From Shewanella sp. TC10 (GTDB taxonomy: Bacteria > Pseudomonadota > Gammaproteobacteria > Enterobacterales > Shewanellaceae), in NCBI RefSeq assembly GCF_009663145.1, contig NZ_VKHR01000003.1, forward strand, positions 4 to 64,003: a stretch of DNA of 64,000 nucleotides. Direction: 5' to 3'. A program made the position numbers and the translations under genes. A model generated the notes under the pieces. The model had not been told where the DNA came from. It made no database searches and saw nothing but the letters and a program-made list of their open reading frames with translations. Positions 1 to 64,000 of this stretch are shown piece by piece. The stretch's first letter is position 1, and the number at the start of each line of letters is the position of its first letter.

Positions 1-554
1 TGCCTGAAGGTGTGAGCATGTCTGTGGCAATTCAGTTTATGATGCTATCTGTTGGTGCGATCATCTTATTAGCGACGAAAGTGTCGCCGCAAAAAATTGT
101 TAATAGTAATGTGTTTACTGCGGGCATGACTGCTGTGGTGATTATTTTTGGTATTGCATGGCTAAGTGACACTATCATTGGCCACCATAAGAGTTACCTT
201 GTTAGTTCGTTAAGTGATTTAGTTAGCGCTTATCCTTGGTCATTTGCAATTGCGATGTTTATGGCATCTGTATTCTTAAAGAGCCAAGCTGCAGTATTGA
301 CGATTATGTTCCCGTTAGGGTTTGCTTTAGGTATCCCTGCACCAGTGCTTATTGGTGTTATACCTGCTTGTTATGCCTACTTCTTCTTCCCGTTTTATCC
401 AAGTGATTTAGCCGCGATAAGCTTTGATAGATCGGGTACGACAAATATTGGTAAATATGTATTAAACCATAGCTTCATTATTCCAGGGTTTATTGGGGTA
501 ACAACGGCGACAGTGCTAGGTTACTTCATCTCGACCATAGTGATTAATCATTAA
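1..554 (+). CDS. Anaerobic C4-dicarboxylate transporter, Dcu family (5' end missing)
   Basis: Inner-membrane antiporter or uptake carrier for fumarate, succinate, malate and aspartate in anaerobic growth. The frame is open through the left window edge, so only the last ~184 codons are here. The visible part is very hydrophobic, with about five membrane segments, and carries the Dcu C-terminal signatures YPSDLAAISFDRSGTT and the NHSFIIPGFIGV stretch, which line up with E. coli DcuB and DcuA. The DcuA/DcuB choice cannot be made from the C-terminus. A bidirectional terminator follows. It suits a fumarate-respiring Shewanella. Confidence 0.9.
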   Translation, partial: PEGVSMSVAIQFMMLSVGAIILLATKVSPQKIVNSNVFTAGMTAVVIIFGIAWLSDTIIGHHKSYLVSSLSDLVSAYPWSFAIAMFMASVFLKSQAAVLTIMFPLGFALGIPAPVLIGVIPACYAYFFFPFYPSDLAAISFDRSGTTNIGKYVLNHSFIIPGFIGVTTATVLGYFISTIVINH

Positions 555-606
555 GTGATGTTATGAGTTGAGAAATTGTCTGAATAATCTTTGATGGTTC
601 AGGTAT

Positions 607-634
607 AAAAAAGCCCAGCAATCGCTGGGCTTTT
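607..634. terminator. Bidirectional intrinsic terminator between dcu gene and subtilase
   Basis: Perfect 7-bp stem gcccagc/gctgggc (613-619 and 624-630) with a 4-nt loop, flanked by an A-run on the left and a T-run on the right. It can stop transcription from the + strand dcu gene and from the convergent minus-strand protease gene. Confidence 0.85.
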
Positions 635-655
635 ACATTAAGTTTTAGCTAATGA

Positions 656-3600
656 TTAAGACTTCATCTTACGACGACGGAACGCCGCTAAAGGAAGAAG
701 AAGTGTTGTTAACCAGCCCATAGAGCCGCTGTCATCTTTTTCATCAACAGCATTAACTGTAATTGTTGCAGTTGCTGTTTCACTTTCAAGTTCGCCATCT
801 GAAGCAGTAACATCAAACATGTAAACATCATCACCAGCTGGAGCGGTAAAGCTTATTGAAGCATTCCCATTTGAGAAGTTAACTGCTTGTCCACTCGTTT
901 GAACCCAATTATAAGTTAATGAATCACCATCTACATCTGCGCCATTGGCTGTAGCTGTGACGACAAAACCTTCAGTACTATTCATACCGCTAGCCGAAAC
1001 TGTAGGTGCATCATTAACATTGGTTACTGTCACTTTAACTTCAGTTGGTGTGCTCACAGTTCCAGCATCATCCGTTGAAGAATAAGTAAAGCTGTCCATG
1101 CCAAAGAAATCAGTGTTAGGTGTATAAGTCGCTTCACCAGACTCTGTTAATGTTACTGTACCGTTTGATGGCTCATCGATGATCATTGCCATTCCAAGCA
1201 CACCAGATGCAGATGTATTAATAATACGTTGAGCATTTGCAGTCATGCCATCACCAGTAACCTGAGCACGAGCTACTTTCTGATCTGGCATAGTGTCATT
1301 TTCTAGTACATTGAAGGTTGTAGCTGACTCTTCTTCAGTGGTTGGAGTGTCCATATAACCTAAGTCAAAATCACTACCAGTTGCTTTGTAGTCAATTTGA
1401 ACTTGGCCAGCAGCAGCAGAGACAACTTGTAGGTAATCACCTGTAGTCACTGTAGAACCTGCACCATTGTAATGGTATGTTGTACCAATAGTGCCACCGA
1501 TATTCTCAGCACCAACTGAAACATTCGAAGGTAGGTTAGGAATATCTAGATAATTAAATGATACATCTTGAGTGTCGCCAGCTTTGATCCATACACTGAA
1601 TGAGTATGCATCTCCAGATGTGTCGTTCCAAAGTTGAGCTTTATCCCACTCGACAACAATAAAGGTATCATCTCCACTTGAAACAAACTGTAAGCCTAAT
1701 TGACCTCCTCCAGTATCTCCTGCTGTTCCATCACTTAAATCATAATCTGACCAGAAAGGCGCTAATATGTTATTTGGGTTTGTGCTATCAGGTAACTCTT
1801 TGTTGTTCCATGTGCCACTAGTATTACCGCCGCCAACTAGTACAATCCCGTTGTCAGAAATAGTGATAGAGCTGTAAGTTACACCGTTATACTTGAACGC
1901 AGGTGTATTAAAACTGAAAGACTTTTCATCACAACCTTCGTCGCAAGGAGGTACATAAGCTAAATCTAGTGCGAAAATACTTGGGTAAGTGCCTGTTGAA
2001 GCACCAATAGACATTTCAGATTGCTCAAGACTACCAACCCAAGTGATAACACCCGTGTCTTCATTGACGCTAAAGCCATTTTGAGAAGCATTGGTTAAGG
2101 TGACAGACACATCATCTTCTGAAGTTAGCATGGTTCCTTCAGGCACCTTAGCTGTGAAGGTGACCGTATTTTCGAACATGGTGTTGTTTAATACTGCAGA
2201 GATTTCCATATCATCAGCTGTGGTTAAATCACTATCATCTGATGAAATAGAAATAAGTGAAGCATCGCTAGATTCTTGTGCAAGAACAGCAAGCGGCAAA
2301 TGCGCATCTTGCATGCCTGATGCACTTGATAGCATGACATTACCGAAAATCCATTCGCCGTATTCAGCAAAAGTAGAATCGACTGTGACCATAAAGGTTG
2401 CTGAGCCACCAGCTGGAATATCCAATGTTGAAGGAGAAACCATAATACCTGCAGAGTCAGAACTTGCTGCTAATGACCATGAAGTATCTTCCTCACTTTT
2501 GTTATAAACAGTTCGAGTGAAAGTACATGGACCAACACATGAGTCAGCTGCAATTGAAGGCTTATCGAAGGTTAGCACTGCTTTAGCTGCTGCATCTAAA
2601 TCCATACGACCGGCACCCATAGCAAAAGGTGTTGCTGCAGTCGTGGCATCATCATCTAAGATCCCATCAACTGTTGAAGTCGAGGTAAGAGCCGTTTTGA
2701 TGTCATTTGCAGACCAATCGGGATGTAATTGACGCATCATTGCTGCAGCACCAGCAACGTGTGGACTTGCCATACTGGTACCAGAAATCATGTTGAAATC
2801 TTCGCCGCCATCATCTGGAGAGTACGCTGACAAGATATTGGTTCCTGGTGCAGCCAAGTCAGGTTTCAGCATATTCTGATTACCGTTTGGACCGCGAGAG
2901 CTAGAGCTATTAATAGTATCAGCTAATGCTGGCACCATGATGCGCTTAATTTCAGAGCCTACTGTACCAGTAGGTGCTGTTTCTCCCATTGCATCAATAA
3001 TTGCAGCACCATCATCGTTAGAGATCATCACAGATGGGAAAGTCACACCAGGCATAGACATAGTGATTGGCGCGCCAGGGTTACTGTTGTAAACAACTAA
3101 TGCTTCAGCGCCTGCATTCATCGCATTTTCTGCTTTGGTTGAGAAAGCACACAAACCGCGTGAAATAAGGGCAATGCTGCCTTTAAAGCTATCAACAGGG
3201 AAAGCTTCACAGCCTTCAAAGTTCATTTCATCAACATTTATAGCTGCAATAACAGGGGCCGTGACATCCATCTCAATAACAGTATCAGAACCTGGAATCG
3301 CTAATAGATCTTCTCCGCCAGCATTAAAGCTGTTAGCAAAGTAACGGCCTGTTGTGCTGTTAGCCACAGCAATGCCTGATTCGATACAGGCTGGACAACC
3401 AATAGTGCTTGCACCATTGCCATCGTTACCAGCAGCTGATACGACAATAACACCAGCAGCTTCAGCTGCTTCAAACATAGTTTTGTAAGGGCTACTTGCA
3501 GGATCTGCACCTGCGCCGCCGCCCCATGAGTTGTTGATAACATCTGCGCCATCATTAACTGCATGTTCTAATGCTTCCATTAACATGATGTTAGAGCCGC

Positions 3601-4525
3601 TACCACCAGTACAATCAGCAGTTGAATATAAAGCTTTATATGACATTAAGTATGCAGCAGGTGCTACACCTGATAATTCTACATCGATGTCATTAAATTG
3701 AGTTGATACGAGGTTACCTACAGCTGTGCCGGCAACGTGAGTACCATGACCACCAAAGCCTAATGGGCTCATATATTCATCAGCACACACTTCAAAAGTT
3801 GGCTGTGACCAGCGGGCAACAATCAGTTTATTATTACAGAATGCTTCGTCAGTCGTTGAACAGTAATCATCAGTTGGCATGGCGCCCATTGGGGCTTCAA
3901 AGCCTTCATCGGCAAACATTGGGTTTTCTGGACGAATACCACCATCAATAATAGCAACACGGATACCTTTACCCGCATTTTCCATTCCACTGACCGTTTC
4001 CCACATTGCATCAGTGTTAATCACTTCAAGCGATGCATCCATACTGATGTTGTACATGGTTTCAGGGTAAACAGATTTAACGCCTGGAATTGCCATTAAC
4101 TGCTCAACAGTTAAGTTCTGGCCTGCAACGGTGACACCGTTAAATAAAGTTTTAAATTGGCGTTCGACTTTGCTATTTGCTGACACACTGTTTAGTGCAT
4201 TCGAGAATGCTTTTTGCTCTGTAGCAAGGTAAGAAGCATAATTTTGTACAGCTGATGATTGTACGTTTAATTTAGTATTTTTAGATGAAACGGCAGTTGC
4301 TGCTAAGTTGGCTGTACCACCTTGATACGCCGCAACAGCTGGAGATGATAGCTCAACGATAAATCGCTGTGGTGTTGTAATACTGTTCAGTTTTACCGCT
4401 GGTTTCTTATGTTGGTCTATAGACAGTATTTCTAAGTCGTACTTACTGCCTGTCATTTCGGTGTTTGCAAAGCTAGCGCTAGAGAGTAACGCTGCTGATA
4501 TAGCTAAAGATAATTTAGTCTTCAC
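656..4525 (-). CDS. Secreted S8 subtilisin-like serine protease with GlyGly-CTERM tail
   Basis: Extracellular endopeptidase of 1289 residues. Start chosen at GTG 4525: AAGGAAGA lies just upstream and the product then begins with a clean signal peptide (MKTKLSLAISAALLSSASFA). In order: a propeptide (inhibitor I9-like, to ~165), the S8 core with catalytic Asp ~194 (AIIDGG), His ~260 (GHGTHVAG) and Ser ~583 (SGTSMASPHVAG), a PA domain inserted at ~410-530, a Fn3-like domain, a further beta-rich region, and Ig/cadherin-like repeats (TNVNDAP). The end is GSMGWLTTLLLPLAAFRRRK, a GlyGly-CTERM sorting tail, which in known systems is cut by rhombosortase after type II secretion. A longer reading from TTG 4561 is possible but has no good ribosome site. 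Confidence 0.93.
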   Translation of the reverse strand: MKTKLSLAISAALLSSASFANTEMTGSKYDLEILSIDQHKKPAVKLNSITTPQRFIVELSSPAVAAYQGGTANLAATAVSSKNTKLNVQSSAVQNYASYLATEQKAFSNALNSVSANSKVERQFKTLFNGVTVAGQNLTVEQLMAIPGVKSVYPETMYNISMDASLEVINTDAMWETVSGMENAGKGIRVAIIDGGIRPENPMFADEGFEAPMGAMPTDDYCSTTDEAFCNNKLIVARWSQPTFEVCADEYMSPLGFGGHGTHVAGTAVGNLVSTQFNDIDVELSGVAPAAYLMSYKALYSTADCTGGSGSNIMLMEALEHAVNDGADVINNSWGGGAGADPASSPYKTMFEAAEAAGVIVVSAAGNDGNGASTIGCPACIESGIAVANSTTGRYFANSFNAGGEDLLAIPGSDTVIEMDVTAPVIAAINVDEMNFEGCEAFPVDSFKGSIALISRGLCAFSTKAENAMNAGAEALVVYNSNPGAPITMSMPGVTFPSVMISNDDGAAIIDAMGETAPTGTVGSEIKRIMVPALADTINSSSSRGPNGNQNMLKPDLAAPGTNILSAYSPDDGGEDFNMISGTSMASPHVAGAAAMMRQLHPDWSANDIKTALTSTSTVDGILDDDATTAATPFAMGAGRMDLDAAAKAVLTFDKPSIAADSCVGPCTFTRTVYNKSEEDTSWSLAASSDSAGIMVSPSTLDIPAGGSATFMVTVDSTFAEYGEWIFGNVMLSSASGMQDAHLPLAVLAQESSDASLISISSDDSDLTTADDMEISAVLNNTMFENTVTFTAKVPEGTMLTSEDDVSVTLTNASQNGFSVNEDTGVITWVGSLEQSEMSIGASTGTYPSIFALDLAYVPPCDEGCDEKSFSFNTPAFKYNGVTYSSITISDNGIVLVGGGNTSGTWNNKELPDSTNPNNILAPFWSDYDLSDGTAGDTGGGQLGLQFVSSGDDTFIVVEWDKAQLWNDTSGDAYSFSVWIKAGDTQDVSFNYLDIPNLPSNVSVGAENIGGTIGTTYHYNGAGSTVTTGDYLQVVSAAAGQVQIDYKATGSDFDLGYMDTPTTEEESATTFNVLENDTMPDQKVARAQVTGDGMTANAQRIINTSASGVLGMAMIIDEPSNGTVTLTESGEATYTPNTDFFGMDSFTYSSTDDAGTVSTPTEVKVTVTNVNDAPTVSASGMNSTEGFVVTATANGADVDGDSLTYNWVQTSGQAVNFSNGNASISFTAPAGDDVYMFDVTASDGELESETATATITVNAVDEKDDSGSMGWLTTLLLPLAAFRRRKMKS

Positions 4526-4781
4526 AACTTCTTCCTTGGTTAAAGCATTTACCACGTCCAAGCATTTGTAGGGTAGAGACTAGGTCGGTGGTAATGCTGT
4601 TTATTATATTTTTTGCATTAATGCGTTTGGTGCATTCTTTGATGCACTCAATGACTTTTTAACACAAATAATTAACAAAGGTAATCAAAGTTGTTACAAA
4701 TTATTAAATCTATTGTAAATTAATACTACCCCTTAGGGAGTATAAGGTTTTTACGAACGTTATAAGGGATATCATAATGTA

Positions 4782-5243
4782 CTAAGGCTTAACCCCTCTA
4801 ACAATCGGGTTTTGAAGGCTTATTAAGGTTTCTGTTGATTGAATTTCATCAATTGATTGAATGCGATTGATCAAAACATGCTGTAATCCATCGATAGACT
4901 GGCACATTACCTTTACAAAAACGCTGTAATTTCCTGTTGTATAATATGCCTCAACAACTTCCTCTAAGGCATTTAACTTTGATATGGCTGCAGGATAATC
5001 TCCTGCACTTTTTAAGTTAATGCCAATGAAACAGCAAACGTCATAGCCTAAAGCTTTAGGATCGACTGTAATGCGAGCACCGGTGATAATGCCTGCTTGC
5101 TTCATTTTTTCGACACGAACATGAATAGTACCGGCACTTACCGCGAAACGTTTTGCTAATTCAGCAAAGGGCGTTCTTGCTTCTTCCATTAATGCTTCAA
5201 GAATTTGATTGTCTAGTTGATCTCTTTGAAATGGAGTTTCCAT
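4782..5243 (-). CDS. asnC: Lrp/AsnC-family transcriptional regulator AsnC
   Basis: Asparagine-responsive regulator. About 153 residues: an N-terminal winged helix (LDNQILEALMEEARTPFAEL then the recognition stretch SAGTIHVRVEKMKQ) and a C-terminal RAM ligand-binding domain (EAYYTTGNYSVFVKVMC, IQSTETLISLQNPI). Near-identity to E. coli AsnC across GTIHVRVEKMKQAGIITGAR and GYDVCCFIGI makes this AsnC rather than Lrp. ATG 5243 is preferred. An upstream ATG at 5276 would add 11 residues but has no Shine-Dalgarno and lies inside a palindrome. In E. coli asnC is divergent from asnA. Here no asparagine synthetase is adjacent. Confidence 0.93.
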   Translation of the reverse strand: METPFQRDQLDNQILEALMEEARTPFAELAKRFAVSAGTIHVRVEKMKQAGIITGARITVDPKALGYDVCCFIGINLKSAGDYPAAISKLNALEEVVEAYYTTGNYSVFVKVMCQSIDGLQHVLINRIQSIDEIQSTETLISLQNPIVRGVKP

Positions 5244-5248
5244 AGTAA

Positions 5249-5277
5249 AATGCCTAATTAAATTATAATTAGGCATT
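5249..5277. promoter_or_regulatory. 12-bp palindrome at the asnC start, candidate AsnC autoregulatory operator
   Basis: Perfect inverted repeat aatgcctaatta (5249-5260) and taattaggcatt (5266-5277) with a 5-nt spacer, ending six bases upstream of the asnC start codon. AsnC/Lrp proteins bind AT-rich dyads and commonly repress their own genes, so an operator is the simplest reading. The role is inferred; the symmetry is seen directly. Confidence 0.55.
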
Positions 5278-5334
5278 AATTTACGATGAATGATGAAGAA
5301 TGGCTATCAAAAAGTTCTCATGAACAATTTTTAT

Positions 5335-5393
5335 CTAACTTAAAATATTCTCTAAGTTAAAATATTCCCTAACTTAAAGTATTCTAAGTTTTA
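5335..5393. repeat. Three degenerate ~17-bp direct repeats upstream of asnC
   Basis: The gap between asnC and rluA holds three imperfect copies of a unit like aacttaaaatattctct, with the second copy reading aagttaaaatattccct and the third aacttaaagtattctaag. AT-rich; function unknown. It could add binding sites for AsnC or be replication slippage. Confidence 0.5.
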
Positions 5394-5431
5394 CGCATTC
5401 GAGTTGGGTTTGCATAGGAGTAGAACCTGTT

Positions 5432-6109
5432 TTATTGCACGCCAATAGGCTCAATAAATGGTACTTCAGAATTAAAAGTCATTTTTTTCTGGCTGTATGG
5501 ATGATGTATTGTGAGCTCAGCTGCATGAAGTAATAACCGTTCTGATAAACGTTTAGCTAACGGATCTGCATAAAAACCATCACCTAAAATGACATGACCT
5601 ATGGCCATCATATGGATCCGCAGTTGATGTGAGCGACCTGTGATAGGGGTTAGTTTTACTAGAGTCGATTGCTTGGCGTAACTGACCACTTCTACGTGAG
5701 TTAAAGAAGGCTTGCCAAGCTTATGGTCCACTTTTTGTTTTGGGCGATTAGGCCAATCGCAAATCAGTGGGTAATCAACTTGTTTAATTGACGGGCTGAC
5801 ATGGCCTGCCACTCTAGCGTAGTAAGTCTTAGCTGTTTCGCGATCTCTAAATTGGCGCTTTAATTCTCGCTCTGCATTACGACGTAAAGCGACCACAATA
5901 ACGCCAGATGTGGCCATATCCAATCTATGTACGATTTGAGCATTAGGGTATTTCTCTAGTACACGGCTATAAATGCTGTCATGGTATTGTGCTTCACGAC
6001 CAGGGATCGACAATAGGCCTGATGGCTTATTCAGAACAATAATATCTTTATCTTCATGAATAATATCAAGCCAAGGATCGGTTGGAGGAGTATAGATAAA
6101 ATCTGCCAT
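5432..6109 (-). CDS. rluA: Dual-specificity rRNA/tRNA pseudouridine synthase RluA
   Basis: Isomerises uridine to pseudouridine at 23S rRNA 746 and at position 32 of some tRNAs (known for E. coli RluA). Start placed at ATG 6109, which has AAAGGCAG upstream and gives 225 residues, close to the E. coli 219; a longer in-frame reading from 6166 lacks homology. Catalytic Asp64 lies in HRLDMATSGVIVVAL, the family motif II. ICDWPNRPKQK, ITGRSHQLRIHM and LGDGFYA also match RluA rather than RluC or RluD, and there is no S4 domain. Standalone gene. Confidence 0.94.
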   Translation of the reverse strand: MADFIYTPPTDPWLDIIHEDKDIIVLNKPSGLLSIPGREAQYHDSIYSRVLEKYPNAQIVHRLDMATSGVIVVALRRNAERELKRQFRDRETAKTYYARVAGHVSPSIKQVDYPLICDWPNRPKQKVDHKLGKPSLTHVEVVSYAKQSTLVKLTPITGRSHQLRIHMMAIGHVILGDGFYADPLAKRLSERLLLHAAELTIHHPYSQKKMTFNSEVPFIEPIGVQ

Positions 6110-6246
6110 GGTCTGCCTTTTACGTAATTGCGCGGCAAAGATACCTTTCAGGTTACTTAAGTGCAAGCAAACTATCTCCTGTCGTGCTTACACTGAGCTA
6201 TTAGCTATTCATGTTAGATGTTCTTAATCACACAAGGCATGTCACC

Positions 6247-6306
6247 AAGATTCAAATTTACTGAGGTTTAAGTCCTAAGGTTTAAGTCACTAAGGTTCAA
6301 ATTAAC
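6247..6306. repeat. Imperfect ~15-bp tandem repeats upstream of rluA
   Basis: The 200-bp gap between rluA and the small membrane-protein genes holds four degenerate units of the type ctaaggtttaagtca (aagattcaaattt, gaggtttaagtc, aaggtttaagtc, aaggttcaaatt). No gene or clear promoter was recognised here. Confidence 0.45.
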
Positions 6307-6376
6307 CAAATTTTAGAGCCGCTTAGCTTTAAAGTTACAACCGTAAAAGACACAGAGCCTGAAATGTATTTTAAGA

Positions 6377-6667
6377 TTAAGAAAATGCTGTGCCGTTAAC
6401 GTGCATAATGGTAAAGGTCCAAACAACAAAGGCTAAGGGCACATGCACTAAGGCATAAAAGCCTTGGTCAAGGCGTGACATACCTTGTGCATTCCAAATC
6501 AGATACACATGGCCAATAAGCACTAACGGAAATAGTGACAGTAATGGGTATAGCGCAAACGGGCTGGCATCAGCAAAAATACTATGGCTAAACAGTGCCC
6601 AAAAAACCATAAAACTGGTCGTTAATGGTGGAGCAGCTAATCGGTATTGCTCTGGATAAGGAAACAT
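6377..6667 (-). CDS. Small membrane protein of unknown function
   Basis: 96 residues with about three predicted membrane helices (TSFMVFWALFSHSIFA, LYPLLSLFPLVLIGHVYLIW, LVHVPLAFVVWTFTIMHV). AAGG precedes ATG 6667. It follows the 139-residue membrane-protein gene with a 36-bp gap on the same strand, so the two are probably co-transcribed. I do not recognise a family. Several His residues sit at helix edges (H28, H53, H74, H89), which could ligate metal or heme, but that is speculation. Confidence 0.75.
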   Translation of the reverse strand: MFPYPEQYRLAAPPLTTSFMVFWALFSHSIFADASPFALYPLLSLFPLVLIGHVYLIWNAQGMSRLDQGFYALVHVPLAFVVWTFTIMHVNGTAFS

Positions 6668-6703
6668 CCTATTACCTTAAAAATAACAAAAGATAATACT
6701 AGA

Positions 6704-7123
6704 TTAACCTTTAATTTCCTTTTTGCCATGTATTACTTTTCTATGGACTATAGAATAATGGCGTAATCCGGCTGGACCATGCGACACGACTACCGATAAC
6801 AACACAATAAAAATTGTAATCTCTGGCTTCCAATCGGCCATAGGGATAAATAAGCCCAGCAATAGCACCTTAAGTATGGTCAATACACCTTTAAGTTGAA
6901 TTAACCAACGCCAGTCTCTTATTACTTCCCACGCAAATAAAGCTACGCCGCTGGTCATGGCTAGGATCCAATAATTGATCCATAAGCTTTGCTCTATTCC
7001 AAGTAATAAGCCTCCGCCAGCACCAACTATGCCGACTATATGCAATGCGCGCAGACTGGTTTTTCCTAATCTTTGTAACCAGAATTGAAACTCAGATACT
7101 TCTTGATGCTGCTTTTTAGACAT
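6704..7123 (-). CDS. Four-helix membrane protein of unknown function
   Basis: 139 residues. Predicted membrane helices lie near 28-45, 49-65, 80-96 and 102-117; the short ends are basic. The C-terminal stretch SHGPAGLRHYSIVHRKV is rich in His and Arg. The gene is first in a two-gene minus-strand unit with the 96-residue membrane protein and is divergent from ldhA. The paired small membrane proteins may form one complex. No function assigned. Confidence 0.75.
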   Translation of the reverse strand: MSKKQHQEVSEFQFWLQRLGKTSLRALHIVGIVGAGGGLLLGIEQSLWINYWILAMTSGVALFAWEVIRDWRWLIQLKGVLTILKVLLLGLFIPMADWKPEITIFIVLLSVVVSHGPAGLRHYSIVHRKVIHGKKEIKG

Positions 7124-7338
7124 GAATTACACATAATTGAAATGTTAATAATGTGTCAGCTTAGCAAATTCATCTTGAATGAATAGCGATCTATAGCAAA
7201 ATATAAATTATTGATATGCTAGTGGCATTAGAAATCGCAGCTTAACTGGAAATTAACGTATTTTAGACAGACAGCATTGCGGTTCGTTATTTGAAGTATC
7301 AAGGCTAGTAAATAAGCTTTGTTGATTAAGGACATTAA

Positions 7339-8328
7339 ATGAAAATCGGATTCTTCAGCGCAAAAAATTATGACATTCAACATTTTGATGCAATGAACAA
7401 AGACTTTGGAGCCTCAATTGAATATTTTGACTATCGACTTTGCATGCAAAATGTCAAGTTGGCGGATGGCTTTGAAGTTGTGTGTGCATTTGTTAATGAC
7501 TCTCTGTGTGAAGAAGTATTAGTCGAGCTTGCAAAAGGCGGCACTAAAATTATCGCAATGCGTTGTGCAGGCTTTAATAACGTTGATTTAGATGCCGCTA
7601 AACGTTTAGGCATTACTGTCGTCAATGTCCCTGCTTATTCACCTGAATCCGTTGCAGAGCATACTATTGCGATCATGCTGACCTTGAATCGAAAAATTCA
7701 TAAGGCCTATCAACGTACCCGTGATGCAAACTTTGCATTATCCGGCTTAGTGGGTTTTAACATGCATGGTAAAACTGTTGGCGTCATTGGTACCGGGAAA
7801 ATTGGTATCGCCACTATCAAAATCTTGCTTGGTTTTGGCTGTAAAGTTGTTGCATACGATCCGTATCCAAGCCCTGTTGTAAAGGCGTTAGGGGTTGAAT
7901 ATGTCGACTTAGATACTTTATATCCACAATGTGACATCATCAGTCTTCACTGTCCGTTAACACCAGATAATCATCACCTTCTTTGCTCCCAAAGCTTCAA
8001 CAAAATGAAACCTGGAGTCATGGTGATCAACACCAGTCGTGGCGGATTGCTCAATGCCATTGATGCGATGGAGGCGTTAAAGGTTGGTCAGTTGGGCTCA
8101 TTAGGTTTAGATGTGTATGAGAATGAAAAAGAGCTCTTTTTCCAAGATAAATCAAATGAGATTATCAGGGATGATGTGTTCAGAATTTTGTCGGCAAGTC
8201 ACAATGTTATTTTTACTGGTCACCAAGCTTTCTTAACCGATGAAGCATTAAATGCTATCGCTCACACCACCCTAAAAAATATTACCGACCTAATTACCAG
8301 CCATCACTCAGATAATGAGTTAAATTAG
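7339..8328 (+). CDS. ldhA: Fermentative D-lactate dehydrogenase
   Basis: Cytoplasmic NADH-dependent reduction of pyruvate to D-lactate in mixed-acid fermentation. At 329 residues it has exactly the length of E. coli LdhA and aligns throughout (RCAGFNNVDLDAAK, AYQRTRDANF, VIGTGKIG, DVYENEKELFFQDKSN, GHQAFLT). The Rossmann motif GTGKIG is at ~152-157. The catalytic trio of the D-2-hydroxyacid dehydrogenase family is present: Arg in NTSRGG (~235), Glu in VYENEKE (~264) and His in TGHQAF (~296). Confidence 0.96.
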   Translation: MKIGFFSAKNYDIQHFDAMNKDFGASIEYFDYRLCMQNVKLADGFEVVCAFVNDSLCEEVLVELAKGGTKIIAMRCAGFNNVDLDAAKRLGITVVNVPAYSPESVAEHTIAIMLTLNRKIHKAYQRTRDANFALSGLVGFNMHGKTVGVIGTGKIGIATIKILLGFGCKVVAYDPYPSPVVKALGVEYVDLDTLYPQCDIISLHCPLTPDNHHLLCSQSFNKMKPGVMVINTSRGGLLNAIDAMEALKVGQLGSLGLDVYENEKELFFQDKSNEIIRDDVFRILSASHNVIFTGHQAFLTDEALNAIAHTTLKNITDLITSHHSDNELN

Positions 8329-8421
8329 TCACCAAACAGCTGTTTGAGAAGATCTCAGAGTAGTTTATTTATCAGCAACCGTTTTGATTTAAGCTTTGCC
8401 TACTAACAATAAAGAGGGATT

Positions 8422-9159
8422 ATGATCATTACCAAGGAAGTGCACGATATCACCACAGCTACTGGCGTGATGCGCACGTACGTTTATCGTCCTGATGTAC
8501 CAGGTCAGTTTGCGAGTATTATTTTTTACTCCGAAATCTTTCAACAAACTGCGCCCATTGCAAGAAGTGCAGCCATTTTAGCTGGCCATGGATTCGTCGT
8601 GTTAGTGCCTGAAGTGTTCCACGAATTAAACCCTATCGGGACAGTGCTTGAGTATGGCGATGTAGGTAAAGATAAAGGTAATGCAGATAAGTTTGCCAAG
8701 CCGTTAGAACATCATGATAGTGATACAGAAGCTATGGTTGAGTTTGCCCGCAGTCAAGAGTATTGCACCAGTCAAATTGGTGTGATGGGGGTATGTATAG
8801 GCGGTCATTTAGCTTATCGTGCTGCACTGAATCCAGATATCAGCGGCGCATTTTGTTTATACCCAACGGATATTCATTCAAATACTTTACCTTGCGAAAA
8901 AGGCAATGACTCATTGACCCGCACAGGTGATATCGCTGGTGAATTGGTGATGATATTTGGCAAACAAGATCCTCATGTCTCAAGTGAAGGGCGTAAATTG
9001 ATTTACCAGAAACTAGAGTCAGTTCAAGCTAATTTTAGTTGGCAAGAAGTCAATGCTCAACACGCTTTTATGCGTGATGAAGGCGAACGTTATGATGCCG
9101 CTCTGGCACTTCAAATGTATTTGCAAGCCGTGGCCTTCTTCCAGCGATTATTGAGATAA
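8422..9159 (+). CDS. Dienelactone hydrolase family protein
   Basis: Alpha/beta hydrolase of 245 residues. The nucleophile elbow is GVCIGGH with Cys125, as in dienelactone hydrolase. Asp183 (FGKQDPH) and His214 (NAQHAFMRDE) complete a Cys-Asp-His triad. No signal peptide, so cytoplasmic. The gene stands alone between ldhA and a methyltransferase-like gene, with no aromatic-degradation partners, so the true substrate is unknown; it need not act on dienelactone. RBS AGAGGG precedes ATG 8422. Confidence 0.9.
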   Translation: MIITKEVHDITTATGVMRTYVYRPDVPGQFASIIFYSEIFQQTAPIARSAAILAGHGFVVLVPEVFHELNPIGTVLEYGDVGKDKGNADKFAKPLEHHDSDTEAMVEFARSQEYCTSQIGVMGVCIGGHLAYRAALNPDISGAFCLYPTDIHSNTLPCEKGNDSLTRTGDIAGELVMIFGKQDPHVSSEGRKLIYQKLESVQANFSWQEVNAQHAFMRDEGERYDAALALQMYLQAVAFFQRLLR

Positions 9160-9210
9160 AGTTGATGTGAGTGCCTGAGGGCGCCTAAAATTTAGCTGTA
9201 AAACATAGAT

Positions 9211-9254
9211 TCGCTCAAACTGGCATCTTGATTAGCCTGTTTGGGCGATTTTTT
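9211..9254 (+). terminator. Intrinsic terminator after the dienelactone-hydrolase gene
   Basis: Stem tcgctcaaac (9211-9220) pairs with gtttgggcga (9239-9248, one G-T pair), followed by a T-run. The 18-nt loop is long, so strength is uncertain. Confidence 0.65.
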
Positions 9255-9380
9255 GTTTAAAGTAGCAAGTTTTGCAGCTTACTAGTGTGAGTTATTCATT
9301 ATCCTGTAAACTAGCCAGCCAAATTTCATTCATCTATCTATGATTGCGTTCGACCAAGATGAATAAGCAGAGCTAAGCAA

Positions 9381-10124
9381 ATGTCAGATTATCAGCAGTT
9401 ACACCATGTCAGTGACGATATTGGTCCTATTTTCGTATTGGAAGATAATGATTTTAGGATCCTATCCTTTGGTGATAATGACGAGCAAAGTAAAATCCTC
9501 AAAGCTCAGCCTCATGTTCCTCAGCATACCTATATTCAAGCAATGCTGGCGGTGTTGTTATTTTCTAAACCTAAAAGTGCGATAATTTTAGGTCTAGGCG
9601 GCGGAGGCTTAGTACACGCGTTACGCCGTTATGATGCTGCAATTAAGTTGACTGCAGTTGAACTGCGAAAAGATGTTATTGAAATATCTAAACGTTACTT
9701 TCAACTGCCGATAGGGAAAAAACTCAATATTGTGCATCAAGATGGTGGTGATTTTCTTGCCAAAGCTGAGCACAAAAGAGTGGATGTTATTTTTGCGGAT
9801 ATGTACATAGAGCAAGGCGTTGACGAAAAACAGCTGACCACTGAGTTTATTGAGAACTGCCACAAAGGATTAAAAGCCGATGGTTTTTTAGTGCTTAATT
9901 GTTGGAAGGAGCACAGTAAAAGCGAGCTACTAAAGCAAACGCTGTCTCAGCACTTTGCTAATGTATACGCAACACTTACAGGAGGCGGCAATTGGGTGAT
10001 TTATGCCAGTAAGCAGCCACAATCATTTAGCGCTGCGACCAATAAGCAGCAGTTACAGCAGTTATCTCAGCAATTAGATTATTCAGTTTCACGCTCTTTA
10101 ACTCGATTCACTCAATGGGAATAA
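9381..10124 (+). CDS. Spermidine synthase-like SAM-fold protein
   Basis: 247 residues with a class I SAM/aminopropyltransferase Rossmann fold: ILGLGGGGLVHAL (motif I, ~69-81), AVELRKDVIEISKRYF (motif II acidic residue) and DVIFADMY (motif post-I). The pattern matches the spermidine-synthase-like family seen without the decarboxylating partner SpeD, and no SpeD is adjacent. It is shorter than SpeE and lacks an obvious N-terminal beta-strand domain. Substrate unknown; either a methyl or an aminopropyl donor is possible. Confidence 0.8.
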   Translation: MSDYQQLHHVSDDIGPIFVLEDNDFRILSFGDNDEQSKILKAQPHVPQHTYIQAMLAVLLFSKPKSAIILGLGGGGLVHALRRYDAAIKLTAVELRKDVIEISKRYFQLPIGKKLNIVHQDGGDFLAKAEHKRVDVIFADMYIEQGVDEKQLTTEFIENCHKGLKADGFLVLNCWKEHSKSELLKQTLSQHFANVYATLTGGGNWVIYASKQPQSFSAATNKQQLQQLSQQLDYSVSRSLTRFTQWE

Positions 10125-10306
10125 CGACCATGAGGTTCCTGCGATAACAGCTTTTAAGACTGAGTATCTGTCAGTTTTAAGTTGTAGCGCTTGAGCAAGT
10201 TCTTTTTGTTCCCTATTGCTGATGCCCAAAACAAACTATGTGTTATCGGAAAGTTCGATAGTATTTCAATATTCAGAATCAACTTTCTAAAAAACCGATT
10301 AGGGTG

Positions 10307-10347
10307 ATAGTTTTTACCCGTTATATTTAATTCTAAGTTATCGCTAT
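10307..10347 (+). promoter_or_regulatory. Candidate OxyR-type sites upstream of ahpC
   Basis: Two half-matches to the OxyR element ATAG-N-T-N3-A-N-CTAT lie ~60-100 bp before ahpC: one at 10307-10321 (good left half ATAG, T, A, C) and one at 10333-10347 (good right half ending CTAT). The centre spacing is ~4 bp longer than the usual 22-bp repeat, so this is a weak call based mainly on the downstream gene. Confidence 0.35.
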
Positions 10348-10406
10348 TATCTATTCCATCAAACGGATACAGCTAAACACTTAATTAAATATATCGGAGT
10401 AACACA

Positions 10407-10976
10407 ATGACTCAATCAATTATCAACTCTACAATCAAGCCATTCTCAGCTACTGCATTTCACAATGGCGAATTTGTACCTGTGACTGAGCAAGACCTTT
10501 TAGGTAAATGGTCAGTGGTATTCTTTTACCCAGCTGATTTCACATTTGTTTGTCCAACTGAATTAGGCGACATGGCTGACCATTACGCTAAGCTTCAAGA
10601 AATGGGCGTTGAAGTTTACTCAGTATCAACTGACACTCACTTCACTCACAAAGCATGGCATGCAAGCTCAGACACTATCGGTAAAATTAACTACCCAATG
10701 ATTGGTGACCCAACTGGCGCAATCACTCGTAACTTCGGTGTGATGATTGAGGAAGACGGTCTAGCACTTCGCGGTACATTCGTAATGAACCCAGAAGGTG
10801 AAGTTAAAGTTGCTGAAATTCATGACCTAGGTATTGGTCGTAGCGCATCTGAGCTAGTACGTAAAATTCAAGCAGCACAGTACGTTGCATCTCATGATGG
10901 CGAAGTATGTCCAGCAGCATGGCAGCCAGGTGAAGAAACTCTAGCTCCATCAATTGATTTAGTTGGTAAAATCTAA
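10407..10976 (+). CDS. ahpC: Alkyl hydroperoxide reductase peroxidase subunit (2-Cys peroxiredoxin)
   Basis: Reduces H2O2, organic peroxides and peroxynitrite; recycled by AhpF. 189 residues. Peroxidatic Cys49 is in [10 protein letters not shown] and resolving Cys168 in EVCPAAW; the Thr and Arg of the active site (PTEL, ITRNFG) are present. Strong match to enterobacterial AhpC ([20 protein letters not shown]). ATATCGGAG lies just before ATG. ahpF follows 189 bp downstream in the same direction, with a hairpin between them that may set AhpC above AhpF. Confidence 0.97.
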
Positions 10977-10987
10977 CAAAAAGATTA

Positions 10988-11022
10988 ATGGCTCATTCAT
11001 CTCATCATCGTGAGTGAGCCAT
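10988..11022 (+). terminator. Hairpin between ahpC and ahpF (attenuator or 3' stabiliser)
   Basis: Arms atggctcattcat (10988-11000) and gtgagtgagccat (11010-11022) pair over 13 bp with two G-U pairs. There is no strong T-run, so it may be a partial terminator or an mRNA-protecting hairpin that favours AhpC over AhpF. Confidence 0.5.
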
Positions 11023-11165
11023 ATTCAATAGATTCACCAATACTGTTTCAAATCATCTCCAATCAACCTTAGACCTCCCTCTGGTTTTACTCGATTCATC
11101 ACCGAGTTTAACTCTCTAAGGTTGATATTTTTTTGCTCAATCATTTATTTTCTAGGAGCACACCT

Positions 11166-12731
11166 ATGTTAGATACGAATATTAAAAATCAACTGAACAC
11201 CTATCTGCAAAACCTCAAGCGCCCAGTTGAACTTGTCGTGTCAGCAGATGAAAGTGCCAAATCTCAAGAATTATTATCGCTTGCAAAAGATGTTGAAGAG
11301 TTATCAACGCTAGTCAGTCTTAAGCAGCAAACGTCGGTTAGAACGCCGTCGATGAGTATTCTAAACCCGCAAAATGGTTCAAACATTACGTTTGCAGGTT
11401 TACCAATGGGGCATGAATTTACTTCACTAGTGCTCGCATTACTTCACTCTGGTGGTCATCCCATTAAATTGGCTGATGAAGTGATTGAACAAATCAAATC
11501 ATTACCAGGTGAATTTCATTTCGAAACTTATGTTTCGCTGAGTTGTCAAACATGTCCTGAAGTGGTTCAGGCATTAAATATGATGGCAGCAATTAATCCT
11601 AATATTACTAATGTGATGATTGACGGTGCCTTATTCCAAGACGAGGTAAACGATCGCAACATCATGTCTGTACCTTCTGTCTATATGAATGGCGAGCCAT
11701 TCTCGGTGGGCGCCATTAGCGTAGTAGAAATATTGAACAAGCTTGATGTTAATGCTGTAGCAAGAAAAGCCGAGCAGATTAACAGTAAAGAAGCGTTTGA
11801 TGTTTTAGTGGTCGGCGGTGGTCCTGCTGGCGCTTCAGCTGCGATTTACGCAGCACGTAAAGGACTTCGCACTGGTATTGTCGCTGATAAATTTGGTGGC
11901 CAAGTGGCAGAAACTGTTGGAATCGAAAACTTTATTTCAGTATCTAAAACTGAAGGCCCTAAGTTGGTTGCCAATTTAGAAGCACACGTTAAAGATTACG
12001 ACGTCGATATCATGGATAACCAACGTGCCTTGTCATTAAAAGATGGCGGTTTATTTGAACTAGAGCTAGAAAGCGGCGCTAAGTTATCAAGTAAAACAGT
12101 ATTGTTGGCTACAGGTGCACGCTGGCGTGAAATGAACGTACCAGGTGAACAAGAGTATCGCGGTAGCGGTGTTGCGTATTGTCCACATTGTGACGGTCCA
12201 CTATTTAAAGGAAAGCGTGTTGCGGTGATTGGCGGCGGTAATTCAGGTATTGAAGCTGCAATTGATTTAGCCAATATCGTTGAACACGTTACTGTACTTG
12301 AGTTTGATACCACATTGCGTGCAGATGAAGTATTGCAACGTAAAGCGCAATCAATGGGTAATATCGACATTATTACTCAAGCAATGACCACTGAAGTTGT
12401 TGGTGATGGCAAACGTGTAACGGGTCTTAAATATACTGACCGTAGTACAAACGAATCTCATGATGTTGAGCTTGCAGGTATCTTTGTTCAAATTGGTTTA
12501 GTGCCAAACACTGAATGGTTAACAGATACTGTTGAACTCACCAATCGCGGCGAAATCATTGTCGATGGCAAGGGCCAAACATCTATCCCAGGTGTGTTTG
12601 CTGCAGGTGATGTGACAAACTCAGCTTATAAGCAAATCATTATTGCAATGGGTAGTGGTGCCACTGCTTCACTAGGTGCGTTTGATTACTTAATTCGTCA
12701 TAGTGAAGATGAGCAGACTAAAGCTGCTTAA
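11166..12731 (+). CDS. ahpF: Alkyl hydroperoxide reductase flavoprotein subunit
   Basis: FAD/NADH disulfide reductase that recharges AhpC. Start set at ATG 11166, behind TAGGAGCACACC; a longer reading from 11133 has no support. 521 residues, the usual AhpF length. The N-terminal double thioredoxin-like domain carries CQTCPEV, followed by the FAD motif [11 protein letters not shown], the reductase disulfide CPHCDGP, the NADH motif [10 protein letters not shown] and the C-terminal [11 protein letters not shown] site. All catalytic cysteines are present. Confidence 0.96.
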
Positions 12732-12803
12732 CTAAATTGCATAACTAAATTGTTTAACTACAGCTGCTTCTTGTGTTTAAACTGAAGCAAAATTTTTGAG
12801 ATT

Positions 12804-12831
12804 AAAAAGCTAACTTAGGTTAGCTTTTTTT
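12804..12831 (+). terminator. Intrinsic terminator after ahpF
   Basis: 11-bp stem aaaaagctaac (12804-12814) and gttagcttttt (12819-12829) with a 4-nt loop and a T-run to 12831. Confidence 0.88.
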
Positions 12832-12996
12832 ATGCCTGTGAGTTAATCAGACTGATAAAATACTGTAAGGAGTTGTGGTTTTGGGGCTGATAAAAACACA
12901 CAATTAAAAATCACTGCTTAATCTTGCAGTTAATATCGCAAGTGATTAAAAAATAGCTATAATCAAACGATAATAACTCAAATACTAATCAGATAA

Positions 12997-14112
12997 ATGC
13001 AAACCAAGACACCGACTTTTGAATTTCAGTTGCACATAGAGACGCAACAATACTTAGCAAAAAGTTGTCGGTGGCTTAGTGTTTTATCCTTCATATTAGC
13101 TATAGTGATTTTCGTCTCCATTGTCATCAATAATCCAGATAAAGACATCGTTTTCACTTCGCTCAGTCTCATTCCAATTACGTTGATTTCACTGTTCGGT
13201 GTTATTCATAACTTTACATTGCCAGAAAACCTTCAAGTAAATAATTACAAAAGATTTTATCGATTCATTTTCGCTTTGGTTCTTTGTTGGGTGGTCGTGT
13301 GCAACTTATTTTTATTTCAAGCTCTGTCAGCTCAAACAACCGTTGAGTCTTTGATTCATTTGATTCTGCTTTCTTTTGTGGTGGCGTTATTCCCGTCACG
13401 AGGGTTATTGGTCATCCCTGTTGTCATTATTGGTACATATCTAGTTATTGCGAGAGTATTTTTCTTTTCTATCGACTTATTTATTCCAGTAATTAAGATG
13501 CTGAGCTTTTTTGCTGTGATTGTTTCAGGTCAGCAAGTAGTAGAAAAGTGGTTCAGAAAAGCAGTGTTTAAAGATGTTGAAAACCAGCGATTAGTGAATG
13601 AATTAAATCATTTGGCCTTAACCGATGGTTTGACCAAATTAAGTAATAGACGCCACTTTGACTCGATGCTTAATAAAGAAATTCAGCACTCAGAGCGAAC
13701 AGGCTTGCCTCTGTCGATTATTTTAATGGACATCGATTACTTTAAAAAACTCAACGACTACCTAGGTCATCAACGAGGCGACGAGTGTTTAATTGAACTG
13801 GCTAAGTTATTAACCAAACAGATAAAAAGGCCGAGAGATGTGTGCGCTCGCTACGGAGGTGAAGAATTTATTGTGTTATTGCCCGAAACTGACCTTTCCG
13901 GTGCGGTGGATGTGGCTAACAATATCAAAATACAATTAAACCAATTAGCCTTAAAGCATCCTGATTCATTAGTAAGTGAATTTGTCACTGTATCTCAAGG
14001 TGTGGCGCAGTGGAAGTCAGGGATGACAGTCGAGCAATTGGTTAAACAAGCTGACGATAAGTTGTATGAGGTTAAAGCCAATAGCCGAAATAATATTGCC
14101 TATGCACTATAG
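12997..14112 (+). CDS. Membrane-bound diguanylate cyclase (GGDEF)
   Basis: Makes the second messenger c-di-GMP from two GTP. 371 residues: an N-terminal region of about six membrane helices (30-185), then a GGDEF domain starting LALTDGLTKLSNRRHFD. The active site is GGEEF at 287-291 (an active variant) and the inhibitory I-site RPRD sits at 278-281, five residues before it, so product inhibition is expected. No sensor family was recognised in the membrane part. The gene precedes a chemoreceptor, but with its own spacing. RBS is weak. Confidence 0.92.
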   Translation: MQTKTPTFEFQLHIETQQYLAKSCRWLSVLSFILAIVIFVSIVINNPDKDIVFTSLSLIPITLISLFGVIHNFTLPENLQVNNYKRFYRFIFALVLCWVVVCNLFLFQALSAQTTVESLIHLILLSFVVALFPSRGLLVIPVVIIGTYLVIARVFFFSIDLFIPVIKMLSFFAVIVSGQQVVEKWFRKAVFKDVENQRLVNELNHLALTDGLTKLSNRRHFDSMLNKEIQHSERTGLPLSIILMDIDYFKKLNDYLGHQRGDECLIELAKLLTKQIKRPRDVCARYGGEEFIVLLPETDLSGAVDVANNIKIQLNQLALKHPDSLVSEFVTVSQGVAQWKSGMTVEQLVKQADDKLYEVKANSRNNIAYAL

Positions 14113-14301
14113 TTATTCCATTTACAGTCGATATACAAATTGTAACGTATTTAGCTTCATGCCCGCATAAAAGGATTTACGCGTTTCGCCGTGAAAACAG
14201 CACAGATAACATTATATAAATTCATAATAAGTGCCTGCGGTTTATAAATATACGTGTTTTAAAGTTTCATTTATCTTTTTCAAGTGCTTTGGGGGCAATC
14301 A

Positions 14302-15921
14302 ATGAATTGGTTTAGCAACATGTCTATATTTAAGAAAATCGGGCTGATTTTCGTTTTATCTGTCATCATTTTTGCCGTTAACCTCACCATTAGCATAGTG
14401 TCTATTAATAAAAATAACGACACCATGACCTTCATGCAAGATAAGGTTGCGCAGCGGGTTGAACTTGCAAATCAGAACGTTATTTATGTGCAGCGCCTTG
14501 ATGAACTTTACACACAAGCTGTGTCATTTGCAGATGAAGACTTGATTGATAATGCCGTTAAAACCTACGATTCATTAAAGAAAAATATCAATAGTTTATC
14601 GGGCCTTGATAGTGAGCAATCAGCTAATCTATCAACGCTTAATCGTGAACTAAATCAATACAACGATATTACCTTCGATCTTGCTAAGGGTATGATTGAT
14701 AACAGTCTTGATATGAGCAAGATTGGCGAGATTATCGCAAGTAAAACCCAAGTCTACGACAAGTTAATGATCGGCGTTCAACGTTACCAAACTGACAAAG
14801 TCGCTGAATTTAATAATACCATTCAAGAGTCTGTAAGCCGCTCTGAAAGCAGTTTGGTACTGACACTATCAATTGGATTAGTGTTGTTGTTACTCATGGC
14901 AGTTGCGACTATTTCTATTGCTAAATCATTAAGTGGCTCTGCCGGTAACCTTGCTAACTCATTGGGTGAACTGGCTGACGGTAAAGGTGATTTGCGTCAT
15001 CAACTCGATGTCACAGGCCGTGATGAGCTGGGTCAAGTATCGTCAAATTTTAATCGTTTTTTACGTTTATTAGCGGATTCAATTCAGCAAGTAGTGAGTG
15101 TGACAGCCCCGTTATTACAAAGTGCTGAATCTTTAAAAGAACGTATGGGAACAGCCACGCAAGCGACTGAGAAGCAGAGCTTGGATGCTAAAGCTGTGCA
15201 GCATTCAATGGAAGAAATGGGCTTGTCTGTTAACGAAATTTCGCAAAGTGCGCAGCAAGCTGCTGAGGCTGCTGATAGTGCAGAGCAAGAAGCAACGAAC
15301 GGTTTAGCCGTTGTGGCCAGTACGATTAATATTTCTCAAGAGCTTAATGCTGAAATTGAAGTGGCTTCAGATTCGATAAATGAATTAGCTAAAGATACTG
15401 AAAGCGTTAATTCTATTTTGAATGTGATTACCTCGATTGCTGAACAAACAAATTTACTGGCGTTAAATGCCGCAATTGAAGCTGCTCGTGCGGGTGAGCA
15501 GGGACGTGGTTTTGCTGTTGTTGCAGATGAAGTGCGGGCACTTGCTTCAAAAACAGCCGATGCGACTAAAGAAATTCGTGAAGTACTGTCCCGTTTAAAA
15601 GTGGCTGCAGAGTCATCGGTTAGCACTATGGATGTGGCTATCGGCAAAGCATCAGATAACGAGAAACATGCCCGTGAAACTGGTGATGTACTCAAATCAA
15701 TTCAAGAACAAATTGTCAGTATTAACACCATGAATACCCATATTGCCGCAGCGACAGAACAGCAATCAGCGGTTGCGGCGCAAGTGAGTCATAACGTGGT
15801 TGAAATGAATGCGTCTTTTGTTCAAACCTTAGATATTTTGGCAGAGGTTCAAGATGTATCAGAAGGCTTATTAGGTTTCTCTGATGAGCTGCAAAGTGCA
15901 ACATCTCAGTTTAAGCTCTAA
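14302..15921 (+). CDS. Methyl-accepting chemotaxis protein
   Basis: Transmembrane chemoreceptor of 539 residues. Start at ATG 14302 is preferred over GTG 14284 because GGGGG lies 7 nt upstream. Helix 1 is near 10-30, a mostly helical periplasmic sensor spans ~31-185, helix 2 lies near 187-210, then a HAMP domain and a long cytoplasmic coiled coil. The kinase-control hairpin tip is intact: the [20 protein letters not shown] stretch and [15 protein letters not shown]. No CheR-docking pentapeptide is seen at the C-terminus (SATSQFKL). Ligand unknown. Confidence 0.95.
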
Positions 15922-15954
15922 CGAAATATAAGCTGTAGGATAAATTCACAGTTA

Positions 15955-16049
15955 TTAAATATTAGTGACTAAAAAATTAGTTACTAAAAATTAATTAATA
16001 AAAAATTTTTTTACTAAAAATAAGTCTCTAAAAACAGTCACTAAAAAGC
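15955..16049 (+). repeat. Degenerate tandem repeats of an AGTnACTAAAAA unit
   Basis: At least five imperfect copies of a 13-17-bp unit, including tagtgactaaaaaat, tagttactaaaaatt, agtctctaaaaac and agtcactaaaaag. They lie between the chemoreceptor stop and its terminator. Probably slippage-derived; no function seen. Confidence 0.6.
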
Positions 16050-16068
16050 CACCGTCAGGTGGCTTTTT
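16043..16068. terminator. Bidirectional terminator between chemoreceptor and exported protein
   Basis: Perfect 11-bp stem aaaaagccacc (16043-16053) and ggtggcttttt (16058-16068) with loop gtca. It serves both convergent genes. Confidence 0.9.
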
Positions 16069-16114
16069 GGATCATAGGTATTGAGATAATAGTCTGCAAA
16101 ATCTCAAGAGGTAT

Positions 16115-16810
16115 TTACTCAAACTGATAAGTATAAGAAAACCCGACTTTATTTGTTTTTCCATAATCACTTTCAGAGATAAAGCCATAGAAGTTGAATG
16201 ATTGCTGCTGATTGATTTTATAGCTGGCACCACCGCCAGCCCAGTAGCTTGAATAACTGTCACTGCCAGCAGCGCCTCCGCCAAATGCCATTAGGGTCCA
16301 ACTGTCTCCTAGAGGCTTCATTGCAAAAGCGCCAAGATATGCGCCATGGCTGGTTTTAGGGACTAAAATAAAGCCATTATCATCGATGACGTTTTCTTCG
16401 GCAATGTCGCCATCGGTATAGTTGTACCCAGCCATAGGAAATATTTGCCAACCGCCAGGGGTAAAACCGAAATAACTCAACGGAATAAATGTACCCACAC
16501 TATAACCGTTTGAGCTTGCATCATTGTCGTATTCATTGCGATTAAAGTTAAAATTCACAATACCAAAATCAAATAGCCAAGAACCGCCAATACGCCATTC
16601 GCTGCCATCATCATTGATGCGTGTGTTCACCATCCGCGTGCTATCAAGGCCAATAGATCCTGAAAAGGTAAATTGCTCGTTATAGCCAACTCCCGCTTTA
16701 GTGACAATTTTAGTCGGATCTTCATGGTGCTTTTCGTCAGCGATAACGAGCAAAGAAGCAGGTAACGTACACAAAATTGAAACTGATGTGAGTAAATGAG
16801 ATTTTGCCAT
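16115..16810 (-). CDS. Exported, probably outer-membrane beta-barrel protein of unknown function
   Basis: About 231 residues from ATG 16810, which opens a signal peptide (MAKSHLLTSVSILCTLPASLL). The mature part is rich in Gly, Asn, Tyr and Phe, with alternating strands (WRIGGSWLFDFGIVNFNFNR, SYKINQQQSFNFYGFISE) and a C-terminal KVGFSYTYQFE, like a barrel-closing strand ending next to an aromatic residue. Fits a small barrel of roughly eight strands. No specific family recognised. It is divergent from the SMC-like operon. Confidence 0.7.
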   Translation of the reverse strand: MAKSHLLTSVSILCTLPASLLVIADEKHHEDPTKIVTKAGVGYNEQFTFSGSIGLDSTRMVNTRINDDGSEWRIGGSWLFDFGIVNFNFNRNEYDNDASSNGYSVGTFIPLSYFGFTPGGWQIFPMAGYNYTDGDIAEENVIDDNGFILVPKTSHGAYLGAFAMKPLGDSWTLMAFGGGAAGSDSYSSYWAGGGASYKINQQQSFNFYGFISESDYGKTNKVGFSYTYQFE

Positions 16811-17139
16811 ACGAAAAGGGAAACCTATTGGTGAAGGGGGTACTGAGGAAAATTTGCCGCAGTCTAGCAAAACTAACTGTGTTATTTGGAATATCAGTTA
16901 TTCCATTAGGAATAAACGAATGAAACATCACTGTTTGCTGCTTTGTTAGGCGCTATTTCTCGCCGTGTTAGCGTATTATCTCAAACATTATAATCGGCGA
17001 AATTGCTTCATTCATCGCTTTGATTTAACTTACTACCCATAGGTAAAAAATCATCAGCAAAGCGGGTAAAAAATACTCATAAAAAAGAGTCATCAAATCC
17101 TGCTTATTACTTTAGCTGACTGCGCGCAAAAGGACTCCA
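16811..17139. other. Divergent intergenic region, barrel gene / SMC-like operon
   Basis: 329 bp without a supported gene. It must hold promoters for both directions. The only clear signal is AAAGGA before ATG 17140. Runs of A near 17048-17095 may affect promoter bending. Confidence 0.5.
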
Positions 17140-20100
17140 ATGCCAAGCTTGATAAGAATAGTGTTAATTAATACTCACCTTCCTGGTGTAGTAGAACTTC
17201 AATTAGATGGACACACTAATATTTGTGGTACCAATGCATCGGGCAAGACGACTTTGCAGCGTCTGGTTCCTGTGTTTTATGGCGAATATCCAAGCAGAGT
17301 TGTCCCCTCAACTCGTGACAGCTTTGAGCGTTGGTATTTACCTCATGACTCAAGCTATATCATTTATGAGTACCAAAAGAGCGACGGTAATTTATATCAA
17401 GCAGTAATGGCATCAGCCGGTGACGGGAAGGGGGTTAACTATCGTTTTATTGCGAAAGGTTTTGAGCTTGATGACTACGTAAAAACTCGCAACGGCGATA
17501 CGATTATCTGTCATACCATGGCAGAGCTTGGCCGTGAGATGAAACGTGCGCAAGTTACTCATACCAACTTACTCAATACCCGTGAATATCGTGCGATTAT
17601 TCAGCACGACCGCAGCCTATTAACTACTGGTGGTAACAAAGGCGAGTTACGCACCTATGCTCATCACTTCTCGCTTTGTGACAGCGAATATTCTTTGCGT
17701 CACATTGAAAAGCTCGCTAAAGCGGTGCATTCAAAAGAAGGCAAAATGGAAACCGTTAAGTCGATGGTTGCCGCTATTTTAGAAGAAGATGGTGTTAATC
17801 CACCTACTTCACGCCTAAACCCGCAGCGTGTAGAAAGCTGGATCCGTGAAAGTCAGCTAGTCCAAGGTTTTGAGCAAATACGTCCAGAGTTTGAAAAGCT
17901 AGAACAAGAGTTTAATCAACTACTCAGCGCAGAATTGAGACTCGGCAGTTTGGCTAAAGGTTATCGGGCAGACGAAACCATTGAGGCTGAGCGACAAGAA
18001 CTCAGTCAAAATGAATCAAAAGATGCCAGCTTACAGCTAAGATTATTAGATGAAGAATGGAAAGAAGCGCGTGATGAAATCAGCCAGGAGTTATCGTTTG
18101 CTCAAGGTGATACGCGTAAATACGAAGCCGAATTAGACTCGATTGAAGATCAATATGAAGGCTTTTTAAATTCAAATATCGAACAGGCTAAAGCTGACTT
18201 AGATAGCTTAGATAATTGGCGCAGTGATTTAGAAAATTTAACCGAACGTCATAAGCTTCAAACCGAAAAACACCAAGATATTGAAGCGGCCTATAGTACT
18301 CGTCGTAGTAAAATTGCAGAGCAACTGCATCGCGAACTTGAGTCTTTGCATGAAGAGCAAGATGAAGCACGTGAAAACCGTGATAGCCAGCGCGAAGCCT
18401 CTTCTGACGATTTAGCCAAGTTAGAAAATCTATGGCGAGAGAAAACTGACGCAGGAAAAGCGACATTTGCAGAGCAAGAATATCAACTTAAATTGACCCG
18501 CGGTGAGCTGAGTCATCAAATCGAAGGTGTGACATACACCGAAGAAGAAAAGATGACCCTTGCGGTGTTTGATGAGCGCATTAGCCGCGCCGACGAAGAG
18601 CAAGAAATCTGTAATCAAAAAGTCGATCGATTGTCAGCTGATGAGCGCAAACTTCGTGCAAAACGCGATCAAGTCAGCGAAGCATTACGTATTGCCAGTG
18701 TACGTGTGAATGAACGTCTTACTGATGTCGATGATGTTAAAGGCGTTCTGTTTCCTCAGTCACATACCTTACTTGAGTTTTTACGTAAAGAATCTCCTGG
18801 TTGGGAGCAAAGCTTTGGTAAAGTTATTGCGCCAGAGTTACTGCATCGCACAGATTTACATCCAAGTGTTACTGGTAAAAGTGAAGATGCGCTATTTGGA
18901 ATCGGTTTAGATCTTAAAGCGATCGAGGTGCCTGATTATGCTTCATCAGAGCAGGATTTACGCTTAAGGCTTAATAAAGCGGAAGAAGCCTTAGCACAAG
19001 CAGAAGAGCTAAAAGGCGAAAATGAAGATCAACTCGTCGCGATTAATGATGAGCTTGATAACCTCAACAAAGAGCTCACCTTTGCCCGCACCGCTTATAA
19101 AAACAGTCGCGAAGATGTCAGACGCTTATTCGATGAAAAACGCAGTACTCAAGCTCAAATTAACCAAGCGCTAGCTGATAGAAAAGCCCATGCAAGCAAG
19201 CGCCTTATTCAATTAGATAACGAGCTTAAGCAGCAACATAACCATCATTTAGAGTGGTTATCGGAGCAAAAAGAGCAAGCCCTTGAAGCGCGAATGGAAA
19301 AAAATGCCTACTGGCAAGATGTGGTAGGGGCGTTAGATAATCAATTAGGGCAAATAAAAGCCAACATTGACACTCGTCGTAGTAATGCCAAGCAAGAGCA
19401 AAAAGCGTGTGATACTTGGTATAAAAACGAGCTTAAATCTCGCGGTGTTGATGAGGCTGCTATTGTAGCGCTGAAAGGTAAAATTCGTGAATTAGAAACC
19501 CAAATCAGTAATGCTGAAAAACGTCGTAGTGATGTATTGCGTTATGACCATTGGTACCAAAATGCTTGGCTTATCACTAAGCCTAAGTTGCAAACTGATT
19601 TATCGAAAGTGAAGCAAGCCGCACTTGAGCTTGAACAGCAACTTGCCAATAAAACGGCTGATGTTAAGCAGCGTAAACAGCAGCTTGAAACCCTTAAAAA
19701 AGCATCTGATGCGGCGCAAGTCGACGCATCAGAAAACCTCACTAAACTGCGCGCTGTAATGCGTAAACTTGCCGAGTTAAAGTTAGCTCCAAATAAAGAT
19801 GAAGCTGATGGCAGTATTGGTGAGCGTTTAAGACAAGGTGAAGAATTACTGCTTCAGCGTGATTATTTACTGGGTTCAGTCAAACAATATGTCGAACATT
19901 TTGATTCGGTTATAGCCAGTAAATCTGGTTCGAGTTTAGCTGAGTTTTGGGAGCGTGCTCGTGATGAGTCAAGTTTTACTAATGACAAAGGCATTCGCTT
20001 GCTCGACTACCGCAAACTGGTGCCACAACTTGAGCAACTGCTGAATGTGATGGTGCCGCAATCCTTAATGGCTATCCGAGAGCAAGGGCGTATCTTTGGT

Positions 20101-20814
20101 ATCGACTTAACTGCTTATTATGATGTCCTTGCCGATATTGATCGTCGTATTGCATCTCAAAGTGCTCGCATTACGCGTGAGGTGGGAGAGGAGCTGTTCC
20201 TTGATGGTGTGTCTGAGTCTGCGGTTAAGATCCGATCGCGAATTAGTGAGTTAGAGTTCTGGCCTGAACTAGAAGTATTTGTAAAAGCCTTCAAGCAATG
20301 GAAAGCTGATGGCTTTAGCCAACTGCCGGATGAGCATTACACATCGAGTATGCGCCGTGCCCTTGATATTATTGGTCGCTCGGCCTTATCTGGCGGTATT
20401 GCTAAGTTGCTTGAAATTGAACTGCGCCTAAAAGAAGGTAACAGCGACTTAATCATTCGCACCGACAGACAGCTAAATGAATCTTCAAGCCATGGTATGG
20501 CTTACTTAATTTTGTGTAAGTTCTTATTGGCCTTTACGCGTTTATTACGTGGTAAAGCGGATGTCACTATTCATTGGCCGATTGATGAATTAGGCACCTT
20601 GCATCATACCAATGTGAAAAAGATCTTTGATGCCTGTGTGAACAACAACATTAGTGTATTAGGTGCTTTTCCGAATCCAGAATCCGAAGTACTTAATCTG
20701 TTTGCTAACCGCTACATCATTAATAAACAAACCCGCAAGCTGCAAGTGGTAAAACCTAAAAGTAACCCGCTGGCTGAACGTTTAAGCCAACGAGCTAACA
20801 AGGAGGCTATCTAA
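17140..20814 (+). CDS. SMC/MukB-like coiled-coil ATPase (DUF3584-like)
   Basis: 1224 residues with SMC architecture. Walker A GTNASGKT is at 30-37. Long coiled coils run ~270-520 and ~610-920, with a globular hinge-like insert between them (~530-610, FPQSHTLLEFLRKESPGW). An ABC-signature-like SSSHGMAYLI lies at ~1115 and a Walker B-like TIHWPIDE at ~1143-1150. The head layout (N-terminal P-loop, C-terminal signature and Walker B) is that of condensin ATPases, but the sequence differs from MukB and from the MksB/JetC I know. Length and P-loop placement recall Pfam DUF3584, from memory. First gene of a three-gene operon: the stop overlaps the next start (TAATG). Expected role is DNA loop extrusion or plasmid/phage surveillance; unproven. 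Confidence 0.85.
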   Translation: MPSLIRIVLINTHLPGVVELQLDGHTNICGTNASGKTTLQRLVPVFYGEYPSRVVPSTRDSFERWYLPHDSSYIIYEYQKSDGNLYQAVMASAGDGKGVNYRFIAKGFELDDYVKTRNGDTIICHTMAELGREMKRAQVTHTNLLNTREYRAIIQHDRSLLTTGGNKGELRTYAHHFSLCDSEYSLRHIEKLAKAVHSKEGKMETVKSMVAAILEEDGVNPPTSRLNPQRVESWIRESQLVQGFEQIRPEFEKLEQEFNQLLSAELRLGSLAKGYRADETIEAERQELSQNESKDASLQLRLLDEEWKEARDEISQELSFAQGDTRKYEAELDSIEDQYEGFLNSNIEQAKADLDSLDNWRSDLENLTERHKLQTEKHQDIEAAYSTRRSKIAEQLHRELESLHEEQDEARENRDSQREASSDDLAKLENLWREKTDAGKATFAEQEYQLKLTRGELSHQIEGVTYTEEEKMTLAVFDERISRADEEQEICNQKVDRLSADERKLRAKRDQVSEALRIASVRVNERLTDVDDVKGVLFPQSHTLLEFLRKESPGWEQSFGKVIAPELLHRTDLHPSVTGKSEDALFGIGLDLKAIEVPDYASSEQDLRLRLNKAEEALAQAEELKGENEDQLVAINDELDNLNKELTFARTAYKNSREDVRRLFDEKRSTQAQINQALADRKAHASKRLIQLDNELKQQHNHHLEWLSEQKEQALEARMEKNAYWQDVVGALDNQLGQIKANIDTRRSNAKQEQKACDTWYKNELKSRGVDEAAIVALKGKIRELETQISNAEKRRSDVLRYDHWYQNAWLITKPKLQTDLSKVKQAALELEQQLANKTADVKQRKQQLETLKKASDAAQVDASENLTKLRAVMRKLAELKLAPNKDEADGSIGERLRQGEELLLQRDYLLGSVKQYVEHFDSVIASKSGSSLAEFWERARDESSFTNDKGIRLLDYRKLVPQLEQLLNVMVPQSLMAIREQGRIFGIDLTAYYDVLADIDRRIASQSARITREVGEELFLDGVSESAVKIRSRISELEFWPELEVFVKAFKQWKADGFSQLPDEHYTSSMRRALDIIGRSALSGGIAKLLEIELRLKEGNSDLIIRTDRQLNESSSHGMAYLILCKFLLAFTRLLRGKADVTIHWPIDELGTLHHTNVKKIFDACVNNNISVLGAFPNPESEVLNLFANRYIINKQTRKLQVVKPKSNPLAERLSQRANKEAI

Positions 20815-21521
20815 TGTCTGAGTCAATGCAAACCACTTTTTCCTCTAAAAACCCAGTGTCTTCACAAAGCACAATGTCTTCTGAAACGGCATTAGTCGGA
20901 ACTGGCATGCTGATAGAGCAGTTACTTCGTGGTGAGTTTATTTGCCGCACGACCAATGAAGATGGTTGGCGAGCCCTTAAAAATAGCACTACTTTTGACA
21001 AGGTTGAGCAATACCTTAATCAGATTAATCGTACGATTTCTTCTGCAGCCGAAGGGGATGTGTTCTTTTGTGGTTATCAGCAATTAGGCGAACAAGAGAA
21101 AAAGGTTATTTCGAGTCAGTTTAAAGATATCTGTTCAGCACTGATCCCTTTAGTTGAATGGTTGGTGCTAGTACAAGAAAGTAGTGGCCAAGATGCCCCT
21201 TTAAGTGAAGGCGCCCCAATACGACTTACTGAGCTGCAAGCAAGAATTGAAGATACCCCAGCTTTTATGGAGCAATTAGCTAAGTTAAGCCAATATCGAT
21301 TATTCGGCTCAACCAGCAGTAACGTGGATAACCAAATAAAGCTGGTATTTAAACGTTTAGTAGAGCTCGGCTATCTTGTTAAACCTAATAGCGAAAAACA
21401 GATTTATATCGCCACAGGCAAACTGGATTATTTGTATGAAGTGATTCGTTTCATTGATGAAACAGAAGGTTTAAGCCTTGAGGCGCAAGCTGAAACAGCC
21501 ACGCAACGGGATTTAGTATGA
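20814..21521 (+). CDS. MukE/MksE-like (Kite) partner of the SMC-like ATPase, putative
   Basis: 235 residues, mostly helical. It starts one base inside the stop of the ATPase gene (TAATG) and its own stop overlaps the next start by 4 bp (ATGA), so the three products are probably made in fixed ratio. An N-terminal flexible Ser/Thr-rich stretch (1-25) precedes GTGMLIEQLLRGEFICRTTN, and the C-terminal half holds a winged-helix-like pattern (NQIKLVFKRLVELGYLVKPN then SEKQIYIATGKLDYLYEVI). Size, two-domain layout and gene context match Kite proteins such as MukE and MksE; direct sequence similarity is weak, so the family is inferred. Confidence 0.7.
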   Translation: MSESMQTTFSSKNPVSSQSTMSSETALVGTGMLIEQLLRGEFICRTTNEDGWRALKNSTTFDKVEQYLNQINRTISSAAEGDVFFCGYQQLGEQEKKVISSQFKDICSALIPLVEWLVLVQESSGQDAPLSEGAPIRLTELQARIEDTPAFMEQLAKLSQYRLFGSTSSNVDNQIKLVFKRLVELGYLVKPNSEKQIYIATGKLDYLYEVIRFIDETEGLSLEAQAETATQRDLV

Positions 21522-22738
21522 GTAATAATTTACATCAAGCCGGGGTTAAGCTGCTTAAACAGCTCAGTCGTCATGCTGATGTGGTTATGGATGCCTATTT
21601 AGCGGGCTCTGTCAGTGAATCCACCCACGATGTAGCGGTGATTGAAAAGCTGAAAAAGAGTGGCATTTTATGGCGACCGGAACCGGATGAAGAGTTACGA
21701 CTAAAGCGTTCAGTGCGAGCATTGCTTGAAGAAGCATTAAGTGATGAGCGTAACCGACAGATTGATGCCAATGTGGGCTCTGCATTTGGAACGATTAAGA
21801 CCTTAGCAGATCACTACAAAGAGGCACGTCATAATATAGATTATGGCGCAGCTGAGGCGTATTTGGCTGATTTGAGTGAACATGTTTATAGCTTTACAGA
21901 TAGCCTACGCTATTCCATCAGGGTGTTATGGGGCCGAATCAATAATGAGTTTGGTTATGTCGGAAGCATTAATGCCAAAATTCGTGAAAACGAACTGGCT
22001 CAAAGTCAGGTTAGTGAATTACTCAATGGCTTGGAGATGTTTCAGTTTAGCGAACTGAGTGAAATAGCCGGTGATATTCGTGAATTAAGACGTTTGCTAG
22101 TCACCAACTTACAAGAGACCTTAAGCCAATGCACGTTAGAGCTTAGCGCGGTGCAAGGTCGATTATTAGAACTTATTGGTCGCTTTAGGCAAATCCAAGG
22201 ACGAACTCGATTATTAAAAGGATTTTTACTGCACACTGATTTACACCCTGATTATCAACCTGAAAATCATGTCGCTCATAAGCATGTACCGAGGTTGTTT
22301 AATTGTGCTGAAGCGATTATTAAACCTGCTAGTGTCGATGTTAATAACGCAAGCCATGAAATTGTCTTGCTTGAAGCTGTCTCTAAAATCAAAGCGATTA
22401 GCCGCGATCTGCTTCCAAGCAAAGTCCGTGAGCATAATGTCGAAACCACAATGACAGAAGTTGAGGATTTTGATATTCCTGATAATCCACTGAAATTAGC
22501 TGTTGATGAGTATTTCTGTGAAGTGATCGACTCAGGGCTGAGACAGTCAGCACTGGAATACCTCAAAGCGAATAAATTAGAGTGGGAAGCGGAAAACTGG
22601 CTGTATCAAGTTATTGGTGGCTATGAAGGCTTGCCCGATGAGCATAAAGCGTATTTTGAGCTTGAACCCATAGGTGAACCTGATCCTGTTTATAATGGTA
22701 ACTTTATGATCCACGATGTCGAGTTGTGGTTGGCATAA
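21518..22738 (+). CDS. MukF/MksF-like kleisin partner of the SMC-like ATPase, putative
   Basis: 406 residues. An N-terminal winged-helix-like block (VAVIEKLKKSGILWRPEPDE, then RSVRALLEEALSDERN) leads into a long helical middle (~90-300, RLLVTNLQETLSQCTLEL) and a compact C-terminal domain (~330-406) ending in NFMIHDVELWLA. This N-WHD, helical, C-terminal-domain order and the size fit the MukF/MksF kleisin class. Last gene of the operon, overlapping the previous one by 4 bp; a strong terminator follows. No Toprim nuclease (JetD of Wadjet) is found downstream. Confidence 0.65.
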   Translation: MSNNLHQAGVKLLKQLSRHADVVMDAYLAGSVSESTHDVAVIEKLKKSGILWRPEPDEELRLKRSVRALLEEALSDERNRQIDANVGSAFGTIKTLADHYKEARHNIDYGAAEAYLADLSEHVYSFTDSLRYSIRVLWGRINNEFGYVGSINAKIRENELAQSQVSELLNGLEMFQFSELSEIAGDIRELRRLLVTNLQETLSQCTLELSAVQGRLLELIGRFRQIQGRTRLLKGFLLHTDLHPDYQPENHVAHKHVPRLFNCAEAIIKPASVDVNNASHEIVLLEAVSKIKAISRDLLPSKVREHNVETTMTEVEDFDIPDNPLKLAVDEYFCEVIDSGLRQSALEYLKANKLEWEAENWLYQVIGGYEGLPDEHKAYFELEPIGEPDPVYNGNFMIHDVELWLA

Positions 22739-22761
22739 CCCGAGCTAATCATTTATTTGAG

Positions 22762-22792
22762 AAAGCAGTTAAGGCAACTTAACTGCTTTTTT
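22762..22792 (+). terminator. Intrinsic terminator of the SMC-like operon
   Basis: Perfect 12-bp stem aaagcagttaag (22762-22773) and cttaactgcttt (22778-22789) capped by a gcaa tetraloop and followed by Ts. Confidence 0.92.
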
Positions 22793-23267
22793 ACTGGCTA
22801 GAATTTAGTCAGCCGAATTGATTGTGATGATTTAACAGTAGCGACTCAAATGGTTTTATATTGATACATTTATCGATCTTGCTGATAACATTGTGATTGA
22901 TTTCATTTAGTAACAAATGTTATTGCTTACGAGTGTTATGGCATCAAGGCAAAACATATTGCATTAAGCCAGTGTATCTAACTTAATTTTGTAATTTAAC
23001 TAACCGATTTTGCTGTTATGGAGTTGTGTTTTGGTTTTGAAAACTGGCATAACAGCCAATTTGATTAAATTTCATGGTTTAATTGTTTTAAAACAGTCAA
23101 TTATACCTCACTGTAAATATCTGCGTTCAATCCCTTTTACAACTTATTGATCTCTAACATTGAAATATGTTGCATCTTGTTTCAGTATCCTTGTCGTTAA
23201 AAATAATTAAAACAAATTTTATCGTCGTTTTTAGGTGTTTTCTTTCTGAAGTCGGCTTGAACTAGGA
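22793..23267 (+). other. Intergenic region and leader of the symporter gene
   Basis: About 475 bp without a supported gene. A 9-bp inverted repeat gctgttatg (23012-23020) and cataacagc (23048-23056) lies ~210 bp before the symporter. A TGTGATTGATTTCATT sequence near 22890 loosely resembles a CRP site (left half perfect, right half poor). No further feature is supported. Confidence 0.4.
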
Positions 23268-24524
23268 ATGCAGAAAAATATGACCAAATCATTATCGACT
23301 CGAATTTTTATCGGGTTATTCTTAGGGGTACTACTGGGTAGTATCGTTCAATTTGCGCTAAATGATGTGGCGTTCTTTTCGGGGACATTAGTCGAAGTTG
23401 CTTCTGGCATAGGTAAAATGTTCGTCAACATGATCATGATGCTAGTGGTGCCATTAGTGTTTGTCAGTATCGTTTGTGGCGTGTGTGAACTTCAAGACTT
23501 AAAAAGCTTTGGTCGCTTAGGCGGTAAAACATTTAGCTTTTACATTATTAATACCCTAGTGGCGATTACGGCAGCTTTTGCGGTAGCGATGTTAATCGAG
23601 CCTGGTAAAGGCGTTGATATGTCTAGTGCTGGTGGCGTAGATATTACCGCCACTGAACTGCCAAATTTGATGACCTTGATTGTCAATATCGTACCAAATA
23701 ATCCATTCTCGGCATTTACGTCAGGCAATATGCTGCAAGTCATTTTCATGGCGCTATTACTTGGTGGCGTGATTAAGTCATTAGGTGAAGTTGCTAAAGG
23801 CGCAGTGAAGGGCTTTCAAACCGCTAACGTCATTATGATGCGTTTGATTTCAGTGGTGATGAACCTTGCCCCTATCGGTGTGTTTGCATTGATGTTCAAG
23901 CTTGGTGCGACGCTAGAGCCTGAAATCTTCTTCAGTGTGGTGCAATATTTACTGCTAATTCTTGGGTTGTTATTACTGTGGATTTTTGTGGTATACCCAT
24001 ATGCAGTAAGCTTCTTCACACAAGTTAGTGCTAAGCAGTTCCGTGAAAAAACCCGTGAGCAAATCTTGTTCTCGCTATCAACGGCGAGTTCAAATGCCAC
24101 GATTCCAGTCACCATGCGTACCTTGACTGATAAGTTAGGTGTTAACCGTGCAGTTGCTGGTTTTGGTGTGCCACTGGGCGCGACGATGAACATGGGCGGT
24201 GTATCAATTTACATCACTATTGCAATCTTCTTTGTTGCCAATGCTTTTGGTATGCCAATTAGTGGCGATCAAATTCCAGCCTTATTGTTCAGTGTTTTCT
24301 TATTGTCAGTGGGTGCAGGTGGTGTTCCTGGTGGCGGGATGGTTATGATTGGTGTGCTTATTCACCAAATGGGATTACCAGTTGAAGCGTTTGCTATTGT
24401 TGCAGCGTTAGACCGTATCATCGATATGGTGTTGACGTCATGTAATGTCGTAGGTGATACAGCGGTACTAACCATCGTTGACCAAACTGAAAAGCCGCAC
24501 CAAATTGAAGCTGAAAAAGCTTAA
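23268..24524 (+). CDS. Dicarboxylate/amino acid:cation symporter (DAACS/SLC1 family)
   Basis: Inner-membrane Na+ or H+-coupled uptake of acidic amino acids or C4-dicarboxylates. 418 residues with eight membrane helices and two re-entrant hairpins. The serine-rich hairpin SLSTASSNATIPVTM, the unwound helix 7 motif ATMNMGGVSI (NMDGT in most members), the second hairpin GAGGVPGGGMVMI and helix 8 DRIIDMVLTSCNVVGD are all present. The Asp-to-Gly change in NMDGT (here NMGGV) may alter cation binding. AGGA abuts ATG 23268, so ATG 23280 is an alternative start. Confidence 0.93.
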   Translation: MQKNMTKSLSTRIFIGLFLGVLLGSIVQFALNDVAFFSGTLVEVASGIGKMFVNMIMMLVVPLVFVSIVCGVCELQDLKSFGRLGGKTFSFYIINTLVAITAAFAVAMLIEPGKGVDMSSAGGVDITATELPNLMTLIVNIVPNNPFSAFTSGNMLQVIFMALLLGGVIKSLGEVAKGAVKGFQTANVIMMRLISVVMNLAPIGVFALMFKLGATLEPEIFFSVVQYLLLILGLLLLWIFVVYPYAVSFFTQVSAKQFREKTREQILFSLSTASSNATIPVTMRTLTDKLGVNRAVAGFGVPLGATMNMGGVSIYITIAIFFVANAFGMPISGDQIPALLFSVFLLSVGAGGVPGGGMVMIGVLIHQMGLPVEAFAIVAALDRIIDMVLTSCNVVGDTAVLTIVDQTEKPHQIEAEKA

Positions 24525-24556
24525 GTTTGATTGAGTCTTTTGGGGCTCAAGGAACC

Positions 24557-24597
24557 GTTAACCCTATGCTTAACCGTTCGTTGAACATAGGGTTAAC
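24557..24597 (+). repeat. 12-bp inverted repeat ahead of the symporter terminator
   Basis: Perfect arms gttaaccctatg (24557-24568) and catagggttaac (24586-24597) with a 17-nt loop. It has no T-run of its own; the true terminator follows at once. It may protect the mRNA 3' end. Confidence 0.6.
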
Positions 24598-24600
24598 AAA

Positions 24601-24625
24601 AGGTCTGCATTTGCAGACCTTTTTT
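24601..24625 (+). terminator. Intrinsic terminator after the symporter gene
   Basis: 9-bp stem aggtctgca (24601-24609) and tgcagacct (24612-24620) with a two-base gap and a run of Ts. Flanking As and Ts extend the stem. Confidence 0.9.
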
Positions 24626-24669
24626 GTATATGCTGAGTTAACTATCATAAAAATCAAAGGGAAGGTTAA

Positions 24670-25425
24670 GTGAAATTAGGGATTGGATTTATTTTATTAC
24701 CATTAATGTTATTGATGGGATGTCAGTCAACGACGCATCATGGTGAAGCGCTGCCACAATATACGTTTATTGCTCACGATAATGATATGGAGCGAGTAGC
24801 ATCGGCGCAGTCTACTGCACAAGCAAACGGTAAATTGTTATTGGTGGTGATGGGGGCACAGTGGTGCCACGACAGTCGTGGTCTTGCAGCTAAGTTTTCG
24901 ACGAGTCAAATGCAAACCATATTATCTGATCGCTTTGAAACTGTGTTTGTTGATGTAGGCTATTTTGATGACATGCACTTTTTACCTCAAAAATATGCTT
25001 ATCCCGCTTACTTTGGCACGCCGACTGTGATGGTGATTACCCCTGAAACCAGCCAACTCCTCAATGAGATAAACTTATCTAAATGGCAAAGTGCTGACAG
25101 TGTTCCTATGGATGACTATCTAGCGTTCTTTTCAAGTATTGGTAGTCAACCAGTCGCGCGATTACATAGCTCTGCAGAACTTGATCTATTTACCGAAAAA
25201 AATGTGGCGAAAATGAAGCTGGGCTTTGATCATTTAAGACCGATTTGGGCTGCAGTAAGGGAGGGAAATACTGATAAGTCAGATGAGTTGCAAGCTGTCG
25301 CGACAGAAGTGTGGCAATTTCGCACACAATTACAAAAGGATATTGTCGCAATGAAACTACAGTTAGCCGAAGATCCTGCAGCAAAATTGAATTTTCCCGA
25401 TTATGCTCTTTTTAGCTGGCAGTAA
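24670..25425 (+). CDS. Thioredoxin-fold lipoprotein of unknown function
   Basis: 251 residues from GTG 24670, with GGAAGG upstream. A type II signal peptide with lipobox LLMGC places the mature start at Cys18, so it is membrane-anchored and faces the periplasm. The next ~110 residues read like a thioredoxin fold: GKLLLVVMGAQWCHDS with a WCxxS rather than CxxC centre, then TVFVDVGY and the cis-Pro-like TPTVMV. Only one Cys is in the active site, so it is a monothiol or a thiol-binding protein rather than a classical disulfide reductase. The C-terminal ~100 residues are helical. Confidence 0.82.
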   Translation: MKLGIGFILLPLMLLMGCQSTTHHGEALPQYTFIAHDNDMERVASAQSTAQANGKLLLVVMGAQWCHDSRGLAAKFSTSQMQTILSDRFETVFVDVGYFDDMHFLPQKYAYPAYFGTPTVMVITPETSQLLNEINLSKWQSADSVPMDDYLAFFSSIGSQPVARLHSSAELDLFTEKNVAKMKLGFDHLRPIWAAVREGNTDKSDELQAVATEVWQFRTQLQKDIVAMKLQLAEDPAAKLNFPDYALFSWQ

Positions 25426-25448
25426 TAACCGGGCCTAATACTCGAAAT

Positions 25449-25476
25449 AAAAAAACCGCCAACTGGCGGTTTTTTA
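25449..25476. terminator. Bidirectional terminator between lipoprotein gene and fbp
   Basis: 10-bp stem aaaaaccgcc (25451-25460) and ggcggttttt (25465-25474) with loop aact. Confidence 0.9.
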
Positions 25477-25516
25477 GTTAAACCTCACTTAAAAGATGAG
25501 GTTTAGAATAAGCAGC

Positions 25517-26509
25517 TTAGCTGATTTCAGGTTCACTACTGTAATCAAGACCATGGTAGCCAAGACAAGTTTCAACTTCGTTAGCTGACCCTAAAATTAC
25601 CGCTACACGTTGGTGAATCGCTTCTGGTTCAATATCTAAGATGTCACCATAACCAGTTGAGGCTTTACCACCGGCTTGTTCTACTAATAATGCCATTGGA
25701 TTAGCTTCATACATTAAACGTAGCTTGTATGGCTTCTCAGGGTTCTTATTATCGGTTGGATACATGAAAATACCGCCACGACATAACACGCGATGTACAT
25801 CACCCACCATGGCTGCAATCCAGCGCATATTGAAAGACTTCTCACGAGTGCCAATTTTACCTAGCAATAAATCGCTAATGTAAGTTTGCATTGGCGCTTC
25901 CCAGAAGCGTTGGTTTGACATATTAATGGCAAACTCAGCAGTGTCTTGGCTGATACTCACACTCGGATCTGTTAACAAGAATTCGTTTGTATCAGGATCA
26001 AGTGTATATAACTGAGTGCCATTACCTGTCGTTAATGCCATCATGGTTGATGGACCATAAAGGACATATCCAGCTGCAACTTGTTGACGACCGTTTTGCA
26101 AAAAGCTTTCTTCAGTTAACTCGCCTTCTTGCGAAGGAAGCACAGAGAAAATCGTGCCTACTAAAGAGTTGATATCAATGTTTGAAGAGCCATCTAATGG
26201 ATCAAAACAAACCAAGTATTCACCTTGTTTGTTGACTTCAACCACATAGTCTTCTTCTTCCGATGCTAAACCACGTACATTGCCTTCTGCTTTTAGCGCA
26301 TCTTTAAGCATGTCGTTAGTGATAACGTCGAGTTTCTTTTGCGTTTCGCCTTGAACATTTTCTTGTTCTGTTGCGCCTAAAACACCTGCGAGGGCGCCAT
26401 GACGAACGGCTTGGCTAATTTCTTTTGAGCAATCAGCTAAGCTCAAAATTAATTGTGAAAGGGATTCTGATACAGCTTGTTTTGTAAGGGTTTGTGTCAA
26501 AGTTTGCAT
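25517..26509 (-). CDS. fbp: Fructose-1,6-bisphosphatase class I
   Basis: Hydrolyses fructose 1,6-bisphosphate to fructose 6-phosphate, the committed gluconeogenic step, in the cytoplasm. 330 residues, the standard length. Metal-binding signatures are intact: SEEEDYVV (first Glu pair), [13 protein letters not shown] (DPLDGSSN) and the substrate region [32 protein letters not shown]. The gene faces away from the DPP IV gene across a 230-bp divergent region. Confidence 0.97.
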
Positions 26510-26659
26510 GCTTGTTCCTAAGACAGTAGAGGTTAAGGTCGGTAACCAGTGGTTAATGTTTTAATTTATTGCCACAGATAATACCTTAGATCAGCTTTCA
26601 TTACAGCGTGAAAAAGCTGAGCAATATATGACTTAGAGCCGATTTGTTATAAACTCACG

Positions 26660-26688
26660 CCAAATACCAACTTTAGGTTGGTATTTGG
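26660..26688. promoter_or_regulatory. 12-bp palindrome in the fbp / DPP IV divergent promoter region
   Basis: Perfect arms ccaaataccaac (26660-26671) and gttggtatttgg (26677-26688) with loop tttag. It lies between divergent genes, so it is not a normal terminator for either. Operator or 5' leader hairpin of the peptidase gene. Confidence 0.55.
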
Positions 26689-26746
26689 TTAAATTGAAAA
26701 AAATAACAATAAGAAGTTTACACCATAATTTTTGTAAGGAATGACC

Positions 26747-29023
26747 ATGATGACGAAATGGAAATCTACGGCACTTTCAGTACTATCTGTAATTCCGCTA
26801 GTGATGACTAGTTCTCTTTTCTCGACCTACGTATTGGCCTCAACAATGAATATGACAGGTAATAACACTCCGCTTACGATTGAACGAATTCATGCATCGC
26901 CAGCTTTAGCTGGAACAAGTCCTCGTGGGCTTAAACTTTCACCTGATGGCAGTCGGGTCACTTATCTTTCTAGTCGTGCAGATAACCAACATTTCTATGA
27001 TTTGTGGCAAATGGACATTAAGACGTCAAAACGCAGCATATTACTCAATGCTGATGATTTAGCGTCAGGTGAATTGTCGGATGAAGAAAAAGCACGCCGC
27101 GAGCGCCAACGCATTTATGGCCAAGGGATCATGGAGTACTTTTGGGCTGAAAATAGTCAAGCTTTGCTTATTCCTGCAGCGGGTAAGCTTTATTACTTCA
27201 CCTTAGCAGACAATAAAACAGTAGAACTGGATACTGGTGAAGGCTTTGCTACTGACGCAAGGTTATCACCAAAAGGAAACTTTGTTTCGTTTGTACGTGA
27301 GCAGAATATTTTTGTTTTAGCCCTAGAAACCTCAAAACTCACCCAACTGACTTTTGATGGCAAAGGACCGATAAAAAACGGTATGGCTGAATTTGTTGCC
27401 CAAGAAGAAATGGGACGCATGACAGGTTACTGGTGGTCACCAGATGAAACATCTATTGCCTTTACGCGTATTGATGAGTCTGGCGTTGAACTGGTTACTC
27501 GTAATGAGATTTATGCCGATGGGATTAAACTCACCGAGCAACGTTACCCATATGCGGGTAAAACAAACGTTGAAATAGAGTTAGGCGTGATTGCGCTTGC
27601 CAAAGAAGGAAAAGAGCAACAAGTTTCATGGATTGATTTAGGCAAAGAAAAAGATATTTATCTGCCGCGAGTGAAATGGTTACCAGATAGCAAACATTTG
27701 TCATTTCAATGGCAGAGTCGCGACCAACAATCACTAGATTTACGCATTGCTGATTTAACCTGTGACAACAAGACTAACACCATAGTGGCTGAGCGAAGTG
27801 AAGCTTGGGTTAACCTTAATGACGATTTACAGTTTTTAAAACAACAAAAATCTTTCATTTGGGCGTCAGAACGTGATGGTTTTAACCACCTTTACCTGTT
27901 TGATTTAAATGGCAAAGTGCAGCAACAATTAACCCAAGGTGATTGGGTGGTAGATGCGCTGGAATTAGTTGATGAAAAAGGCGGTTGGGTGTATTTCTCT
28001 GGCCGTAAAGATTCTGTGGTCGAACGTCATTTATACCGAGTGCCATTAACTGGCGGTGAAATTGAAAAAATCTCCAGCCGAAGCGGTATGCATTCTGCGG
28101 TATTTGCAGATAATAAACCTGTTTACTTAGATTACTTCAATAGTCTAAGTCAGCCGCCACAAGTGAGCTTACATGATGAAAATGGCAAGCAATTAGCTTG
28201 GGTTGAACAAAATGAAGTGAATAAATCTCACCCTTTGTACGATTATGCTGGTCTTTGGCAAATGCCTGAATTCGGGGAATTAAAAGCTGAAGACGGCCAA
28301 GCACTGCAATACCGTTTATTTAAGCCTGTACCATTTGATCAAACTAAACAGTATCCAGTAGTCGTTAGAGTTTATGGTGGTCCACATGCTCAGTTAGTAG
28401 TAAATAGCTGGAGTGAAGCGGATTACTTTACTCAGTACTTATTGCAACAAGGTTTTGCCGTGTTTCAGTTAGACAATCGTGGTTCGGCTCATAGAGGCAC
28501 TGAATTCGAATATGTCATATACCAAAATATGGGCGATGCTGAAGTTGACGATCAAAAAGTGGGCGTCGATCATTTACGTAGTTTGCCGTATATCGATGGT
28601 GAAAACATTGCGATTTATGGCCATAGTTACGGCGGTTATATGGCGTTAATGGCGCAATTTAAAGCCCCTGATTATTTTAAAGCGGCGATATCTGGCGCAC
28701 CGGTCACAGATTGGCGTTTATATGATACACATTACACAGAACGCTACATGGGTCATCCTGATAAAAATAAAAAAGGGTATGATGCGGGTAGTGTTTTACC
28801 TTACGTGAAAAATTATCAATCAGGATTGATGATGTATCACGGCATGGCTGACGACAATGTGTTGTTTGAAAACAGCACAAGAGTTTATAAAGCTTTGCAG
28901 GACGAAGGTAAATTATTTCAGATGATGGATTATCCAGGTTCGAAACATTCAATGCGCGGTGAAAAAGTTAGAAATCACCTATATAAGTCATTGGCTGCTT
29001 TCTTGGAAAATGAGTTGAAGTAA
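26747..29023 (+). CDS. Dipeptidyl peptidase IV, S9 family prolyl peptidase
   Basis: Releases X-Pro dipeptides in the periplasm. About 758 residues. ATG 26741 has TAAGGA directly abutting; ATG 26747, six bases on, has better spacing and is used here. A signal peptide (to ~35) is followed by the eight-bladed propeller with the double-Glu motif AEFVAQEEMGR, which binds the substrate N-terminus and marks DPP IV rather than prolyl oligopeptidase. The C-terminal hydrolase has Ser ~627 (GHSYGGYM), Asp ~702 (MADDNVLFE) and His ~734 (GSKHSM). The stop overlaps a microprotein start. Confidence 0.94.
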   Translation: MMTKWKSTALSVLSVIPLVMTSSLFSTYVLASTMNMTGNNTPLTIERIHASPALAGTSPRGLKLSPDGSRVTYLSSRADNQHFYDLWQMDIKTSKRSILLNADDLASGELSDEEKARRERQRIYGQGIMEYFWAENSQALLIPAAGKLYYFTLADNKTVELDTGEGFATDARLSPKGNFVSFVREQNIFVLALETSKLTQLTFDGKGPIKNGMAEFVAQEEMGRMTGYWWSPDETSIAFTRIDESGVELVTRNEIYADGIKLTEQRYPYAGKTNVEIELGVIALAKEGKEQQVSWIDLGKEKDIYLPRVKWLPDSKHLSFQWQSRDQQSLDLRIADLTCDNKTNTIVAERSEAWVNLNDDLQFLKQQKSFIWASERDGFNHLYLFDLNGKVQQQLTQGDWVVDALELVDEKGGWVYFSGRKDSVVERHLYRVPLTGGEIEKISSRSGMHSAVFADNKPVYLDYFNSLSQPPQVSLHDENGKQLAWVEQNEVNKSHPLYDYAGLWQMPEFGELKAEDGQALQYRLFKPVPFDQTKQYPVVVRVYGGPHAQLVVNSWSEADYFTQYLLQQGFAVFQLDNRGSAHRGTEFEYVIYQNMGDAEVDDQKVGVDHLRSLPYIDGENIAIYGHSYGGYMALMAQFKAPDYFKAAISGAPVTDWRLYDTHYTERYMGHPDKNKKGYDAGSVLPYVKNYQSGLMMYHGMADDNVLFENSTRVYKALQDEGKLFQMMDYPGSKHSMRGEKVRNHLYKSLAAFLENELK

Positions 29024-29118
29024 TGACGGTCGCGGTACTAATCGCCCTCAATATCATTGTGGGGGCTTTGTGTTTGATGAGCTTTATTGAATTATTTAAA
29101 GACAAAAGGCGTAAATAA
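29023..29118 (+). CDS. 31-residue single-pass membrane microprotein
   Basis: A short reading frame beginning in the stop of the DPP IV gene (TAATG overlap at 29021-29025). It reads MTVAVLIALNIIVGALCLMS then FIELFKDKRRK: one clean hydrophobic helix followed by a basic C-terminal tail, the layout of many bacterial membrane microproteins with the tail in the cytoplasm. A gaagtaATG context gives only a weak ribosome site, so translation is probably coupled to the peptidase. Function unknown; it may assist or regulate a nearby membrane protein. Supported by position, length and composition only. Confidence 0.6.
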   Translation: MTVAVLIALNIIVGALCLMSFIELFKDKRRK

Positions 29119-29254
29119 CTCGATAAGTTAAAAAACATTTATAAGAAGTAACGTCTCGATATTTAAAGCCTAGTTTACCCTTTCGCTTCGAGACTGAACT
29201 TTGGATAAATAATATTCGTAATATAGTTTGTCAATTAAGCTGAATTACAGCCAA

Positions 29255-29286
29255 TAAAAAAGCCAAGTCGATGACTTGGCTTTTTT
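29255..29286. terminator. Bidirectional terminator between DPP IV unit and arcA
   Basis: 9-bp stem agccaagtc (29261-29269) and gacttggct (29273-29281) with A-run before and T-run after. It serves the + strand peptidase/microprotein unit and the minus-strand arcA. Confidence 0.9.
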
Positions 29287-29304
29287 GATTTCACTTAAGT
29301 GAAA

Positions 29305-30021
29305 TTAGTCTTCTAAGTTACCGCAAAAACGATAGCCTTCACCGTGAATAGTCGCGATGATTTCTGGCGTATCTGGTAAGCTTTCGAAATGCTTACGGAT
29401 ACGACGAATAGTTACGTCAACAGTACGGTCATGTGGCTTAAGCTCACGGCCAGTCATCTTCATTAACAAGTCTGCACGAGTTAAGATTTTGCCTGGGTTT
29501 TCTACAAAGTGAAGCATTGCACGGAATTCACTGCGTGGAAGCTTGTAAGACTCACCTTGTGGGCTTACTAAAGAACGGCTGTTGATTTCTAAGCTCCAAC
29601 CGTTGAAACGGTAGAACTCTACAGAGCCTTTTTCTTCAATCTCTGCACCAGCGCTGTTAACACGAGTTAAAAGGTTACGAGCACGGATGGTTAATTCACG
29701 TGGGTTGAATGGCTTAGTGATGTAATCATCAGCGCCAATTTCAAGACCAAGAATTTTGTCAACTTCGTTGTCACGACCAGTTAAGAAGATAAGGCCGATG
29801 TTGTTAATTTCGCGAAGTTCACGAGCTAACAGTAAACCGTTTTTACCAGGAAGATTGATATCCATAACAACAAGATTAATCTTATTATCCTGCATGGCTT
29901 TGTGCATTTCTGCGCCATCGTTTGCTTCAGTTACTACATACCCTTCTGCTTCAAAAATACTGCGCAGTGTATTACGGGTTACAGCTTCATCTTCAACAAT
30001 AAGAATGTGTGGGTTTTGCAT
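29305..30021 (-). CDS. arcA: Two-component response regulator ArcA
   Basis: Global regulator of the switch between aerobic and anaerobic metabolism. 238 residues, matching E. coli ArcA nearly throughout. Receiver domain: acidic pocket VEDE at 10-12 and phospho-acceptor Asp54 in [12 protein letters not shown], conserved Lys in DYITKPFN. C-terminal OmpR-type winged helix: [34 protein letters not shown]. No sensor gene is adjacent; Shewanella uses HptA and ArcS with ArcA (known), and these would be elsewhere. Confidence 0.97.
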
Positions 30022-30703
30022 GTTATTTACCTAAATTAAAAACAATTCGATTCTAGTCATGTTGCACTAGGGCGGTGGCGCTATGTATTAATGAAAACGC
30101 CGATAATTTATAAATTTCACGATAGGTGTTTATCTATGTCTGCCCTGAACAAAACACGCTTCATGACTAGCTACATTATATACACTCAGATTAATTCACC
30201 ATTAAATGAGATATACGTGACATAAATGTGATCATAAAAAATCAATATTCAGATTGTATGCTGAGAATGTACAAGCTCACAATCAGTCGAAATATTTATT
30301 AAAACCATGATTCTTTACACTATGAGATTAAATTGCTTATTAAAGTTCCGTGGCAATTTAATAATTGTTCTATATTTACTCTATAAAATGTAGAACAAAA
30401 TGTTCAAGCGTGAATACTTTGTGGTTAAAAAATGCACCGACAAATGTAACGGCCTGTATCACAACTTATATTTATGTAGCAAAATCTAGCTAGTGGTGAT
30501 TATTGTACTCGTTTTAGGCATTTGTTAACAAATGAAATGTTAACAAATTTACTAGCTAGAATTGTTACAAAATTGGTTTTAAAGCTAAAGCTCTGATTTT
30601 AAAGTAAAATATAATTTTGGTTCTTGTGACTTAAGTCACATGGGCTATGGTAGTTACACTGGGTTTGATAGACTTAACTGGGTTTTATAGAGAATATTGA
30701 ATA
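30022..30703. other. Divergent intergenic region arcA / DUF3293-like gene
   Basis: 682 bp without a supported gene. It is AT-rich and holds both promoters. The one strong site is the CRP-type palindrome at 30625-30640. Confidence 0.5.
30625..30640 (+). promoter_or_regulatory. Perfect CRP-type palindrome
   Basis: TGTGACTTAAGTCACA is a 16-bp perfect dyad matching the CRP consensus TGTGA-N6-TCACA in every conserved base. It lies ~64 bp before the start of the DUF3293-like gene. A -10-like TACACT follows at 30655-30660. In Shewanella CRP is the main anaerobic regulator (known), so control by CRP is likely. Confidence 0.75.
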
Positions 30704-31138
30704 ATGGATAATTTAATTGATAGCCTTTGGCACAAGTATCAAGGGACACAATTTTTACTAACGCAGCGCTTATCTAATGATATTCCTTTCGCAATTGTCA
30801 CTGCACATAACCCACTCGGGAATGTATTAACACCTTGTCAGAATCGATTACTTGATCGAAGGTTACAGCGTAAAATTGAGCAATATAACAGTCCTTATCG
30901 TTCTTTAATCGGTGCAGCTCCTGATTTGTCCCATATGGAAAAAAGCTGGGCAGTATTTATTGATAAGCAGCAAGCACTAGAATTAGGACGTGAATTTAAA
31001 CAACATGCCATTTATTACGTCAATCAAGGTTTATTGTCGTTAGTTGCTTGTGGGGATGCGCCAGACTCAGAAGTCATGATTGGTGACTTTATTGCACGAA
31101 CACAAGTGGTTAATGAGCTGCCAGACCTGCACGATTAG
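30704..31138 (+). CDS. DUF3293-like cytoplasmic protein
   Basis: 144 residues, soluble. It carries FAIVTAHNPLG near the start and a mid-region GAAPDLSHMEKSWAV that resemble DUF3293 proteins (an ITAxNP motif and a short Gly-rich loop before W), from memory. Function of the family is unknown. It sits alone under the CRP-type site, which suggests a carbon- or anaerobiosis-related role. Confidence in the gene is high, in the family moderate. Confidence 0.75.
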   Translation: MDNLIDSLWHKYQGTQFLLTQRLSNDIPFAIVTAHNPLGNVLTPCQNRLLDRRLQRKIEQYNSPYRSLIGAAPDLSHMEKSWAVFIDKQQALELGREFKQHAIYYVNQGLLSLVACGDAPDSEVMIGDFIARTQVVNELPDLHD

Positions 31139-31671
31139 TGCAGGGTTAACTCTCAGTTAGAATACGTAACTCAGAGTTAAAATAAATATAGAGTGCCGCT
31201 TAACCCTGCTTTTAGTTTACTTAGTGTGATTAGTTTACTGAGTTTGAATGAGCGTTACAGCTTTACTCTAGAGCTAGACTTGCTGTTTTTTCAATTACTG
31301 AATTAATACGAAGCAGGTGCAGGGAAGTGAACTTTAATTCTGTCTAGCATGTACTCTGACTAACATGTTAGCTAGCTTGTTATCTGTCTAGAATATGACT
31401 CATGTTATTGGTTGCACCTCAAGCTTTCGTGGTCCCTTTACGTATAATGAGGCTTTCTTACGCATAGCCTGTATAACGGAGTTTTTTATATTTTTATTTG
31501 TGCAATACTCATTCATATATTGCATTAAATTTTTTTTAAGTTCCTGCCTTTTTCATTTAAATCAATAGCTTTATTACCAAATTCGATTAAATCTAAGCTT
31601 AAGTATCGAATACCTTTTAAGTGTCTTATTCTACATATTCTATTTTTTGGTAAATTTATTACATTTCTAAA
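31139..31671 (+). other. Intergenic region before the lysC leader
   Basis: About 530 bp with no supported gene. A hairpin with 14-bp arms (ttaactctcagtta 31146-31159 and taactcagagttaa 31167-31180, one mismatch) follows the DUF3293-like gene and may end its transcript, though it lacks a T-run. A 12-bp palindrome ctaacatgttag is at 31360-31371. Confidence 0.5.
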
Positions 31672-31701
31672 TTGACTTAGGTGGGTATTTATTGGTATTT
31701 T
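31672..31701 (+). promoter_or_regulatory. Candidate sigma-70 promoter of lysC
   Basis: -35 TTGACT at 31672-31677 and -10 TATTTT at 31696-31701 with an 18-bp spacer. The predicted start near 31708 falls just before the riboswitch aptamer, as expected for a leader. Confidence 0.5.
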
Positions 31702-31724
31702 TCAATTTCTTCCCTAGGGAGGAG

Positions 31725-31993
31725 ACAGAAGAGGAGCGTTAGCTAGGTAGTAAGTTTCAGGAAAACCAATTCCGTTGATGACTTATGAGGGAGATTAGCG
31801 CCGAGATATTCGAAGTGATTGGTTTTACTTCATATCGGTCGATTAGGCTGAATCCTAACGATTGTCACCTATTAATTGGTGGAGAGCTTCTGGTGAAAGA
31901 TTGCTGTTTCCCTTCTTTAAGGGTGCGTTATCACTGCACCAGGCTCTTCGAACGAAGTAAGTTCGGAGTGTAACCATGTTTTTAAATCTTGTT
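31725..31993 (+). ncRNA. Lysine riboswitch (L box) leader of lysC
   Basis: The aptamer spans ~31725-31901. P1 arms acagaag (31725-31731) and cttctgg (31887-31893) pair, and conserved L-box blocks are in place: agaggagcg, gccgagatattcgaagtgat, ggctgaatcc and tggtgaaaga, matching the order in the E. coli lysC leader. An expression platform follows: a hairpin around ctcttcgaac and gttcggag (to ~31970), then a T-rich stretch. When lysine is bound the leader is expected to block lysC expression. Switch mechanism (termination or start-site masking) is not settled by sequence. Confidence 0.92.
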
Positions 31994-32037
31994 ATTCAAT
32001 TTGTTTTTTCTGATCAGCCTGTCGTTGAGGTGTTGTC

Positions 32038-33387
32038 ATGAGTTTAGTTGTTGCTAAATTTGGTGGAACCTCGGTTGCTGACTTTGCGGCGATGAATCGC
32101 TGCGCAGATATCATTCTTACTAATCCAAATACCCGTGTTGTTGTCGTTAGTGCTTCAAGTGGTGTGACTAATCTTTTAGTTGAGCTGACTCAAGCAAATG
32201 TGAACGATCAACGTCGCATGGCTTTATTGACTCAAATTGCCCAAGTGCAATACGACATTGTAGATAAGCTTGAGCGTCCGCAAGATGTTGCTGCCACAAT
32301 CGATAAACTGTTAAGTCGCATGTCAGTACTAAGCGATGCGTTAGTCCTTGATAGAAGTAAAGCTATTATTGATGAACTGTTATCCATGGGCGAGCAATGT
32401 TCATCACTGTTATTCTCCGCAGTTATTCGTCAAAAAGGAACACCTTCAAGTGCATTTGATGTTAGACAAGTTCTAAGAACAGATAGCCACTTTGGTCGTG
32501 CAGAACCTCAAATTGAACTCATTGCATCTTTAGGTGCTGAGCATTTAGCGCCACTGCTTAGCTCGCAAGTTATCGTGACTCAGGGATTTATAGGTGCTGA
32601 CAGTGAGGGCAATACTACAACTTTAGGTCGTGGTGGTAGTGATTACTCTGCTGCATTATTAGCTGAGGCACTAAAAGCAGACGCAGTCGAAATTTGGACT
32701 GATGTTGCCGGTATCTATACAACCGATCCTCGATTAGCGCCTAACGCGAGACCAATCCCTGAAATCAGTTTTAATGAAGCAGCTGAAATGGCAACCTTCG
32801 GTGCTAAAGTCTTGCACCCTGCAACGATTTTACCCGCTGTTCGTCAAAAAATTCAGGTGTTTGTTGGCTCTAGTAAAGCACCAGAGCAAGGTGGAACCTG
32901 GATCCGTCATCAAGTCGAAGAGGTCCCGGTTTTTCGCGCCGTTGCACTAAGACGTGATCAAACCTTATTGAATTTACATAGTCTGCAGATGTTACATGCT
33001 CAAGGTTTTTTAGCTGAAACTTTCGCGACATTGGCCAAACACAAAATTTCAGTAGATTTAATCACGACTTCAGAAGTAAACGTATCTCTTACCTTGGATA
33101 AAACGGGGTCAGACTCAAGTGGTCAGGGGTTATTAAGTGAATCACTATTACAAGAGTTATCCCAACATTGCCGTGTAAGAGTAGAAGATAAACTTGCTTT
33201 AGTTGCGATAATTGGTAATAAAATTGCTTCGACGGCGGGGATCTGTAGCCGCGTTTTTTCAGTGCTAGAAAAGCATAATGTTCGGATGATCTGCCAAGGT
33301 GCTAGCCCACACAATTTATGCGTTTTGGTGGCAGAATCTGAAGCAGCTGATGTGGTAAATTCATTACATCAAAACCTGTTTGAATAA
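32038..33387 (+). CDS. lysC: Lysine-sensitive aspartokinase III
   Basis: Phosphorylates aspartate, the first step to lysine, methionine, threonine and diaminopimelate. 449 residues, the same as E. coli LysC. Kinase signature VVAKFGGTSV at 4-13, the ATP/Asp site TTLGRGGSDYSAALLAEAL, and WTDVAGIYTTDPR. Two C-terminal ACT domains (from ~310) bind lysine. There is no homoserine dehydrogenase fusion. Expression is controlled by the L-box leader, so both transcript and enzyme respond to lysine. Confidence 0.97.
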   Translation: MSLVVAKFGGTSVADFAAMNRCADIILTNPNTRVVVVSASSGVTNLLVELTQANVNDQRRMALLTQIAQVQYDIVDKLERPQDVAATIDKLLSRMSVLSDALVLDRSKAIIDELLSMGEQCSSLLFSAVIRQKGTPSSAFDVRQVLRTDSHFGRAEPQIELIASLGAEHLAPLLSSQVIVTQGFIGADSEGNTTTLGRGGSDYSAALLAEALKADAVEIWTDVAGIYTTDPRLAPNARPIPEISFNEAAEMATFGAKVLHPATILPAVRQKIQVFVGSSKAPEQGGTWIRHQVEEVPVFRAVALRRDQTLLNLHSLQMLHAQGFLAETFATLAKHKISVDLITTSEVNVSLTLDKTGSDSSGQGLLSESLLQELSQHCRVRVEDKLALVAIIGNKIASTAGICSRVFSVLEKHNVRMICQGASPHNLCVLVAESEAADVVNSLHQNLFE

Positions 33388-33423
33388 ATTAAGCCCGTTG
33401 GTTTAAAGCATTAAGGCAAATAA

Positions 33424-34644
33424 ATGACAGCAGCAAGCTCTACTTCTAAAGCGCTAGTATCTTCAGTAACCTTAGGTGAATTAGCAACAGGTCAGGCATT
33501 AACTGCGCCTGTTTACACTTTTAAAGGCTGTGATTCTGAGATTGATTCTGCGAGTGATTCTGCGAGTGATTCTGAGAGTAATGCTGGGGTTCATAGCGAG
33601 AGTTATCGCGGAGGTAGTAGTGCTGCTCCATCTGTTTATATACAGGCCAATGTTCATGGCGCTGAAGTGCAGGGTAATGCAGTTATTCACCAGTTAATGA
33701 CCTTATTAGAAGGTTATACTGTACTAGGTGATATTCATTGTGTTCCTTTAGCGAATCCATTAGGTATCAATCATAAAAGTGGTGAGTTCACTTTAGGCCG
33801 TTTTGACCCTATTACTGGGGTTAATTGGAACCGTGAGTACTATGAACATGCTGCTATTGTGGCTGATATTCCCAATTGGTTTGAATCTAATAAGCAGCTT
33901 TCTGACGCTGATCTTTTTAGCGCTTTTCGACAACGGTTACTGAGTAGTTGCCAAGATCGATTGAATAATTCTTGGGGAGTTAGCACTGGCCATCAGTTAG
34001 CCGTAACTCTTCAATCAATGGCTCATGAGGCTGACATTGTGTTGGACTTACACACAGGGCCAAAGTCAGCGAAACATCTATACTGCCCAGAATATGATAT
34101 TGATTCCGCAAGCTTCTTCTCAATACCATTTTCATTGATTATCCCAAATGAATTTGGCGGCGCGATGGATGAAGCGGCTTTTTATCCTTGGTGGCAGCTG
34201 CAACAATATTGTGCAACGCAAGGTCGTGAGTTTAATGTACCTGTTGCTGCATTTACATTGGAGCTTGCTAGCCAAGAACGTATCGATATGATTGATGCAA
34301 AAGAAGATGCGCTAGGAATTTTGGCGTATTTAAGTCACCGCGGAGTGATTAAAGAGAAAGTGAAACCTGCAGAAATGCCGCGTTGGGGATGCTTTTTAGC
34401 CAATTACAAAAAGTTTCATGCCCCAAAAGCAGGCTTAGTTGAATACTGCGCTGAAGTGGGTAAACCCTTGGCGGCTGGTGAGCCACTGGTTACGCTGTTA
34501 AGGCTTGATCAATATGGGTCTGAACAAGCTTTGGAGTCTGTAAGTCTACCCTGTGATTGTGTGCCTGTTTTGCACTTTGCATCAGCCTCGGTTCATCAAG
34601 GAACAGAGCTTTATAAAGTGATGACAGAAGTGTTTGAGCTTTAA
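33424..34644 (+). CDS. AstE/AspA-type zinc carboxypeptidase-like deacylase
   Basis: Succinylglutamate desuccinylase/aspartoacylase family (M14-like), hydrolysing an N-acyl amino acid or a related amide. 406 residues. Zinc ligands: His78 and Glu81 (QANVHGAEVQGN) and His210 (DIVLDLHTGP). A C-terminal beta domain with a biotinyl-like hairpin (GLVEYCAEVGKPLAAGEPLV) is typical. An unusual Asp/Ser-rich insert at ~37-52, coded by a minisatellite, separates the first strand from the catalytic core. 36 bp downstream of lysC in the same direction, so possibly co-transcribed. Confidence 0.85.
   Translation: MTAASSTSKALVSSVTLGELATGQALTAPVYTFKGCDSEIDSASDSASDSESNAGVHSESYRGGSSAAPSVYIQANVHGAEVQGNAVIHQLMTLLEGYTVLGDIHCVPLANPLGINHKSGEFTLGRFDPITGVNWNREYYEHAAIVADIPNWFESNKQLSDADLFSAFRQRLLSSCQDRLNNSWGVSTGHQLAVTLQSMAHEADIVLDLHTGPKSAKHLYCPEYDIDSASFFSIPFSLIIPNEFGGAMDEAAFYPWWQLQQYCATQGREFNVPVAAFTLELASQERIDMIDAKEDALGILAYLSHRGVIKEKVKPAEMPRWGCFLANYKKFHAPKAGLVEYCAEVGKPLAAGEPLVTLLRLDQYGSEQALESVSLPCDCVPVLHFASASVHQGTELYKVMTEVFEL
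33532..33579 (+). repeat. 12-bp minisatellite inside the deacylase gene
   Basis: Four tandem in-frame copies of gattctgcgagt: 33532-33543 (gattctgagatt), 33544-33555, 33556-33567, 33568-33579 (gattctgagagt). They code DSEI, DSAS, DSAS, DSES. The unit is a multiple of three, so copy number can change without breaking the frame. Confidence 0.9.
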
Positions 34645-34713
34645 CAAATGATGTTTTTAACTAATAAGTTAAAGCTCAACACACTTTCATATTCTTTATC
34701 ACTTAAGCTTGGA

Positions 34714-35844
34714 TTAGCTTTTTAGAATTTCGAGTGGCATGGCTAGCATGTCATCGCCAGAGCCTGCAAAGTACCAGATTATGCCAATCAAAATAGCGAC
34801 GGTTAAAAAGTACCAGATGGTTGAGAAAATTTGACCGTATCTATCTAAAGGTAATAGGTGGCTTTGATGACGGGTTTTCCATTCAAACACTATCTCAAGA
34901 CTACCGATTAACAGTAAAAAGCCCAATAAAGCTAATCCCAGACTGTAACTAATAAACACGCCAACTGCAGCTCCTGCAATACAGGCAATAAGCCCGACCA
35001 TGCTGTTCATTGAGAACGTGATACTTTTAAGTATGTGCCCGCCATCTAAGGGGAGTATTGGGAGTAGGTTAAACAGATTTAATAAGGCGTTAAAACTAGC
35101 GAGGCCTGCAAAAAAGATATTGCCAGTTATCCAATACGCCACCATACAGCCAATGGACATCAACAATCCAAATGTTGGTCCCATGATTGATATGACAACA
35201 TTTTGCCAGCGGGTGTTTATTCGCTCATCACTAACTGCTAATCCCCCCATAAACGGAATGAGGTATATGCCTTTGGTTTTCATTCCAAAGTGTTTCATTG
35301 CTTTGATATGACCATATTCATGAATAACCAAACAAGCAATCAACGCCAATGCAAACTCTATTGAGAATAACCAAGAATAGGCTGCCACACTGGCAGCGGC
35401 TAACATCGCTTTAATCACCTTGGCACTTTTAAGTAATTTAAAGCCCAACGAGGCTAAGCCAATCATGCTAAATTTTTGTGTTTTTACGGGAGCAACTTCA
35501 GGAACTTGTTGTTCGATGTCTTTTGTATTTCGTTGCCCTTCAGCAACAGTCTCGTTATCAACTAGAGCCACATAATTGATTAAAAATGGTTGCCACTGAA
35601 CATCGGCCTCTAAGCGCACTTTAATCACTTTTCTACTGGCTTCAGTTATGACCGCGTCTGTACTGGCGGGCTCCAAGGAGGCTGGACGTGATAATTCAAA
35701 TTCGTGGATATTAAAGGCTTGGTTATCCACAGAAGCAGACTTTTGTGAAACTAACTGGTTGTCCCAATATAGTTGCTGCCAACCCGCCATAGAGCCTTCT
35801 AATCGTAAACGTTTGCCAAGGCATTCTATATTCAGCAGTTCCAT
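34714..35844 (-). CDS. Site-2-protease-like M50 membrane metalloprotease
   Basis: 376 residues. An N-terminal ~110-residue soluble beta-rich domain (not PDZ) precedes about six membrane helices. Zinc site HEYGH (His175, Glu176, His179) and the distal LPLDGGH with Asp267, as in S2P proteins. The absence of a PDZ domain and the leading soluble domain set it apart from RseP. Substrate unknown; such proteins often cut membrane-bound signalling partners. No obvious partner gene adjoins. Confidence 0.85.
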   Translation of the reverse strand: MELLNIECLGKRLRLEGSMAGWQQLYWDNQLVSQKSASVDNQAFNIHEFELSRPASLEPASTDAVITEASRKVIKVRLEADVQWQPFLINYVALVDNETVAEGQRNTKDIEQQVPEVAPVKTQKFSMIGLASLGFKLLKSAKVIKAMLAAASVAAYSWLFSIEFALALIACLVIHEYGHIKAMKHFGMKTKGIYLIPFMGGLAVSDERINTRWQNVVISIMGPTFGLLMSIGCMVAYWITGNIFFAGLASFNALLNLFNLLPILPLDGGHILKSITFSMNSMVGLIACIAGAAVGVFISYSLGLALLGFLLLIGSLEIVFEWKTRHQSHLLPLDRYGQIFSTIWYFLTVAILIGIIWYFAGSGDDMLAMPLEILKS

Positions 35845-35936
35845 ATATTTAGCTGTTCCATTGTTGAGATCATAGGTCGATGATTGGTGGTTTGATTAAG
35901 TTAGGCATTCTGCCTGAGCGGTATGGGAGACTCAAG

Positions 35937-36317
35937 CTAAATAGATTCAAGATAAGCGACAGTTTCAATCCCTTGCTTTATATCACTAAAAATTAGTTTA
36001 GCACTGCAGCAATGGCCGTTTAATACTGCGTGTTGTCGAACCAAATGAATAAAGCTGACAATATCGATTGGCTGTTGGCTTATTTCTAGTTGGGGTAAAT
36101 CTGCCGTTGGTTGTGAGCCATGAACTAATGTTGGCTGTAAAACTGGTTCAATAACAATATCAAAGGTTACGCCTGCACTGTCTAGTAACTGATCGCGGTG
36201 CTCACTTATGTGTGGTTGTAGGCAGCAAAACTCTAGCCAGTCTCTTTCACTGGCTAAGTAAATCAGTTCTTCACTGTCTTGTTGCTTAATGATTGCTGGC
36301 CAACAAATCGTCTGCAT
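35937..36317 (-). CDS. Small conserved protein of unknown function (possibly DUF4144)
   Basis: 126 residues from ATG 36317 (the GTG four codons upstream is an alternative). Soluble, with the start MQTICWPAIIKQQDSEELIY and a Cys pair in the middle (EFCCLQP) and another later (NGHCCSAKLIF). The opening pattern resembles the DUF4144 family known from Shewanella, from memory. No motif suggests catalysis. Lies between the M50 protease and the FapA-like gene. Confidence 0.7.
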   Translation of the reverse strand: MQTICWPAIIKQQDSEELIYLASERDWLEFCCLQPHISEHRDQLLDSAGVTFDIVIEPVLQPTLVHGSQPTADLPQLEISQQPIDIVSFIHLVRQHAVLNGHCCSAKLIFSDIKQGIETVAYLESI

Positions 36318-36422
36318 GGGAACCGTCACTTCTACATTTAATGTGCAAATTTCAATTCGCTTGAGTTAATTCATTTGAGTTAAGTCACTTGTACTTAAAC
36401 ATCAAGAGTTAACTTTTAGCGG

Positions 36423-38090
36423 CTAGTGACTACCGTAATCAAAACTGATTTCATTGTGAAGGTTTTTAATATGGCAGGGGCCATGTTCTCTTTGGGTGCG
36501 ATTTTGAGCTGGACCGATATGTATTTCAACATTGGCAAAAATATGCTTTTCAGCTTGGATGAAGTTTTTGCTGTAGTAACCTTCGGCTTCTTGTTGCAGT
36601 TGCTTGCACTCAGATTCTGCTTTAGCGCGATTGTTAGCCACTTCTTTCTTTTCATCAAGCATCATTTTAACTTGCTCTATCATCCCTGCATCAGTTTGCC
36701 ACTCAGCTTTAGGAGGAAGCTTTCTTAACCTTGCTTCGATGTCGAGACCAGCCACGACTAATTGTTTTGCTCTTGCATCACACGCTTTCACTTCAGCTCT
36801 TAACTCTGCTTGGTGCATAGCACAATAGAGCTCAGTTTTAGTGCCTGCTGTTGCGCCAAAAGCGACAGCTTTAATGCCTTTTTTAGCGGTTGCTCGTCCT
36901 CCAACAAGATCGCCTCGTTTAGCGTTGGGATCACTGACGGTAATAACGTTATCGGAATGAGAGTGACTATGAAGCAATTGTTTGGTGACTAAGATATCGC
37001 TATGGGCAGTTAAGTTTGAATACTGCACAAACTGAGCACAAATTTGTCCTTTAGCGGTAATATGATTACTGAGTTCGTGTTCTTTTATCTGTCTGCCAAT
37101 AATGCCTTTGCTGACAATTACATCTCCTTCGGCTTCAAGCGTAGCTGATTCTACAAACCCCATTACAGTAATGTCACCACTGCTTTTAACTTTCATACCT
37201 TCATGGACATCACCACTGATTAAAATACTGCCCTCAAAATCAACATGACCATATTTAACATCAACATCTTTGATTTGCAGTACATCATCGACTTGCATCC
37301 CTTTGCGGTTTTCGACAGGTTGACCTGCAACAGTGGCAATGAGCTGGTTTGGGTCGTCAGCCGATAGTTCAGTGCCATTACCTGCTTGCATAGACAGATC
37401 TTTTCCTTCAACTTGAAGAATGGCTTCGCCGTGAACATTGTAACCAGCTGTACCTGAAGTCGCAGGGGTTTTAACCATCAGCACGTCGCCTGGTTTTACC
37501 ATGATCATGGCACCGAGGTTACGCATATCTACGGAGCCATCTTCACGTTCTTGCGGCTGTAATAATCGCTCTCGGGCAAGAGGTACTTTGCGGCTTAAGG
37601 TGGCATTTATACCGTTAATCGGTAATTTACCGATCGCGATGGGACTCTGGCAGCTTTCACCAGGCGGTAGAGTTTCTAATTGTTGAATCAAAGATTGGAT
37701 TTTGGGTTTGCTTAAGCCCATTTTTACTTTATGTGATTTAAGTGCATTGAGGATCATGGGAAGTGAAGGGTCATTACCACCCCAAGCTGATTCTAATGTC
37801 ATGGAGGCTGACATTTTATCTTCACTTATTTCAACGATGACTTTGCCGTCTGCTCGCTCCGCGATGATAAAATACAGCTCATGCTTACCATTATCTTGGC
37901 CGCTGAGGGCGTTGATCTCAGCGACGGCTTTGTGAATGTTGTGCTGTAAAGGACGTAACATTGCAAATTCGGGTTGTGTCAGTAGTTTGCTGACATCATC
38001 TTCCGATACTGGTCCATGAGTATTTGGAATAACACGAAACTCAACTTGAGTTTGGTTTTCGTTAAAAACCGCTAAGCTCCAATCCAACAT
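36423..38090 (-). CDS. FapA-family protein (DUF342)
   Basis: About 555 residues. Start at ATG 38090, with AAGGGA just upstream, chosen over 38114. The middle (~200-400) is a right-handed beta-helix typical of DUF342/FapA: VDVKYGHVDFEGSILISGDV then KSSGDITVMGFVESATLEAE and AEGDVIVSKGIIG. A C-terminal coiled coil (~440-515) and a short tail follow. The family includes FapA-like factors linked to flagella and surface assembly in Vibrio and Shewanella. Here it is far from any flagellar gene, so the role is uncertain. Confidence 0.85.
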   Translation of the reverse strand: MLDWSLAVFNENQTQVEFRVIPNTHGPVSEDDVSKLLTQPEFAMLRPLQHNIHKAVAEINALSGQDNGKHELYFIIAERADGKVIVEISEDKMSASMTLESAWGGNDPSLPMILNALKSHKVKMGLSKPKIQSLIQQLETLPPGESCQSPIAIGKLPINGINATLSRKVPLARERLLQPQEREDGSVDMRNLGAMIMVKPGDVLMVKTPATSGTAGYNVHGEAILQVEGKDLSMQAGNGTELSADDPNQLIATVAGQPVENRKGMQVDDVLQIKDVDVKYGHVDFEGSILISGDVHEGMKVKSSGDITVMGFVESATLEAEGDVIVSKGIIGRQIKEHELSNHITAKGQICAQFVQYSNLTAHSDILVTKQLLHSHSHSDNVITVSDPNAKRGDLVGGRATAKKGIKAVAFGATAGTKTELYCAMHQAELRAEVKACDARAKQLVVAGLDIEARLRKLPPKAEWQTDAGMIEQVKMMLDEKKEVANNRAKAESECKQLQQEAEGYYSKNFIQAEKHIFANVEIHIGPAQNRTQREHGPCHIKNLHNEISFDYGSH

Positions 38091-38265
38091 AAAATCCCTT
38101 ATTATCATGGCCAATATTTTGTTTGGCCAATGCGCCTTTTTGGCGTTTCTTATTATTAACTAATAAAATGTAGCGGGTTTTTATGATAAAAACTAGTCAA
38201 TTATTTGTTGTTTCATGACTAATTGACAGATTGCGTGATGAAGCTCACCAAGTGTTAATGCTTTG

Positions 38266-39327
38266 TTAGTTATGGAAAAAGTATAACTTGTACTTATTGT
38301 TTTCTGCAGGAACGTTAACCTGACCAAATTCTGCCGCTATTGTGTCAGCATAAGGCAGATTTCTATTGGCAACAATTTGCCATACTCCTTTATTTGTCAA
38401 ACTGTTAGCACTCGATTTTACGAAGTCTTTAGCGATTTGGGTGGTGGCCGCTAACCCGTCATGAAATGGTGGATTTGATATGATGCCATCAAATTTACCT
38501 GATATCTGTTTAAAACCATCAGAAGCATAAACGTTAGCTGTCATGCTATTAGCGTCAAGCGTTAGCTCACAGGCTTTTAATGCCATTGCATTTATATCGA
38601 TACAATCAATATTCAAGCTTGGGTTAGCTTTAAGCATTGCAGCGCTGATAACACCCGCTCCACAACCAAAATCGAGCACTCTGCCAGATAGTTCAGGTAA
38701 GTGGGATAGTAATAACTCAGTACCTTGATCAAGTTTTTTCTCGCTGAAAACACCGACGAGATTACAAATCGTAATATCACCTTGGGGTGTGCTTAGCTGA
38801 TACTGGCTTACCCAGTCCTTAATGTTGAATTCAGGCGCTGTTTGAATTAATTCGGCAACAAAAAGTAAGCAGTGGCGGGCATTGTCACGTTTTAAAGCGG
38901 TTGAGTAATAGCTTGGTAAAAGTTTAGCTAATGACTTAACTCCACCTTTATTTTCACCAATAACGATTAACGTGCCCCCAACAGATAAATGCTTTGCGGC
39001 AAGCTGAAAAAGATAAGGTGCAAGAGCTTTTGCTTTAGGGAAGTATATGACAGCGGTGTCGAAAGTTTGTCTTTGAGCATCACTTGGTAACTCATGGCCA
39101 AAGTAGCTTTGCAGGTTAGGCTTGGAGTGTTTTGCTAATAACTGATGATGATTAAAGTCTAGAGCTAATGCGGTCACTGATGACGCTTCACCTAACAGTT
39201 CAGTGGCTAAAGTATCTGCTTCATGATTTAAAATCAGTACATGCTGATTTTCGAAAAATTGAATATTACGTTGCAGAACTTGAGAAGTGTTGGTGAGCAC
39301 AGAATCGACCTTAAAGAGTTTAGTCAC
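38266..39327 (-). CDS. rsmC: 16S rRNA guanine-N2 methyltransferase (G1207)
   Basis: Methylates G1207 of 16S rRNA in the 30S subunit using SAM. 353 residues: the N-terminal degenerate methyltransferase-like domain (to ~185) and the C-terminal active domain, with [18 protein letters not shown] (motif I), [17 protein letters not shown] (motif II) and the catalytic SNPPFHDG (NPPF). Same two-domain layout and C-terminal motifs as E. coli RsmC. Confidence 0.94.
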
Positions 39328-39400
39328 TAGTTATCGGCGGATTATAGCAAATAACTACTGGGCAGTTCATCTTGTTACTAAAACAATGGCGCAGGCCAAT

Positions 39401-39444
39401 AAAAAAGAGCAACTCAAATCACCTTTAGTGATCTGGCTGCTCTT
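39401..39444 (-). terminator. Intrinsic terminator of the alkaline phosphatase gene (minus strand)
   Basis: Read on the minus strand, aagagca and tgctctt close a long hairpin with an inner atcac/gtgat pairing, followed by a run of six Ts (complement of the As at 39401-39406). Confidence 0.8.
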
Positions 39445-39500
39445 ATGAATGAGTAAATGTTTAAAGCTAATTTTTAGCTTAAGACTCTCATTGAAATGAC

Positions 39501-40994
39501 TTAATTAACAGCTTTAGGTAATAAGCTCATCATTTTAGTTGCGATTTCAGTATTATCTTGATGGCCACTGAATAAACGAGAGCCTGGACCAGCTGCAAAA
39601 ACTTGTACATCCTCTGCCGTGTGTCCGACAGATGTCCAGCCTGTGTTAGTGCGAATATCGATAATATGCAATATAGACTTATAAAGTTGTTTTTGTCCCT
39701 GCATTCTAGCGGCATCTAAACTGGCACGCTCTTCAGTGGTGGCTTCAAAGCCAATCAGCTGATTAAAGCGCTCTTGCCAATTATCGACAGCAATGAGTTC
39801 TTCAGAAATAGTTTGTGGTGATGCTTTGATGTTATGCAACATCGTCGGAGTCCAGATATATTCGCCATGTGCGCCAATAGATAGTCCGCCAGTGTTATGA
39901 TCGGCTGTTACGACCATCAGGGTATCGTTACGCTCGCGAACAAACTGCTCTACCACTTCAATCGCATTTGCAAACTCGTCCATTTCACCCATAGCTGTGG
40001 CAATATCATTTGAATGACCAGCCCAGTCAATAAGGCTACCTTCAACCATTAAAACAAAGCCTTGTTCATTCTGCGATAACAACTCAAGAGACTTTTTGGT
40101 GAGCGTACTGAGTTTATAGCCTTCTTGATCGTCTAATACCCAAGGAAGTTGAACGTCAGCAAATAAACCTAATACTTTAGGTTCGGTGATTCCATCTAAC
40201 TGTTCAAACTCGGTGATGTGTTGATAACCTTTTGCGGTAAACTCACTAAGCAGTTCATTAGAAAAGTACTTTTGTCCGCCACCTAAAATCACGTCTGCAT
40301 CTGAGTCTAAATAACCTTCAGCAATCTGAACGTAATTTCGACGATGCTCATTATGAGCCAGAAATGCCGCAGGCGTTGCATGGTTAACTTGGCAACTCAC
40401 AGCAACACCAGTAGAAAGGCCTACTTGTTTAGCCATTTCCATAATGGTGGTCAGTGGTTGTTTGTCTAAATCAACAGCAATGGCGCTGTTATACGTTTTG
40501 AAACCGGTCGAAAGTGCAGTCGCTGATGCAGCTGAATCGGTTACATAACCGCTGACTGGAGCTGGATAAGTGCTCGACATACCTACCAATAAACGGTCGA
40601 ATACTGTTTGCTCGATTTCTTCAGTTTCTGGGTTGTTTTTGTAATAACGATAAGCGGTTGTGTATGACGGACCCATTCCATCACCAATCATGATAATCAT
40701 ATTTTTGGGTTTTGATGGCGCAGATGAAATCTTAACTTTCTTACTGGCAACATTAGTAATAGGCGCAACAATATTGGCCGGTAAAGTTGCAGGTTCGGCC
40801 TCAATATTAGCGGCTTGATCAGATGCTTCAATGATAGAAGAATCGGAAACACTTGATACTTGTACTTGGATCTGCTGAGCGGTTTGCTGTGTTTGCGGCG
40901 CTGTATTTGCTATCAATTCATCATTGGCAAAACTGCTATGAGAAAAGCACAGTGTTATCCCGAGTATTAGGCTCAGTGTTGTTTTTATTTGCAT
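39501..40994 (-). CDS. Alkaline phosphatase (PhoA family)
   Basis: Periplasmic phosphomonoesterase. About 497 residues from ATG 40994, which has CAGGA upstream and opens a signal peptide (MQIKTTLSLILGITLCFSHS). Nucleophile Ser ~154 in VTDSAASATALSTG, metal motif MIGDGMG near 102-108, and later SLIDWAGHSND and VTADHNTGGLS ligands, plus VGHTAEDVQVFA. The first ~75 mature residues are a low-complexity Gln/Ser/Ala-rich extension not found in E. coli PhoA. No Pho box was confidently seen. Confidence 0.93.
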   Translation of the reverse strand: MQIKTTLSLILGITLCFSHSSFANDELIANTAPQTQQTAQQIQVQVSSVSDSSIIEASDQAANIEAEPATLPANIVAPITNVASKKVKISSAPSKPKNMIIMIGDGMGPSYTTAYRYYKNNPETEEIEQTVFDRLLVGMSSTYPAPVSGYVTDSAASATALSTGFKTYNSAIAVDLDKQPLTTIMEMAKQVGLSTGVAVSCQVNHATPAAFLAHNEHRRNYVQIAEGYLDSDADVILGGGQKYFSNELLSEFTAKGYQHITEFEQLDGITEPKVLGLFADVQLPWVLDDQEGYKLSTLTKKSLELLSQNEQGFVLMVEGSLIDWAGHSNDIATAMGEMDEFANAIEVVEQFVRERNDTLMVVTADHNTGGLSIGAHGEYIWTPTMLHNIKASPQTISEELIAVDNWQERFNQLIGFEATTEERASLDAARMQGQKQLYKSILHIIDIRTNTGWTSVGHTAEDVQVFAAGPGSRLFSGHQDNTEIATKMMSLLPKAVN

Positions 40995-41070
40995 GGTTAA
41001 TCCTGAAAGTACAAAAGGGGTCAAGGTTCAATCACTCAGCCTATCAAACCATGATAGGCTGAATTAAAGA

Positions 41071-42024
41071 TTAAGCTTGTTTGTTAATTCTTACTTCAAT
41101 GGCATCCATTAGCATGCCAGTGATATCCACATCGTATGCCGCTTCAATTTCTTTAATACAGGTTGGGCTAGTTACGTTAATTTCAGTGAGTTTGTCACCG
41201 ATAACATCTAAACCGACAAAAATCAGTCCACGCTTTTTAAGCTCGGGACCTAATGTACGGGCAATATGCATGTCACTTTCTGACAGTGGCTGTGGAACAC
41301 CACTGCCGCCAGCAGCCAAGTTACCTCGTGTTTCACCTTTCATTGGAATACGTGCCAATGAATAAGGAACGGGTTCACCATCAACCACTAAAATGCGTTT
41401 ATCACCTTGTTTAATTTCAGGGATAAAGCCTTGCGCCATCGCGTAACGAGTACCGTGTTCGGTTAGCGTTTCTAATATGACGCCAATATTTGGATCATCT
41501 TGCTTCACTCGGAAGATAGAGGCGCCGCCCATACCATCAAGTGGCTTAAGAATGATATCGCCTTTATCTGCTAAGAAAGCGCGAATACGTTTTGCATCAC
41601 GAGTCACTACGGCTTCTGGCGTAAATTCTGGGAACCAAGCAGTAAATAATTTTTCATTAGCGTCGCGTAGGCTTTGTGGCTTATTGACGATCAGTACGCC
41701 TTCTTCTTCAGCTCGCTCAAGCATGTAAGTTGCATAGATAAATTCAGTATCAAATGGCGGATCTTTTCGCATTAATATCACGTCTAAATCAGCGAGTGGG
41801 GTATCAATGCTTTCGCCTAACTCGAACCATTTGCTAGCATTATCTTCAACAGTTAACGAGCGCATGTTTGCCATCGGCTTACCATTAACCATGGCAAGAT
41901 CTTGCATTTCCATGTAATACAGTTCGTAACCGCGTGATTGAGCTGCCATTAACATTGCAAAGCTAGAGTCTTTTTTAATGTTAATGTCGCTGATTGGATC
42001 CATTACTATGCCGAGCTTGATCAT
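41071..42024 (-). CDS. gshB: Glutathione synthetase
   Basis: ATP-grasp ligase joining gamma-glutamylcysteine and glycine. 317 residues, one more than E. coli GshB, with near-identical blocks (LGIVMDPI, INIKKDSSFAML, LMRKDPPFDTEFIYATY, NKPQSLRDANEKLFTAWF, KPLDGMGGASIFRV, EINVTSPTCI). It ends the sprT-endA-rsmE-gshB order, which is conserved with E. coli. In E. coli yqgE and yqgF follow; here the next gene is alkaline phosphatase. A MITE-like element separates it from rsmE. Confidence 0.97.
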   Translation of the reverse strand: MIKLGIVMDPISDINIKKDSSFAMLMAAQSRGYELYYMEMQDLAMVNGKPMANMRSLTVEDNASKWFELGESIDTPLADLDVILMRKDPPFDTEFIYATYMLERAEEEGVLIVNKPQSLRDANEKLFTAWFPEFTPEAVVTRDAKRIRAFLADKGDIILKPLDGMGGASIFRVKQDDPNIGVILETLTEHGTRYAMAQGFIPEIKQGDKRILVVDGEPVPYSLARIPMKGETRGNLAAGGSGVPQPLSESDMHIARTLGPELKKRGLIFVGLDVIGDKLTEINVTSPTCIKEIEAAYDVDITGMLMDAIEVRINKQA

Positions 42025-42050
42025 ACTTTTATCCTTATTTTCTCAATGCT

Positions 42051-42313
42051 TATACCCATGTTACCTCAAGATGCTTTGTCAGGCACAAGCTCGGATAACA
42101 ATGCAAGGCGTAAGCTGAGGTAATTGTTATTCACTTTTCAAAGCTTACAACGTAGCAGTGGTTTTCGAGCTTGCGCCCCGTAGGGCAAGGCAAATAGCAC
42201 CAATCTGCGTTGTTATAAAATATCGATGTAGAAAAACTATACTTCAATTTTATGCCTAGCATCTTGGCACTATTTGCCTTGCTGACTTTGCATCTTGAAG
42301 TATCATGGGTATA
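42051..42313. mobile_element. MITE-like element with 24-bp terminal inverted repeats
   Basis: 263 bp. Left arm tatacccatgttacctcaagatgc (42051-42074) and right arm (42290-42313) match at 22 of 24 positions when inverted. An inner pair gcaaggcaaatag (42185-42197) and ctatttgccttgc (42270-42282) is perfect. No coding frame. Flanking TA on each side would fit a TA target duplication, as in IS630/Tc1-type elements, but that is inferred. The ATACCCATG core is, from memory, a repeat common in Shewanella. It splits rsmE from gshB. Confidence 0.7.
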
Positions 42314-42318
42314 TATTA

Positions 42319-43053
42319 TTAACCGATATCACCGAATCGCAATTGCAATGCCGTTATCGCGGTTAGTGAAGCTGTTTCTGTACGCAGTACACGTGGCCCA
42401 AGTAATACGTCGGTGAAGAGGTGCGTCTCTGTCATCGCTATCTCTTCTTCAGATAGACCGCCTTCAGGGCCAATTAATAGCCGTACTTTGGTATTTTCTA
42501 ACGATAAACCATTAATGCCGTGCGCTGCACGAGGATGCAGGTTTAACTTTAACGCCTCAGTTTGCTCTGCGCACCACTGGCTTAAGTTCATTGCAGGCCT
42601 AACGGTTGGCACAAAACTTCGACCTGATTGCTCGCAAGCACTGATGACAATTTTTTGCCATTGGCTAATTTTCTTTTCTAAACGTTCGCCACTGAGTTTA
42701 ACGCCACAACGGTCTGAAAATAATGGTGTAATTGTTGTTACACCTAATTCGACAGACTTTTGAATGGTGAAGTCCATTCTGTCACCGCGTGAAATAACTT
42801 GGCCTAAATGCAAGTCTAGCGGCGATTCAGATAGCTTTTCCGTTTTATCGATTATCTCAACCGAGACATTTTTTTTATTGGCACTGATGATCGATGCGAG
42901 ATAATCAAAACCATCACCATTGAATAGGGTGATGTTTTCACCTTCATTCATACGTAAAACACGGCCTATATGTGCCGCGCCATCTTCATCTAATTTTACT
43001 TGTTGATTAACAGTAAGTTCATTGATTGGTTGGTAAATTCTTGGAACGCGCAT
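42319..43053 (-). CDS. rsmE: 16S rRNA m3U1498 methyltransferase
   Basis: SPOUT-class SAM methyltransferase acting on U1498 of the 30S subunit. 244 residues: an N-terminal PUA-like RNA-binding domain (MRVPRIYQP to ~75) and the trefoil-knot domain with [16 protein letters not shown] and the [16 protein letters not shown] knot. It starts 9 bp after the endA stop, so the two are an operon. Confidence 0.95.
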
Positions 43054-43062
43054 TTTAGGTCC

Positions 43063-43833
43063 TTAATCAATGAGGCCGAGATTCTGACATTGGTTTAAGA
43101 CAAAATTATTATGATTGCCTTGGTTTTTTGCAACAATTTGATCGCGTAGACATTCTACGTGATCGACAGGATATGTTTTATTCCATGCTTCAAACAGCTT
43201 TTGTTGATTTGAGGCAATGGAAAGACCGTACGTTTGTTGCATATAAAAATAGGTTCTAGCAATCGCACCACGGCTTTGTTTCGGCGGTTGGGCTTTACGG
43301 CCTTTAAAGTCGACTACCATAGCACACTGACCATATTGAGTAGCTGTGCCATTCCATTCACTGAAACGATAGTTACTTCTGTCACCGTTAACTTCACCAA
43401 CAGTAGGGGTGAGATTATGTAAATCTGCTTCCATCTTTTTAAATTCTGGGCTGGTTCTGCCGCAATTTTTACGACCACCGTCTTGCCAACACTGTAATTG
43501 ATGACCAAATTCCCAAGCGGGTACCACATGCTCCCACTCAATTCTGTTCGCTCGTGGGATTTGCTTGCGAACTTGATAACCGCAACTTTCTAAATCAGGC
43601 TTCCATTGTTTACCAATGACATTGATATCACAACCGCAATAAAAGCTGCTCATAGGTAATGAGGTGCTATATATCTTTTGCGCTATTTTCTTGGCACTTC
43701 TAAAACTTGATGGATGCTGAGCTGCTTGAACACTCACAGCTGTTAATACAATCACTATTGCTAATAAAAATAGCACAATGACTTGATAACGGTTTTTAAC
43801 TTTCCGGCTAGACACTATAAACCCTAACTTCAA
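43063..43833 (-). CDS. endA: Extracellular/periplasmic endonuclease I
   Basis: Non-specific DNase of the EndA/Dns family. 256 residues with an N-terminal signal sequence ([19 protein letters not shown]). Active site [13 protein letters not shown] contains the catalytic His, and the Gly/Cys-rich [12 protein letters not shown] and [19 protein letters not shown] blocks are diagnostic. At least eight Cys fit the disulfides known in this family. Sits between sprT and rsmE as in E. coli. Confidence 0.95.
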
Positions 43834-43941
43834 TCAATACGGCACAGACTATACGGGTTGGTATCGCCTGATATTTGTGACGGATGGTAAGGGATTGAAA
43901 CTAGGGATGCAATGGCAAGCTTACATCGAAAAAGCTATTTA

Positions 43942-44538
43942 TTATGCTTTGGTGGCTAGTACTTGAGCACAGTTTTTACAGCGATACTGGGTTTGATTCC
44001 TTAATACTTTATTATGCCGGCGAATCGATAGCATCACTGGGCCACAATCGCAGAAATATTCAAATTGCTTACCGGAGACTGACTGAGTATTAAGTTGATG
44101 TGTGGTGTCTGCGGGCACATTGAAAACATCTTGCATAATACGTTGCCATTCGAGTCCATGTGGCTTCACTCGACCATATAGTTGAAAGCTCAGTAAGTGA
44201 CTAATTTCGTGGGGGACGACTTGCTCAATAAATTCTGCAGTATTTTCTTCAAGCAGTATCGGGTTAAAACGTAGCTTATTCACTTGTAAGTGAGCTGTTC
44301 CCGCGCTTTTTCCTCGTAGGGTAAACTGCACAATAGGGCGAGTAAATTGACGCTTTAATAATCCTTCAGCTTGATGATAATCAGCTTCAATCTTTTGCAG
44401 CACTTGTTGTTGTGCTTCTGTTTTAGGTAAGCAACTCGTGACAGAATTGCCTGTTTGGGCTGGGCGTGCAATTGAACTCGGGTCAAAAGCTGCTTTAGCT
44501 TTTATCTGAGTTTGGCGACTGAAAAGTGATTTGAACAT
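43942..44538 (-). CDS. sprT: SprT-family zinc metalloprotease-like protein
   Basis: 198 residues. Zinc motif HEISH (His110, Glu111, His114) and a C-terminal zinc-ribbon-like block (YFCDCGPVMLSIRRHNKVL, then YRCKNC). E. coli SprT is ~165 residues; here an N-terminal extension of ~35 residues precedes the conserved core, which begins near KTEAQQQVLQKI. Function in bacteria is unclear; the family resembles eukaryotic Spartan DNA-protein crosslink proteases. Confidence 0.9.
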   Translation of the reverse strand: MFKSLFSRQTQIKAKAAFDPSSIARPAQTGNSVTSCLPKTEAQQQVLQKIEADYHQAEGLLKRQFTRPIVQFTLRGKSAGTAHLQVNKLRFNPILLEENTAEFIEQVVPHEISHLLSFQLYGRVKPHGLEWQRIMQDVFNVPADTTHQLNTQSVSGKQFEYFCDCGPVMLSIRRHNKVLRNQTQYRCKNCAQVLATKA

Positions 44539-44617
44539 AGAAGGTGTCTTGCACGTTTATTAACTGACAATAATGGATGAGAATTTAAGTTTAGCTGATT
44601 GAGTATAGTATTTTGAC

Positions 44618-44814
44618 TAGGGTCTGTTGATCTTGCAAGGTTGTTTTTGCAGCGAGTTGTTGGCCATTTAAACAAGGCAGAGACTTTGTAGTGTAGTTAT
44701 TCTACATAAAAAGTCGATAACGCAGTAAAAATGGCCAACAAACTCTGCCCAAAGGGGTCGATTAAAACGCTTTTTTTCGAACAAAACTTAACAGGCAAAG
44801 ATCTACAGGCCCTA
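44618..44814. mobile_element. Second MITE-like element with 17-bp terminal inverted repeats
   Basis: 197 bp. Ends tagggtctgttgatctt (44618-44634) and aagatctacaggcccta (44798-44814) match at 15 of 17 when inverted. An inner pair gttgttggccattt (44656-44669) and aaatggccaacaaac (44729-44743) makes a longer hairpin. No coding frame. Different family from the element at 42051. It occupies most of the 327-bp gap between sprT and the pyroglutamyl-peptidase-like gene. Confidence 0.6.
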
Positions 44815-44818
44815 AGTT

Positions 44819-44847
44819 TACCGCAATCAAAGTCAGTGATTGCGGTA
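44819..44847. terminator. Hairpin after the pyroglutamyl-peptidase-like gene
   Basis: Perfect 11-bp stem taccgcaatca (44819-44829) and tgattgcggta (44837-44847), 7-nt loop. On the minus strand only a weak T-run follows, so termination is not certain. Confidence 0.5.
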
Positions 44848-44865
44848 ACCTTTTAAGAGGGTTTA

Positions 44866-46035
44866 TCAGTCAGCTGCTGCTAGTTTCACCATTTCAACGA
44901 TTTGCTCAACAATGGCCCATTCTGTATCAGCATCATAACCACCGACTCTTGGAGTATGGATATGCCCCACAGGGATATCACGGTTGAATTGCTGTTTAAG
45001 CAAAATACTTCGATAAGAAATCTCATTTGAAAGATAGCCACCACCAGAACCTTCTACTGAGGTTTCATTGGCTAACTCATAAATAGATTTAGCATCAAAT
45101 TGGCCACGGCTAACGGTCGTCACTTGATGGTTATCATTGACTTTCCATTGGCCTTCTACCTTTTGCATTGCGCTCACAGGTAGTGAGAACTCGACGAATT
45201 CTGGTCCATTTAAGGTGCCGCCATTAAATAGTGGTGCCTTAGGTGTTGTTTTATTCGCGCCAGTGTAAACATTTAAGTTATCTGGCGCTGCCGCACTTCG
45301 GCCGCGAGCAGGGAAACGTTCGATGTCAAAGTCATCACGCCCCATGCTGACAGTGAAAATCATATCGATGCTGTTATCTCGATACATTGGGGTGAGTAAA
45401 GATTCAATCATGCCATCATCAAAGTCAGCAAATCTGACTGGGATCATCACTGTTTCGATTTGTGCTTGTTGACCATTAACATCAAACGTCATTCCATCGA
45501 GGGCTAAAGCGGTTAATCCTGATGGGTTACTTTGGGTAATGTCTTTATCTAAAAAGAATGGGTCAAAACCCGTTAGCAAAATCTTGATTCTAGACTCTGG
45601 TTTGAAATGAATGTCACTTAATCCACGAGATGACTTTTCGAATGCTTTGACTAGTATATCGCGTTGCCAAGGGACGATGTTATAGCCTGCATCAGCGGTT
45701 TTTAAGGTTTTGCGCATGGCTAATCGGCTCCAATATAAAGCGCGATCATCATAGTTTCCTGCTTTAACATCAGCGACGGCTTGTTGCCAAAGCTTTGTCC
45801 CTTGAGATGCCACCATTTGAGTAATGGCCAGTTCATCGGTTGATGCACTCAGTTGGCTGTCTAATTGACTATTGAGGTTGTCGAAACGATTAGCCACATC
45901 TGCCATGACATCCATCACTTGAGGTAAACGCAACTCCTCCACATCTAAATGACTAGATTCATTTTGCGCATAAGCAGAGCTGCTAACGAGTAATACTGCA
46001 GCAACTAAACTGCTGGTCATTAAGGGCTTGAACAT
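44866..46035 (-). CDS. Exported pyroglutamyl-peptidase I-like protein with Ser in place of Cys
   Basis: 389 residues with a signal peptide (MFKPLMTSSLVAAVLLVSSSAYA). The fold of peptidase family C15 is visible from ILLTGFDPFFLDKDITQSNPSG (~152): the Glu of DIERF (Glu239) and the His of GHIHTPRV (His360) line up with the Pcp catalytic Glu and His, but the nucleophile position (YVCN in Pcp) reads YLSN here (Ser336). A ~125-residue helical N-terminal region is not found in Pcp. Either a serine variant or an inactive binding protein. Location: periplasm. Confidence 0.8.
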   Translation of the reverse strand: MFKPLMTSSLVAAVLLVSSSAYAQNESSHLDVEELRLPQVMDVMADVANRFDNLNSQLDSQLSASTDELAITQMVASQGTKLWQQAVADVKAGNYDDRALYWSRLAMRKTLKTADAGYNIVPWQRDILVKAFEKSSRGLSDIHFKPESRIKILLTGFDPFFLDKDITQSNPSGLTALALDGMTFDVNGQQAQIETVMIPVRFADFDDGMIESLLTPMYRDNSIDMIFTVSMGRDDFDIERFPARGRSAAAPDNLNVYTGANKTTPKAPLFNGGTLNGPEFVEFSLPVSAMQKVEGQWKVNDNHQVTTVSRGQFDAKSIYELANETSVEGSGGGYLSNEISYRSILLKQQFNRDIPVGHIHTPRVGGYDADTEWAIVEQIVEMVKLAAAD

Positions 46036-46089
46036 GGCTATTCCTTTAGAATGTCTTTGTTATTGTTTTAATTTACCACGGCTTTGATG

Positions 46090-47001
46090 CTAATTCATTA
46101 TTGATTGCAGAGACTCTTGGCTACTGTAGCGTTTAGCAAAGAAGTCTAAGAATGCACTGATATTATTAGCTAGCTGTTTACGGCTTGAGTAGACCCCGTA
46201 AACTTTAAATGACTCCATAGGCCATTCTTGTAATATTGGGACTAAACTGCCTGCGGCAAGTTCTTGTTTACAGCTGTTATTAGATAACATTGCAATACCA
46301 AAATCATCTTGTGCTAGCCTTTTCACCATACTGGCGCTGTTAACCCTGACTTTTCGCTTGAAGCTTGCCATGGTTTTGCGACTGCCTTTACCGACTGGCC
46401 ATATCGGTGCGGATAAACTGGTGCCTAATAAAATACCGCTGTGGTCAGCTAATTCTTGTGGGGTTGCTGGAGTACCCGACTTTTTGAGATATCCAGGACT
46501 TGCGACTAAAATAGGTTGGCGCTCGAATAGCAGTTTGGCTACTAAGTCAGAAGATTCTAGTGGCCCATATTTAATCGCGATGTCATATCCTTCGCCTACA
46601 AGGCCAACATTGCTGTCGGTAAATTGCACATCGAGTTCGATATTAGGATAAAGACGCATGAAGCTACTGCATAAGTTAGCGATCACTTCTTGGGAGAATG
46701 AGACTGGTATGGCCACTCGCAGTGAACCTGAAATATCGCTATGGGTATTTTCAATAATGGCTTTTGCCGCATCGATTTCTTGACTGATAGAGTCACAGTG
46801 CTGGTAGAATAATGAGCCAACTTGAGTGAGGCTTAAATTACGGGTATCACGTTGCAGTAACCGTACACCAAGCTGCTCTTCTAGCTGAGCGACCTTGCGA
46901 CTAATGGTTGATTTTGGTTGTCCGATGTCTCGGGCTGCTTGGGAAAAACCTTTCGCTCTAACTACTGCTGCAAACAGCATCATACCGTTTAAATCAGGCA
47001 C
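46090..47001 (-). CDS. LysR-family transcriptional regulator
   Basis: 303 residues from GTG 47001, with GAGG five bases upstream. N-terminal helix-turn-helix (GFSQAARDIGQPKSTISRKV, LEEQLGVRLLQRDTR), then a substrate-binding domain. It is divergent from the carboxylase gene across ~120 bp, so that gene or itself is a candidate target, but LysR proteins often act far away. Inducer unknown. Confidence 0.93.
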   Translation of the reverse strand: MPDLNGMMLFAAVVRAKGFSQAARDIGQPKSTISRKVAQLEEQLGVRLLQRDTRNLSLTQVGSLFYQHCDSISQEIDAAKAIIENTHSDISGSLRVAIPVSFSQEVIANLCSSFMRLYPNIELDVQFTDSNVGLVGEGYDIAIKYGPLESSDLVAKLLFERQPILVASPGYLKKSGTPATPQELADHSGILLGTSLSAPIWPVGKGSRKTMASFKRKVRVNSASMVKRLAQDDFGIAMLSNNSCKQELAAGSLVPILQEWPMESFKVYGVYSSRKQLANNISAFLDFFAKRYSSQESLQSIMN

Positions 47002-47122
47002 CTTAGCCTCACTGTCTCAAAAATGGAACAAAGCGTCTCCGATAGTTTAATGGTAATTTGACAGGGAACAAAGTTATATTTACCGTCTAAAAATTTTAGA
47101 GGCTATATAAGCAGAGGATCTT

Positions 47123-50100
47123 TTGATGACTAGCAAAAAGCAGCCCGTAAACAAGACAACAGCTCAAGCGGCTGATCCGCTATTTTTACAAGCGGAACAT
47201 TTAGCTAAAGACTTTTCTTTATTTCCTGCTCATAGCAAGCAATCTTTAGCTGAAGAAATTAAAGGATTGTTGTCTGAAGATGCAATCCAATCAAACTTAA
47301 AAGAGTTAGCGACATTAGATGTCGATACCTACGTAAGCAAAGTCATTCAACCGACTCAAGACAAAAACCGCCCAAGTGCAAAACGTGTTATTGCTGATTT
47401 GAAAGGTAAGTTAATTGCTGAAAATCATCTAGGTTCGTTTTACAGTGCTGAAATCGAATTAAATTTTGGTTCTCGTACTCGCCGTGTTGGTTTTATTGCT
47501 CAAGAAAGAACCACAGGTAATGGCGCGTGGATGCCTGAGCATCACTTAGCTGCATGTAAAGCAATCCGTCACTTCTCAGAACTATCAATGCCAATCGTTT
47601 ACTTAATTGATACTCCTGGTGCCGATGCGGGTGAAGTGGCTAACAGCCAAAACCAAGCGCATACCATTTCTAAAGCGATTGCTGAAAGTGCCAATGTTGA
47701 CGTACCGACAGTGGGTATCGTTATTGGCGCTGGTTATTCTGGCGGTGCGATTCCATTAGCTGCTGCGAATATCTTACTTTCATTACGCGATGGTATTTTC
47801 AATACGATTCAGCCACAAGGTTTGCAATCTATCGCGCGTAAGTACAACTTATCTTGGCAAGAATGTGCTAAGTCAGTGGGTGTTTCTCCTGAAGAGTTAC
47901 TTACTGCAGGTTGTATCGACGGTATCGTTGACTTCTCTCCATACGATAAAGATGAGCGTCAGCATAATTTACGACGCGCCATCATCAGTAGTATCGAAGC
48001 GGTAGAAACTGCTGCCATTAATTTCGTACGTGAATCAGAAGACTTACGTGAGCATTACGATCGTAGTTTGACCCGTTACTTAGACCCATCTAAGAACTTA
48101 GTGGCGTTAGAGAATAACCAAGGCTTGGCCGTTGCTAGCAGCCCAACCATGCACCACAACTTATTTGGTAGTGCATACCGTTATTTACGTTATCTAACAC
48201 TGCGTAGCCGTATTCATTCAATTTCTGTTGAACAGTACGGTCGTTTATCAAAAGTAAGTGTGCCTGAAGGTGACTTACTTGAGCGTATCCAACAAGAGCA
48301 AGACAGTGTCTTCCAAGCTTGGTTATCAACACCTGATAAACTCGTTTACGATGAAGAATTGAATAAGCTTTGGGGCACGTTCGATAGTAAGCGTAATGAA
48401 ATCTCTACTGAGCGTAACGTGATTACACGTTTCATTTTAGGTGAGCCAAAAGAGAACTATAAGAAAGCCCGTAAGGCATTATTGTTCAACATTGGTTGGT
48501 CTTTATACCACCGCTGGAAGAGTAACGCAGCTAACAATTTCAAAGGCTTAATTAAGCATCTTGAATCACTGCCGGCATCTAAAACCCAAGCACCTTGGCC
48601 TGAATTAAACCAGTTAACAGTACTTGATATTGTGGTTAATGATGAGCTTCGTGAAGACTTCATTTGGCAATGTCATAACGTCCTTATCTTTAATGCGTTA
48701 TACGACAACGTAGTACAGAACTTAGCATCGATTTCGAAAGAAGCGATGATGTCTAAGAGCCTTTCGCGTGAGTCAGTAGACAAGTTATTGCATACCTCTA
48801 TTGATATTGCACTTTCAAAAAATGATGACGCTAATGATAAAGCTAAGTTCTACAAATGGCTTAAATTCTTCATGGACCAATCTAACCGTGCTGAATTGCT
48901 AACACGTGTAGAGCAATGGAAGAGTGTGGGTAACCCACAGCTCAATGACAGCTTGTTCGTTATCTTGACCTACTTCTTTGAGCGTTTACTGCCTGAATAC
49001 TTCGACAGTGAAGAAGACCAAAGTAAATACACAGGTGCTATTAACCCTGTACGTATTGGTCGTCGTAAAGATTTCTGGAACCGTCTAACCATGGGTTACC
49101 AAGATCTGCTTATCCAAAAAGTACTTCGCGATGAAAAACGCCAAGGAAAAATGGGTTGGGAGAATGTCATTGGTAAGTTCTTCAGCGAATTTGAAGAGTT
49201 AAATGGCGACAAAATGTCAGCTAACTTACTTAACTTCCCAGGTTTCCGTTTATCAATTGAAGATGCATTAGATAAAGGTATTCGCCCTTGTGGTTTGATT
49301 ACTGGTGTTGCGGATTTCGAACATGGTGATAGTAAACACCGCGTTGGTGTTGCTGTTTCAAACATCGCTTTCCAAGCGGGTGCATTCGATATGGCAAGTG
49401 CTGAAAAATTCAGTGCGCTATTGATTGAATGTGCTAAACGTAAACTGCCAGTGGTATGTTTCATCAGCTCTGGTGGTATGCAGACCAAAGAAGGTGCAGC
49501 AGCACTATTCTCAATGGCTGTGGTAAACGACCGTATCACCCGTTTTGTCCGTGATAACGAGTTACCAGTGTTGATGTTCGGTTTTGGTGATTGTACAGGT
49601 GGTGCACAAGCAAGTTTCGTGACCCATCCATTAGTGCAGACTTACTACCTATCGGGTACTAACATGCCGTTTGCTGGTCAAATGGTTGTTCCTGCGTATT
49701 TACCATCAACAGCGACGTTATCGAATTACTTATCGAAAGTCCCTGGCGCAATGACTGGCTTAGTACACAACCCGTTCAGCGACACATTGGATAGCCATTT
49801 ATCAAGCATTGACCCATTAATGCCGCTACCAACGCTGCATGCTAATGAGATTATCGCTAAAGCATTATCAAGCTTAGTGCCTGAAGTTAAAGCCATTGAA
49901 GAGAAGATTGTTCAGGACGATCCTCGTGAGCTTATGAAGCCTATTGATAAAGTGTTAGTACATGCTCGTGGTTGTACAGCAGTTAAATTGATCCGTAAGG
50001 CCCACGACAACAAGATTAACGTCGTACTTGTGGCATCAGATCCTGATATGACTTCAGTTCCTGCTGACATGCTTAAAGTAAACGATAAGCTGGTTTGTAT

Positions 50101-51682
50101 TGGTGGTAATACATCTGACGAAAGTTACTTGAATGCTTACTCAGTACTGAAAGTCGCTGATTACGAAAACGTTGATGCGCTTCACCCAGGTATTGGCTTC
50201 TTATCAGAAAGCCCGCAGTTTGCTGCATTATGTGTTAACAATGGCGTTAACTTTGTCGGCCCAAGCGTGCATTCAATGACGACTATGGGTAACAAGTCGA
50301 ATGCGATTAAGACGTCACAAGATCAAAATGTTCCAGTTGTACCTGGTTCACACGGTATTTTGACTAACGCAGAACAAGCGGTGAACGTTGCACTTGAAAT
50401 TGGTTACCCAGTATTGCTTAAAGCAGTACAAGGTGGTGGCGGTAAAGGTATTCAAGTGGTCACTAAGCCTGAAGACATGATTGGTTTATTCCAAAAAACA
50501 TCTACTGAAGCTGCAGCAGCATTTGGTAATGGTGACTTGTACTTAGAGAAGTACGTTACTTCACTACGTCACATCGAAGTACAGTTATTACGTGATAAAT
50601 TCGGTAACACCAAAGTATTGGGTATTCGTGACTGTTCAGTGCAACGTAACAACCAGAAAGTGATTGAAGAATCTGGTTCTACTATGTTGCCTGAAGAGCT
50701 GAAACAACGTGTACTCGAATACACTCGTGACTTAGGTGATGCGACTGATTACATGGGCGCTGGTACCGTTGAGTTTATTTACAACCTTGATGCTAACGAA
50801 GTCTACTTCATGGAAATGAATACACGTCTTCAAGTTGAGCATCCAGTAACCGAAGCGACTTCAGGTATCGATATTGTCAGTGCGCAGTTTGATATTGCTG
50901 CGGGTCGTTCAATTGAAGATCTAGAGCCAGTTGAACAAGGTTACGCAATGGAAGTACGTGTAACAGCTGAAAAAGCCGCGCTTGATAGCGATGGTGTGTT
51001 GCAGTTATTACCTAACCCAGGAATGATCACTGAGTGCATCATGCCAGAAGGTGAGGGTATTGAAATTATCTCTATCGCTGAAACTGGCAAAGAAGTATCG
51101 CCATACTACGATAGCTTGATCGCGCAAATCATTATTCGCGGTGAGTCACGTGAAGATGTTGTGACTAAGATGTCAGCTTACCTTGATAACGTCGTGATCA
51201 AAGGTATCGCAACTAACATTCCATTATTGAAGCTTATCCTTAAGGATGCGACGTTCAATGAAGGCGTATACGATACTAACTACTTACCACGCTTAATGGC
51301 TGAATTAGACGTACCTGCATTGGTTGCGGAAATGGAAGCGGCGGCTGAAACAGTAGGCTTAGATACTGAATCACTGCGTGTCGCTGAAAGTAACGAGCTT
51401 AAAGTATTAGCACAAGGTGCGGGTATCTTCTATACCTCACCAGCGCCAGGTGAGCCAGACTTCGTTAAAGAAGGTGACATCATTACTGTTGATCAGACTT
51501 TAGCGCTTACAGAAGCGATGAAGATGTTCTCACAGGTAACCTTGGCCGGATTTAACCGTCAAAATGCTGTGCTGTACCCAGAGGACCAGAAATACCGAAT
51601 TGAGCGTATTCTGAATGGTAATGGCCAGCAGGTTTCTCAAGGAGATTTACTGTTTGTTATTTTACCTATTGATGCTGAGTAA
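47123..51682 (+). CDS. Multidomain biotin-dependent acyl-CoA carboxylase (AccADC-type fusion)
   Basis: 1519 residues carrying a whole biotin-dependent carboxylase. In order: an AccA-like carboxyltransferase alpha part (~80-330, GAGYSGGAIPLAAANILLSL); a helical linker with no recognised domain (~330-700); an AccD-like beta part (~700-910, GVAVSNIAFQAGAFDMASAE) without the zinc ribbon of E. coli AccD; biotin carboxylase (~945-1395, ATP-grasp loop QGGGGKG at ~1103-1109, MEMNTRLQVEHPV); and a biotinyl domain with EAMKM, Lys1467. The order alpha, beta, BC, BCCP is the reverse of eukaryotic ACC. Acetyl-CoA is the likely substrate but not proved. Free AccA/B/C/D may also exist elsewhere. Confidence 0.9.
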   Translation: MMTSKKQPVNKTTAQAADPLFLQAEHLAKDFSLFPAHSKQSLAEEIKGLLSEDAIQSNLKELATLDVDTYVSKVIQPTQDKNRPSAKRVIADLKGKLIAENHLGSFYSAEIELNFGSRTRRVGFIAQERTTGNGAWMPEHHLAACKAIRHFSELSMPIVYLIDTPGADAGEVANSQNQAHTISKAIAESANVDVPTVGIVIGAGYSGGAIPLAAANILLSLRDGIFNTIQPQGLQSIARKYNLSWQECAKSVGVSPEELLTAGCIDGIVDFSPYDKDERQHNLRRAIISSIEAVETAAINFVRESEDLREHYDRSLTRYLDPSKNLVALENNQGLAVASSPTMHHNLFGSAYRYLRYLTLRSRIHSISVEQYGRLSKVSVPEGDLLERIQQEQDSVFQAWLSTPDKLVYDEELNKLWGTFDSKRNEISTERNVITRFILGEPKENYKKARKALLFNIGWSLYHRWKSNAANNFKGLIKHLESLPASKTQAPWPELNQLTVLDIVVNDELREDFIWQCHNVLIFNALYDNVVQNLASISKEAMMSKSLSRESVDKLLHTSIDIALSKNDDANDKAKFYKWLKFFMDQSNRAELLTRVEQWKSVGNPQLNDSLFVILTYFFERLLPEYFDSEEDQSKYTGAINPVRIGRRKDFWNRLTMGYQDLLIQKVLRDEKRQGKMGWENVIGKFFSEFEELNGDKMSANLLNFPGFRLSIEDALDKGIRPCGLITGVADFEHGDSKHRVGVAVSNIAFQAGAFDMASAEKFSALLIECAKRKLPVVCFISSGGMQTKEGAAALFSMAVVNDRITRFVRDNELPVLMFGFGDCTGGAQASFVTHPLVQTYYLSGTNMPFAGQMVVPAYLPSTATLSNYLSKVPGAMTGLVHNPFSDTLDSHLSSIDPLMPLPTLHANEIIAKALSSLVPEVKAIEEKIVQDDPRELMKPIDKVLVHARGCTAVKLIRKAHDNKINVVLVASDPDMTSVPADMLKVNDKLVCIGGNTSDESYLNAYSVLKVADYENVDALHPGIGFLSESPQFAALCVNNGVNFVGPSVHSMTTMGNKSNAIKTSQDQNVPVVPGSHGILTNAEQAVNVALEIGYPVLLKAVQGGGGKGIQVVTKPEDMIGLFQKTSTEAAAAFGNGDLYLEKYVTSLRHIEVQLLRDKFGNTKVLGIRDCSVQRNNQKVIEESGSTMLPEELKQRVLEYTRDLGDATDYMGAGTVEFIYNLDANEVYFMEMNTRLQVEHPVTEATSGIDIVSAQFDIAAGRSIEDLEPVEQGYAMEVRVTAEKAALDSDGVLQLLPNPGMITECIMPEGEGIEIISIAETGKEVSPYYDSLIAQIIIRGESREDVVTKMSAYLDNVVIKGIATNIPLLKLILKDATFNEGVYDTNYLPRLMAELDVPALVAEMEAAAETVGLDTESLRVAESNELKVLAQGAGIFYTSPAPGEPDFVKEGDIITVDQTLALTEAMKMFSQVTLAGFNRQNAVLYPEDQKYRIERILNGNGQQVSQGDLLFVILPIDAE

Positions 51683-51732
51683 CAATCAAATAGCGTTGTA
51701 GCCATGCTATAGCGCTAATTAATTGTTTGATT

Positions 51733-51764
51733 AAATCCTCAGTTGAAAAACTGGGGATTTTTTA
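51733..51764 (+). terminator. Intrinsic terminator after the carboxylase gene
   Basis: 12-bp stem aaatcctcagtt (51733-51744) and aactggggattt (51749-51760), one G-T pair, with a GAAA tetraloop and a T-run. Confidence 0.9.
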
Positions 51765-52135
51765 TCGCTATGCGAGATTGAACTCGACACAAATTAACGT
51801 AATTAAGATTGAATGAATTGATACAAATTCGCTTTTTTGTTGCCGATTGCAGAAAAAATGTCTTACTCAACCTAATCGTCATAAAAAATACACGATTTGG
51901 GACTGAAAAATTAAGTTGTTTGAAAAATAAACAATAACTTTTATTTTATTGTTTTATTTAGGAATAATGAAATTAAAGGCAATTTTTTTTTGCAAAATGT
52001 GATAAATTTTGCAAGTCCTATTTGCGCATTTGAAGGTTCCCACTTACAATATGCGCCTTAAATAACCAGATGTGCGGTGTGTCTAGCTTTTTTACATACT
52101 CCGTTTACCTCTTAACTAATCATTAAAGTTGAATC
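51765..52135 (+). other. Leader and intergenic region of the EF-G gene
   Basis: About 370 bp, very AT-rich, without a supported gene. Poly-T and poly-A tracts at 51900-51995 may form an UP-like element. Confidence 0.5.
52022..52050 (+). promoter_or_regulatory. Candidate sigma-70 promoter of the EF-G gene
   Basis: -35-like TTGCGC at 52022-52027 and -10 TACAAT at 52045-52050 with a 17-bp spacer, ~85 bp before the start codon and below an AT-rich stretch. Inferred from sequence only. Confidence 0.4.
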
Positions 52136-54220
52136 ATGACCGAATTATCCAAATACAGAAACATTGGTATCTTCGCTCACGTTGACGCGGGTAAAACCAC
52201 GACCACCGAGCGTATCCTTAAGCTAACCGGTAAGATCCACAAGATCGGTGAAGTACATGATGGTGAATCTACTACTGACTTCATGGAACAGGAAGCTGAG
52301 CGCGGTATTACTATTCAGTCTGCAGCAGTAAGCTGTTTCTGGAATGACCACCGTTTTAACGTTATCGACACTCCAGGCCACGTTGACTTCACAGTTGAAG
52401 TATATCGTTCGCTTAAAGTTCTAGATGGCGGTGTAGGTGTATTCTGTGGTTCTGGTGGTGTTGAGCCTCAGTCAGAAACTAACTGGCGTTATGCTAACGA
52501 ATCAGAAGTTGCTCGTATCATCTTCGTAAACAAATTAGACCGTATGGGTGCTGATTTCTTACGCGTTGTTAAGCAAACTCAAGACGTTCTAGCTGCTAAC
52601 CCATTGGTTATGGTTTTACCGATTGGTATCGAAGACGAATTTACTGGTGTAGTTGACCTTCTAACTCGCAAAGCGTGGATTTGGGATGAAACTGGCCAAG
52701 CAGAGAACTACAAGATCGAAGACGTTCCAGCTGATATGGTAGACATGGTAGAAGAATACCGTGAAATGCTAATCGAAACTGCTGTTGAGCAAGACGACGA
52801 TCTAATGGAAGCTTACATGGAAGGCGAAGAGCCATCTATGGAAGACATTAAGCGTTGTATCCGCATGGGTACTCGTACAATGGCATTCTTCCCAACTTAC
52901 TGTGGTTCTGCTTTCAAAAACAAAGGTATGCAGCTTCTTCTTGATGCTGTTGTTGACTACCTACCTAACCCAGTTGAAGTTGATCCTCAGCCTCTTACTG
53001 ATGAAGAAGGTAATGAAACAGGCGAACACGCTTTAGTTTCTGTTGACGAGCCATTCAAAGCTTTAGCATTCAAAATCATGGATGACCGCTTTGGTGCACT
53101 AACTTTCGTACGTATCTACTCAGGTAAGATCAAGAAAGGTGACACCATCCTTAACTCTGCTACAGGTAAAACTGAGCGTGTTGGTCGTATGGTTGAGATG
53201 CAAGCAGATGAGCGTAACGAATTAGATTCAGCTCAAGCTGGTGACATCATCGCTATCGTTGGTATGAAGAATGTTCAAACTGGTCACACTTTATGTGATG
53301 TTAAACATCCTTGTACTCTTGAAGCAATGGTATTCCCAGAGCCAGTTATCTCTATCGCTGTAGCACCTAAAGATAAAGGTGGTTCAGAGAAAATGGGTAT
53401 CGCTATCGGTAAAATGATTGCAGAAGATCCATCTTTCCGCGTAGAAACTGACGAAGATTCAGGCGAAACCATCCTTAAAGGTATGGGTGAGCTTCACTTA
53501 GACATTAAAGTAGACATCCTTAAGCGTACTTACGGTGTTGACTTAATTGTTGGTGAGCCTCAAGTTGCTTACCGTGAAACTATCACTAAAGTTACAGAAG
53601 ATAGCTACACGCATAAGAAACAGTCTGGTGGTTCTGGTCAGTTTGGTAAGATTGACTACGTTATCAAACCAGGTGAGCAAAACACTGGTTTCACTTTCAG
53701 CTCTTCAGTTGTTGGTGGTAACGTACCTAAAGAATTCTGGCCTGCAGTTGAGAAAGGTTTCGCTAGCATGATGAACACCGGTACTGTTGCTGGTTTCCCT
53801 GTGTTAGACGTTGAACTAGAACTTACTGATGGTGCTTTCCACGCAGTTGATTCGTCAGCTATCGCGTTCGAAATCGCTGCTAAAGGCGCATTCCGTCAGT
53901 CTATGCCTAAAGCCGGTGCACAACTTCTTGAGCCTATCATGAACGTTGACGTATTCAGCCCAGAAGACAACGTAGGTGACGTAATTGGTGACCTTAACCG
54001 TCGTCGTGGTATGATTAAAGACCAAATGGCTGGTGTTACTGGTGTTCGTATTAAAGCTGACGTACCGTTATCAGAAATGTTCGGTTACATCGGTTCACTA
54101 CGTACTATGACATCTGGTCGTGGCCAATTCTCTATGGAATTCGCTCACTACGCACCATGTCCAAACAGTGTTGCTGAAAAAGTAATTGCTGAAGTTAAAG
54201 AGCGTGAAGCTAAGAAGTAA
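52136..54220 (+). CDS. fusA: Translation elongation factor G (free-standing copy)
   Basis: GTPase that drives ribosomal translocation and, with RRF, recycling. 694 residues with all five EF-G domains: G1 AHVDAGKTT (14-22), switch region [27 protein letters not shown], and domain [15 protein letters not shown]. It is not in a str operon (no rpsL, rpsG or tuf nearby), so this is likely the second EF-G, fusA2 or fusB type, of Shewanella. Codon use is strongly biased, as in highly expressed genes. Paralogue status cannot be checked from this window. Confidence 0.93.
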
Positions 54221-54243
54221 TTCTTAACTAATACCCTTTAATT

Positions 54244-54273
54244 AAAAACCGCTGCCTTTGCAGCGGTTTTTTT
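54244..54273 (+). terminator. Intrinsic terminator after the EF-G gene
   Basis: 12-bp stem aaaaaccgctgc (54244-54255) and gcagcggttttt (54260-54271), loop cttt, followed by further Ts. Confidence 0.9.
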
Positions 54274-54315
54274 ATGGTTATTTACTCAGAAGGTGTGTTT
54301 GATTTTTGAATAAAT

Positions 54316-54353
54316 AAAAAGCTATGAGCACCAAAGGTACTCATAGCTATTTT
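54316..54353 (-). terminator. Intrinsic terminator after katG (minus strand)
   Basis: Stem agctatgag (54320-54328) with ctcatagct (54340-54348) and inner acc/ggt pairs around an A-rich loop; one mismatch. A T-run follows on the minus strand, so it suits katG. Confidence 0.82.
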
Positions 54354-54410
54354 TAACCTACATGATGATTAACCCATTTTCACAGTTTTTACTATTCGGG
54401 TATATAAGTA

Positions 54411-57156
<2,746 letters not shown>

Positions 57157-57624
57157 ATGATTAACGTAAGGCGTTTTACCATAAACGACATAAAGCCTTT
57201 GTGGCAGCTAAAGCTTAACACCATCCATAATGTTAATAGTCAGCACTATTCGTTAGCTGAGGTAACTGCATGGGCTCCTCATGAATACAATGAAGAGGCT
57301 TGGGTACAAAGAGTGACAAAAATTGATCCGTTTGTGGCTGAAGTTAATGGTGTTATTGGAGGTTTTGCTGATCTTCAAGATGACGGTTATATCGATCATT
57401 TTTACTGCAGCGCAGATTTTCAAAGACAAGGTGTAGGAAAAGCATTAATGCAAGCCATCTTCAATAAGGCTGCAAAATTAAAGCTTAACAGTTTGTATGC
57501 TGAAGTGAGTATTACCGCAAAACCCTTTTTCAGCCGATATGGCTTTGTGGAAGAACAGGCCCAAAGTGTGGAGGTAAGAGGTCAGAAAATTAATAACTTT
57601 GTGATGCGTAAATTACTTGGCTGA
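57157..57624 (+). CDS. GNAT-family N-acetyltransferase
   Basis: Transfers an acetyl group from acetyl-CoA to an amine. 155 residues. The CoA pyrophosphate loop is QRQGVGKALM (~94-103), preceded by the strand DGYIDHFYCS and followed by LNSLYAEVSITAKPFFSRYG, a signature seen in small GNAT members. AAGGAAGG lies 4 nt upstream. Substrate unknown. Confidence 0.93.
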   Translation: MINVRRFTINDIKPLWQLKLNTIHNVNSQHYSLAEVTAWAPHEYNEEAWVQRVTKIDPFVAEVNGVIGGFADLQDDGYIDHFYCSADFQRQGVGKALMQAIFNKAAKLKLNSLYAEVSITAKPFFSRYGFVEEQAQSVEVRGQKINNFVMRKLLG

Positions 57625-57629
57625 TGCTT

Positions 57630-57667
57630 GAAGCAAGAAGCAAGAAGCAAGAAGCAAGAAGCAAGAA
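57630..57667 (+). repeat. Heptanucleotide repeat, 5.4 copies of gaagcaa
   Basis: Five perfect tandem copies of gaagcaa at 57630-57664 plus gaa, starting just after the acetyltransferase stop (57622-57624). Intergenic and before a terminator. Seven is not a multiple of three, so if it lay in a gene it would phase-vary; here it lies outside. Confidence 0.93.
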
Positions 57668-57670
57668 ATA

Positions 57671-57704
57671 AAAATGCCACTGTCAAAAGACGGTGGCATT
57701 TTAT
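57671..57704. terminator. Bidirectional terminator between acetyltransferase and napB
   Basis: Stem aaaatgccac-tgtc (57671-57684) and gacg-gtggcatttt (57689-57702), loop aaaa, one G-T pair. Confidence 0.85.
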
Positions 57705-57730
57705 TTCTATAAATAGCAACTTAATAAAGC

Positions 57731-58156
57731 TTAGTTGGTATGTGTATTCTCAACAATCGCTTGTTTGTTGTCTGCTTGTGCCACATGACATTGCACACAG
57801 AAGTAGTATTTATCATCAAATGCGCCATCAGCTTTGACGTGAGATTTATCAACAGGTGTCGCTTTCATACGCGCTGCTTTCTCAGTGCTGTGACAGGTTA
57901 AACAACCATTCTTCTTAGCTGTAATTTTATATGAGTCTCTGTGCGGGATGAGCGGTGGCATATGCACAAAATCTCTTGCTAAAGCAGTACCACGGCTTGG
58001 GTAAGTCGCTTTAGCATCTGCGGGCATTGTTGCGGTAATGGCTACATCGCCAGCGAGTGATTTAACAGTTACTGGAGCTGCTGTTTCTGGTGTTTGTTGA
58101 CCTGAGCATGCGCTAAGACTGAGCACTATCGCAGCAAGGCTGAGTATTTTCTTCAT
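57731..58156 (-). CDS. napB: Diheme cytochrome c subunit of periplasmic nitrate reductase
   Basis: Passes electrons to NapA. 141 residues with two heme sites, CLTCH and CVQCH, and distal His residues upstream (FVHMPPLIPHRDSY). The leader MKKILSLAAIVLSLSACSG ends in an LSAC lipobox-like sequence, so this NapB may be a lipoprotein rather than free. 106 bp after napA in the same direction. GGAGTG precedes ATG. No napC, napG or napH follows. Confidence 0.94.
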   Translation of the reverse strand: MKKILSLAAIVLSLSACSGQQTPETAAPVTVKSLAGDVAITATMPADAKATYPSRGTALARDFVHMPPLIPHRDSYKITAKKNGCLTCHSTEKAARMKATPVDKSHVKADGAFDDKYYFCVQCHVAQADNKQAIVENTHTN

Positions 58157-58262
58157 GGTTTACACTCCGTCATATCCACTATATTTGATTATAAATGGAT
58201 AGAGAAAATTAGTGATTTAGTGATGCCTTTTCCTTTTGATAAGGCATCACATTTCAGTCAAA

Positions 58263-60746
58263 TTAGGCTTTAACAATCTTCACAGGACACTTCTTGAAGT
58301 CCGTTTCTTTCGATAACGGATCCGTTGCATCCAGTAATAGTTTGTTCACCAACTGTCGAGCATCAAAGAATGGCATAAATACCACGCCAACAGGTGGCTT
58401 GTTACGGCCCTTAGTCTCAACACGAGTTTTCACTTCACCACGTGGAGAAATTACTTTCACTTCATCACCATTTTTAAGGCCGCGACTACTCGCGTCTTTA
58501 GGGTGCATGAATACCTGTGCATCAGGGTAAGACTTATGCAGCTCTGGTACACGAGCTGTCATACTTGCTGTATGCCAATGCTCAAGTACACGACCTGTAG
58601 ACATCCATAGATCAAACTCTTCATTTGGCTCTTCCGCTGCTGGCTCAAATGGCAGTGCAAAAATAACCGCGCGTCCATCAGGTTTACCGTAGAAGTTGTA
58701 GCCTTCTCCAGCTTTAACGTATGGATCGCTTCCTTCAACGAAACGACGAACCGTCTCTTTACCATTCACAACAGGCCAACGTGCCCCTCGGTTTTCATGG
58801 TAAGTATCAAAGTCTGCTAAATCATGACCATGACCACGGCCAAATTGAGCATATTCTTCGAATAGGCCTTTTTGGATGTAGAAACCAAAAGCGTCATTCT
58901 CGTCGTTGAAGTCACCTTTACATTCAGAGGTAGGGAATTTATCCACTACGCCGTTTGCAAATAAGATGTCATATAAGGTTTTTTCGGCTAACTCAGGTTT
59001 TTTAGCAACTAACTCTGCAGGCCATACTTCTGACACTTTAAAGCGCTTAGAGAACTCAACAAGCTGCCATAAGTCAGACTTAGCACCTTCAGGTGCTTTA
59101 ACTTGCTGGTGCCACATATGAGTACGACGTTCAGCGTTACCGTATGCACCTTCTTTCTCAACCCACATAGCTGTAGGAAGGATTAAGTCAGCAGCAGTTG
59201 CTGTCACTGTTGGGTATGGGTCTGATACCACGATGAAGTTTTCTGGGTTACGGAAACCAGGATAAATTTCATCGTTAATGTTTGGACCCGCTTGCATGTT
59301 ATTGGTACACATAGTCCAGTAACAATTTAGCTTGCCATCTTTAAGCATACGGCTTTGAAGTACCGCGTGATAACCAGGTTTTGGCGGAATCGTGCCTTCA
59401 GGCAATTGCCATAATTCTTCAGTCATTGCACGGTGTTTAGGATTAGTTACAACCATGTCCGCAGGTAGACGATGCGCGAAAGTACCCACTTCACGAGCGG
59501 TACCACATGCTGATGGTTGACCCGTTAGTGAGAACGGGCTGTTACCAGGGGTTGCAATTTTACCGGTTAACAAGTGGATGTTATAAAGCATGTTGTTTGC
59601 CCATACACCACGAGTATGTTGGTTAATACCCATAGTCCATAAGCTCATGATCTTGATGTTAGGATCAGCATACGCTTTTGCCATTTCTTCAAGATTTTCA
59701 ACAGGCACACCACTCATTTCTGATGCATATTCAGCAGTGTATGTGCTAACAAACTTAGCGTACTCTTCAAAAGTAATTGAATTGAATTTACCGTTACCTG
59801 GATTTTTTGCTTTTTGCTCAAGCGGATGCTCAGGACGTAGCCCGTAACCAATGTCGGTAACACCTTCAGCAAAGTTAGTGTGCTTGTTTACAAAGTCTTT
59901 GTTTACTGCATCGTTTTGAATGATGTAATTTGCAATGTAATTCAATATTGCTAAGTCAGACTGAGGCTTAAATACCATTGCATTGTCAGCAAGTTCGAAG
60001 CTACGGTTTTCGAAAGTAGATAAAACGTGAACTTTACTGCCAGCATGGCTCAAACGACGATCTGTTAAGCGTGACCATAGAATTGGATGCATTTCAGCCA
60101 TGTTCGCGCCCCAAAGCACGAAGTGATCAGCAGCTTCAAAGTCATCATAGCTACCCATTGGCTCATCAATACCAAAGGTGCGCATGAAACCAACTACTGC
60201 TGACGCCATACAGTGACGAGCATTAGGGTCGATGTTATTGGTTAAGAAACCTGCTTTATGCAATTTAGATGCAGCATAACCTTCCCAAACCGTCCATTGA
60301 CCAGAGCCGAACATACCAACAGAAGTAGGACCTTTTTTAGCGATGCTTTCTTTCCACTTGTCAGCCATAGTGTCTAGAGCAACATCCCAACTAACAGGAG
60401 TGAAATCACCTTCTTTATCATACTTGCCATCTTTCATTCTTAATAATGGCGAAGTTAAACGGTCTTTACCGTACATGATTTTAGAAAGGAAGTAGCCTTT
60501 AACACAGTTAAGACCTTTGTTAACTGGGCTTTCAGGATCGCCCTGAGTCGCAACAACTTTACCGCCTTTTGTTCCGACTAAAACACTACAACCTACACCA
60601 CAGAAACGACATGGGGCTTTATCCCACTTTATTTCTGCAGCTTTCTCTTCTGCTTGAACCATTTTGATTGGTAATGCAAGCCCAACAGCCGACGCGGCTG
60701 CTGTAGCGGCATTGGCTTTTAGAAACTCGCGACGGCTTATGCTCAT
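58263..60746 (-). CDS. napA: Periplasmic nitrate reductase catalytic subunit
   Basis: Reduces nitrate to nitrite with a bis-MGD molybdenum cofactor. 827 residues. Tat signal [17 protein letters not shown]; 4Fe-4S cysteines 46, 49, 53 and 81 ([14 protein letters not shown]); Mo ligand Cys179 in [11 protein letters not shown]-terminal MGD-binding domain with [13 protein letters not shown]-like block ([18 protein letters not shown]). napB follows. Unlike most nap operons, no napD chaperone or napE lies upstream. Confidence 0.97.
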
Positions 60747-60870
60747 GGTGTTTCCTCACTCTTTGCTGTTAGTTGTTAGCCCTTAAACAGGCTAATCATC
60801 GTTTTGTGTGCCAAATAATGGCTTTTCATCTCTATAGAATTGAGTTTAAACCTCACATTTCGCAAGGGTA

Positions 60871-60886
60871 TACCTCGCAATGAGTA
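60871..60886. promoter_or_regulatory. Near-consensus NarP/NarL 7-2-7 binding site before napA
   Basis: TACCTCG-CA-ATGAGTA fits the inverted heptamer rule TACYYMT-N2-AKRRGTA at 13 of 14 positions (the first heptamer ends G instead of T). It lies ~125-140 bp upstream of the napA start. Nitrate-responsive control by NarP, known for Shewanella nap genes, is the likely meaning. Confidence 0.65.
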
Positions 60887-60901
60887 TACTGAGTGTTTGT
60901 T

Positions 60902-60935
60902 GTTGTAGATCACATTTTATCATGTGATCTACAAC
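60902..60935. repeat. 13-bp perfect palindrome upstream of napA
   Basis: Arms gttgtagatcaca (60902-60914) and tgtgatctacaac (60923-60935), spacer ttttatca. No T-run on either strand, so it is not a normal terminator. It carries GATCACA and TGTGATC, inverted with respect to a CRP site (TCACA outward). Confidence 0.6.
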
Positions 60936-61186
60936 ACAATTTAGAAGTTAGTCAGTCACTTATTTAGCGGGTGTTAATTTAAATGATACATTGATTCTAG
61001 GCCAATCTGGCGGAAAAGTAGGTAAAATTAGGGGATAAAAGCCAATTTTTTAATTGTTTTTATTTTGTGCAGTAATTGATTTAAATTTAATCGCTGGTTG
61101 ATTGTCGAATTGGTAGTATCAATCTGTTTACCTCAATTGAAATCTTTAAAATCGAACAAAATTCAGCCAGCAGAGAACAACTGGCC

Positions 61187-62359
61187 TTAGTAGCCTGTTA
61201 GCTCCATATATCCATCGCCACTGTGACTACCTATAACACTTATAGGTCCTTCCCAATAAGGAATTGATAATGGCATATTACTGTCTGGGTTAAGCGCGTT
61301 AATCGTGACATCTATTTGCTCACTGGTAATCGCTAATTGCCAGCTAGTAGGGTATTTACCACTGTCAGTTTGTTGCCAACTCAGTGGTGTCATGGAAATA
61401 TCATCAAGGGATTGTGCACTGCTAATATTTCGCCCTGAACCATCGGCAAACATCCTTCTTGCGCTATAAAAAGCTGGAGTATTCTCATCAGCCCCGCGCA
61501 GTTGAAATACCATTAATGCAGAACCATCATCTAACCTGATTGAAAACCAATCCCAGCCTTGTTGAGCTTTAGTGAGAAATTGCGAACTCCACTCTCTATC
61601 TAACCAAGCCTTTCCTGTTACCAATTCCTGTTTTCCATTTCGGGTAATGGTGCCGCTTAACTCAATAAAAGGCTGGCTGTAATAATAAGAGGCAACTGCA
61701 GCATCAGCACTTTTAATGCTAAAACCTTTATCTCCCTGCAGCTGCATAGGAGCATCGCTAGTTAAAGATAATTGATAACTAAATTCATCGGTGGCGACAG
61801 ATAATGTTGCAGGGAAAAGTCCAGTGGTTTCACTCACCCACTGCCAGTTATCTAACTTAACTGTGAATGGGTCTGCGCTAACATCAGCAAGATTTGGATG
61901 GCCTCGAGACCATTTTTCTGCTGCTAGATGATGACTCTTTGAGGTTATGGCTGCATGGGACATGTACATTTGAGACGTTGCCCAATCTGAATTATGTTCA
62001 GTGTTTTGCTGAGAATTATTGGCAGCAAGTGCAATTCTAAATTGAGTCCATTGGATACCTAGTTTTTCGCCCGACTGTGTCTGCATATTGGCGGTTAAAT
62101 ACCACCACTCTTGGCGAAAGTTATCATGGCTTAAGTGATCATCAGGAAAAGAAAACTGGTAGCCCGAAGTGACACTGTCATAGTCATCTAATTGAGATGA
62201 TGGTTCGCCGAGCAGCCCACCCATACTGAGGGGGGAGGTTGACTCAGGTTGCTGACAAGCTCCAACAGCTATAAGTGCTAACAACACAAGCCATAGATGG
62301 TTTACTGTCCGCTTCATTTTAAATGCAGGCAAATTCAATTGACGAAATAATGGCTTCAT
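61187..62359 (-). CDS. AttH/CrtC-like lipoprotein, partner of an ABC permease
   Basis: 390 residues with a lipobox VGAC. The mature part has the lipocalin-like hallmark EWWYLTANM and a second block GKAWLDREWSSQ, as in the AttH/CrtC (carotenoid 1,2-hydratase-like) family of predicted secreted hydrolases. AGGAGG precedes ATG 62359, and its start overlaps the permease stop by 4 bp, so the two are one unit. Such AttH genes regularly follow FtsX-type permeases. Enzyme activity not proved. Confidence 0.87.
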   Translation of the reverse strand: MKPLFRQLNLPAFKMKRTVNHLWLVLLALIAVGACQQPESTSPLSMGGLLGEPSSQLDDYDSVTSGYQFSFPDDHLSHDNFRQEWWYLTANMQTQSGEKLGIQWTQFRIALAANNSQQNTEHNSDWATSQMYMSHAAITSKSHHLAAEKWSRGHPNLADVSADPFTVKLDNWQWVSETTGLFPATLSVATDEFSYQLSLTSDAPMQLQGDKGFSIKSADAAVASYYYSQPFIELSGTITRNGKQELVTGKAWLDREWSSQFLTKAQQGWDWFSIRLDDGSALMVFQLRGADENTPAFYSARRMFADGSGRNISSAQSLDDISMTPLSWQQTDSGKYPTSWQLAITSEQIDVTINALNPDSNMPLSIPYWEGPISVIGSHSGDGYMELTGY

Positions 62360-64000
62360 ATTGCCTCCTGCTGCAGACTTTTTATTAATGGTTTTCTAGT
62401 CTGCCAGTAAAGTGGAATACCGATTGCGGCTGCACTGGTTGTTAAAGCAATAACCACAACACGAATATAGGCAGGCCAATCCCATAACATAGCAATACTC
62501 CAACCAAACGCCTGTAGGGTAACCTTGTTGATCAATAGATAACCCAACACTGCACCAGTAGGCAAAGCCACTAAACAAGTCAGTAGTACTATCAACTGCA
62601 TCTGCACGAATGTCATCAGTCTTAACTGGCCTTTAGTGATGCCTAATGCATAAAGCCTTGCTAGTGGTGCTTGTCTTGCTTGGGTAAGCATTAAACAAGC
62701 ACTGAATAAGCCTATAGCTGCGACGATTAAAGTTAAGCTGTTTAGTACCATAGTGATTGAAAATGTTTGTTTAAACATGGCTATAGCTTGCTGCTTTATC
62801 TTGGCCTGATTGTACATTTGGGCGCTTGAAATAAGCTTGCTGTCGACTAATATTTGCTCCAGTTCACTGATATCACCTTGGTAACTGGCTGCAATGCTTT
62901 TAGGCATTTCGGGTAAACCGACTTGTTGCCATAAAGTCTGGTCGATGACGACTTGCCCTTTGGGATTACCATAATCAAAAAATATTCCGCCAATGGTTTT
63001 AGGGGATGTACCTTGCTGTGTTTCTTTTTCCGCTGATTTTTCAAAAGCTGCAATGCTAAAGCTATCTCCAATATTTAAGTCGTACTTAATGGCGATAGGC
63101 TCACTGATGAGAATTTGATTACCTGCTCTGAACTCTGACCATAAATCATTGGTTTGAGATTTTAATGAACTGGTGACTTGGGTTGAGTATAGGTCTCTGG
63201 TGACTAACTCAATTGGCATGTTTTGGTATTGTGACTGAACTGTCCATTGAGTATATACGCCACTGACTTTGTCTTTATCATTCAAAAAATCTTGAATTTG
63301 GAGGATTTTGTCACTTGATGGACGCATGTATAAATCAGCATGAAGCCGACTCTCAAGCCAAGTTTTTAGTGTTACCTCAAAACTACCCACTAAAGTATTC
63401 ATCGATATATTGGCCGTTAATGCTAGCAGCATAGCCATCATGGCTAATGACAAAGGGCCTATTAGCTCTTTGGTCTCAGCAATCATGTAATGCCATATCC
63501 CAGCAGGAAATAACCGAGCTAGCCATTGGCTTATCTTATAGATAGTCAGAGGTAATAAAAGTGGAATAGCAATGATAACAATGCCCATGAGGCCTAAACT
63601 GACTTGATATTGTTTTGCAAAAGGAAAAGCCAACGCGCAGCCAATCAAGCCAATGACAGCAACGGAAAATTGAATACGGTGGATACGAATAAGCTGTCCC
63701 ACTTGACTGACTTTAGTGCTTATTCTCGCTAGAGGTTGATTGGTGAGTTGTCTATATAAAGGCAGGCAAGCCAGTAAACCTGCAAATAATGTCAGTCCCA
63801 TCGCCTGTGCAAGCCATTGCCATTGCCAGGAGCCGGGCATGAGTCTAGCGCCATATAGCTGTTCTAATGTCATGGCAACCATAGGCTGTAACCACAAACT
63901 GAGCTGTAACCCTAATATAAAACCTAGGATTGAACCGATTATAACCAGTAATGCTAACTCGCATATTAATGCCAGCATCAGGTAATTTTTTTGAATGCCA
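62356..64000 (-). CDS. FtsX-like ABC transporter permease (5' end missing)
   Basis: The frame is open through the right window edge, so the N-terminal part is not seen; at least 547 residues are. Predicted membrane helices cluster at the start, near the middle and at the C-terminus, with a long periplasmic MacB-type domain between (~215-395, KTWLESRLHADLYMRPSSDK). The last helices (ALPTGAVLGYLLINKV) are FtsX-like. An ATPase gene is expected beyond the window. It probably exports or extracts a lipid or lipoprotein; unknown. Confidence 0.88.
   Translation of the reverse strand, partial: GIQKNYLMLALICELALLVIIGSILGFILGLQLSLWLQPMVAMTLEQLYGARLMPGSWQWQWLAQAMGLTLFAGLLACLPLYRQLTNQPLARISTKVSQVGQLIRIHRIQFSVAVIGLIGCALAFPFAKQYQVSLGLMGIVIIAIPLLLPLTIYKISQWLARLFPAGIWHYMIAETKELIGPLSLAMMAMLLALTANISMNTLVGSFEVTLKTWLESRLHADLYMRPSSDKILQIQDFLNDKDKVSGVYTQWTVQSQYQNMPIELVTRDLYSTQVTSSLKSQTNDLWSEFRAGNQILISEPIAIKYDLNIGDSFSIAAFEKSAEKETQQGTSPKTIGGIFFDYGNPKGQVVIDQTLWQQVGLPEMPKSIAASYQGDISELEQILVDSKLISSAQMYNQAKIKQQAIAMFKQTFSITMVLNSLTLIVAAIGLFSACLMLTQARQAPLARLYALGITKGQLRLMTFVQMQLIVLLTCLVALPTGAVLGYLLINKVTLQAFGWSIAMLWDWPAYIRVVVIALTTSAAAIGIPLYWQTRKPLIKSLQQEAI

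What the first reader, a model, noticed from the sequence alone, without database searches (positions are those of the whole stretch)
17140..22738. Three-gene SMC-like condensin operon with an uncommon gene order
A 1224-residue SMC-architecture ATPase (Walker A 30-37, hinge-like centre ~530-610, signature ~1115, Walker B ~1143-1150) is tied by TAATG and ATGA overlaps to a MukE/MksE-like (Kite) and a MukF/MksF-like (kleisin) protein. The order ATPase, Kite, kleisin is the reverse of MukFEB and of Wadjet JetABCD, and the ATPase does not look like MukB or the MksB/JetC I know. It recalls Pfam DUF3584. No JetD nuclease is next to it, and no chromosome-organisation gene either. It may be an uncharacterised condensin used in chromosome folding, plasmid or phage control, or repair.
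Basis: partly seen in the sequence, partly recalled or inferred. Interest (0 to 1): 0.82.

Follow-up and report, generated by a model that had tools for sequence, protein, structure and literature searches.

The report
Wadjet-like condensin often lacking nuclease
Every Shewanella genome examined carries the motor gene of a protein complex related to a bacterial plasmid-destroying defence system, and about half of them, including this one, lack the system's DNA-cutting enzyme while the motor stays intact, which suggests that a weapon became a chromosome-handling machine.

Summary
The ATPase is a full-length DUF3584 protein (1615 bits); the Kite and kleisin models resemble JetB/MukE and MukF/JetA. 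The genus is Shewanella.

In relatives a Toprim nuclease (Pfam DUF7281, JetD-like) follows the kleisin: in 11 of 11 plasmid and phage copies opened, but in only 62 of 129 Shewanella genomes. The ATPase is in 129 of 129, all three core genes in 73 of 74 loci read. This genome has no such nuclease. The core is under equally strong purifying selection with or without it (median dN/dS 0.013-0.030; nuclease 0.133).

Across 247 genomes of the order DUF3584 and MukB almost exclude each other (3 with both, 35 expected). In one family (17 of 17) DUF3584 is the only SMC complex of the kinds searched.

Best reading: a Wadjet-like complex of order C-B-A-D that has become a core chromosomal condensin, with an optional anti-plasmid nuclease. 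The chromosomal role is inferred, not shown. New variant of a known kind.

The parts
17140..20814 (+). SMC-type ATPase, Pfam DUF3584 (JetC/MukB-like motor subunit), 1224 aa
   Evidence: full-length DUF3584 match; Walker A, signature and Walker B present
20814..21521 (+). Kite subunit (tandem winged-helix, JetB/MukE/MksE-like), 235 aa
   Evidence: MksE Pfam above cut-off; model pLDDT 87.4; 16 of the 17 best Foldseek rows are chains of JetABC or MukE/MukBEF entries
21518..22738 (+). Kleisin subunit (MukF/JetA-like), 406 aa
   Evidence: model pLDDT 82.8, pTM 0.43; Foldseek best hits MukF (E 2e-4) and JetA (E 1e-3); no detectable sequence match
22758..22793 (+). Hairpin running into T residues, probable intrinsic terminator of the three-gene operon, at the place where relatives carry the nuclease gene
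   Evidence: (-20.2 kcal/mol, z -6.1), sequence
22739..23267 (.). Gap where the JetD-like (DUF7281) gene sits in 31 of 74 loci (73 named relatives and the window); no recognisable remnant
   Evidence: tblastn of 28 relatives' proteins; only a 25-residue match at 22757-22831 with E 0.38
23268..24524 (+). Transporter gene (symporter-like by eye, no family search made): downstream neighbour that marks the locus within the genus
   Evidence: found downstream of the operon in 65 of 74 loci; also downstream of all 7 divergent operons of the genus; not seen at loci outside the family

Best explanation
A Wadjet-like SMC complex of order ATPase-Kite-kleisin(-nuclease). SHOWN by sequence or models: the three subunits have the parts of a Kite-type SMC motor; relatives add a Toprim nuclease as fourth gene; in Shewanella the nuclease is patchy while the core is general and constrained. 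INFERRED: an ATPase dimer bridged by kleisin and Kite entraps DNA and extrudes loops by ATP-driven head engagement. In copies with the nuclease, complete extrusion of a small circle would trigger cutting, as in Wadjet. In this genome, with no such nuclease, the complex would act on the chromosome as an accessory condensin beside Smc-ScpAB (loop formation and segregation), as MksBEF does in Pseudomonas aeruginosa.
For: ATPase in 129 of 129 genomes of the genus (in one, G472, it is split over two frames, in another, G465, over two contigs); all three core genes in 73 of 74 loci read, the other ending at a contig edge; same downstream neighbour in 65 of 74. Defence genes are expected to be sporadic. 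DUF7281 in 62 of 129; 65 of the 67 others have no JetD_C match either. Nuclease presence changes at least 7 times on the core tree, 7 forced by well-supported branches. Median dN/dS without nuclease: ATPase 0.021, Kite 0.013, kleisin 0.021, neighbouring transporter 0.024; with nuclease: 0.024, 0.018, 0.030, 0.028, and nuclease 0.133 (25 pairs each, 24 for one transporter set). MukB and DUF3584 together in 3 of 247 genomes, expected 35. In family f191 (17 of 17) no convincing MukB, and no ScpA, Smc or JetA-I. Mobile copies opened: nuclease gene in 11 of 11. Seven Shewanella carry a divergent operon at the same place, one beside a remnant of the resident kleisin: the operon was exchanged, not simply lost.
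Against: No experiment. 16 of 17 f191 genomes keep the nuclease, so sole-SMC status does not go with nuclease loss there. The two f201 genomes that have MukB and a full-length DUF3584 gene both carry the nuclease, as a pure defence system would. MukB/DUF3584 exclusion follows families and may reflect few ancestral events. MatP, the partner of MukBEF, is absent from all 88 DUF3584 genomes without MukB, so it is not a MukBEF copy. Exchange by divergent operons at one locus is also typical of conflict genes. Outside the genus no neighbour but the nuclease is widely shared. The kleisin fold rests on a model with pTM 0.43.
Confidence: 0.57

Rival explanations
1. It is only a defence system. Without its own nuclease it restricts plasmids by looping, sequestering or silencing them, or it borrows an unrelated nuclease in trans.
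For: All 11 plasmid or phage copies opened carry the nuclease gene. DUF7281 hardly occurs without DUF3584 (2 of 54 genomes in the order sample). In-place exchange of divergent operons, all seven with the nuclease. The two f201 genomes with MukB plus DUF3584 have the nuclease.
Against: 129 of 129 occurrence of the ATPase, a conserved locus in the genus and dN/dS like the neighbouring transporter are unusual for defence genes. JetD_C was found in only 2 of the 67 nuclease-less genomes; other nucleases were not searched.
Confidence: 0.26
2. It is primarily a chromosomal condensin, a distant MksBEF/MukBEF replacement; the Toprim protein is a later accessory (for example a decatenase-like partner), not a defence nuclease.
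For: Kite passes the MksE Pfam cut-off; MukB and DUF3584 exclude each other; f191 has no other SMC complex of the kinds searched; Toprim proteins partner SMCs elsewhere (topoisomerase IV and MukB, named in PMC10123090, passages read).
Against: The nuclease tree groups broadly by core type, though 19 of 53 inner branches are open, and every mobile copy opened has the gene, so it looks old; it has the E...DxD pattern of a Toprim nuclease and evolves several times faster than the core.
Confidence: 0.15
3. A DNA-repair complex of the RecN or SbcC kind.
For: SMC-like architecture only.
Against: Kite and kleisin partners are not part of RecN or SbcCD (established knowledge); no SbcC-type Pfam domain matches.
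Confidence: 0.02

Closest known systems
Wadjet JetABCD / MksBEFG (anti-plasmid SMC nuclease)
   Same: SMC ATPase, Kite, kleisin and a Toprim nuclease in one operon in the relatives; Kite model closest to JetB; nuclease has a Toprim E...DxD pattern and a distant JetD match
   Different: Order is C-B-A-D instead of A-B-C-D; PADLOC Jet models do not recognise the Kite or kleisin and only graze the ATPase; the nuclease belongs to another Pfam family (DUF7281); this genome has no nuclease of either family
MksBEF of Pseudomonas aeruginosa (chromosomal condensin beside Smc-ScpAB)
   Same: Works-like candidate: three subunits, MksE-type Kite, no nuclease here, Smc and ScpA present in the same genome
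   Different: Operon order mksFEB(G) as given in PMC10123090 (passages read); DUF3584 ATPase; direct comparison with the P. aeruginosa proteins was not made
MukBEF
   Same: Kleisin model best matches MukF; near exclusion of MukB across the order
   Different: No MukB domain in the ATPase; order reversed; MatP absent
   Same: Its ATPase heads are the closest to DUF3584 heads among the four families compared with it (hhalign E 7.6e-14 and 2.7e-10); DUF3584 itself scores it at 26.7-29.5 bits, and 31.4 summed in G655
   Different: ATPase 960-1042 aa; nuclease-like gene upstream; Kite last

Membership tests
Pfam DUF3584 (PF12128) | profile match above curated cut-off over the full length | tested here: met
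   1614.9 bits, positions 1-1191 of 1191
Wadjet JetABCD | SMC ATPase + Kite + kleisin encoded together | tested here: met
   the kleisin by model only
Wadjet JetABCD | JetD-type Toprim nuclease in the operon (this window) | tested here: not met
   no DUF7281 or JetD_C match in the draft genome G000, no significant remnant in 22739-23267
Wadjet JetABCD | JetD-type Toprim nuclease in the operon (relatives) | tested here: met
   62 of 129 genomes of the genus (three of them not beside the main core), 11 of 11 mobile copies opened; the link of DUF7281 to JetD itself is distant (JetD_C below cut-off in 3 of 10, PADLOC JetD weak in 7 of 10)
Wadjet JetABCD | recognised by PADLOC Jet models | tested here: not met
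   ATPase best E 4.3e-5 over 42 residues; Kite and kleisin none
Wadjet JetABCD | gene order JetA-B-C-D | tested here: not met
   order C-B-A(-D)
Wadjet JetABCD | restriction of small circular plasmids | not testable with these tools
   needs transformation assays
MksBEF | MksE-type Kite | tested here: met
   PF21980 29.7 bits against 27; the model also hits a JetB (54.2 bits) and another Kite (49.6 bits), so it is broad
MksBEF | order mksF-mksE-mksB | tested here: not met
MksBEF | role in chromosome organisation | not testable with these tools
   needs Hi-C, segregation assays
MukBEF | MukB N-terminal domain PF04310 | tested here: not met
   none in the ATPase or in G000
Smc-ScpAB | Smc and ScpA profile match | tested here: not met
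   Smc equivalog model only 16.7 bits (cut-off 567) in the coiled coil; Smc and ScpA are separate genes elsewhere in G000

The most novel reading that the evidence does not exclude
A separate lineage of SMC complexes (DUF3584 ATPase, Kite, kleisin, optional DUF7281 nuclease) carried by plasmids and at least one phage as an anti-DNA weapon became a fixed chromosomal condensin in all Shewanella, with repeated loss of the nuclease, and in a Psychromonas-like family serves, nuclease included, as the only SMC complex the cell has: one machine for both chromosome folding and plasmid immunity.
Probability: 0.35. Interest if true: 0.85.

Novelty: new variant of a known kind. Interest (0 to 1): 0.66.

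Why it matters
It has been proposed that P. aeruginosa MksBEF, and likely MukBEF, arose from a Wadjet-like defence complex by loss of JetD (PMC10586767, passages read). Within one genus of tractable bacteria this family offers what look like both states: the same core with and without the nuclease, at one chromosomal locus, with the core equally constrained. That makes the question 'can a plasmid-cutting SMC complex be a chromosome condensin?' directly testable by comparing species or removing genes. A family that appears to rely on this complex alone would be a natural test of whether one SMC complex can do both jobs.

Tried and rejected
MukBEF membership: rejected (no PF04310, no MatP). The idea that DUF3584 had taken over MukB's regulator was tested and failed: MatP is in 73 of 247 genomes, all of them with MukB.

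Sequence-only proof of the kleisin: a PDB profile search and hhalign against one JetA and one MukF sequence gave nothing; only the fold model matches. In the VIA list unrelated long-helix proteins (STATs, syntaxins) reach Z 12.2-12.4 with far better rmsd than the best MukF row (Z 13.3, rmsd 26.6), so the fold evidence rests on MukF and JetA entries filling ranks 1-9 of Foldseek (one row below E 0.001), not on Z alone. The Kite profile found no related PDB chain by sequence.

Nuclease decay in G435/L203: rejected as evidence, because its kleisin is also split and the assembly is 90% complete. Nuclease remnant in the window: none significant. Neighbours other than the nuclease: none shared across many families.

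Limits and dropped rows. MukB/DUF3584 exclusion follows family lines, so the Fisher p is not a count of independent events. Four MukB matches over the cut-off at 23.8-25.9 bits (G371, G612, G674, G683) were not counted as MukB; G612 is one of the 17 f191 genomes. In the order search for DUF3584 only 2 candidates per genome were scored, and 14 in the Smc search, so very diverged copies may be missed. DUF3584 counts include two partial genes (G681, G510). Tree and dN/dS left out L203, L215 and L265. dN/dS pairs were 25 drawn from 46 (nuclease) and 42 (no nuclease) pairs with equal-length kleisins under 5% different and ATPase dS 0.1-1.2, which favours low kleisin values; pairs share species. Of 12 plasmid records with at least 80% coverage 10 were opened (not H2, H12), plus the one phage; in 2 of these 11 the simple D-x-D-[PA]-x-G pattern was not found in the nuclease although the profile matches (L272, L278).

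The P. aeruginosa MksBEF proteins were not fetched. Petrushenko 2011, which defined several MksBEF families, is not held, so this family may be among theirs.

Literature searches: DUF7281 0 papers; DUF3584 5 papers, seen as a listing except one passage, which lists a DUF3584 'chromosome segregation ATPase' among Methanoperedens plasmid proteins; Psychromonas+MukB 0; Shewanella+condensin+MukB 6 papers and Shewanella oneidensis+Wadjet 3 papers, listings only, none opened; other listings.
Full report
THE OBSERVATION. A 16-pair hairpin running into T residues at 22758-22793 (-20.2 kcal/mol, z -6.1, 0 of 200 shuffles as good) probably closes the operon; the next gene, a transporter by eye, starts at 23268.

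WHAT THE SUBUNITS ARE. The ATPase is a full-length member of Pfam DUF3584 (1614.9 bits); NCBIfam and PADLOC give only weak matches. In an alignment of 37 relatives the signature (S1117, G1119) and Walker B (D1149, E1150) positions are invariant and Walker A nearly so. The Kite passes the MksE model (29.7 against 27 bits), a broad model that also hits a JetB. Its predicted structure (62 sequences, pLDDT 87.4) finds chains of JetABC or MukE/MukBEF entries in 16 of its 17 best Foldseek rows and at the top of the VIA list (Z 9.6, rmsd 6.5 over 182 residues for the E. coli JetABC chain). The kleisin has no sequence match, but its model (46 sequences, pLDDT 82.8, pTM 0.43) finds MukF first (E 2e-4) and JetA second and third (about 1e-3). 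The fold evidence is moderate for the kleisin and good for the Kite.

A FOURTH GENE IN THE RELATIVES. In 45 of 45 DUF3584 loci fetched for this purpose the order is ATPase, Kite, kleisin. Clustering of the neighbours showed one more shared gene in 28 of the 45 loci, mostly directly after the kleisin but about 5 kb away in one (L102); tblastn found divergent copies directly after the kleisin in four more (L078, L082, L083, L101). It is Pfam DUF7281 (101-173 bits in ten tested), with sub-threshold JetD_C matches in 3 of 10 and weak PADLOC JetD matches in 7 of 10. An alignment of 24 shows invariant E-N, G and D-x-D-x-x-G positions of a Toprim domain. Profile comparison with one JetD sequence gives E 1.5e-4 (probability 52%) over the Toprim part; the best PDB chain is Spo11 at a non-significant 0.035. 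I read it as a JetD-like nuclease. In 24 of the 31 named Shewanella loci that have it, its start overlaps the kleisin stop by 13 bases.

DISTRIBUTION IN THE GENUS. The genus is Shewanella: 72 of 73 named loci in a capped list, the other Parashewanella; the nearest is S. olleyana at 99%. The ATPase is over the cut-off in 129 of 129 genomes, split over two frames in G472 and over two contigs in G465. Only the ATPase was searched in all 129; all three core genes were found in 73 of 74 loci read (73 named and the window), the exception being cut by a contig end, and two of the 73 (L203, L265) have a split or truncated core gene. DUF7281 is in 62 of 129, three of them not beside the main core (G434, G477, G386). 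Of the 67 genomes without it, 65 also lack JetD_C, the exceptions being G467, which has a Wadjet I operon, and G408 (28.6 bits). Our own genome has neither. On a tree of 74 cores (71 of the genus and Parashewanella, 3 outgroups) the nuclease needs at least 7 changes, 7 forced by well-supported branches. The nuclease tree groups broadly by core type, with many weak branches, so old presence with several losses is likelier than repeated gain, although gains such as S. insulae are not excluded.

SELECTION. Pairwise dN/dS (25 pairs in each group) has medians of 0.021 (ATPase), 0.013 (Kite) and 0.021 (kleisin) in nuclease-less species, and 0.024, 0.018 and 0.030 in nuclease-bearing species; the transporter next door has 0.024 and 0.028; the nuclease has 0.133. 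An earlier hand-picked set (10 and 8 pairs) gave the same picture. Motor motifs are present in 72 of 72 and Toprim motifs in 30 of 30 copies checked. The core is therefore maintained as strictly without the nuclease as with it.

EXCHANGE AT THE LOCUS. Seven genomes of the genus carry a divergent operon whose kleisin is about 20% identical to ours and resembles that of family f191 (the nuclease tree agrees). All seven have it beside the same transporter, and all seven genomes have the nuclease. In one (G478, L086) a 102-residue piece of the resident-type kleisin, 62% identical to ours, lies between the new operon and the transporter. The resident operon was replaced in place.

ACROSS THE ORDER. 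In 247 genomes DUF3584 is over the cut-off in 91, MukB in 94 (counting only E below 1e-100) and ScpA in 115. Combinations: DUF3584 with ScpA 64, DUF3584 alone 24, MukB alone 80, MukB with ScpA 11, ScpA alone 39, DUF3584 with MukB 2, all three 1, none 26. Only 3 have both DUF3584 and MukB, 35 expected. Of the 24 with DUF3584 alone, 17 are family f191 and 4 are f185. Smc was searched in these 21, in two of the other three (G520 and G565, both with Smc; G585 was not searched) and in 11 further genomes: no convincing Smc in 17 of 17 f191 and 11 of 11 f185 genomes (best 32 and 52 bits against about 900-1016 for true Smc). JetA-I is absent from 17 of 17 f191 genomes and present in 7 of 11 f185 genomes. 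DUF7281 is in 52 of the 91 DUF3584 genomes: f191 16 of 17, f196 8 of 9, f1 11 of 19, f184 5 of 11, f189 4 of 12, f195 2 of 2, f200 2 of 3, f201 2 of 2, f193 1 of 1, f185 1 of 4, f2 0 of 9, f197 0 of 1, f205 0 of 1; and in 2 genomes without DUF3584. MatP is confined to MukB genomes (73 of 94). These patterns follow families, so few independent events may underlie them.

MOBILE COPIES. In 72,556 plasmid records 40 match the ATPase, 12 over at least 80%; in 50,697 phage records one does, Dolichospermum phage Dfl-JY45, 30.6% identical over the whole protein. Ten of the 12 plasmids and the phage were opened: all 11 hold the four genes in the order ATPase, Kite, kleisin, nuclease (ATPase and kleisin in pieces in one, L276), against a nuclease in 62 of 129 Shewanella (Fisher p 0.0007, not corrected for kinship). 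In two Acinetobacter plasmids the fourth gene is annotated as a DUF2399 protein.

RELATION TO KNOWN ATPASES. Head-only profile comparisons put DUF3584 closest to the 960-1042 aa ATPases of the L138-L140 systems (E 7.6e-14 for the N-terminal and 2.7e-10 for the C-terminal head), whereas JetC-I, MukB and Smc match over 23-29 columns around Walker A, with a weak C-terminal match to MukB (91 columns, E 3e-4, probability 40%). This looks like a distinct branch of Kite-type SMC complexes rather than a JetC-I or MukB.

HOW IT PROBABLY WORKS. From the parts and from established knowledge of MukBEF, Smc5/6 and Wadjet: two ATPases dimerise at the hinge, the kleisin bridges their heads, Kites sit on the kleisin, and ATP cycles move DNA loops. 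With the nuclease, a circle that is fully extruded would be cut. Without it, the motor would shape the chromosome beside Smc-ScpAB. The assembly and both activities are inferred. The strongest support for a chromosomal job is the combination of universality, fixed locus in the genus and constraint without the nuclease; the strongest objections are that nothing was measured, that family f191, where it is the only SMC complex found, keeps the nuclease, and that in-place exchange also suits a conflict gene.

RELATION TO THE LITERATURE. [quoted passage not shown] aeruginosa MksBEF likely arose by loss of JetD. PMC7485682 (passages read) reports that several distantly related MksBEF families exist and that MksBEF and SMC both act in P. 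aeruginosa chromosome segregation. PMC10123090 (passages read) gives the operon order mksFEBG. PMC4255302, PMC10512200 and PMC12287153 were also read in passages. No paper held mentions DUF7281; five mention DUF3584, one of which (PMC9674854, passage read) lists such a protein as a plasmid-encoded chromosome segregation ATPase of Methanoperedens. The 2011 paper that defined MksBEF could not be read, so part of this family may already be inside its MksB families.

CHECK.

Noticed in passing
L138, L139, L140 (G480, G459, G655): A four-gene system: JetD3-like protein (267 aa in L139), 960-1042 aa ATPase, about 460-aa protein of kleisin size, Kite-size protein (182 aa in L139, MksE Pfam 49.6 bits). 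PADLOC and Pfam were run on L139 only and do not name its ATPase; its heads are the closest found to DUF3584.
   Followed up: partly
family f185 genomes G498, G542, G619, G674, G683 (L142-L145): No Smc, ScpA, DUF3584 or convincing MukB, but a Wadjet I-type JetA; JetB and JetC confirmed next to it in L143 (G619) and ORFs of matching size in L142, L144, L145. Wadjet-like complexes may be the only SMC machines there. G521 and G692 have none of those searched.
   Followed up: partly
L271:5974-12329 (PP438435.1): A cyanobacterial phage record carries the complete four-gene operon, all annotated as hypothetical proteins.
   Followed up: yes
L086:4848-5153 (G478): Remnant of the resident-type kleisin beside a divergent replacing operon.
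   Followed up: yes
L085 (G478) and L087 (G386): Second, divergent DUF3584 operons elsewhere in two Shewanella genomes, both with the nuclease.
   Followed up: partly
L276 (V. campbellii plasmid pLA16-1); H12 (E. hormaechei plasmid): ATPase and kleisin annotated in two pieces on the first; on the second the ATPase match is in two pieces with an IS256-like transposase annotated under it.
   Followed up: no
family f205, genus g303 (11 genomes, and G681): MukB and ScpA occur together in the same genomes, an uncommon combination in this sample.
   Followed up: no
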